Shown: positions 1 to 32,812 of the stretch, piece after piece
How the letters are laid out: each line of letters opens with the position of its first letter
Numbering within the stretch: the first letter of the stretch is position 1
Origin: an uncultured bacterium
GTDB lineage: Bacteria > Verrucomicrobiota > Kiritimatiellia > CAIKKV01 > CAIYGI01
Reading direction: 5' to 3'
NCBI GenBank assembly: GCA_903925685.1
Contig: CAIYGI010000100.1
Location: 1 to 32,812, forward strand
Length of the DNA stretch: 32,812 nt
Position numbers and translations under genes: made by a program
Notes under the pieces: model-generated
Told to the model about the DNA's origin: nothing
Databases searched by the model: none
What the model saw: only the letters and a program-made list of their open reading frames with translations

Positions 1-138
1 CAGTCTATACGATACCTATGTGAAGGTTCGCCAGTCCGTCTGACGGTTACACCTCTAACTGGAGAGCCGTATGCGGGAAATCCGCCTGTACGGTTCGGAG
101 GGAGGGGTGCCGCGGAAACGCGGCATCCCTACCCCTAT
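1..138 (+). mobile_element. 3' end of a group II intron (domains V and VI)
   Basis: Positions 64-96 fold as a group II intron domain V: GAGCCGTATGCGGG, then a GAAA-like turn, then CCGCCTGTACGGTTC, containing the conserved catalytic AGC/GTACGGTTC pairing. Domain VI follows at about 99-136: a GGGGTGCCGCG / CGCGGCATCCC stem with GAAA loop and a bulged adenosine at 131. That adenosine lies 7 nt before the probable 3' splice site after ...CCTAT (138), as expected for the branch point and an AY intron end. The reverse transcriptase/maturase ORF, if present, lies upstream of the window. The intron is on the + strand. The 3' exon (139 onward) has no recognisable gene. Confidence 0.85.
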
Positions 139-415
139 CAGGAACGGCGCACCGGGTGAGGATGGGTGCGGAAGGCGGCGGCTTGATCGGCGGCGGAACG
201 CAGGTGGTTGTCAAAGAAGCGGTCCGGATGCCCCATGTGATTCATGCAGGGTAGAGTAGTCCTGGCGTCAATAGTGTGCAAGTTGTTTGCTGGAGAAGAG
301 AGCAGTTCGGACTGGTTGGACGAGTAGGACAGGTCGGAGGCGGACGGGGCGGAGGTGGAGTGCGCGCGGGTGAGGGCGGCGGCGCGGGAAGAGCGGGTGT
401 TTTTGGGGGCGCGGT
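139..415. other. Intergenic 3' exon of the intron, with a decayed 9-bp repeat
   Basis: No convincing gene is seen here. Positions 307-356 hold a degenerate array of the 9-bp TCGGACxxG unit (TCGGACTGG, TTGGACGAG, TAGGACAGG, TCGGAGGCG). It resembles cleaner arrays elsewhere in the window. A minus-strand reading frame (138-419) overlaps the regulator stop as ATGA, but its residues mostly reflect the repeat, so it is not called. Confidence 0.5.
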
Positions 416-1660
416 TCATGGGCGTTTTACCTTGGGCGGGCTGGTTTTGACGCCGTGGCGGGCGAGGGTGCGGCGGAGGGCGGCGCATTCGCGGCGGGCG
501 GCGGAGACCAGCAGCAGGTCGCCGAGGCGGCCGTTGGGGGAGAGAATGCGGCGGGAGCCGTCGGGTTCGGCGTTGTGCGTGGCGGCGTAGTGGGCTTTTA
601 TGCGGGATTTGAGCGCGGCCAGGGTTTTTGGCGCGATCAGGTCAAGTTCGCCCAGCCGGTAGAGGAAGGTTTCGGCCGACACGCCGAAGCGGTGTTTAAG
701 GCGCAGGAGCAGTTCCCAGCTCCAGGCGCCGCGCGACACGCCCACCTGCCGCACCGTGGCATGCATGGCCTCGGCGGGCATCAGGAAAAATGCCGCGAAC
801 TTGCGCGCGACATGCTCGGCGTCGAGCGGCTTGGCGCGCCCCCGCACTTCGCGAAACTCGCCGGTGAAGCAATAGATGCGGCCGAGTTCGAGAACCAGAT
901 GGAAGAGCTGGCGCTCGGCATTCATGGCTGGGTGCGCGGCGACGAACAAAAAGGCGTTATCGGATTGCGCGTCATAACAGGCGGCGCTCTGAATATCGGG
1001 CGGCAGGCGGCAGAAGACGATGCGCAGGCCGGCGTTCTCGAACATCTCCAGGTAATCGAAAATCACGGCCGGCCCGACTCCGAAAAGGCCCCGCACGCGC
1101 ATGGCAAAGTCTTCGATGCCCTGCTCGGTGTGCGGCATCGCCAATTGCAGGGGGATGGCGGCGCGTTTGGGCACCCCGCAAAGATCCTCCATCGTGAGAA
1201 AGGCGTGAACGAGGTCTTCAAACTGCGCCAGCAGCGCCGGCGCATAAGGCTGCGCGGCGGGCACCAGGCGCACCAGGCGCGCGGCAGGCGCCGCCGCGGC
1301 GCCTGCGGCGAATTGCGGCCGGGACGCGCGCGCGGCGGAATCGTGCGCGGGTGTTTCCGCGAGCGGACGGGCGTCAGGGGAATCCTGACCGGCAAAGTCG
1401 CACACATAGGGGGCGTAAGCATCCGACAGCAGCGCCTGCACGGGAACGTCGAGCGCCTGCGCCAGCCGCATGGAGACGGTCAGCGTGGGCAGATGGCGTC
1501 CGCATTCGATGGCATTGACCGGGCCGGGGCGCATGCCGATGCGGCGTGCCAGCTCGGTCTGCGTGAGGTGCCGCAAGCGCCGCAGACGCCTCAACCGCGG
1601 CCCCAGTTGCTTCAACGCGCGGGCTTCCAGGTTGGTGATATGACGTGGACCAGATTTCAT
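416..1660 (-). CDS. XRE-family regulator with degenerate ImmA/IrrE-like metallopeptidase domain
   Basis: A 414-residue protein. Residues about 18-78 form a Cro/C1-type helix-turn-helix (LTQTELARRIGM...VNAIECGRHLPTL). A linker rich in Ala and Pro follows, then an ImmA/IrrE (COG2856)-like region at about 180-300 ending in the family-like block KFAAFFLMP. In active members the zinc helix reads AHELGH; here the aligned helix reads VLELGR (256-261), so both metal-binding histidines appear lost and only the glutamate remains. The protein is therefore probably a regulator or sensor rather than an active protease. The start ATG at 1658-1660 sits 8 nt below a good -10, so the mRNA may be leaderless. 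It is divergent from the four-helix-bundle gene. Targets are unknown. Confidence 0.8.
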   Translation of the reverse strand: MKSGPRHITNLEARALKQLGPRLRRLRRLRHLTQTELARRIGMRPGPVNAIECGRHLPTLTVSMRLAQALDVPVQALLSDAYAPYVCDFAGQDSPDARPLAETPAHDSAARASRPQFAAGAAAAPAARLVRLVPAAQPYAPALLAQFEDLVHAFLTMEDLCGVPKRAAIPLQLAMPHTEQGIEDFAMRVRGLFGVGPAVIFDYLEMFENAGLRIVFCRLPPDIQSAACYDAQSDNAFLFVAAHPAMNAERQLFHLVLELGRIYCFTGEFREVRGRAKPLDAEHVARKFAAFFLMPAEAMHATVRQVGVSRGAWSWELLLRLKHRFGVSAETFLYRLGELDLIAPKTLAALKSRIKAHYAATHNAEPDGSRRILSPNGRLGDLLLVSAARRECAALRRTLARHGVKTSPPKVKRP

Positions 1661-1668
1661 TAAAAGAC

Positions 1669-1697
1669 GATATAAAGAATCTTTGCGTGAGTGTCAA
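1669..1697 (-). promoter_or_regulatory. Predicted sigma70-type promoter for the XRE gene
   Basis: On the minus strand, TTGACA (1692-1697) is separated by exactly 17 nt from TATATC (1669-1674). The start codon lies only 8 nt beyond the -10, so +1 would fall at or next to the A of ATG, implying a leaderless transcript. Confidence 0.55.
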
Positions 1698-1718
1698 TGA
1701 ATGTTTTAGAGTATGGCG

Positions 1719-1761
1719 TCGGACGGGTCGGACTTGTCGGACTTGTCGGACGGGGCGGACT
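1719..1761. repeat. Intergenic array of 9-bp units (TCGGACTTG/TCGGACGGG)
   Basis: Five near-perfect nonamers (TCGGACGGG, TCGGACTTG twice, TCGGACGGG, GCGGACTGA) lie between the divergent XRE and four-helix-bundle genes, just upstream of the XRE -35. The unit is the reverse-complement phase of the Ser-Asp-Lys-coding arrays in the neighbouring gene and in tonB. Confidence 0.85.
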
Positions 1762-1794
1762 GAGTTAATCTAAAACCTGGCTGGAGGAATGATC

Positions 1795-2634
1795 ATGAGC
1801 GATTCGGATGGGGTGCTGCTGCCGCATGGCGGCTATGAGCACTTACGGAGTTACAAGGTGGCCGAGGCGGTTTATGACGCGACCGTGGTTTTCTGCGACC
1901 GTTTCATTGACAAACACTCGCGCACTCATGACCAGATGGTGCAGGCGGCGCGCAGCGGCGTCCGCAACATCAGCGAGGGTAGCGGCGCGGCGGCGACTTC
2001 GCGAAAGAACGAGATGAAACTCACAAATGTGGCGCGGGCCAGCCTTTCGGATGAATTGCTCAAGGATTACAAAAGCTTTCTGATCCAGCGGGGACTGCGC
2101 GTCTGGAACAAGGATGCACCCGAGGCGCTGGAGATGCGCGAGCGGCTGAAACACGATGTCGCGCCCGATCTGCCGACGGCGCCGGAAGGAACAGTGCGGT
2201 TGACCGGACTGGCGGGGTTATCGGAGTATATGGCCAAGGCCGAGCCTGAATTGGTGGCCAACGCGATGCTGTGCGCCGTGAATCAGGCCGCCTACCTGCT
2301 GAAGCGTCAGATCGAGAGCCAGAGTCGGGAATTTGTCGAGCATGGCGGGTTCACCGAGCGGCTGTATGCGGCGCGGGTGAAAGCGAGGGAGGCGGGGAAG
2401 TCGGACGGGGCAGACAAGTCAGACAAGTCAGACAAGTCGGACATTCCCGTTTGCCCGCTTTGCGGCAAGAGCATGCGGCGGCGTACCGCCAGGCAGGGGG
2501 TACATGCGGGGCAGGCTTTTTTGGGGTGTTCAGGGTATCCGGAGTGCAGGGGGACACGGGCAATGTCAAAAGAGTCGGACGAGTCGGACAAGTCCGACCG
2601 GTCTGACTTGTCTGACCAAGGCGCCAATATATGA
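1795..2634 (+). CDS. Four-helix-bundle suffix-domain protein with C-terminal topoisomerase-type zinc ribbon
   Basis: Start chosen at 1795 (MSDSDG): GGAGGA at 1783-1788 lies 6 nt before it, whereas ATG 1789 would abut the SD. About 279 residues. The N-terminal ~120 residues match the 23S rRNA-intervening-sequence four-helix-bundle family (VQAARSGVRNISEGSG, then helical KLTNVARASLSDELL). A region resembling the 'four helix bundle suffix domain' follows. Near the C-terminus CPLCGKSM...FLGCSGYPECRGT is a C4 zinc ribbon like those at topoisomerase I C-termini. Two Ser-Asp-Lys repeat tracts flank the zinc ribbon, encoded by the 9-bp repeat. The family may have a nucleic-acid role, but the true function is unknown. 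It converges with tsaD, leaving a 9-nt gap. Confidence 0.8.
   Translation: MSDSDGVLLPHGGYEHLRSYKVAEAVYDATVVFCDRFIDKHSRTHDQMVQAARSGVRNISEGSGAAATSRKNEMKLTNVARASLSDELLKDYKSFLIQRGLRVWNKDAPEALEMRERLKHDVAPDLPTAPEGTVRLTGLAGLSEYMAKAEPELVANAMLCAVNQAAYLLKRQIESQSREFVEHGGFTERLYAARVKAREAGKSDGADKSDKSDKSDIPVCPLCGKSMRRRTARQGVHAGQAFLGCSGYPECRGTRAMSKESDESDKSDRSDLSDQGANI
2401..2442 (+). repeat. In-frame 9-bp repeat array 1 of the four-helix-bundle gene
   Basis: Units TCGGACGGG, GCAGACAAG, TCAGACAAG (twice) and TCGGACATT encode SDGADKSDKSDKSDI directly before the zinc ribbon. The array ends in GACATTCC, as does the tonB array. Confidence 0.9.
2575..2618 (+). repeat. In-frame 9-bp repeat array 2 of the four-helix-bundle gene
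   Basis: Units TCGGACGAG, TCGGACAAG, TCCGACCGG, TCTGACTTG and TCTGACCAA encode SDESDKSDRSDLSD at the extreme C-terminus, after the zinc ribbon. The unit is more diverged than in array 1, but the Ser-Asp codons are kept. Confidence 0.85.
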
Positions 2635-2643
2635 ACGCTCTGG

Positions 2644-3696
2644 TCACCCGAATTCGATGCTGGGGCAGGCATCCAGGGCCAGGCTTTCGCTGAGGGTCGG
2701 CGGCGTCGCTAGTTTGTGCGCGGCGAGGCCGGCCACCATGGCGGCGTTGTCGGTGCAGTAGGCCGGTTCGGCGAGCAGCAGGCGAAAGCCGCGCTCGGCG
2801 GCGGCGGCGGCGAGCAATTCGCGCAGGCGGCGGTTGAGCGATACTCCGCCTGCCACAACCAGTGTTTCGTTGCGGCCCAGCGCCGTCAGTGTGCGCGTCA
2901 CCAGTGTGTCTACTATGGCTTCCTGATAGCTGGCCGCCAGATCGGCCACACCGGGGTTCCCGTCGCGGCCTGGTGGATACTTGCGCAGATGGTAAAGCAG
3001 CGCCGTTTTTATGCCGCTGAAACTGAAGCAGGCGCTGGGATCGACGTCGTCCGCGAAGCGCGCATGTAGTTTGCGCGGAAAGCCGCGCGGGAATATCACG
3101 GCGCCGGGGTTGCCGCCTTCGCGCGCGGCGCGGTCGATCGCCGGGCCGCCGGGATAACCCAGGCCGAGCAACGAGGCGCCCTTGTCGAAAGCCTCGCCGG
3201 CGGCATCGTCCACGGTTTGTCCAATCAGGCGGTAGCGGCCGGGGGCCTCGACATGCAACAGGAGGGTGTGGCCGCCGGAGACGATCAAGGCCAGGCAGGG
3301 CATGACGCTTTCCCAGGCGGGGGCCTGGAGTCCGAGAAAGGCGGAGTAGAGATGCGACTCCATGTGGTGAATGCCGATCAGCGACCGGTCGAGGCGCAGG
3401 GCCAGACCTTTGGCGGCGGCCAGGCCGACGAGCAGACTGCTGGCGAGTCCGGGTCCGTAGGTGACGGCCAGCGCGTCGAGTTGGGACCACTCCAATCCAG
3501 CGCTGCGCACGGCCTCGGCGAGCACGTCGGACAGATGTTCGACATGCTGCCGCGAGGCGATTTCCGGCACCACGCCGCCGTAGGGGCGGTGCGCGGCGAT
3601 CTGACTGTGGACGATGCTGGAGAGCACCTCGCGGCCGTCACGCACGACCGCGGCGGAAGTCTCGTCGCAGGAAGTCTCGATGCCAAGGATGTTCAT
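2644..3696 (-). CDS. tsaD: tRNA N6-threonylcarbamoyladenosine synthase catalytic subunit TsaD
   Basis: TsaD (YgjD/Kae1/Gcp) transfers the threonylcarbamoyl group from threonylcarbamoyl-AMP to A37 of ANN-decoding tRNAs, working with TsaB, TsaE and TsaC; none of these is in the window. The sequence shows the ASKHA-fold start MNILGIETSCDETS, the metal-binding HMESH at residues 111-115, SGGHTLL and SFSGIKTALLYHLRK. The length of 350 residues is typical. The ORF track begins earlier (3741), but that extension is encoded by a heptamer repeat; ATG 3694-3696 gives the canonical N-terminus. There is no clear SD (CCTCCCCGC precedes the ATG). It is the last gene of the ilv-leu-aroE run, separated from aroE by 48 nt of repeat DNA. 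Confidence 0.95.
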   Translation of the reverse strand: MNILGIETSCDETSAAVVRDGREVLSSIVHSQIAAHRPYGGVVPEIASRQHVEHLSDVLAEAVRSAGLEWSQLDALAVTYGPGLASSLLVGLAAAKGLALRLDRSLIGIHHMESHLYSAFLGLQAPAWESVMPCLALIVSGGHTLLLHVEAPGRYRLIGQTVDDAAGEAFDKGASLLGLGYPGGPAIDRAAREGGNPGAVIFPRGFPRKLHARFADDVDPSACFSFSGIKTALLYHLRKYPPGRDGNPGVADLAASYQEAIVDTLVTRTLTALGRNETLVVAGGVSLNRRLRELLAAAAAERGFRLLLAEPAYCTDNAAMVAGLAAHKLATPPTLSESLALDACPSIEFG

Positions 3697-3706
3697 TGCG
3701 GGGAGG

Positions 3707-3768
3707 TCAGAAAGCGGAAAGCGGAAAGCGGAATTGTTCACTGTTTACCGTTCACTGTTCACTTCTGA
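3707..3768. repeat. Two adjoining 7-bp tandem arrays bounded by an inverted repeat
   Basis: AAAGCGG occurs three times at 3711-3731. It is followed by TTCACTG, TTTACCG, TTCACTG and TTCACTT at 3737-3764. The whole block is flanked by GTCAGAA (3707-3713) and TTCTGAC (3762-3768), perfect inverted 7-mers. It fills the aroE-tsaD junction and reaches into the aroE 3' end, encoding its last residues and its TAA stop (3745-3747). Confidence 0.8.
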
Positions 3769-4647
3769 CTTTGCGGGGGGGCCGTACACCGCTTCTTCCA
3801 GCGCGGCGCGCATGGGAGCCAGGGGCGGCGTGACGCCGGTCCAGATGCGGAACGATTCGGCGCCCTGGTGCAGAAGCATGCCGAGGCCGTTGACGGCGCG
3901 CGCGCCGGCCGCGCCGGCGGTGCGCGTGAAGGCGGTTTCGGGACGCATGTAGACCAGGTCCATGGCGCACTGGCCGGGACGGAAGGCGTTGGAGGGCAGG
4001 GGACTGGGATCGTCGGAATGCATGCCGACGGGCGTGGCCTGAACGATCAGGTCAGCCGTGCGGCTGGCTTGCGGCCAGGCGGCGGGGTCGGAACCGGCGG
4101 TTGCGACAACCACCGCGGGGGCCAGGGCGTGGATTTCGTCGCTGAGCCGCTGCGTGCGCGCAGGATCTATATCCGCCAGCATCAGACGGGCGGCGCCACC
4201 GGCGGCGGACGTTATGGCCAGCGCGCGGCCTGCGCCGCCGCAACCGAGCACGAAGAGCGCGCGGCCGGCAAGATTGAAATCGAAGGCTTCGGCGATTGCG
4301 CGCAGGAAACCGCAGCCGTCAGTGTTATGGCCCTTGAGGCCGTCCGGCATGATCTCAACCGTATTGACCGCGCCCAACTGCCGCGCCAGGGGATCGATAT
4401 CGGTAAGACCGCGAAAGGCCACTTCCTTGAGCGGCACGGTCAGATTGATGCCGCCGAAACCCATGGCGGCCATGGCCGGCAGAACCTGCATCAGCCGCTC
4501 CGGGGCGACGTCGAAGGCCAGGTAGACGGCGTCGCGGCCCAGCGCCTGGAAGGCCGCGTTGTGCATGTTCGGCGAGAGGGTGTGCCGGATCGGATGACCG
4601 AGTACCGCATACGGCCGCGTGGCGCCGCTGAGGGTTGCGACGTTCAC
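3745..4647 (-). CDS. aroE: Shikimate dehydrogenase AroE
   Basis: Reduces 3-dehydroshikimate to shikimate with NADPH in chorismate synthesis. The substrate-binding N-domain shows GHPIRHTLSPNMHN (18-30), the catalytic lysine in NLTVPLKE (K74) and the aspartate in GHNTDGCGF (D110). The Rossmann NADP loop is GCGGAGR (135-141). The family C-terminal motif NGLGMLLHQGA is present. The GTG start overlaps the leuA TGA (GTGA, 4 nt), so translation is probably coupled. The last residues (SEVNSER) and the stop codon are encoded by a heptamer repeat rather than conserved sequence, so the C-terminus looks replaced or extended by repeat DNA. 300 residues is slightly long for the family. Confidence 0.95.
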   Translation of the reverse strand: MNVATLSGATRPYAVLGHPIRHTLSPNMHNAAFQALGRDAVYLAFDVAPERLMQVLPAMAAMGFGGINLTVPLKEVAFRGLTDIDPLARQLGAVNTVEIMPDGLKGHNTDGCGFLRAIAEAFDFNLAGRALFVLGCGGAGRALAITSAAGGAARLMLADIDPARTQRLSDEIHALAPAVVVATAGSDPAAWPQASRTADLIVQATPVGMHSDDPSPLPSNAFRPGQCAMDLVYMRPETAFTRTAGAAGARAVNGLGMLLHQGAESFRIWTGVTPPLAPMRAALEEAVYGPPAKSEVNSER

Positions 4648-6224
4648 GCGCGGGACTCCTTGCGCGCCGGTTTGACGGCGGCCGCTTTGACGGCCGCGTT
4701 ACGCAGCGCAATGCGGTTGACGCACGAGAGATAGGCGCGCGCGCTGGCGTCCACAATGTCGGGACTGGCCGCCTTGGCGCTCAGGATGGTCTGGTCGAAC
4801 TGCACGCGCAAGGTTACTTCGCCCAGGGCATCCTGTCCGATCGTGACCGACTGCAGCGCGAAATCCAGCAGGTGTCCTGTGATGCCTGTGATGCGGTCGA
4901 TCGTACGCAGCGCGGCGTCCACGGGGCCGTCGCCGGTCCCGGCGTCCTCGAGAGTTTCCTTGCCGCGGCGGATGCGGACGGTGGCCGTTGGTATCGTGCC
5001 CGTGCCGGCCGAGACGTGCAGGTATTCCAGCGCGTAGAGCCCGACGGCCGGCGATTCGGAGATTTCGTCGCGGGCGATGGCGAGCAGGTCGTCGTCGTAG
5101 AGGTTTTTCTTGCGGTCGGCCAGGGCGATGAATCGGGTATAGGCCCGTTCCAGTTCCGCGGGTGAGAGCGCGAGCCCCATTTTCTGGAGCTTGTTCTGGA
5201 AACCGTGGCGGCCGGAGTGTTTTCCCAGCACGAGTTCATGCTCTTCGATGCCGACATCCTCGGCGCGCATGATTTCGTAGGTGCTGCGATGCTTGAGAAT
5301 GCCGTCCTGATGGATGCCAGCCTCATGTGCGAAGGCGTTGGCGCCCACGATGGCCTTGTTGCGCTGCACCGAAAGACCGGTCAGGCGGCTGACCAGGCGG
5401 CTGACGCGGTAGAGTTCGCGCGTGCGGATGCCGGTTTTGAGTCCAAAGACGTCGGCGCGGGTGCGCAGCGCCATCACCACCTCTTCGAGGGCGCAATTGC
5501 CGGCGCGTTCGCCCAGTCCGTTGATCGTGCATTCGACGCCCCGCGCGCCGGCCTGCACGGCGGCGAGCGAATTGGCCACCGCCAGGCCAAGGTCGTTGTG
5601 GCAATGCACATGGATGCGGGCCAGCCCTATGTTGGGGACGGTCTCGAAAAGGCCCTCGATCAGACGTCCGAACTCGTTCGGGACCGCGTAACCGACCGTG
5701 TCGGGAATATTGACCGTGCAGGCGCCGGCGTCGATCACGGCTTCCACCACTTCGGCGAGAAAGGCGGGCTCCGTGCGCGAGGCGTCTTCGGCGCTGAATT
5801 CGACCTCCTGGCAGAACTTGCGGGCATAGCGAACGGAGGCCACGGCCTGCTTGATCACCCCTTGGCGCGACATGTGCAGTTTGTACTCGCGGTGGATCGG
5901 CGAAGTGGCGAGGAAGACGTGGATGCAGGGTTTGGGCCCGGCGCAAACCGCCTCGGCGCAACGCTGGATGTCCTTGTCCACGCAGCGGGCGAGACCGGCC
6001 ACCACCGGACCCTTGACCGTTTGCGCGATGCTCTTGACGGCCTCGAAATCGTCGGGCGAGGCGATCGGGAATCCAGCCTCGATGATGTCCACGTTGAGCG
6101 CGACCAGCGCCTTGGCGATGTCCAGCTTTTCACGCATGGTCAGGCTGGCGCCGGGCGCCTGTTCGCCGTCGCGGAGGGTGGTGTCGAAGATGACGATCCG
6201 CTGCGGGTCCGGGGCGGTTTTCAT
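4644..6224 (-). CDS. leuA: 2-isopropylmalate synthase LeuA
   Basis: Condenses acetyl-CoA with 2-ketoisovalerate, the first committed step of leucine synthesis. The DRE-TIM barrel begins with [15 protein letters not shown] and carries HCHNDLG and the HEAGIHQDG metal/catalytic motif. The C-terminal LeuA regulatory domain (roughly 390-505, with [18 protein letters not shown]) is where leucine normally binds. ATG 6222-6224 ([17 protein letters not shown]) gives 526 residues, close to the usual length; the longer ORF-track start runs into ilvH. It overlaps the ilvH stop by ATGA and hands over to aroE by GTGA, so it sits in the middle of a translationally coupled operon. The poorly conserved Lys/Ala-rich tail ([14 protein letters not shown]) is of no known function. 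Confidence 0.95.
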
Positions 6225-6706
6225 GGCCGGCCTCCTCTGGCAATGGCGATGATGCCTGAACGCGAGATATCGAGCATGCGGAACGGCGCCAGCAGATCGA
6301 TGAAATCCACAATCTGTTTCGAATCGCCGGTGAGTTGCACGATCATCGCGTCGGTTTGCGACGCGAGCACGCGTCCGCCAAAGCGTTCGGTGAGGGCCGC
6401 AATTGCCGCGTGCTGCGCATGCGTCGCGGCGAGTTTTACAAGCAGGCACTCCTGATTGACGCATGGCGCGCTGGTGAGATCGGTAACATCGATCACGTCC
6501 ACCAGTTTACCAAGTTGCCGCGTCACCTGTTCCAGCACCCGGTTGTCGCCCGGCACCTGCATGGTCATGCGTGAGACGGTCGGGTCGTTTGTGGGACCGA
6601 CGTTGAGCGTTTCGATATTATAGCCGCGGCCCGAGATCAGCCCGACGACGCGCGCGAGCACGCCCGGCTGGTTTTCCACAAGCGCCGTAATTATATGTTT
6701 TTTCAT
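6221..6706 (-). CDS. ilvH: Acetolactate synthase regulatory (small) subunit IlvH
   Basis: The regulatory subunit of acetohydroxyacid synthase, giving valine feedback control of IlvB. The N-terminal ACT domain is clear (ITALVENQPGVLARVVGLIS, RGYNIETLNVGPT, VSRMTMQVPGD), followed by the second ACT-like domain (SQTDAMIVQLTGDSKQIVDFI). 161 residues is typical. The start ATG at 6704-6706 (MKKHII) has GGAG 7 nt upstream; the longer ORF-track start is encoded by a heptamer repeat. The stop overlaps the leuA ATG (ATGA). Confidence 0.95.
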   Translation of the reverse strand: MKKHIITALVENQPGVLARVVGLISGRGYNIETLNVGPTNDPTVSRMTMQVPGDNRVLEQVTRQLGKLVDVIDVTDLTSAPCVNQECLLVKLAATHAQHAAIAALTERFGGRVLASQTDAMIVQLTGDSKQIVDFIDLLAPFRMLDISRSGIIAIARGGRP

Positions 6707-6717
6707 ATCATTTCTCC

Positions 6718-6766
6718 GAACGCAGAACATCGAACTCCGAACACTGAACACTGAACACCGAACACT
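6718..6766. repeat. Seven-unit 7-bp tandem array between ilvB and ilvH
   Basis: Seven contiguous heptamers: GAACGCA, GAACATC, GAACTCC, GAACACT, GAACACT, GAACACC, GAACACT. They occupy nearly all of the ilvB-ilvH gap. The unit resembles, but differs from, the GAACAGT-type heptamer at the aroE end. Confidence 0.85.
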
Positions 6767-6769
6767 TGT

Positions 6770-8497
6770 TCAGGCCAGACCTTGCAGTAATTCGTTAAGC
6801 GCCTTGCCTGGGGGCACGATCGGGAAGACGTTTTCCTCGGCCCGCACGAGGCACTCGACGACCACCGGACGACCGGCGGCCAGCGCCTTGACGAGCGCGG
6901 GGGCCACCTCGTCCTGCCGTGTGACGCGCATGCCCAGCGCGCCGTGGGCCTCGGCCAGTTTCACGAAGTCCGGCCGGTAGGGGCCGGCGGCCCGGATGGT
7001 TGCCGGAATGCGCTCGTTAAGGTGGCGTTCGTCGCGGCCCAGGCGGACGCCGGAGTATTCGCGCTTGTAGAAGAGTTCCTGCCATTGGCGCACCATGCCG
7101 AGGTAGCCGTTGTTGAGAATTACGACCACGATGGGCAGGTCATGTTCCACGGCCACCACAAGTTCCTGGAAGTTCATCTGGATGCTGCCGTCGCCGGAGA
7201 TGAGCACCACCGGCTGATCGCGGCGGGCGGCTTTGACGCCGATCGCGGCGGGCAGGCCGAAGCCCATTGTTCCGAGGCCGCCTGAGGTGATGAAGCTGCG
7301 CGGCTTGGAATAGGGATAAAAGTGCGCGGCCCACATCTGGTGCTGTCCGACGTCGGTCACGATCAAGGCGTCGCCGCGGGTTACGGCGGCGATTTGTTCG
7401 ATCACATACTGCGGCAGCAACTCCTTTGAGGAGCGGTCGTAGGTGAGCGGATGGCGCGCTTTCCATTCGGAGACCTGGGCCAGCCATTCCGGGCGCGCGA
7501 CCGGTTCCACGGCTTCGAGCAATTTGCGCAGCGCGATTTTCACATGGCCGACGACCGGAAAATCCACCGGCACGCTCTTGCCGATGGCCGAGGGATCGAT
7601 GTCGATGTGTCCCTTCAAGGCGTGCGGGGCGAAAGTGGAAACCTTGCCTGTCACGCGGTCATCGAAGCGCGCGCCCACCGACACGACGAGATCGCAGGCG
7701 CTGGCCGCGCGGTTGGCGGCCACGGTTCCGTGCATGCCGATCATGCCGAGCGCCAGCGGCGCGCTGCCCGGGAAGGCGCCGAGGCCCATGAGTGTGCTGA
7801 CCACCGGCACGCCGGCCTTGACGGCCACGGCCGCAAACTCGGCGGCGGCATCGCCGGAGATAACCCCGCCACCCACGAGAAAGACGGGACGGCGGGCGGC
7901 GGCGACGGCCCGCGCCAGACGTTCGATGTCCTGGTCATCGGGATCGTTGTCGGGCCGGTAGCCGCGGCGGTTCATCCCTGCCGGGAACGGCGTGTCGCAG
8001 GCGGTTTGCTGGATATCTTTTGGAACATCCACGAGCACGGGGCCGGGCTTGCCGGTGGTGGCGATTTCGAAGGCCTCGACCATGATGCGCGGCAGATCCT
8101 CGACCCTTTTCACGAGGTAGTTATGCTTGGTCACGGCGCGTGTGATGCCGACCGTATCGGCTTCCTGAAAGGCATCGTTGCCGATCAGCGGCGAAGCTAC
8201 CTGACCGGCGATGCAGACCACAGGGCTGCCGTCCATGTTGGCGGTTGCGAGCCCGGTCACTGTATTTGTGGCGCCGGGTCCGGAAGTTACCAGACAGACG
8301 CCCGCCTGACCGGTGGCGCGGGCGTAGCCGTCGGCCATGTGCGCGGCGCCTTGTTCGTGGCGCGCGAGGAAGAATTCAATTGGCGCACATGGCAGTTTGT
8401 CGAAGATGTCCAGAACCATTCCACCAGGCAGTCCAAACAGGGTTTTCACCCCGGCCCGCAGCAACCCCTCGATGACGATATCCGCTCCGGTTCTCAT
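6770..8497 (-). CDS. ilvB: Acetolactate synthase catalytic (large) subunit
   Basis: A thiamine-diphosphate enzyme making acetolactate or acetohydroxybutyrate for Val, Leu and Ile synthesis. The N-terminal TPP domain has the activating glutamate in FLARHEQGAAHMADGYARATG. The central FAD-type domain follows (about 190-340, VFLVGGGVI...FDDRVTGK). The C-terminal TPP domain carries the Mg-binding GDGSIQMN...NNGYLGMVRQWQ motif, characteristic of AHAS. 575 residues matches the family. ATG 8495-8497 has AAGG upstream. It is the first structural gene after the attenuator (terminator at 8553-8579) and is followed by ilvH after a repeat-filled gap. Confidence 0.95.
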   Translation of the reverse strand: MRTGADIVIEGLLRAGVKTLFGLPGGMVLDIFDKLPCAPIEFFLARHEQGAAHMADGYARATGQAGVCLVTSGPGATNTVTGLATANMDGSPVVCIAGQVASPLIGNDAFQEADTVGITRAVTKHNYLVKRVEDLPRIMVEAFEIATTGKPGPVLVDVPKDIQQTACDTPFPAGMNRRGYRPDNDPDDQDIERLARAVAAARRPVFLVGGGVISGDAAAEFAAVAVKAGVPVVSTLMGLGAFPGSAPLALGMIGMHGTVAANRAASACDLVVSVGARFDDRVTGKVSTFAPHALKGHIDIDPSAIGKSVPVDFPVVGHVKIALRKLLEAVEPVARPEWLAQVSEWKARHPLTYDRSSKELLPQYVIEQIAAVTRGDALIVTDVGQHQMWAAHFYPYSKPRSFITSGGLGTMGFGLPAAIGVKAARRDQPVVLISGDGSIQMNFQELVVAVEHDLPIVVVILNNGYLGMVRQWQELFYKREYSGVRLGRDERHLNERIPATIRAAGPYRPDFVKLAEAHGALGMRVTRQDEVAPALVKALAAGRPVVVECLVRAEENVFPIVPPGKALNELLQGLA

Positions 8498-8552
8498 GTC
8501 GTTTGCCTTTTCTTATTTTACATGCAAACACGCATTATACGTGACTATAACG

Positions 8553-8579
8553 AAAAACCCACTGCGAACTCGCAGTGGG
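8553..8579 (-). terminator. Attenuator terminator ahead of ilvB
   Basis: On the minus strand CCCACTGCGA / TCGCAGTGGG (perfect 10-bp arms, centre GT) is followed directly by TTTTT. It lies 55 nt before the ilvB ATG and 28 nt after the leader-ORF stop. An upstream CGCGGTGGG (8617-8625) can pair with the 5' arm CCCACTGCG (8571-8579) over 9 bp with one G-U, giving an exclusive antiterminator. Confidence 0.8.
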
Positions 8580-8606
8580 TTTGGCGTCAGCCAGATGGCG
8601 GGTGAA

Positions 8607-8717
8607 TCACCCGCCGCCCACCGCGGGGCGCAAAATAACCAGCAGTCCCTCCAGCACCAGCTTGTAGGCCGGGCTGTGATCTGCCGTGCGGATTGCGGTG
8701 GATGTTATGTGGCGCAT
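8607..8717 (-). CDS. ilv operon leader peptide (attenuation), 36 aa
   Basis: A short ORF absent from the ORF track: it begins MRHITSTAIRTADHSP and contains the branched-chain-rich run LVLEGLLVIL just before its end (RPAVGGG). In that 10-residue block 8 residues are Leu, Val or Ile. The antiterminator strand CGCGGTGGG lies inside the last codons, so a ribosome finishing at the TGA would cover it and allow the terminator to form. A ribosome stalled on the Leu/Val/Ile codons would leave it free. This is the standard layout of amino-acid attenuators (ilv, leu, trp leaders). The stop codon lies within a GGCGGGTGA/TCACCCGCC dyad (8597-8615). The start is 7 nt after the -10, so translation may be leaderless. 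Confidence 0.72.
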   Translation of the reverse strand: MRHITSTAIRTADHSPAYKLVLEGLLVILRPAVGGG

Positions 8718-8722
8718 GAAAA

Positions 8723-10120
8723 TTAGTATCTTTCATCCGGCTGGGAGTTGTCAACCGCATTTTTTGGGGAGATTTGCGCCACGAAATCGATCAGGCACAG
8801 ACCGGTGTGGTAGCCCGGGTCGGCGTCGGGGGTGGCGGGAATCGCCGTGGATGGATTGCCGCTGGCTTCGCGGGTTTGCAGGAAGAGGCCGGGAAGCGGC
8901 GAGCGAAACGGGCCGAAAAGGGCGCGGGCGCAATCGGCCGCGGCCGCGGCGATTTCCGCGCAGCGGGGGTGCGCGGGGGCCAGGCGAAGCAAGAGCGCGG
9001 CAGCGCGCATCGCCTCCGGCAGGGGCCACCAGGGCATGTCGCCGTTTAAGGGGGTGCGGGCAACCAGGTCGAAGGTTTTGCAGATACCGCCCAGCCGCCG
9101 CTGGAATCCGTTGGCGAACGCCGCCAGGAAGATTTCCGGTAAGCTCTCCCGGCAGGCTGCGGCGAGTTTGCGCAGTTCCTGTGTTGGTGATTTCCGCGCG
9201 CTCGCATGGAGCAGAAAGCGGGCCGCGAGCCCCGTGAACTCGATCGCGTGGCCAGGATCCAGTACAACCTTGCCCTGTTCCGTCCACGGCCTGCCAGCGT
9301 CGTCTGTCCACTCGACGAAATCGAAACGCCGCAGGGTGGTTGTGTCGCGATGAATCACGTGACGGTCGAGCAGATGCTGAAGAAAGAGCCTGCCGCCCTC
9401 GACCCACTCGTCCGCGCCGGGATAGAGATCGCACATCAACGCAAACCCGCCCAGCGCGATCATCCATGGCCCCTGCGCTTGGCGGCCGGGGACGGGCAGG
9501 GCTGGATTCTTGGGATCGAACGAAATCTGGTCCGAGGTAAAACTTCCGTCCCTGATCGCCGCGGCGGCGTTACGGAAAGTGGAGACGCCCAGCTTGCTCA
9601 ACTCCGCGCGGCCCAGCCGGACCCCGGCGGCGGCCAGTCCCTTGCCCGTAAAGAGGTCGGCAAATCCCGGCGGGATTGAAGACGCCGGAAAGTACTCGCG
9701 CCTGCCGTCCGCTCCGCGGCGAAAGGTCCGGCCATCGGGGGTGAACAGAAATACGAACCGGCCGTTGTTCACCCGTCCGAATGCGGCCATCCGCGCCGCC
9801 ACGGTTTCCAGCATCCGGTCGCAGCGCGCCGCCAGGTGCGGGGTGTCGGCCAGGAAAGCCGCGTGCCCCGCCAGCGCTTCCAGCCCGCGCCCCTGGATCC
9901 ATCCGAAGACCGCGCTACGGCCACGGAAGTCGGTCTCCGGGTCGGCTGGCTCCGGAAAATCCCGCCCGCTGTTCGTGCTCAACTTGGTATCCACGAACGG
10001 ATAGCCGGCGTTCTTTTCGAAACGCGATACAACCAGTTCGATGCCGTCTTGTAAGGCGGCGCGGCTATCGGCGATCAAGGCCTTTAAGGCGCCAGGAATA
10101 ACGTCGTCCATGTATGTCAT
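8723..10120 (-). CDS. N-acylglucosamine 2-epimerase (AGE)-superfamily protein
   Basis: About 465 residues of an (alpha/alpha)6-barrel type protein. Family-like blocks are FGWIQGRGLEALAG near the N-terminus, LDPGHAIEFTGLAARFL (compare PGHxxEWxWLL) in the centre, and GDMPWWPLPEAMRAALLL (compare WWxQAEA) later. The superfamily includes GlcNAc/ManNAc 2-epimerase, cellobiose 2-epimerase and mannose isomerases; substrate cannot be assigned from sequence alone. There is no signal peptide, so it is probably cytoplasmic. The start is uncertain: ATG 10120 (MTYMDD) and ATG 10111 (MDDVIPG) are both possible, and the longer ORF-track start looks non-coding. The end overlaps the ilv promoter. Confidence 0.75.
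   Translation of the reverse strand: MTYMDDVIPGALKALIADSRAALQDGIELVVSRFEKNAGYPFVDTKLSTNSGRDFPEPADPETDFRGRSAVFGWIQGRGLEALAGHAAFLADTPHLAARCDRMLETVAARMAAFGRVNNGRFVFLFTPDGRTFRRGADGRREYFPASSIPPGFADLFTGKGLAAAGVRLGRAELSKLGVSTFRNAAAAIRDGSFTSDQISFDPKNPALPVPGRQAQGPWMIALGGFALMCDLYPGADEWVEGGRLFLQHLLDRHVIHRDTTTLRRFDFVEWTDDAGRPWTEQGKVVLDPGHAIEFTGLAARFLLHASARKSPTQELRKLAAACRESLPEIFLAAFANGFQRRLGGICKTFDLVARTPLNGDMPWWPLPEAMRAAALLLRLAPAHPRCAEIAAAAADCARALFGPFRSPLPGLFLQTREASGNPSTAIPATPDADPGYHTGLCLIDFVAQISPKNAVDNSQPDERY
8725..8754 (-). promoter_or_regulatory. Predicted promoter of the ilvBH-leuA-aroE-tsaD operon
   Basis: TTGACA (8749-8754, minus strand) and GATACT (8725-8730) are spaced 18 nt. Expected +1 is about 8718, adjacent to the leader-peptide ATG. 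The promoter lies inside the last codons of the epimerase-like gene. Confidence 0.6.
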
Positions 10121-10296
10121 CCCACAGCCATTATTTTGCTTTGCACTTTGCTGTGATTGTGTAAGCGGCGGATCATAGCCTGAGCATACGGACGGCGCAA
10201 TCAAGAGTTGTTTGGGTGTTTTTCGGCGGTCTTGCGCCGGAGGCGCGGGGATGACAGAATGCGCGGACGTGCGCCTGAAATGCGCGCGCCTATGCC

Positions 10297-11631
10297 ATGG
10301 GATATTACTTGTTGCGCCGTTGTTTGCAGATGCTCCCCGTGCTGTTCGGCGTGGTGCTGATCACTTTTGTGCTTTTTCACGTCGTGGGCGGCAGTCCCGC
10401 CGTCATGGCGCTCGGAAAAAACGCCACCCCGGCGGCGCTGGAGGAGTTTGACGAAACGCGCGGGTTCAATCGGCCGCTGCTCTGGGGAAGCTGGACCTCA
10501 ACGCGCGCCTGGACGGACTGGGATGCCCGCCGCGGCTCGGACAGGTCCGGAGCGTGGGAAGGGACGACGGGATCGCGGCTGGATGCGGCGGGCGCTGTGC
10601 TGTTCTCGCCCGGCGTCGGGGTTGTACCGCTGGCCTGTCCTCTGCGCGCCAACACCGATTATCGCTGGCGTTTGGATGTGCGCCAGCCGTCGGGCGGCGG
10701 CACGCTGGCGGTGACAGCGGAGGGTGGGGCGCCGTCCACCGCCGCCGTGCCGGTGCCGACGCGCTGGACGCGGCTGGTTCTGCCGCTCGCCGCCGGCGCG
10801 GGCCGCGCGGATGGCTTGCGGATCACGGTGACGGGCGGAGGGCCGCTGGAAATCCGCGCGGCGCGCCTGGAACGGCGCATGGCGCATCCCTGGGATTCGC
10901 AACTGGCGCATTACCTGGGCCAGGTGGCGCGGCTCGATTTCGGCGTCTCACTGGCCACCAACGAGCGCGTGGCCGACATGCTGAAGCAGGGAATCGGCCC
11001 GTCGCTGATGTTGACGGCGCCGATTTTCTTCGGCGGCTTGATCGTATCCATCGCCCTGGCGTTGATTTGCGCCTGGCGCCGCGACTCCTGGTTCGACCGC
11101 CTGACCGTGGTGATCGCCGTGGTCTTGATGAGCGTCAACTACCTGGTTTGGATCGTGGCCGGACAGTACGTGCTGGCCTACCACGCGGGCTGGTTTCCGA
11201 TCTGGGGCTTCGATTCGTGGCGCTGCCTGCTGCTGCCGGTATCGATCGGTCTCGTCAGCGGTTTGGGCGCCAACCTGCGCTTCTACCGCACTGTCATGCT
11301 GGAGGAGATCAACCGCGACTACGTGCGCACGGCGCTGGCCAAGGGCCTTGGCACTCCGGCCGTGCTGATCCGTCATGTGCTGCGTAACGCCCTGATTCCA
11401 ATCATCACCAGCACCGTGATTGCGATTCCATTTCTCTATACCGGCAGTCTGCTGTTGGAAAGCTTCTTCGGCATTCCAGGCTTGGGCGGACTCAGCATCA
11501 ATGCCATCAATTCGGCCGATGTGGACGTGATCCGCGGCGTGGTGCTGGTGGGCGCGGTGCTCTACATGGCGGCCAACCTATTAACCGACCTCTGTTACGC
11601 GTGGGCCGACCCGCGCATCCGGCTGCGATGA
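10297..11631 (+). CDS. OppB/DppB-type ABC transporter permease with an inserted beta-rich domain
   Basis: An inner-membrane permease of a peptide/opine/nickel-type (or oligosaccharide) ABC importer. TM1 is at 5-30 (LLRRCLQMLPVLFGVVLITFVLF), and the family N-terminal signature continues to about 57. The rest of the permease resumes at about 199 (WDSQLAHYLGQVARLDFGVSL) and includes the EAA loop (NRDYVRTALAKGLGTPAVLIRHVLRNALIP) with five further TM segments. Between them about 135 extra residues (about 61-198) in the periplasmic loop look like a jelly-roll carbohydrate-binding-type module (NTDYRWRLDVRQ..., TRWTRLVLPL..., LEIRAARLERR). Usual OppB proteins are about 310-340 residues; this is 444. 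It overlaps oppC by ATGA. There is no clear SD. No ATPase or binding protein gene is in the window. Confidence 0.88.
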   Translation: MGYYLLRRCLQMLPVLFGVVLITFVLFHVVGGSPAVMALGKNATPAALEEFDETRGFNRPLLWGSWTSTRAWTDWDARRGSDRSGAWEGTTGSRLDAAGAVLFSPGVGVVPLACPLRANTDYRWRLDVRQPSGGGTLAVTAEGGAPSTAAVPVPTRWTRLVLPLAAGAGRADGLRITVTGGGPLEIRAARLERRMAHPWDSQLAHYLGQVARLDFGVSLATNERVADMLKQGIGPSLMLTAPIFFGGLIVSIALALICAWRRDSWFDRLTVVIAVVLMSVNYLVWIVAGQYVLAYHAGWFPIWGFDSWRCLLLPVSIGLVSGLGANLRFYRTVMLEEINRDYVRTALAKGLGTPAVLIRHVLRNALIPIITSTVIAIPFLYTGSLLLESFFGIPGLGGLSINAINSADVDVIRGVVLVGAVLYMAANLLTDLCYAWADPRIRLR

Positions 11632-12647
11632 CAACCTTCGCTCCAGAATCGCCCGGCGTCGCCTTTGCAGGCGCGGATGCGGCGGCCGGCGGCCTGCGTG
11701 TGTGGCGCGGATTGCGCAGCGGCTGGCGGACGCGCGCCAGCATGATCGTGCTGGCCCTTTTCGCCGCCGCCGCGTTGTGGGGCGAAATCGTCTACCGCCT
11801 GGCCCAGGCGCGCGATCGCACGCCGTCCTATGCCCAACTCAACCTGGATGCCCGTTACCTGCCTCCAAGTCTTTTCCGCCACCCCTTTGCGGCGGCGGCC
11901 GGCGCCGAGGCGGACGCACCGCAAGTGGGCGCGCGCCTGTATGCCGGGTTGCGCGAACTGGCGCGGCATCCCTTCGGCACCGACAATCTGGGCCGCGATG
12001 TGGGGCAGCGGCTGATCCAGGGCGCGCGCATTGCTTTCCAGGTTGGTGTGATGACGGCATTGATCGCGATTCCGCTGGGTCTGCTGCTGGGCCTGCTGGC
12101 GGGCTATTTTGGCGGATGGGTTGACGATGTTGTGGTCTGGCTTTACTCGACCGTGGCCGCGATTCCGGGCCTGCTCTTCATCCTGGCCATTGCGCTGGTG
12201 GTGGGCAAGGGCTTAACCGGAGTTTATCTTGGGATCGGACTCACCACCTGGGTGGGCCTGTGCCGCCTGATCCGCGGCGAGACGCTCAAGCAGCGCGAGC
12301 AAACCTACGTGCAGGCGGCGCGGGCGATGGGGCTCGGACATGCCCGGATTCTTTTCCGCCACATTCTGCCCAATGTCTTTCACCTGGTGATCATCACCAT
12401 TTCGCTGCGTTTTCCGGCCGCGGTCAGCACGGAGGTCTTTTTGAGCTTTTTGGGAATCGGCGTGCAGGGCGAGCCCTCCTGGGGCGTCATGCTCGGCAAT
12501 GCGCGCCTGCGCCTCTGGCAGGGCATGTGGTGGGAACTGACCTTTGTGACCATCGCCATCTTCGCGGTCGTGCTGGCCTTCAATCTGCTCGGCGACGCCC
12601 TGCGCGACGCGCTCGATCCCCGCGCCGCGTCTAAATCAGAGGGTTGA
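11628..12647 (+). CDS. OppC/DppC-type ABC transporter permease
   Basis: Partner permease of the preceding gene; the ATG at 11628 overlaps its TGA. 339 residues. It has TM1 at about 29-50 (SMIVLALFAAAALWGEIVY) and a periplasmic segment ending in the OppC signature HPFGTDNLGRDVGQRLIQGARIAFQVG. The EAA loop is QREQTYVQAARAMGLGHARILFRHILPN, and the C-terminal TM carries the LSFLGIGVQGEPSWGVML motif. The pre-signature segment (about 60-105, with YLPPSLFRHPF) is longer than usual. The ORF-track start at 11601 would overlap the upstream gene further and is less likely. Substrate is unknown. Confidence 0.9.
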   Translation: MTTFAPESPGVAFAGADAAAGGLRVWRGLRSGWRTRASMIVLALFAAAALWGEIVYRLAQARDRTPSYAQLNLDARYLPPSLFRHPFAAAAGAEADAPQVGARLYAGLRELARHPFGTDNLGRDVGQRLIQGARIAFQVGVMTALIAIPLGLLLGLLAGYFGGWVDDVVVWLYSTVAAIPGLLFILAIALVVGKGLTGVYLGIGLTTWVGLCRLIRGETLKQREQTYVQAARAMGLGHARILFRHILPNVFHLVIITISLRFPAAVSTEVFLSFLGIGVQGEPSWGVMLGNARLRLWQGMWWELTFVTIAIFAVVLAFNLLGDALRDALDPRAASKSEG

Positions 12648-12767
12648 AATTCTTGCTTTAACTGCTTAGGTGTTCTGATCTGAGACACCGACGTTAATGC
12701 TTTCCGCTTGGCACATCTGCCTCGTTATCTGAAGGTGGGAAGTAACGCATGAACTGCAGCGCGGATT

Positions 12768-12840
12768 TGGAGGGACGACCTCCGTGTCGTCTGAGTCAGC
12801 CGGAGCGGGAGGAACGGACGGGACGGAGCCCGTCCCTCCA
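12768..12840. repeat. GC-rich dyad element (TGGAGGGACG...CGTCCCTCCA)
   Basis: The 73-nt element begins TGGAGGGACG and ends with its exact reverse complement CGTCCCTCCA. An inner GGACGGG...CCCGTCC pair is nested. It resembles a dispersed intergenic (REP-like) element; only one copy is in the window. Confidence 0.6.
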
Positions 12841-12903
12841 GAAGGCAAGGCGCATCCGCAACGCATCGCAGATGAGCCTCATTCTATGAGAAACCAGGTT
12901 TTC

Positions 12904-12981
12904 ACTACGAAATACGCCAAAGACGCGAAAATCAAGGCAAAAGATTGAGGTTGTTTTCGCGTCTTTGGCGTATTTCGTAGT
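12904..12981. repeat. 28-bp perfect inverted repeat, 22-nt spacer
   Basis: The left arm (12904-12931, starting ACTACGAAATACGCC and ending GCGAAAA) and right arm (12954-12981, starting TTTTCGCG) are exact reverse complements. As RNA it makes a very stable hairpin in either orientation. It lies after oppC and could end transcription or be a miniature mobile element; no T-run follows the stem on the + strand. Confidence 0.85.
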
Positions 12982-13165
12982 TGAATCGTCTTATATTCAA
13001 TCAGTCTGGCATGAGCGACGTGCTTGGATAGATGCAAATTTCCATTGGGTAAGATGAGTTTGCACTGAGCCAGGGGTTGATCCGAATCTGGCGTTGTGTC
13101 AAACTATCACCCTTGCAACCAACCGGGTGTCCACGAAAACATTGGATCGATGGAGACTGAAAATC

Positions 13166-14062
13166 ATGCAGAAGCAGAGTATTGTGCAAGCGGTTAAGTC
13201 GGGGCGTGTCTTGGTGGCGGATGGCGCCTGGGGTACCTTTCTCCAGAAGAAGGGCATGCCGCCGGGCGAATGTCCCGAACTGTGGTGCGTGACGCACCGC
13301 ACGGACGTGCTGGACATCGCCCGGAGTTATATCGCGGCCGGCGCCGACATGATCAAGTCCGACAGTTTCGGCGGCACGCGCTGCAAACTGGAATACTTCA
13401 ATCTGGCGGAACGCACCTCGGAGCTCAACCAGGCGGCGGCGGAAATCTCCCGCGAGGCGGCGGGTTCCGACAAGTGGGTGATGGCTTCCGCCGGTCCGAC
13501 GGGGTTGATGACGGCCACGGGCGATGTAACCGAAGAGGAGCTTTATAATTTCTTCAAGGAGCAGGTCGTGGCCCTCGCCGCCGGCGGCGCCGATGCCATC
13601 TGCATCGAAACATTCAGCGCGCTGGATGAAGCCGTGGCCGCCATCCGGGCCACCCGCGACAACACGGCCTGCGAGGCGCTTTGCACCTTCACCTTCGAAC
13701 GCACCGTCAAGGGCGAATACAGGACCATGATGGGCGTCTCCCCGGCCGAGGCCGCAAAGGCCTGCCTCGCGGCGGGCGCGCATGTGATCGGCGCCAACTG
13801 CGGCAACGGCATGGAGCGCATGATCGAGATCGCGAAGCAAATGCGCAAGGCGGCGCCGGCGGCGCCGATCATGGTCAACGCCAACGCCGGTCTGCCGAAG
13901 AACGTCAACGGCGTGGATCTATTCCCGGAGACTCCGGCGGAAATGGCCGGCCGCGTGGCGGCCCTGGTCGCGGCGGGCGCCAATATCGTTGGCGGCTGCT
14001 GCGGGACGACGCCCGCGCATATCGCGGCCATCAAGCAGGCGGTTGTCGGCCTGAAGCAATGA
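13166..14062 (+). CDS. Homocysteine S-methyltransferase-family protein
   Basis: A (beta/alpha)8 zinc enzyme of the homocysteine-binding (Pfam S-methyl_trans) family, which transfers a methyl group to homocysteine to form methionine. The three zinc cysteines are visible: C212 in GANCGNGME and C278-C279 in GGCCGTTPAHI. The N-terminal VADGAWGTFLQ is the family start block. 298 residues corresponds to the stand-alone or BHMT/MetH-N-type module; the cobalamin-binding and activation domains of full MetH are absent. The methyl donor could be a methylcorrinoid protein, betaine or S-methylmethionine. ATG 13166 (MQKQSIVQ) is preferred over the ORF-track start because GGAG lies 10 nt upstream and the family block starts soon after. 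Confidence 0.88.
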   Translation: MQKQSIVQAVKSGRVLVADGAWGTFLQKKGMPPGECPELWCVTHRTDVLDIARSYIAAGADMIKSDSFGGTRCKLEYFNLAERTSELNQAAAEISREAAGSDKWVMASAGPTGLMTATGDVTEEELYNFFKEQVVALAAGGADAICIETFSALDEAVAAIRATRDNTACEALCTFTFERTVKGEYRTMMGVSPAEAAKACLAAGAHVIGANCGNGMERMIEIAKQMRKAAPAAPIMVNANAGLPKNVNGVDLFPETPAEMAGRVAALVAAGANIVGGCCGTTPAHIAAIKQAVVGLKQ

Positions 14063-14099
14063 TTACAACCGAATCCCCGGCGCTGTTTCCGGAGCGTTC

Positions 14100-15725
14100 A
14101 TGAGCACGGACATTATTCAATGCGAACGCTTGCTGGCTGAGGTGGAGATTTCCGATCTGGATGGCTTCTGCCGCGATCATGCGGGCAGCGCCGCGCTTCC
14201 GGCGCTGGCCGCTTTCCTGCTCGACCGCTTCAGCGTGGCGCTGGAATGCGATCCCGACATCGTCGCGGGTTTTGCCGGCGACAGTTCGAATCTGCCCGGC
14301 GCGGCGCAGGCCGTCGCCCGTCCGGACAATCCGCGCGATTGCGCCGTGATCTTGCGCGCCTGCACCCAGGCGGGCATCCCGGTCACGTTGTCCGGCGGAA
14401 AATCCAATCTCACCGGCAGCGCCACCCCCGATGGCGGCGTGGTCCTGTCGCTGGTGCGGATGCTGAGCGCCGATGGAGCAGGGGGGGCGCCGGTGGCGGT
14501 TGACGCCGACGCCCGTACGGTGCGCGGCGCGGTCGGGATGATCGTCGAGGACTTGCGCAAGGAAGTGCTGCGCGTCACCGACGGCAAACTTTTCTATCCG
14601 GTCGATCCCACCAGCCGCGCGGATGCCAGCGTGGGCGGCACCGTGATCTGCAACGCCTCGGGCTTCGTTCCCGGACACGCGGGCGCCACGCGCGAATGGG
14701 TGCGCGCGATCGAGCTGGTCCTGCCGGACGGGGCCTTGATTTGCGCCGAACGCGGGCAATATGTCGCGCGCGACGGCCGGTTTGTGCTGGAAGATTACGG
14801 CGTCCGGCGCGAATGGCCGGTGCCGCGCTATCCGCGCCCGACCATTAAAAACGCCGGCGGCCCCTTTTCCGCGCTGGATGGAGTGATGGATTTCGTCGAT
14901 CTGATCGTCGGCAGCGAAGGACTGTTTGGCGCGCTGACCGGCTGCACCTTCGCTTTGCGCCAGAGTCCGGATGCCGTTCTGGATCTGTTTTTCTCGCTGC
15001 CCGAGGAGAAACTGGCGCTGGCCTTCTATCGTCAGGTCAGCAGGCACCTCAAGGGCGATCTGGGGTCGCTGGGCGCGCTGGAGTACTTTGGCGTCAACTG
15101 CCCGCGCTACATGAACCACCGCGACCGGCTGTTCCACGGCGACGACAAGGTGGGCATTTACCTGCAGGTTCCGCTTTACGGGCGCTCGCTGGAAGAGGCC
15201 GCCGAGGAGTGGATGGGCGTGATTCTCGAGAGCGGCTGCGGCGTCAAGGACGAGGCCGTCATGCTGCTGGACTCGGAGAGGAACTGGACCATGTTCATGG
15301 AGGCGCGCCATTCGCTGCCGGCCAACGCGCTGGAGGTGGTCAAACACCGCGGCGCCTTTACGATCATGACCGATACCGTGGTGCCGCCCGGCCGTTTCGA
15401 GGAATTCCTGAACTTCACCCACGGGATATTGGACGAGGCGAAGATGGAGTATCTGGCCTTCGGGCATCTGGGGGATTGTCACTTGCATTTCACCCTGCTG
15501 CCGCATCGCGAACAACTGGATCAGGGCGTGGCCCTGTATGACGCCATCGTGGCGAAATCCGCCGACCTGGGCGGCGTCTATTCCGGCGAGCACGGCACGG
15601 GCAAGCGCAAGCGCAAGGACTTTTTGCGCTGCTACGGTCCGGCGGCGGTCGAGGATGTCCGGCGTTGCAAGGCGGCGGTGGATCCCGGGTTCATGCTGAA
15701 TCGCGGCAATGTGATTGAAGTATGA
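14100..15725 (+). CDS. FAD-linked oxidase (GlcD/D-lactate dehydrogenase type)
   Basis: A 541-residue flavoprotein of the VAO/PCMH-fold family. The FAD-binding domain (about 50-260) includes VTLSGGKSNLTGSATPDGG and DPTSRADASVGGTVICNASGF. The C-terminal FAD-oxidase domain carries the metal-site-like GHLGDCHLHF and the family GEHGTGKRKRKDF. The family oxidises D-2-hydroxyacids (D-lactate, glycolate, D-2-hydroxyglutarate). Because the stop overlaps the ATG of a lactate-racemase-like gene, D-lactate is the most likely substrate; this is inferred from context. It starts 37 nt after the methyltransferase stop. Confidence 0.87.
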   Translation: MSTDIIQCERLLAEVEISDLDGFCRDHAGSAALPALAAFLLDRFSVALECDPDIVAGFAGDSSNLPGAAQAVARPDNPRDCAVILRACTQAGIPVTLSGGKSNLTGSATPDGGVVLSLVRMLSADGAGGAPVAVDADARTVRGAVGMIVEDLRKEVLRVTDGKLFYPVDPTSRADASVGGTVICNASGFVPGHAGATREWVRAIELVLPDGALICAERGQYVARDGRFVLEDYGVRREWPVPRYPRPTIKNAGGPFSALDGVMDFVDLIVGSEGLFGALTGCTFALRQSPDAVLDLFFSLPEEKLALAFYRQVSRHLKGDLGSLGALEYFGVNCPRYMNHRDRLFHGDDKVGIYLQVPLYGRSLEEAAEEWMGVILESGCGVKDEAVMLLDSERNWTMFMEARHSLPANALEVVKHRGAFTIMTDTVVPPGRFEEFLNFTHGILDEAKMEYLAFGHLGDCHLHFTLLPHREQLDQGVALYDAIVAKSADLGGVYSGEHGTGKRKRKDFLRCYGPAAVEDVRRCKAAVDPGFMLNRGNVIEV

Positions 15726-17077
15726 ACCGCAGGCATATCGAACTCGAATTCGGCCGCGCAACGCTGGCTTTTGACGCGCCGGCCGACGCCGATATTTTGC
15801 GCCTGCCGGAGGTGCGCGCCCTGGCCGATCCCTCCGGCGCCATCCGCGCGGCCCTGGCGTCGCCGCTCGGCACGCCGGCCTTCTCCGATATCGTGCGCGC
15901 CTGCCGGGTCCGGCATGCCGATCCCGCGGCCGTGATCGTGATCAGCGACAACACCCGCCCGGTGCCCTACCGCGGCGCGGAGGGGCTTCTGGAGCCCTTG
16001 CTGGAACTGCTGCGGTCCGGCGGATTCCGCCGCATCACGGTGCTGGTGGCCACCGGCACGCATCGCCTGATGACCACGGACGAATTGCGCGGCCTGTTGA
16101 CGCCGGCGGCCTTCCATGCCGGCGTGGAAATCGTCAATCACGACTGCCGCGACGATGCCTCGCTGCGCTGCATCGGCAACACGCGGCGCGGCACGGAGAT
16201 CTGGCTGAACCGCCGTTATCTGGACGCCGACCTGAAGATACTGACAGGACTCGTGGAACCGCATTTCATGGCCGGCGTCAGCGGCGGACCCAAGTCGGTC
16301 TGTCCCGGCCTGATCGGCGAAAAGGGCACCTATGTTTTCCACGGGGCGCGCATGATGGCGGACGCCCGCGCCGCCAGCCTGCAGTTGGAAAACAATCCCT
16401 GCCAGGAGGAGGCCATGGAGGTGGCGCGCAAGGCGGGCGTGGATTTTATCGTCAACGTCACGATCGGCCGCGATCGCCGGCTGACCGGTGTCTTTGCCGG
16501 GGCGCTGCAACCGGCGCACCGCGCCGCCGCGGCGCGGGTGATGACGGAATCTGTCATCCCGATCGCCGGCGCGTACGATGTGGTGGTGACGCATGCCGGG
16601 TTCGTGGGCATCAACCATTATCAGGCGGCCAAGGCCGCGGTCGAAGCCTCGCGCGCCGTCCGTTCCGGCGGGACCATGATTCTGGCGGCGAATCACACCG
16701 ATCACGACCCGGTGGGCGGACCGAATTACCGGCGTCTGCTGCCCATGCTGACGGAACTGGGGATTGACGAACTGGAGCGCCGGTTGCTGTCGCCGGACTG
16801 GACCTTCGTCCCCGAACAGTGGGAGTTGCAGATGTGGGGGCGCGCCCTGCGCAAACTGGGCCGTGCCGAACGGCTGGTGTACTGCAGCCCGCAACTGACC
16901 GGCGCGGCCTTTCGCGGACTGCCCGGCCGCGACGGCGGCGAGGGCCTGGCGGGCGGTGGCCCGGAATGCGAACTGGCCGCGGCCATGGTGCAACGGGCGT
17001 TGGACCGGGCCCTGGCGGAGCAGCCCGCCGCGCGCGTGGCGGTGCTGTTGGATGGTCCCTACGGGGTGCCCATGTGA
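15722..17077 (+). CDS. LarA-type nickel-dependent lactate racemase family protein
   Basis: A 451-residue LarA/DUF2088 family protein. LarA enzymes use a nickel-pincer nucleotide cofactor covalently attached to lysine to racemise 2-hydroxyacids. Candidate active-site residues keep the spacing known from Lactiplantibacillus LarA (His108, His174, Lys184, His200): H114 in TGTHR, H181 in VEPHFMAG, K191 in GGPKSVCPG and H207 in YVFHGAR. The ATG overlaps the preceding TGA, so expression is coupled with the D-lactate-type dehydrogenase; racemisation of L-lactate followed by oxidation is a coherent route. Family members also act on malate, phenyllactate and sugar acids. Cofactor genes larB, larC and larE are not in the window. 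Confidence 0.88.
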   Translation: MNRRHIELEFGRATLAFDAPADADILRLPEVRALADPSGAIRAALASPLGTPAFSDIVRACRVRHADPAAVIVISDNTRPVPYRGAEGLLEPLLELLRSGGFRRITVLVATGTHRLMTTDELRGLLTPAAFHAGVEIVNHDCRDDASLRCIGNTRRGTEIWLNRRYLDADLKILTGLVEPHFMAGVSGGPKSVCPGLIGEKGTYVFHGARMMADARAASLQLENNPCQEEAMEVARKAGVDFIVNVTIGRDRRLTGVFAGALQPAHRAAAARVMTESVIPIAGAYDVVVTHAGFVGINHYQAAKAAVEASRAVRSGGTMILAANHTDHDPVGGPNYRRLLPMLTELGIDELERRLLSPDWTFVPEQWELQMWGRALRKLGRAERLVYCSPQLTGAAFRGLPGRDGGEGLAGGGPECELAAAMVQRALDRALAEQPAARVAVLLDGPYGVPM

Positions 17078-17099
17078 CCGTACGAATGGCCCGCCGCGC

Positions 17100-18557
17100 C
17101 TACTTCCGCACTCCCGTGATGGCCGCGGCCAGGGCCTCTTCGAGCATGCTCTCGGGCACGTACTTGATGAATCCGTCCTTGACCAGCGTGGCCGTCAGCT
17201 CCCGCGCGGCTGTGATGTCCCGCTTGGCGGCGGCGTAGGCCTCGTCCCATGTGAGCTTGATCCGCGCAACGCCTTCTTTGACCGCCTGCATCGCCACGTC
17301 GGCGGACTCCACGGGGAAGATGTCGGCCTCGTCCATGGTGGGAACCATGTTGTCGGTCGTGATGCCACGCTTGACCGCGTAGTCCGCCAGCGAGTGGGCC
17401 GCGCGGATGGCCATGCCGTCGGTGATCTTCCGCGACCGCACGAGCAGGGCGCCCTTCAGGATGCCTGGGAACCCGATGGAGTTGTTCACCTGGTTGGGGA
17501 AGTCGCCGCGGCCGGTCGCCACGACGTAGGCTCCGGCCTCCTTGGCCGCGTAGGGGTAGATCTCCGGCACCGGGTTGGCGCAGGCGAAGACGATCGCCTG
17601 CTTGGCCATGCCGCGGATCCACTCGGGCTTGACCTGGTCGGGGCCCGGCTGGGAGAGGGCGATCAGCACGTCGGCGCCTTTGCAGGCGTCGTGGATCGAG
17701 CCGAACCGCTCCGGGTTCATCTGCTCGCAGAGCTCCCACTTGCGGTAGAACCGCGGGTCCTTCTTGATGTCCTCGCGTCCCTTGTGCAGCGACCCCTTCG
17801 TATCGAACATGACCATCTTCCGAGGGTCGGCGCCGTCGGCGATGATCAGCCGCGCGATGCTCGTGTTCGACGCGCCGGCCCCGAGCATGACGATCCGGAC
17901 CTTCGAAAGCTCCTTGTCCGCGAGCTTCACCGCGTTGATGACGCCGGCCAGGGTCACGCTGGCCGTGCCCTGGGCGTCGTCGTGCCACACGGGGATGTCG
18001 CACTCCTGGCGCAGGACGTCCAGCACCTTGTAGCAATTGGGCTGGGAGATGTCCTCGAGGTTCACCGCACCGAAACTGGGCTGGCACATCTTGACGAAGT
18101 CGATGATCTTGTCCGGGTCGTGCTCGCCCCTGGCGTTCCGCGAATCCATGCAGAGGGGCACCGCGTCGATGCCGCCCAGGTACTTCATCAGGAATGCCTT
18201 GCCTTCCATGACGCCCAGTCCTCCGGGGGGCGTGCAGTCGCCGTCGCCCAGGACGCGGGTCGAGTCGCTGACCACGGCCACCATGTTGCCGCGCGACGAC
18301 AAGCTGAAAGACAGCTCGTTATTGTCCCGGATCGACGTGGAAACGGTTGACACGCCCGGGGTGTACCAGACGTTGAACCAGTTGAATCCCGGCACGGGGG
18401 CGCGGGGGACCACCTGGATCTTGCCGCCGTAGAAGCTGTGGGCCAGCAGGGCCAGTTTCTTGTAAAAGGCCGTCTTGGCCTTGGCGATCTGGTCGGGGGT
18501 AAAGTCCTTCGGGAACGTGCTTTCAAGGTTGGACAGATCTGCCTTCAATTTGCTCAT
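17100..18557 (-). CDS. NAD(P)-dependent malic enzyme (malate dehydrogenase, decarboxylating)
   Basis: Converts malate to pyruvate and CO2. The N-terminal malic domain has VWYTPGVSTVS (63-73) and the metal/catalytic region AVNLEDI...PVWHDDAQGTA (165-199). The NAD-binding domain has VMLGAGASN (223-231) and FACANPVPEIYP. 485 residues is within the bacterial range. ATG 18555-18557 (MSKLKADL) is chosen; it has no SD (a run of Cs precedes it) and an upstream TTG is an alternative. It converges with larA, leaving about 22 nt. Pyruvate links it functionally to the lactate genes, though it is on the opposite strand. Confidence 0.93.
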   Translation of the reverse strand: MSKLKADLSNLESTFPKDFTPDQIAKAKTAFYKKLALLAHSFYGGKIQVVPRAPVPGFNWFNVWYTPGVSTVSTSIRDNNELSFSLSSRGNMVAVVSDSTRVLGDGDCTPPGGLGVMEGKAFLMKYLGGIDAVPLCMDSRNARGEHDPDKIIDFVKMCQPSFGAVNLEDISQPNCYKVLDVLRQECDIPVWHDDAQGTASVTLAGVINAVKLADKELSKVRIVMLGAGASNTSIARLIIADGADPRKMVMFDTKGSLHKGREDIKKDPRFYRKWELCEQMNPERFGSIHDACKGADVLIALSQPGPDQVKPEWIRGMAKQAIVFACANPVPEIYPYAAKEAGAYVVATGRGDFPNQVNNSIGFPGILKGALLVRSRKITDGMAIRAAHSLADYAVKRGITTDNMVPTMDEADIFPVESADVAMQAVKEGVARIKLTWDEAYAAAKRDITAARELTATLVKDGFIKYVPESMLEEALAAAITGVRK

Positions 18558-18619
18558 GGGGGGGGAGCCTGCCAAAAGTGCGGATAAACGTCAATATCGC
18601 CAAGCAACAACAAGCCGTA

Positions 18620-18648
18620 TTGACACAGCGTTTTTGCGGGACTACTTT
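18620..18648 (+). promoter_or_regulatory. Possible promoter of the small Lys-rich gene
   Basis: TTGACA (18620-18625), a 17-nt spacer, then TACTTT (18643-18648). The -10 is weak. It lies about 70 nt before the small-protein start. Confidence 0.4.
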
Positions 18649-18716
18649 GTTCCCATTGTAACGGTATGGCCGTTACCGACCGCGAAGCGGCGAAATCGGA
18701 CCGTAAGGAGCGCGCA

Positions 18717-18824
18717 ATGAAGGGACTGGAACGCAAAAAAGAGGACAAGAAGAAACCGACCATGACGCTGAAAGAAAAGCGGGCCGCGAAACTCGCCAAG
18801 AAGTCCGCCAGAAATTCCGTTTGA
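18717..18824 (+). CDS. Small Lys-rich conserved-type protein, 35 aa
   Basis: Too short for the ORF track. It starts MKGLERKKEDKKKP and continues TMTLKEKRAAKLAKK; nearly half the residues are Lys or Arg. AAGGAG lies 7 nt upstream of ATG 18717, a good SD that decides this start over the in-frame ATG at 18666. The pattern KK-x-KKPxxTLKEKRAAK is like a group of tiny uncharacterised proteins seen in many Gram-negative genomes (recalled, not searched). Function is unknown; the charge suggests nucleic-acid or ribosome contact. It is followed directly by the cobalamin riboswitch. Confidence 0.6.
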   Translation: MKGLERKKEDKKKPTMTLKEKRAAKLAKKSARNSV

Positions 18825-18879
18825 CAACGGACGCCGGAAGCCGCATTTTACGCGGCAGTTCTTTGGCAGATTATTAAAT

Positions 18880-19045
18880 TGAGCCGGGCGAAGAACGGAA
18901 GTCCGTTAAAATCGGACGCGGTCGCGCCGCTGTAACCGGATACGAAACCCCGAACGAACCACTCCATCCGCAGGGATGGGGGAAGGCGGGGCGGTAGGTT
19001 CGATGCCGGAAGCCAGAAGACGTTTTGCCCGGGTACTCATGGCCG
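18880..19045 (+). promoter_or_regulatory. Cobalamin (B12) riboswitch
   Basis: The aptamer core is clear: GAACGGAAGTCCGTTAAAAT, then CGCGGTCGCGCCGCTGTAACC, and the B12 box GAAGCCAGAAGACGT at 19009-19022. A CCATCC/GGATGG hairpin (18964-18979) forms a peripheral stem. Edges are approximate. It precedes btuB by about 200 nt and has a terminator in between, so coenzyme B12 should reduce btuB-tonB expression. Confidence 0.93.
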
Positions 19046-19107
19046 CCGGCTTGTGCCGGTGGAGCCCTCTTTCGCGGATGGAGAGCTTGAGGTGGATTGT
19101 GTCGCAC

Positions 19108-19144
19108 CCCTGGTTTTTTCATCGAGAAGAGACCAGGGTTTTTT
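19108..19144 (+). terminator. Rho-independent terminator of the riboswitch expression platform
   Basis: CCCTGGT (19108-19114) pairs with ACCAGGG (19132-19138), followed by TTTTTT (19139-19144). It lies between the B12 aptamer and the btuB start, suggesting transcriptional control. Confidence 0.75.
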
Positions 19145-19241
19145 GTTGCCGTTCTTTCTTCCCCGGTCTTTCCGTCCGCGTTTGGGCACTGCCAACGATG
19201 GTACGACCGCCCGGCCTCGACCGGGAGAAGGAACGCACGGA

Positions 19242-21173
19242 ATGAAGCTACAACGGAAGATACGTGTTAGGAACGCGGGATTGTGCCTGGCCGGTTTGAT
19301 GGCCGCCTGGATGGGGATTTCCCAGGCCACGGGGGCGGAATCGAACCCGGCGGCTGCAAGCAACAACCTGTCGCGCGCGAATACCAACCAGTCGGCGCCG
19401 ATCGTGGTCACCGCCACGCGCCTGTCGATGCCGATGAGCGATGTGGCCAGCGCGATCACCGTGGTGGAGCACGCGCAGATCGAGGAACACGAAAACCGCA
19501 ACGTGGCCGAGGTCTTGCGCGGGGTGCCGGGGCTGACCATAATGCAAAGCGGCGGACCGGGCGGCACGGTGTCGCCCTTCATTCGAGGCGCATTGCCGGA
19601 GCAGACGCTGGTGCTGTTCGACGGCGTCAAACTCAACGATCCGATCAATGTCGGACGCGGCGTCGATCTATCGCAGATCATGCTGACCGGCGTGGATCGC
19701 ATCGAGGTGCTGCGCGGACCGCAAAGTCCGCTCTACGGTTCCGATGCCATCGGCGGCGTAATCAACATCATCCCCGGCCGCGCGGAAGGGCCGGCCAAAC
19801 TGACCCTCCAGGCCGAGGCCGGGTCGTTCGATACCTTCGCCGAATCGGCGGGGGTCGCCGGCAGCGAACGCGACGTACACTATGCGGCGGGCGTTTCGCA
19901 ATTCGACACGGCGGGCATCTCGCGGGCCGACAAGGCCAACGGCAACAGCGAAGCGGACGGCGACCACACCACCACGCTCTACGGACGCCTGGGCTGGACG
20001 CCGCGCGACGAGTTCGCCCTCGATGCCAACGTGCGCTGGATCGACGGCAAGTACCAGTACGACGATTACGATTTTGCGACCGGCCTGCCGGTGGATGCCA
20101 CCAGTTGGGCCGACCAGCAGAACCTCCTGTCGCGCCTTCAGGGCCGTCTAAGTCTGATGGAAGGCTGGGATCAGCGTCTGGGTTTCAGCATCGCCGACAA
20201 TCATCGCGACGATCACACGATCCTGGGTTCGTCCACCTTCGACAGCCAGTGGCGTAAAATCGACTGGCAGCACGACATCGTGGCGGGGCCGTACAACACC
20301 ATGACCGCCGGGCTGGAATATCAGGACGAGCGCGGCCGTTCACGCTACGAGAGCGCGGGTTTGATCGACGAATTTGCCGAACAAAGCCAGCACACGACTT
20401 CGTTGTTCGCCCAGGATTGCGTCAAGGCGGGCGCCGCCGCCGCCGCCGCCGGAGTGCGCGTTGACGATACCTACGCTTTCGGGTCCGAGGCCACCTATCG
20501 CGTGGCGCCGCAATATACGGTCAGCAGCACGGATACCCGCTTCAAGGGCAGCTATGGAACGGGCTTCAAGACGCCCTCGCTCTTCCAGTTGTATTCGAGC
20601 TACGGCAACCGCGGCCTAAGCCCCGAACACAGCGCCGGTTGGGACGCAGGCGTCGAACAGGGCATCGCCGGCAAGTTCGCGACTGTCGGCGCAACCTGGT
20701 TCCACAACGACTTCCGCGATCTGATCGATTACGACTATCTGGCGAACCGCTACGACAATCTGGGGCATGCCAGTGCCTATGGGGTTGAAACCTTTGCCGA
20801 GATCCATCCATTCGAAATCTGGACCCTGCGCGCCACCTACACCTACACCGAAACGCGCGACGAGACGACCGACCTGCCGCTCCTGCGCCGGCCGAAGAAC
20901 CAGGCCGGGCTGGAGAGCACCTGCGCCTTCACGCCGCGGGCGCGCGGCACGCTCAACCTGGCCTACGTCGGCGCGCGTCGCGATCTAGTCGGCGCGGGCG
21001 ACATCACGATGCCGTCATACACGACCGTAAACCTGCGCGGCGAGTACGATCTTACCCGCTGGGTCACCCTCTTCGCGCGGGTCGAGAATCTGTTCGACGC
21101 CCATTACGAGGAAGTTTACGGTTACGGCAGCCCCGGCATCGCCGCCTATGGCGGCGTGCGGATGGTATTCTAA
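19242..21173 (+). CDS. btuB: TonB-dependent outer-membrane receptor, BtuB-like (cobalamin)
   Basis: Imports cobalamin or a corrinoid across the outer membrane. The signal peptide spans about 1-31 (NAGLCLAGLMAAWMGISQATGA), followed by a TonB box-like APIVVTATR (52-60). A plug domain follows (EVLRGVPGLTIMQSGGPGG, EVLRGPQSPLYGSDAIGGVINI), then a 22-strand-type barrel ending in the C-terminal GGVRMVF with terminal phenylalanine. 643 residues is close to BtuB. ATG 19242 is chosen because it begins the signal peptide and AGAAGGA lies upstream; the ORF-track start (19053) lies before the terminator. Specificity for B12 is inferred from the riboswitch. tonB follows after 8 nt. Confidence 0.92.
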   Translation: MKLQRKIRVRNAGLCLAGLMAAWMGISQATGAESNPAAASNNLSRANTNQSAPIVVTATRLSMPMSDVASAITVVEHAQIEEHENRNVAEVLRGVPGLTIMQSGGPGGTVSPFIRGALPEQTLVLFDGVKLNDPINVGRGVDLSQIMLTGVDRIEVLRGPQSPLYGSDAIGGVINIIPGRAEGPAKLTLQAEAGSFDTFAESAGVAGSERDVHYAAGVSQFDTAGISRADKANGNSEADGDHTTTLYGRLGWTPRDEFALDANVRWIDGKYQYDDYDFATGLPVDATSWADQQNLLSRLQGRLSLMEGWDQRLGFSIADNHRDDHTILGSSTFDSQWRKIDWQHDIVAGPYNTMTAGLEYQDERGRSRYESAGLIDEFAEQSQHTTSLFAQDCVKAGAAAAAAGVRVDDTYAFGSEATYRVAPQYTVSSTDTRFKGSYGTGFKTPSLFQLYSSYGNRGLSPEHSAGWDAGVEQGIAGKFATVGATWFHNDFRDLIDYDYLANRYDNLGHASAYGVETFAEIHPFEIWTLRATYTYTETRDETTDLPLLRRPKNQAGLESTCAFTPRARGTLNLAYVGARRDLVGAGDITMPSYTTVNLRGEYDLTRWVTLFARVENLFDAHYEEVYGYGSPGIAAYGGVRMVF

Positions 21174-21181
21174 TAGCTTTA

Positions 21182-21976
21182 ATGCAACGCAGGCGACAAA
21201 TCGAAATGGCGGCCGGTTTGGCCCTGGCGCTGCACGCCAGCGCCGCGGTCACAACCATAGGGTATGCCCGTTTCTGGACGCGCCATTCGATGACCGCGCC
21301 CGAGGTTGCGCCGCTAACGATGGAATGGCTGGCGGTGGCGCCGGACGTGCCTGACAAGGCGGGGGCGCAGGCGATCGCCGCCGCGCGCCCGCAAGCTGTA
21401 GCGCCGCCGCCTCCCGCTCCCGTGAAGCAAGCGGCGCCGGTAGCGGTTCCGCCGCCGCCGGCAGTTGTAGCGTCCGACAAGTCCGACAAGTCGGACAAGT
21501 CGGACAAGTCGGACATGTCGGACATGTCAGACAAGTCCGACATTCCATCAAGCGAACCCACGCCTTTTCCGGAAAAGGCCATGGCAACCGCATTCCCGGC
21601 TGGGGCAGGGGCAGTGCCGGATGCAGTCGCGGAGCCTCCTTCAACCGCCAGTGGCTCCCTGCCGACGGCCACGCCTGGTACAGAGGTCCATGGTTCTGCC
21701 GCTCATGGGCCGTATCCCGTGGCGCTGGCCGATATTCGTCCGCGCTATCCGCGTTCCGCGCGCTTGCAGGGCAAGGAGGGGCGGGTGGTGGTGTGGGCGG
21801 TGATTGATGAGACCGGACATTCCGAGCGCCTGGAAGTGCGTGAGTCGAGCGGGCAGCCGGCGCTTGACGATGCGGCGTTGGACGCCGTGCATCGCGCGCG
21901 TTTCCGCCCCGCCACGCGCGATGGCATACCGGTGGCGGGCGAAATCCGCCTGCCCTTCGAGTTTCGCCTGAAGTAA
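21182..21976 (+). CDS. tonB: TonB-family energy transducer with a Ser-Asp-Lys repeat in its linker
   Basis: Couples the inner-membrane proton gradient to the receptor. A TM anchor (about 9-26, MAAGLALALHASAAVTTIG) is followed by a Pro-rich segment (PPPPAPV, VPPPPAVVA). About 23 residues of SDKSDK-type repeat come next, encoded by the 9-bp array. A variable linker leads to the TonB C-terminal domain (about 175-264; RPRYPRSARLQGKEGRVVVWAVID, RARFRPATRDGIPV). The linker of TonB must span the periplasm, so a tandem repeat here changes its length and charge. There is no SD; the 8-nt gap from btuB suggests coupling. ExbB/ExbD are not in the window. Confidence 0.88.
   Translation: MQRRRQIEMAAGLALALHASAAVTTIGYARFWTRHSMTAPEVAPLTMEWLAVAPDVPDKAGAQAIAAARPQAVAPPPPAPVKQAAPVAVPPPPAVVASDKSDKSDKSDKSDMSDMSDKSDIPSSEPTPFPEKAMATAFPAGAGAVPDAVAEPPSTASGSLPTATPGTEVHGSAAHGPYPVALADIRPRYPRSARLQGKEGRVVVWAVIDETGHSERLEVRESSGQPALDDAALDAVHRARFRPATRDGIPVAGEIRLPFEFRLK
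21473..21541 (+). repeat. In-frame 9-bp repeat array in the tonB linker
   Basis: Seven full nonamers plus six bases: TCCGACAAG (x2), TCGGACAAG (x2), TCGGACATG (x2), TCAGACAAG and TCCGAC. Encodes (SDK)4(SDM)2SDKSD. The third base of the Ser codon varies, while Asp is always GAC. It ends GACATTCC, as in array 1 of the four-helix-bundle gene. Confidence 0.92.
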
Positions 21977-21994
21977 CGAAAGCGCACTCGGTCA

Positions 21995-22023
21995 TTGACG
22001 CGAGGGGCGGCTTTCGGTACTAA
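21995..22023 (+). promoter_or_regulatory. Possible promoter for tRNA-Met
   Basis: TTGACG (21995-22000), a 17-nt gap and TACTAA (22018-22023), 24 nt before the tRNA 5' end. The -10 match is modest. Confidence 0.35.
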
Positions 22024-22046
22024 GTATTGGCTTTAGGCCATTCCTT

Positions 22047-22122
22047 GGCGGCGTAGCTCAGTTGGCAGAGCAGAGGAATCATAATCCTCGTGTCCGGGGT
22101 TCAAATCCCTGCGCCGCCACCA
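22047..22122 (+). tRNA. tRNA-Met (CAU)
   Basis: A complete 76-nt cloverleaf: acceptor GGCGGCG/CGCCGCC, D-loop AGCTCAGTTGGCAGAGC, anticodon arm GAGGA-ATCATAA-TCCTC with CAT, T-loop TTCAAAT, and an encoded CCA. The elongator Met type is favoured; the CAU anticodon could also belong to a lysidine-modified tRNA-Ile2, and lack of the initiator C1-A72 mismatch argues against fMet. The 3' end is 3 nt from the stop of the convergent oxidoreductase gene. Confidence 0.93.
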
Positions 22123-22124
22123 TT

Positions 22125-23285
22125 CTACCGGCTTTGCGCGGACTGCACCTTTGCGGCGTAGTCGTCGAATTCTTCCCGCGTCCCGATCATCTGAACGCCC
22201 ACCAGCACGCCGTTCTGCAGGATCAGCGCGCGGAACGCATTCGCCTGCCTGGTCTCCAGGACTTGCGTCTCGCAACCGGGACCGTCTGCCAGGCCGACGG
22301 CGTTGACCTCGAACCCTTGCGCCTTGTAGGTCAGTGGCAGCAGGACGGTTTTGTAGATAGCACCCGGCTGTCCACGCGCCGCCGCGACCGCGTTCGTGCC
22401 GGCCAGATGTCCCTGCGCCGCGGCTTCGCGCACTGCGCAGCGGGTTGCAAAGGGCAGTTCCGCCACGTCGCCCGCGGCAAAAACCCGCGCCGCCGAGGCT
22501 TGAAGCGTGGGTGCGACGACGATCCCGCGTCGCGTATGCAATGCCGAAACTTGCGCCAGGTCGAGCGCGGGACGCGCCCCGGCGCTGAGCAGCATGTAAT
22601 CGCAGGCCAGTTGCGTGCCATCGTCCAGCAGCAGGCCAAGCGACTTCGGATCGGTCCGGGATTCCACGCGCGTCAAAGTGCGTCCGGTATGGATGCGGAT
22701 GCCACGCGCGGTCAATTGTTCGAGCAGCAGCGCGGCGGCGCGCGGGCCGAATTGCGCCGGCATCAAATGGTCCAGGCGCTCGACGATGGTTACGGACTGA
22801 TGCGCTTCGATGGCGCGCAAGGCGGCCTCGATGCCGAGAATGCCGCCGCCGAGTATGACCAGATGGCCGTCGGGATGTAATGCGGCATGCAGCGCGGCGG
22901 CATCGGCCATATTCCAGAGCACATGTACCCGCGGACCGTCCAGGCCCGGCACCGGAGGCCGCATCGGCGTGGCGCCGCAGGCCACAATTACGGCGTCGGC
23001 CGGTTCTTCGCCGGCGTCGGTGACAACCGCCAGTGGTTCGAGCTTGAGGCGCCGCGCGGGCGTATTCAAACGCAGCGCGATCCGCCGTCCGGCATACCAA
23101 TCCGCCTGGTGCAGGCGGATCGAATCCGGGCTGGCTTGTCCAAAACCCATGGCGACCAGCCGCGGACGGAAGTAGGGCAGACTCGACTCGGCGGAGTAAA
23201 GCGAGACCTCGTCAGCGCCCGCCGCGGCAGCCGCGGCGGCGGCTTCCACACCGGCATGGCCAGCCCCGATGACGGCGATGCGCAT
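22125..23285 (-). CDS. NADH:rubredoxin-reductase-like FAD/NAD(P)H oxidoreductase
   Basis: A 386-residue two-dinucleotide-fold flavoprotein (pyridine nucleotide-disulfide oxidoreductase class II-like). The FAD Rossmann motif is VIGAGHAGVEAA (5-16), VACGATPMRPPVPG is the ATG motif, the NAD motif is VILGGGILGIEAAL (143-156) and the second FAD motif is ARVFAAGDVAE (266-276). There is no redox CxxxxC pair, so it is not a disulfide reductase; rubredoxin/ferredoxin reductase or NADH oxidase is likely. A flavodiiron protein at 27850 would be a plausible downstream acceptor via rubredoxin, but no rubredoxin gene is present. ATG 23283-23285 lies 5 nt after the upstream isomerase stop; the ORF-track extension is a shadow. 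Confidence 0.82.
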   Translation of the reverse strand: MRIAVIGAGHAGVEAAAAAAAAGADEVSLYSAESSLPYFRPRLVAMGFGQASPDSIRLHQADWYAGRRIALRLNTPARRLKLEPLAVVTDAGEEPADAVIVACGATPMRPPVPGLDGPRVHVLWNMADAAALHAALHPDGHLVILGGGILGIEAALRAIEAHQSVTIVERLDHLMPAQFGPRAAALLLEQLTARGIRIHTGRTLTRVESRTDPKSLGLLLDDGTQLACDYMLLSAGARPALDLAQVSALHTRRGIVVAPTLQASAARVFAAGDVAELPFATRCAVREAAAQGHLAGTNAVAAARGQPGAIYKTVLLPLTYKAQGFEVNAVGLADGPGCETQVLETRQANAFRALILQNGVLVGVQMIGTREEFDDYAAKVQSAQSR

Positions 23286-23290
23286 GGCGC

Positions 23291-24286
23291 TTATTTGCCG
23301 CCGAAGGCTTCGTCGAAGACCCTGTCCGAATGCGGGAAGTCGATGTCCTTGACAAAACGGCAGGCTTCCTTGCCGCCGAATTCGCGATCCATGGCGGCAT
23401 CTTCCCATTCGACCGAGAGCGGCCCGCTGTACTGGATCGTATTGAGCGTGCGGATGATTTCCTCGAAGTCCACCTGGCCGCGTCCCAGACTGCGGAAGTC
23501 CCAGCCGCGCCCCGGCGCGCCGAAATTCAGGTTGGACGACAGGATGCCGCTCTCGCCATCGAGCGTGAGCGCCGCGTCCTTCATGTGGACGTGAAAAATG
23601 CGGTCCGGGAATGCCTTGAGAAACTTGACCGGATCCACCATCTGCCAATGCAGGTGACTGGGGTCGAAGTTGAATCCGAAGCTCTGACGATAGTCCAGCG
23701 CCTTGAGCGCGCGGCGGGCGGTCACGATATCGAAGGCGATTTCCGTGGGATGGACTTCCAGGGCGAAACGCACGCCGCACTTGTCGTACGCGTCGAGGAT
23801 CGGATTCCATAACTTGGCGAAATTGCGGAACCCCTCCTCGATCATGGCTTCGCTGACCGGCGGGAAACTGTAGATCAGGTGCCAGATGGAAGAGCCGGTG
23901 AAGCCGTTGACCACCTTGACGCCCATGTTCTGGGCGGCCTTGGCGGTGTCCTTCATGGCTTGAATGGCCCACTTGCGCTTGGCCTCGGGGTTGCCGTGCG
24001 TCTCCTTAGGCGCGAAGAGATCGGAACGGGCGTCGTTATTGAGATCGCAAACCAACTGGCCGGCCAGGTGGTTGCTGATGGCGAAGAGCTTGAGCCCGTG
24101 ATCGGCCAGCAGGTCGCGGCGCGATCGCGCGTACTTCTTGTCGCGCGCGGCGCGGGCGGCGTCCACATGATCCCCCCAGCAGGCCAGTTCCATGCCGTCG
24201 TAACCCATGGCGGCGGCTTTCTTGCAGAGGGTTTCCAATGGCAAATCGGCCCACTGACCGGTGAAAAGGGTGACTGGTCTTGGCAT
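23291..24286 (-). CDS. Sugar phosphate isomerase/epimerase (xylose isomerase-like TIM barrel) 1
   Basis: 331 residues of the AP-endonuclease-2/xylose-isomerase-like barrel family (COG1082). Candidate divalent-metal ligands appear in the usual order at strand ends: [29 protein letters not shown] and [10 protein letters not shown]. The family isomerises or epimerises sugars and polyols; substrate is unknown. It lies 45 nt after isomerase 2 and 5 nt before the flavoprotein gene, so the three form one probable operon. Confidence 0.85.
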
Positions 24287-24330
24287 GATGCGCTCTCTTT
24301 CGGTTGGCTTGAATTCAACCAGGTCAATTG

Positions 24331-25107
24331 TTAGCGCAGGCCCATCGCGCGCAGGTTCTTATAACTGATGGCCAGGCTCTTGAACGGATCGTTGGTGATC
24401 GGGCAGCTGTCCTGCTCGACGATGTAGTGTTTGACGCCGCTTCGCTTGCAGGCCTTGAGAATCGCCGGCCAGTTCAGGTTGCCTTCGCCGATCTCGGCAA
24501 AGATCGGCTGATTGTCCAGCATGGCGGCATCCTTCAGGTGGACCTGGTCCATGCGCCCCTTGAGACAGGCGCACCATGCCGCCGGGTCGCCGCCGCCGCG
24601 CGCGATCCAGTGCGTGTCGATTTCCGCCTGCAGGTAGCGCGGATCGCTGTTGGCGTAGAGAATTTCCAGGCCGGTCATGAGGCCGAAGCGCTGCATCTCG
24701 AAGGCGTGGTTGTGATATTGCAGCGTGATGCCTTCCTTCTTGAGTATCTTGCCCAGGCGCGTTAGCTCCTTTGCGCGCGCCTTCCAGGCCGATGCATCCT
24801 TGCGCTCATTCGCATCCAGGTATGCCAAAGCCGCGTAGCGGGTTCCCCAGGTGTGGAGTTCGCGAATCATCCCGGCCAGATCGTCGCGCAGCCTCTGTAG
24901 ACTGGCATGATAACCGACGGCCAGCACACCCGCATCGTCCAGCATGAGTTTCAATTCGCCGGCGTCGATGGGGGCCAGGCCGGAAATCTGGACATTCTCG
25001 TAACCCATCCTGCGCACCCGCTTGAGCGTGGCGGCGATGTCGGCCGGTGACTTGAGAAAGTCCCGGAGCGAATACAACTGTGCGGTCAATTGCGAAGACC
25101 TGGTCAT
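24331..25107 (-). CDS. Sugar phosphate isomerase/epimerase 2
   Basis: A 258-residue COG1082-type TIM barrel, shorter than and not a close copy of the neighbouring isomerase. Candidate metal/active-site blocks are [34 protein letters not shown] and [13 protein letters not shown]. It is the first gene behind a well-formed promoter with a dyad over the -10, so it is probably repressed until a sugar signal appears. Substrate is unknown. ATG 25105-25107; AAAGGA lies about 11 nt upstream. Confidence 0.85.
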
Positions 25108-25151
25108 GGCAACATAATCCTTTCGAACTTGAAGTGGACGAAAACGGGCGC

Positions 25152-25192
25152 AAACAACAGTATTGTTTACACATCCGGCCCCCGATTGTCAA
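25152..25192 (-). promoter_or_regulatory. Promoter with an overlapping dyad operator for the isomerase operon
   Basis: Minus-strand TTGACA (25187-25192), 17-nt spacer and TAAACA (25164-25169). AAACAA-CAGTA-TTGTTT (25152-25168) is a perfect 6-5-6 dyad covering the -10, as expected of a LacI- or GntR-type operator. The stretch 25108-25310 holds nothing else recognised. Confidence 0.5.
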
Positions 25193-25310
25193 CACGCCCG
25201 CCCAAAATGAGGCATGTTTGCTTTTGCCAAGATCGCCAAATCGATTGACAAACCTCCGCCCAAAGCGCATAAACATGCCCGTAGCGGGCGGTTTCCGGCC
25301 GCTGTTTTTC

Positions 25311-25384
25311 GCGGGCGTTGCATAGTGGTAATGCTCCAGCCTTCCAAGCTGGTTTCACGGGTTCGATCCCCGTCGCCCGCTCCA
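25311..25384 (+). tRNA. tRNA-Gly (UCC)
   Basis: 74 nt: acceptor GCGGGCG/CGCCCGC, short D-arm TGCATAGTGGTAATGC, anticodon arm CCAGC-CTTCCAA-GCTGG with TCC, T-arm ACGGG-TTCGATC-CCCGT, discriminator T and encoded CCA. Confidence 0.95.
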
Positions 25385-25454
25385 TTCAAAAAAATCAAGC
25401 AAAAGCCCGTTTAATTGAGTGAAAGCACGTTAGGTCATACTGATAAAGGAAAAG

Positions 25455-25757
25455 ATGGCCATGAACATGCCACCGGAAAGTCGCACTCAGTTCAAGGAGC
25501 TGATGACGAAATATTTAGACATGGCGGCCATTATTAAGGCGATCAAGGACGCTATGGTCAAACACTTCACTGCCGACGAGTTGAAGGCTCTCGCTGATTT
25601 TTACGGCTCCCCCGTAGGCAAGTCGGCCATGAAGAAGTTCGGCGTTTACATGGCTGACGCAATGCCGGTGATTCAAGCCGAAATCCTCAAGGCTCAAGGG
25701 GAAGCAATCAAGTCACAGGCGGAAGCCAATCGCCAGAAACCAGACAAAAACGAATGA
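25455..25757 (+). CDS. Small DUF2059-like protein without a signal peptide
   Basis: 100 residues. The central block HFTADELKALADFYGSPVGKSAMKKFGVYM resembles the DUF2059 core (FxxEELKxLxxFYxSPxGK). Typical DUF2059 proteins are longer and have a signal peptide. Here an in-frame TAG lies just upstream of ATG 25455, so the N-terminal part is absent and the protein is either a minimal version or a truncated remnant. AAAGGA precedes the start. The C-terminus is polar (NRQKPDKNE). Function is unknown. Confidence 0.6.
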   Translation: MAMNMPPESRTQFKELMTKYLDMAAIIKAIKDAMVKHFTADELKALADFYGSPVGKSAMKKFGVYMADAMPVIQAEILKAQGEAIKSQAEANRQKPDKNE

Positions 25758-25902
25758 CCGAACCAAGGCGTGCATGCGCCGCGATGCCGTAGCAGTTCTT
25801 GCCGTCACGCCGGTTGGATGTGCCAGGTACACGCCAGGGGAATTGACGCCCTGGCTGCGCTGGCGACCATCTACTAGAGCGTAAGGCCATCGGGCAGGGC
25901 GG

Positions 25903-26217
25903 TCACAGCCTGGTCAGGTCGCGCCATGATTTGAGATATTGACGATACGCTTTACGTCCGGTGGCGGTCAGTGTGTAGTTGGTGTGCGGCTTGCGGTCGA
26001 GGAAATCCTTGTGTTCATCCACGTAGCCCCCGTTGATCAGTTTGGCCATATGTGCGGAAAGATTGCCGCGCGTCAGTCCCGCAATCGCCAGCAGCAGGTT
26101 GAAGTCCGCCGACTCGGCGTCATTGAGCACTGTCACCACTTTCAGTCGCGCGGCCTCGTGAATCAAAGGGTCGAGTGTCGTGGAAACAATGACGTCGCGG
26201 TGGTCTGTTGGGCGCAT
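25903..26217 (-). CDS. Winged-helix transcriptional regulator (MarR/ArsR-like, HTH_34 type)
   Basis: 104 residues. The core LKVVTVLNDAESADFNLLLAIAGLTRGNLSAHMAKLINGGYV...YTLTATGRKAYRQYL matches a 'winged helix DNA-binding domain' family with a recognition helix at RGNLSAHMAKL and a beta wing (KPHTNYTLT). It should bind DNA as a dimer. ATG 26215-26217 has GTGAGG upstream; most of the longer ORF-track frame is not coding. It lies 11 nt after a 40-codon ORF and is divergent from the M42 peptidase. The target is unknown; the intergenic TGTTTGCA direct repeats are candidates. Confidence 0.8.
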   Translation of the reverse strand: MRPTDHRDVIVSTTLDPLIHEAARLKVVTVLNDAESADFNLLLAIAGLTRGNLSAHMAKLINGGYVDEHKDFLDRKPHTNYTLTATGRKAYRQYLKSWRDLTRL

Positions 26218-26228
26218 GCGGTTATTCC

Positions 26229-26351
26229 TCACCTGACTGTCCCCAGCAACATGAGTGGCCACTGCGAGATGGCCATGACTCGGCGCGCTTCGCGTTGGGC
26301 TATCCGTACATCCTGCATCACCGGCATCGATTCCGTTGTTTCGGGCAGCAT
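26229..26351 (-). CDS. Uncharacterised 40-codon ORF with a strong SD, upstream of the regulator
   Basis: The frame begins MLPETTESMPVMQDVRI and ends SQWPLMLLGTVR. An exact AGGAGG sits 4 nt before the ATG (26349-26351), the best SD in this region, and the stop is 11 nt before the regulator start. No family recognised. It could be a small partner or a leader ORF of the regulator. Direct repeats TGTTTGCA at about 26368 and 26385 lie just upstream. Confidence 0.4.
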   Translation of the reverse strand: MLPETTESMPVMQDVRIAQREARRVMAISQWPLMLLGTVR

Positions 26352-26427
26352 AAAACCTCCTATTGTTGTTTGCAACGCAGACATGTTTGCATGGTTGGCG
26401 CGCGGAGTCAAGCCTCAAACATCGCTG

Positions 26428-26456
26428 TTGACATTCCGCCACCCGTTTAGTGTCAT
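26428..26456 (+). promoter_or_regulatory. Predicted promoter of the M42 peptidase gene
   Basis: TTGACA (26428-26433), 17-nt spacer, TGTCAT (26451-26456), 41 nt before the chosen start. Confidence 0.45.
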
Positions 26457-26496
26457 GTCCCACAGTCAAAGCCTTCGACAAGGCATGGAGTATGTC

Positions 26497-27561
26497 ATGC
26501 ATAGCGATTCCGTCGAGTTGTTGCGCGAACTGATCGGCACTGCAAGTCCGTCGGGCTACGAGTGGGGCATTCAGGAGGTCTTGCGCCGCTGCATGCAACC
26601 GGTCTGCGACGAAGTGCGCTCCGACGTGCATGGGAACGTGATCGGCGTGCTGAACGCCGGGGCGCCGATGCGCGTGATGATCTCGGGACATTGCGACGAA
26701 ATCGGCTTCATGATCATGCATATCGACGAGAAGGGTTATCTGTACTTCGCCTCGGTGGGCGGCGTCGATCCGGCCGTGATCAGCGGCCAGCGGGTCATGG
26801 TGCACGCCAGGGATGGCGCGGTTTTTGGAGTGATCGGACGGAAACCGATCCACCTGCTGGAGGTCGAGGAACGCGGCAAGCCGCTCAAGATGCACGAACT
26901 GTTCATCGACATCGGCGCCAGAAAGAAAAAGGACGCCGAGAAGCGTGTGGCGGTGGGCGACTACGCCACCATCGATGTCGGTTTGCGCGAAATGTGCAAC
27001 GGCCTGGTGGCCGGGCGCGGGTTTGACGACCGGGCTGGGGCCTTTGTGGTGGTCGAGACGCTGCGCCGGCTCAAGCAGCAGAAGCTCAAGGTGGCCGTCT
27101 ATGGCGTGACCAGCGTACAGGAGGAGATCGGACTGCGCGGCGCGCAGACCAGCGCCTACGGCATCGACCCGCATGTGGGCATCGCGGTCGATGTCGGGTT
27201 TGCGTCCGACTTTCCGGGATGCGATCCCAAGCGCACCGGCGAGTGCGTGCTGGGCAAGGGCCCTGCGCTGCACCGCGGTCCCAACATCAATCCGGTGCTG
27301 AGCCGGCTGATGGAAGGTTGCGCCAAGAAGCACCGGATCGCCTTCCAGGTCACGGCGGAACCGCGGGCGACCGGCACGGACGCCAACGCCATGCAGGTGA
27401 ACCGCTCGGGCGTGGCCACCGCGCTGGTGAGCATACCCAACCGCTACATGCACACTCCGGTCGAGGTGATCTCGCTGGAGGATCTTGACAACGCCTCGCG
27501 CCTGCTGGCCGCGTTCCTGGCGGAGTTGAAGCCCGGCCAGACCTTCATTCCGGGAACCTGA
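26497..27561 (+). CDS. M42-family metallo-aminopeptidase
   Basis: A 354-residue cytoplasmic dinuclear-zinc aminopeptidase (FrvX/PepA/TET type), usually a large dodecamer. Metal and catalytic blocks are visible in order: ISGHCDEIGFMI, GRGFDDRAG, SVQEEIGLRGA, AVDVGFASD and NRYMHTPVEV. ATG 26497 (MHSDSVELL) has GGAG 6 nt upstream; ATGs at 26485 and 26455 are less favoured. Its stop overlaps a truncated GrpB-like start by one base. Confidence 0.92.
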   Translation: MHSDSVELLRELIGTASPSGYEWGIQEVLRRCMQPVCDEVRSDVHGNVIGVLNAGAPMRVMISGHCDEIGFMIMHIDEKGYLYFASVGGVDPAVISGQRVMVHARDGAVFGVIGRKPIHLLEVEERGKPLKMHELFIDIGARKKKDAEKRVAVGDYATIDVGLREMCNGLVAGRGFDDRAGAFVVVETLRRLKQQKLKVAVYGVTSVQEEIGLRGAQTSAYGIDPHVGIAVDVGFASDFPGCDPKRTGECVLGKGPALHRGPNINPVLSRLMEGCAKKHRIAFQVTAEPRATGTDANAMQVNRSGVATALVSIPNRYMHTPVEVISLEDLDNASRLLAAFLAELKPGQTFIPGT

Positions 27562-27668
27562 TGCTGGAACGAATTGAAACGCTTGAGCAGAAGGTTGCGC
27601 GGGTGGTGAAGGAGGATGTGGCCGTTGTGCCATACGATCCCCGAGAACGGAATTCGTCATGTGTATAG
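27561..27668 (+). pseudogene. Truncated GrpB (UPF0157)-like gene start
   Basis: Begins at the M42 stop (TGATG overlap): MLERIETLEQKVARVV, then DVAVVPYDPR, and stops 7 codons later. The block VVPYDPxW...LF is the usual N-terminus of GrpB/UPF0157 nucleotidyltransferase-fold proteins, which are about 170 residues. Here the homology ends after YDPR, where unrelated AT-richer sequence begins. The assignment rests on a short stretch. Confidence 0.45.
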
Positions 27669-27760
27669 GTTAGACAGCGGGGACATTCTTGAATGTGTAA
27701 ACCCTTGATAAATGGAGTCAAGGTAAACAAGACCCGCTCACAATTAGGCCAGGTTAGGAC
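27669..27760. other. Short foreign-looking insert with REP-like dyads
   Basis: AT-richer than its surroundings. ACATTC-TT-GAATGT (27683-27696) and CCTTGA/TCAAGG (27703-27723) form two adjacent small dyads next to GGGGACATTCTT, a REP-like layout. No ORF. It lies between the gene truncation and a tRNA remnant. Confidence 0.4.
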
Positions 27761-27762
27761 CC

Positions 27763-27817
27763 CTCTGACCCACTCGTAATGAGCAGGTCATCAGTTCAAT
27801 TCTGACCGTTGGCTCCA
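27763..27817 (+). pseudogene. tRNA-Thr (CGU)-like 3' remnant
   Basis: CTCGTAA (an anticodon loop with CGT), then AGGTCATCAGTTCAATT (variable and T arm) and CGTTGGCTCCA match the 3' half of a tRNA-Thr with encoded CCA. The anticodon stem pairs poorly (ACCCA/TGAGC), the T-stem has an A-C mismatch, and no matching acceptor or D-arm lies upstream. It is not a working tRNA; a 3' tRNA fragment is the typical scar of tRNA-targeting integrases. Confidence 0.5.
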
Positions 27818-27849
27818 ATGTTTGCAGGAATTCCAGCGGGAGGCTCGCG

Positions 27850-29019
27850 ATGCAAGGACGCAAAATCAACGACAGCGTGTGTTGGATGGGCGCAGTGGAT
27901 TGGAATCGGCGGCTCTTCGATTCGCTGATTCCGCTGCCCGACGGCACGAGTTACAATGCCTATCTGGTTCGCGGCAGCGAAAAAACCGCATTGATCGATT
28001 CCGCGGATCCTGCCAAGAGCGACGTGCTATTGAACCAGCTCGACGGCATTGCCCGGATCGACTACCTCGTGGCGAATCACGCGGAACAAGACCACTCGGG
28101 CTGTCTTTCGCTCCTGCTTGAGAAGTATCCCGGGGCAATCGTCGTTTCAACCCCCAAGGCCAAAGGGATGCTCTCCGATCTGCTCGGCATTTCCGAACAA
28201 AGGATCATGACCGTGGAAGACGGGCAGACGCTTGCGCTTGGCGGCAAGACGCTGGAGTTCATTCATACGCCTTGGGTGCATTGGCCGGAAACCATGTGCA
28301 CTTATCTTCAGGAGGACGGGATACTTTTTTCCTGCGACTTCTTCGGCTCGCATCTGGCCACCACGGACTTGTACGTGGTCGACCAGGCCGCGGTCTACGA
28401 AGCAGCGAAACGCTACTATGCGGAAATCATGATGCCGTTCCGGTCGGTCATCCGGAAGAACCTGGCGAAGGTCGAGGCGCATCAGATCAAGATGATCGCG
28501 CCCAGTCACGGCCCCGTTTACGACCGGCCGGGCTTCATCCTGGATGCCTACCGGGACTGGATTTCCGACGCGGTCAAAAACGAGGTGGTGCTGCCTTACA
28601 TCTCCATGCATGGCAGCACACAGAAGATGGCCGACCATCTGGTCGGCGCCCTTGCCGGGCGGGGCGTAAAGGTTCACCTCTTCGATCTAACCGTCACGGA
28701 TATCGGCAAACTGGCGATCGCGCTGGTGGACGCGGCGACGATTGTGATCGGGACGCCCACCGTTCATTTCGGAGCGCATCCGGCGGTGTATTACGCCTCG
28801 CACCTGGCCAATGCGCTGAGGCCCAAGCTGCGTTATGCCTCGATCATCGGCTCCTATGGTTGGGGCACCAAGGCGATCGAGCAGATCGCCGGTCTGATTC
28901 CCAACCTGAAGGTCGAAATCATCGAACCCGTGATGTGCCGCAGTTGTCCGCAATGCGAGACCTTGGCGGCGCTCGACAAACTGGCGGACGCGATCGCCGA
29001 CCGGCACGCAAAGTTGTAA
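27850..29019 (+). CDS. Flavodiiron protein (FprA/A-type flavoprotein)
   Basis: Reduces O2 to water and/or NO to N2O in anaerobes. The N-terminal metallo-beta-lactamase-like domain holds the di-iron ligands H77-x-E79-x-D81 (NHAEQDHSG), H144 (VHWPETM), D163 (FSCDFFGSH) and H220 (PSHGPVYD), all at expected spacing. The C-terminal flavodoxin domain (about 246-389) has the FMN loop SMHGSTQKMA and a TPTVHFGAHP loop. 389 residues means the core class A form, without fused rubredoxin. GGGAGG lies 6 nt before the ATG. The rubredoxin-reductase-like gene about 5 kb away may supply electrons. Confidence 0.95.
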   Translation: MQGRKINDSVCWMGAVDWNRRLFDSLIPLPDGTSYNAYLVRGSEKTALIDSADPAKSDVLLNQLDGIARIDYLVANHAEQDHSGCLSLLLEKYPGAIVVSTPKAKGMLSDLLGISEQRIMTVEDGQTLALGGKTLEFIHTPWVHWPETMCTYLQEDGILFSCDFFGSHLATTDLYVVDQAAVYEAAKRYYAEIMMPFRSVIRKNLAKVEAHQIKMIAPSHGPVYDRPGFILDAYRDWISDAVKNEVVLPYISMHGSTQKMADHLVGALAGRGVKVHLFDLTVTDIGKLAIALVDAATIVIGTPTVHFGAHPAVYYASHLANALRPKLRYASIIGSYGWGTKAIEQIAGLIPNLKVEIIEPVMCRSCPQCETLAALDKLADAIADRHAKL

Positions 29020-29046
29020 GTACCGGCGGGGTTCTTTGCGAGATCC

Positions 29047-29649
29047 TCATTTGGCCGGGCTGGTCCACCGGCTGTTGCTCACACGCAGACGCCACGGCCA
29101 TCGCGCATGGGGCCCGGCATAAGCTACGCCCACGCGCGGACTGGCCGTCACCTGACTCGGCGTCACGCTGCCCGCCGGGCCCTCGATCCACAACCTGTCT
29201 CCGCGCAAATCCGCGCCGTCCAGGGCCGTCGTCACGCCCAGGGCCCTGGTCAAGGCGCCGGGACCCGCTGTGATGCGCGTGTCGGGTTGCGTCATGCCGC
29301 GGCGCGCCAGCATTGCCACGATGCCCACCCGCGGTTCGATCGCGCGCACCAGAATCGCATGCGGAATGCCGTCCGAGTTGGTGACGACGTTGAGCATGGC
29401 GTGCATGCCGTAGCAGAGGTACACGTAGGCCACCCCGCCGGGCTGGTACATGGTCTCGGTGCGCGCCGTGCGCCGGTCGCCGTAGGCGTGCGATGCGCGG
29501 TCTTCGGGTCCGGCGTAGGCTTCGGTCTCGACGATCATTCCGCCGGTGAGCACCCCGTCCAGGCGTGTGTACAACATGGCGCCCAGCAATTCGCGGGCGA
29601 TTGTCAGAACATCGGGACGGCGGAAAAAAGCGCGCGGCAGTCTGCTCAT
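29047..29649 (-). CDS. 3-methyladenine DNA glycosylase (AAG/MPG family)
   Basis: Base-excision repair enzyme removing alkylated purines. 200 residues of the mammalian-type AAG/MPG fold: FFRRPDVLTIARELLGAML, the catalytic glutamate in VETEAYAGPEDRASHAY, YGMHAMLNVV and AGPGALTRALGV. The C-terminus carries the family SPRVGVAYA...WPWRL block. It lies 16 nt after guaA on the same strand, so it is probably cotranscribed with carA-guaA. Confidence 0.94.
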   Translation of the reverse strand: MSRLPRAFFRRPDVLTIARELLGAMLYTRLDGVLTGGMIVETEAYAGPEDRASHAYGDRRTARTETMYQPGGVAYVYLCYGMHAMLNVVTNSDGIPHAILVRAIEPRVGIVAMLARRGMTQPDTRITAGPGALTRALGVTTALDGADLRGDRLWIEGPAGSVTPSQVTASPRVGVAYAGPHARWPWRLRVSNSRWTSPAK

Positions 29650-29665
29650 GGCCAGCTCCGCGGCG

Positions 29666-31210
29666 TTACTCCCATTCGATCGTGGAAGGGGGCTTGGAGC
29701 TGATGTCGAAGACCACCCGGTTGATGCCGCGCACCTCGTTGATGATGCGATTCGAAATGCGCGCCAGCAAATCGTACGGCACGCGGGTCCAGTCGGCCGT
29801 CATGCCGTCCTGGCTTTCCACCACGCGCAACGCCGCCACGTTCTCGTAAGTCCGGCAGTCGCCCATGACGCCCACGCTTTGAATGGGCAGCAGCACGGCG
29901 AAGGACTGCCAGACGCGGGCGTAACCGTCCCAGGTCAGCATTTCCTCCTGCACCCGCGCATCGGCGGCCTGGAGCAGCGCCACGCGCTCGGCCGTCACCG
30001 CGCCTAAAATGCGCACGGCCAGGCCAGGCCCTGGGAACGGCTGGCGCTGCACGACGAAATCCGGCAGTCCAAGTTCGCGGCCCAGCCGTCGCACCTCGTC
30101 CTTGAACAGTTCGCGTAGAGGTTCGACCAGTTCGAACTTTAAGTCCGGCGGCAGGCCGCCGACGTTGTGATGACTCTTGATGGTTGCGGACGGACCGCCC
30201 AGCGGCGAGACGCTCTCGATCACATCCGGATACAAGGTGCCCTGCGCCAGAAAGCGCGCGTTGCCAAGCTTGCGCGCCTCTTCGGCAAAAACCTCGATGA
30301 AAACGCGGCCGATTATTTTACGCTTTTGCTCGGGTTCCTCCACCCCGCGCAGCGCGTCGAGAAAGCGCGCGCCGGCGCGCGCCACCGTCAGGTTCACGCC
30401 CAGCGCATGCCCGAAAGTGGCCTCCACCTGTTCGGCCTCGTTTGCGCGCAGCAGGCCGTTGTCCACGAAGATGCAGTGCAGTTGCGGGCCGATGGCCTTG
30501 TGCAGCAAGGCGGCCACGACCGACGAATCCACGCCGCCGCTCAGGCCGCAGACAACCTGCCCGCCGCCGATCCGCTTGCGCCAGGCGGCCACGCTTTCCT
30601 CGATGAAACGGCCCATCTCCCATTCGCCCTTGCAGCCGCAGACATCGAAGACAAAATGGCGCAACACCTCCACGCCCCTCGGGGTATGCACGACTTCGGG
30701 ATGAAACTGCAGCCCATAGAGGCGGCGTTTGGAATCGCCCATCGAGGCCACCGGACAGGTGGGGGTGCGCGCCAGCGTTTGAAAGCCGGTCGGCAGGCTC
30801 TCAACCTGGTCGCCGTGACTCATCCAGACATCGAGTTGCGCCGGCAATCCGCGAAAAAGCGCCTCGGGCTTTACGATTTCGATCGTGGCGCTGCCGTACT
30901 CGCGGGCCTGGCCGGGTTTGACCTTGCCGCCCAGCAGATGCGCCATCAGTTGCTGGCCGTAACAGATGCCCAGCACCGGAATGCCCAGACCGAAAATTGC
31001 GGGATCAGCCTGCGGGGCGCCAGCGGCGAAGACGCTCGACGGGCCGCCGGAGAGGATGATTCCCGCGGGCTTGCGTTCGCGCAAGACGGCGGCAGCGGTA
31101 TCGAAACGCATCAATTCCGAGTAGACATTCTGCTCGCGCACCCGGCGGGCGATCAGCTGGCTGTATTGCGAACCAAAATCGAGAATCGCGATCCAATCGT
31201 TGTGAGGCAT
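29666..31210 (-). CDS. guaA: GMP synthase (glutamine-hydrolysing)
   Basis: Converts XMP to GMP. The class I glutamine amidotransferase domain starts [19 protein letters not shown] and has the nucleophile in GICYGQQ (C83) and [10 protein letters not shown]. The ATP-pyrophosphatase domain has the P-loop LSGGVDSSV. The C-terminal dimerisation domain ends with the canonical [11 protein letters not shown] 31208-31210 (MPHNDW) gives 514 residues and lies 7 nt after the carA stop; the ORF track uses an upstream TTG that would overlap carA. Confidence 0.97.
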
Positions 31211-31217
31211 GGGTGAC

Positions 31218-32381
31218 TCAGGCTTTCGCAATCAACTCACGGAATCTGGCGAACAGGTAGAAGGGATCGTGGGGACCGGGCGCCGCTTCGGGATGATACT
31301 GCACCGCGAACATCGGCAGATGCTTGTGCCGAAGGCCTTCCACGGTCCGATCGTTGAGGTTGATATGCGTAATTTCGATTTGCGCGGGGTCCAGGCTCTT
31401 GGGGTCCACGGAAAAGTTGTGGTTCTGCGAGGTGATCTCCACCTTGCCGGTCGCCAGGTCCTGCACGGGATGATTGCAGCCGTGATGGCCGAACTTAAGA
31501 CGGAAGGTTTTGCCGCCGCAGGCCAGGCCCAGAATCTGATGGCCGAGGCAGATGCCCATCAGCGGGGTCTTGCCTAGCAGCGCCCGCGCGTTGTCGATCG
31601 CATATTTGACGGCCGCCGGATCGGCGGGTCCGTTGGAGAGAAAGACCCCGTCGGGCTTCATCGCCAGCACTTCCGCCGCCGTGGTTTTGGCCGGCACAAC
31701 GGTCACGGCCATGCCCGAGCGCCGCAATCCGCGCAGGATGTTCCACTTGATGCCGAAGTCGTAGGCCACGATCTTGAGATCGGTCGGAGGGAGCGTGTCG
31801 GCGCTGCCCCAGGAAGTGGTCAGGCGTCCGTCGGTATCCCAGGCGTAAGCCGTTTTGCAGGTCACAAGCGCGGCATAGTCCTGGCCGTCCAGTCCGATCC
31901 AGGCCTTTGCGCGGCCGATGGCTTCGGACTCGTTCACCTCGCCGCGCACGCTCAAATAGCCCTTGATTGTGCCGTGCGTGCGCAGCCGCGTGGTCAACGC
32001 CCGCGTATCGATTCCGGCCAGCGCCGGAATGCCGTGTTTCAGCAGACTGTCCGTCAGGGTTTCGTCGGCGCGCCAGTTGCTGGGCTGGCCCGGCTCGTGA
32101 ATAATAAAGCCGTTGGCGAAAAGCTGGCGCGACTCCATATCCGCCGCGTTCATGCCGGTGTTGCCGATATGGGGGCAGGTCATGGTCACGAACTGGCCCG
32201 CGTACGAGGGATCGCTCAATATTTCCTGGTAACCGGTCATGCCGGTATTGAATACCACCTCGCCGAGGCTGTCTTTCGGGGCGCCCACGCTGTAGCCCTT
32301 GAGCACGGTCCCGTCCTCTAACGCCAGAAAAGCGCCCCCTTCGCGTTGCTGCCGCCAGTTCCAAATTTTTGCTGCACTCAC
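31218..32381 (-). CDS. carA: Carbamoyl-phosphate synthase small subunit
   Basis: Hydrolyses glutamine to feed ammonia to CarB for pyrimidine and arginine synthesis. The N-terminal CPSase_sm domain contains [22 protein letters not shown] and HIGNTGMN. The C-terminal class I amidotransferase domain has the nucleophile in GICLGHQIL and the triad block [13 protein letters not shown]. The GTG at 32379-32381 (VSAAKIWNW) is chosen: GGGAGC lies 5 nt upstream and the length becomes 387, as usual; the ORF-track extension has no family resemblance. carB is not in the window; guaA follows directly. Confidence 0.95.
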
Positions 32382-32690
32382 AAATTGCTCCCTGCCCGAT
32401 GGCCGCGCCGAGGGGTTGCCGCCGTGGCTGTGGAGTCTACCCGCTCGCCGCCCGTTCGACAACCGGAGAATCTGTGATTCAGACAGTGGGGAGGCGGGCG
32501 GGTTGAGCGGGTGGTGGTTCGTGGGAAGTAAGGCGCAACTGGGACAATGGCTGCCGTGGCCGAGTCGCGTGGAGACGACGCGCGAAGTTCCGGTCAGGAT
32601 GATGGCAGTTCGCCTATTTTCAAATAAAGTGCTTGGCGCTTTTTTGGTGTTTGCAAACTGTATAACAATCTGATATTGGTTATACATCTT
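32382..32690. other. Intergenic region between carA and the right-edge ORF
   Basis: About 309 nt with no supported gene. The carA side is GC-rich without an obvious attenuator. The right part (from about 32620) turns AT-rich and ends in a dyad: TGTATAAC (32659-32666) and GTTATACA (32679-32686), extended by AAT/ATT with one extra base. The dyad ends 4 nt before the next ATG, so it is likely an operator or an element end. Confidence 0.45.
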
Positions 32691-32812
32691 ATGGACGTTT
32701 CCCAATTAAGACAGCAATTGCGCGAGACCGGGCGGCAAATCGCCCGGCAACTTTGCACGCTCATGGAACACACGCCGCTTCTGCGCGGCGGCGTATACCG
32801 ACTGCGACGACG
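32691..32812 (+). CDS. 5' end of a DUF6788-like ORF (partial)
   Basis: 40 codons run off the window: [21 protein letters not shown], then [11 protein letters not shown]. The pattern GxVYxLRRxCGKPxCxC is typical of a small family often found beside transposase genes; only the first part is visible, so the cysteine motif cannot be checked. The start is ATG 32691, just after a dyad. The AT-rich upstream DNA contrasts with the housekeeping genes to the left. Confidence 0.45.

Follow-up and report, generated by a model that had tools for sequence, protein, structure and literature searches.

The tonB gene of an uncultured bacterium of the Kiritimatiellia carries a tandem nonamer that encodes repeated SDx triplets in the periplasmic linker of the protein. 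The question raised by this locus is whether the tract serves TonB, its length being tuned by slippage as originally predicted, or whether it came from elsewhere. It was addressed in the stretch of 32,812 nucleotides that contains the gene (the window), in the genome as a whole, in a congener and in wider sets of genomes.

The nonamer array in the TonB linker

The tonB gene (21182–21976, forward strand) encodes 264 residues that comprise an N-terminal helix, a Pro-rich linker and a TonB_C domain. The protein matched TIGR01352 (73 bits) and, at residues 186–263, PF03544 (79 bits, cut-off 24.6). The helix was assigned by hydropathy only, which averaged 1.5 over the 19 residues of the hydrophobic segment. 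The linker measures 154 residues, of which 18% are Pro. A gene for a BtuB-like receptor (19236–21173) sits just upstream of tonB, and a tRNA-like sequence with a CAT anticodon (22049–22119), recognised by eye only, lies directly on its 3′ side.

Analysis with TRF returned an array of period 9 with 7.9 copies and a score of 100, the highest of the 36 rows obtained for the window. The array (21472–21543, forward strand) is 72 bp long and consists throughout of 9-bp units, eight in all, of a type denoted A (GTCNGACNN). These are in frame with tonB and occur in the order GTCCGACAA (twice), GTCGGACAA (twice), GTCGGACAT (twice), GTCAGACAA and GTCCGACAT. The translated tract, SDKSDKSDKSDKSDMSDMSDKSDI, is preceded by APPPPAPVKQAAPVAVPPPPAVVA. 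Lag-9 identity in tonB reached 55/60 in the best comparisons, against a maximum of 36 among 5000 codon shuffles of the gene. The TRF score and the PF03544 match confirm that the tract is encoded by repeats and lies inside the TonB linker, as had been proposed. It is not the pure (SDK)n originally described, however: SDK units are present, but two units encode SDM and the last encodes SDI, giving (SDK)4(SDM)2SDKSDI.

Unit number was compared between species, with one genome for each. TonB of the congener (G001) is 81% identical and carries SDKSDE at the same site, corresponding to two units against eight here, and the gap of 54 bp in the alignment is exactly six units. As anticipated, unit number had changed without a frameshift; the repeat was neither invariant between the two species nor missing from all close relatives. 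Each unit is three codons, so that a change in unit number keeps the frame, and the array is not a phase-variable frame switch. Earlier in the linker, a lone nonamer-like unit (GTGCCTGACAAG, 21347–21358, forward strand) was found by alignment with G001, which has the mini-array VSDKTDISDKSEE there, longer by 18 bp (two units). Since G001 is shorter by 54 bp at the array and longer by 18 bp at the mini-array, units have been gained or lost in frame. The whole linker measures 140 residues in the congener. The SDxSD motif was found in TonB of this genus only, and in none of the other TonB proteins examined from the class.

The cassette and other sites of the nonamer

Three further occurrences of the nonamer in the window, which the original prediction had overlooked, were all found at a single gene (1789–2634, forward strand). 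This gene encodes a four-helix-bundle protein with a TIGR04258 suffix domain and a Zn_ribbon_Top1 domain, and is the home gene of the type A nonamer. An upstream array of ~4.8 units occupies 1718–1760, an intragenic array (KSDGADKSDKSDKSDI, 2400–2445) lies in the linker between the suffix domain and the zinc ribbon, and a downstream array (2565–2616) encodes the C-terminal tail SDESDKSDRSDLSD and adjoins tsaD. All three are on the forward strand and were identified by both TRF and the genome pattern. The cassette thus extends from 1718 to 2616, 19 kb from the tonB array, and its outer arrays, upstream and downstream, pair in the predicted RNA fold (z = −3.2). It is placed between an HTH/IrrE gene (416–1660) and tsaD (2644–3741), not within a 23S rRNA. 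The product of the former gene combines an HTH with an IrrE-like (Peptidase_M78) domain, and this neighbour of tsaD differs in the congener.

The cassette protein scored 70 bits against TIGR04258 (cut-off 40) and 39.5 against PF01396 (cut-off 32). Against the S23p families it scored 24.1 for TIGR02436 (cut-off 24) and 22.6 for PF05635 (cut-off 33.8). The best Foldseek matches of its predicted model were 2gsc, an S23p structure from Xanthomonas (target TM 0.84, probability 1.00, E = 0.22), and 2rld, with all E-values at least 0.2. No transposase domain was found in the protein with Pfam or NCBIfam.

The search was extended to whole genomes, most of them draft assemblies, with array counts resting on pattern searches; a reversed control pattern gave no matches in the genomes searched. 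In this genome, TCNGACNNGTCNGACNNGTCNGACNNGTC had exact copies on this contig alone, where they lay at the cassette and within tonB. Looser patterns added the C-terminal tail of NusB, an HsdM-like methylase gene and one further site, and the nonamer is in frame in both the NusB tail and the HsdM-like protein. In the congener, the sites were NusB and the 3′ side of tsaD. Arrays in the NusB tail are common to the two species, with differing sequence and length. At the 3′ side of tsaD, an array–gene–array arrangement here is matched by an array without a gene in G001; this is no clean empty site, because the gene beyond also differs (HTH/IrrE here, gyrB-like by sequence there). With the nonamer present in NusB, in the HsdM-like protein, at the 3′ side of tsaD and at the four-helix-bundle gene, TonB is one of several places in which it has landed, which speaks against a length-tuning device specific to TonB.

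Tandem arrays at S23p-type genes across genomes

Of the 193 genomes of the class, 133 contained TIGR04258; all 14 control genomes lacked it. Within the class, 18 arrays of 9 bp were found in 12 of 37 TIGR04258 loci, compared with none in 44 tonB or tsaD control loci. A set of 80 named TIGR04258 loci included Verrucomicrobia, Lentisphaerae, Kiritimatiellaeota, the Geobacter and Desulfo- groups, Chlorobi, Chloroflexi, Planctomycetes, Nitrospirae, Acidobacteria and candidate phyla. At these loci, 36 arrays (25 loci) were near the gene, against three in 1.6 times more flanking DNA, and periods of 6, 7, 8, 10, 11, 12 and 15 showed no comparable enrichment. Lag-9 pairs at TIGR04258 loci had a density of 7.76 per kb versus 0.96.

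Four unit cores were distinguished at TIGR04258 genes: GTCNGAC (A), GATCNG (B), CCTAT (C) and GGGA (D); the type B counterpart of the type A array unit is GATCNGNNN. In the type A core, the palindromic GTC-N-GAC is conserved while the two spacer bases vary. When core labels were placed on a tree of 76 proteins (196 columns, gappy linkers removed), five changes were needed, where the minimum is four and the shuffled mean was 35.1. Clades A, B and C each cover several phyla. On the columns compared, two genes of the class sample coincide fully with those of named Kiritimatiellota records (L045 = L199, L066 = L233), which makes an origin of the window in Kiritimatiellia probable. The match between clade and core is partly explained by shared descent of gene and array, since many arrays lie inside the genes. 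The core stays constant while the spacer bases are free, within coding sequence as well as outside it, and this hints at something beyond shared descent.

Across 58 genomes, array sites lay within 700 bp of a four-helix-bundle gene in 11 of 50 cases for type A (0.06 expected) and 25 of 65 for type B (0.07 expected; sites of G034 and G057, which were incompletely listed, excluded). As a single gene can bear more than one array, these counts do not represent independent events. At the level of whole genomes, the presence of type A arrays was not significantly related to having such a gene (9/10 versus 33/48, P = 0.26). Type A arrays were present in genome G020, in which no four-helix-bundle gene was detected. 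In G034, ~20 type A arrays were spread over many contigs, often as inverted pairs ~10–30 bp apart, and lay far from its two four-helix-bundle genes; more than 50 matches to the type B pattern also occurred there, with only these two genes found. This pattern looks like a burst of gene-less arrays. Phages gave no match to four-helix-bundle genes. Among the matches listed for a plasmid collection, only a 568-kb replicon of Prevotella nigrescens has the four-helix part, the others being matches to the zinc ribbon.

The related S23p family TIGR02436 has 18 matches in this genome, partly overlapping with seven to TIGR04258, and is present in 37 of 39 relatives. Its loci were enriched in lag-7 pairs (4.63 per kb versus 1.02, Fisher P = 1.6 × 10−4) and not in lag 9. 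All 18 TIGR02436 cassettes from this genome and G001 (L318–L335) had arrays of 7 or 8 bp at the gene, and in 17 of them the downstream array was the reverse complement of the upstream one, with a median of 11 shared 9-mers in inverted orientation, none in direct orientation and none against other loci. A looser threshold for inverted arms had separated same-locus from cross-locus pairs poorly, and longer words and tonB controls were used: at least three shared 9-mers were reached by 17/18 cassettes and by 1/28 tonB controls. Inverted arms were also seen in 21 of 27 TIGR02436 loci from other genomes. Arms of this kind would form a long stem with the ORF in its loop, and the RNA of one cassette was indeed predicted to fold in this way (z = −5.9).

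One of these cassettes follows a hemB-like gene, recognised by sequence without a family search, and its left arm encodes the end of the upstream protein. The cassette is intact here, while in G001 most of its gene has been lost and both arms are kept (L337:23–2453 versus L338:1–2846). This gutted gene with its arms shows how gene-less arrays can arise. A search for a clean empty cassette site in G001 yielded this flank, with gutted gene and both arms, and a second flank without a match.

Origin of the tonB tract and related systems

Given the shared unit, we consider it very likely that the tonB tract belongs to the repeat family of the cassette. The tract is probably a gene-less, in-frame array of this dispersed 9-bp repeat, tolerated in a disordered linker, and it seems likely to be a near-neutral passenger in that permissive segment. 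A short array would have been seeded in the tonB linker of the genus ancestor, and would later have grown via slippage or unequal recombination. It may well have persisted because its unit of 9 bp is three codons, because the SDx frame contains no stop, and because a charged, disordered SDx peptide would do no harm in a periplasmic linker rich in Pro, just as in the tail of NusB. More tentatively, the four-helix-bundle protein might recognise its own repeat, either as DNA or as an RNA stem of complementary arms, and such recognition might help the repeat to persist or spread. Active spreading or maintenance of arrays by the protein is conceivable from the sequence patterns, though we lean slightly against it. 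More broadly, S23p-type proteins might constitute widespread transposase-less, repeat-associated elements, each clade recognising and propagating its own tandem repeat (7–8 bp for TIGR02436, 9 bp for TIGR04258), with seeded arrays rewriting disordered host segments such as those of TonB and NusB; this generalisation is put forward tentatively and is rather doubtful.

A short seed at the site is common to the genus, and slippage lengthens short arrays, so the tract could instead be an unlinked microsatellite, expanded locally from a chance SDKSDK-encoding seed in tonB and unrelated to the cassette repeat. This is unlikely, as the 7-bp core and the free positions of the tonB unit (GTCNGACNN) are exactly those of the cassette, and cassettes in other phyla show this core and these free positions too. 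Nor would it account for the lack of enrichment of lags 6, 8, 10, 11, 12 and 15 at TIGR04258 loci, or for the absence of matches to the reversed control pattern. Alternatively, the arrays could be recognition sites, on DNA or mRNA, through which the four-helix-bundle protein regulates tonB, nusB and other targets. The conserved palindrome with its varying spacer bases, the agreement of core type with protein clade, and the predicted folding of the arms into long stems are all consistent with such sites. However, the arrays lie in the tonB linker and the nusB C-terminal tail, not upstream, and the genes that bear them have no common function, making regulation an improbable explanation. Selection on tonB unit number, with slippage adjusting the reach of TonB across the periplasm, is very improbable: although the unit is a multiple of three, differs in number between species (eight versus two) and lies in the linker, the nonamer also occurs in the NusB tail, the HsdM-like protein and non-coding sites, TonB linkers of the class vary from ~78 to 161 residues (where both ends could be placed) without a nonamer tract, and the mini-array in the same linker changed in the other direction, so that the two linkers differ by just 14 residues overall. 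The passenger array most likely has almost no effect on how TonB functions.

The cassettes share features with several known systems. In REP-RAYT systems, the RAYTs are Y1/HUH transposases and the REPs are single palindromes. As in those systems, the repeats here flank their own gene, have gene-less copies elsewhere and show lineage-specific pairing with the protein; unlike them, the repeats are tandem and the cassette protein has no transposase domain in Pfam or NCBIfam. The STRR heptamers of cyanobacteria are likewise dispersed short tandem repeats, but we know of no gene partner for them, whereas gene and unit core are paired here. The intervening sequence (IVS) of Coxiella burnetii 23S rRNA contains an S23p ORF preceded by tandem heptamers, GACAGAT, in strain-dependent number; S23p-type proteins are described there as being without a known function (PMC4990558). 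The likeness to this IVS lies in an S23p-like four-helix-bundle ORF enclosed by a predicted stem-loop. In contrast to it, the present cassettes stand by themselves between protein-coding genes, occur in multiple copies and have tandem-repeat arms with units of 7, 8 or 9 bp. The window protein also has two further parts, a suffix domain and a zinc ribbon, and arrays without a gene are found inside other genes. Among known cases of repetitive DNA lying in frame within genes, the closest are the Rickettsia palindromic elements, selfish DNA of ~150 bp inserted in frame in protein-coding genes (PMC10969869). Both involve repetitive DNA in frame in unrelated housekeeping genes, but the present unit is a tandem repeat of 9 bp that is associated with a cognate gene, and the tonB array measures only 72 bp. 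In literature coverage that was partial and took in few subscription journals, no paper was found joining four-helix-bundle genes to tandem arrays in general, and nothing relevant was found on TIGR04258 or on repeats in Kiritimatiellae.

The clade-specific pairing of protein and repeat makes a role for S23p-type proteins testable, by asking whether the protein binds its own repeat. The pairing also offers an origin for tracts of low complexity in conserved proteins, (SDK)n among them, and warns that a protein is not necessarily tuned by a repeat tract lying in its functional linker.

Arrays of shorter period were observed in the window as well. Adjacent heptamer arrays of GAAAGCG (3.4 copies) and TGTTCAC (~4 copies) occur at 3703–3763, between tsaD and the next gene, and have the appearance of TIGR02436-type arrays without a gene. 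A further heptamer array, GAACACC/GAACACT, lies at 6714–6765 between the genes for the large and small subunits of acetolactate synthase. The window heptamers match the kind found at TIGR02436 genes.
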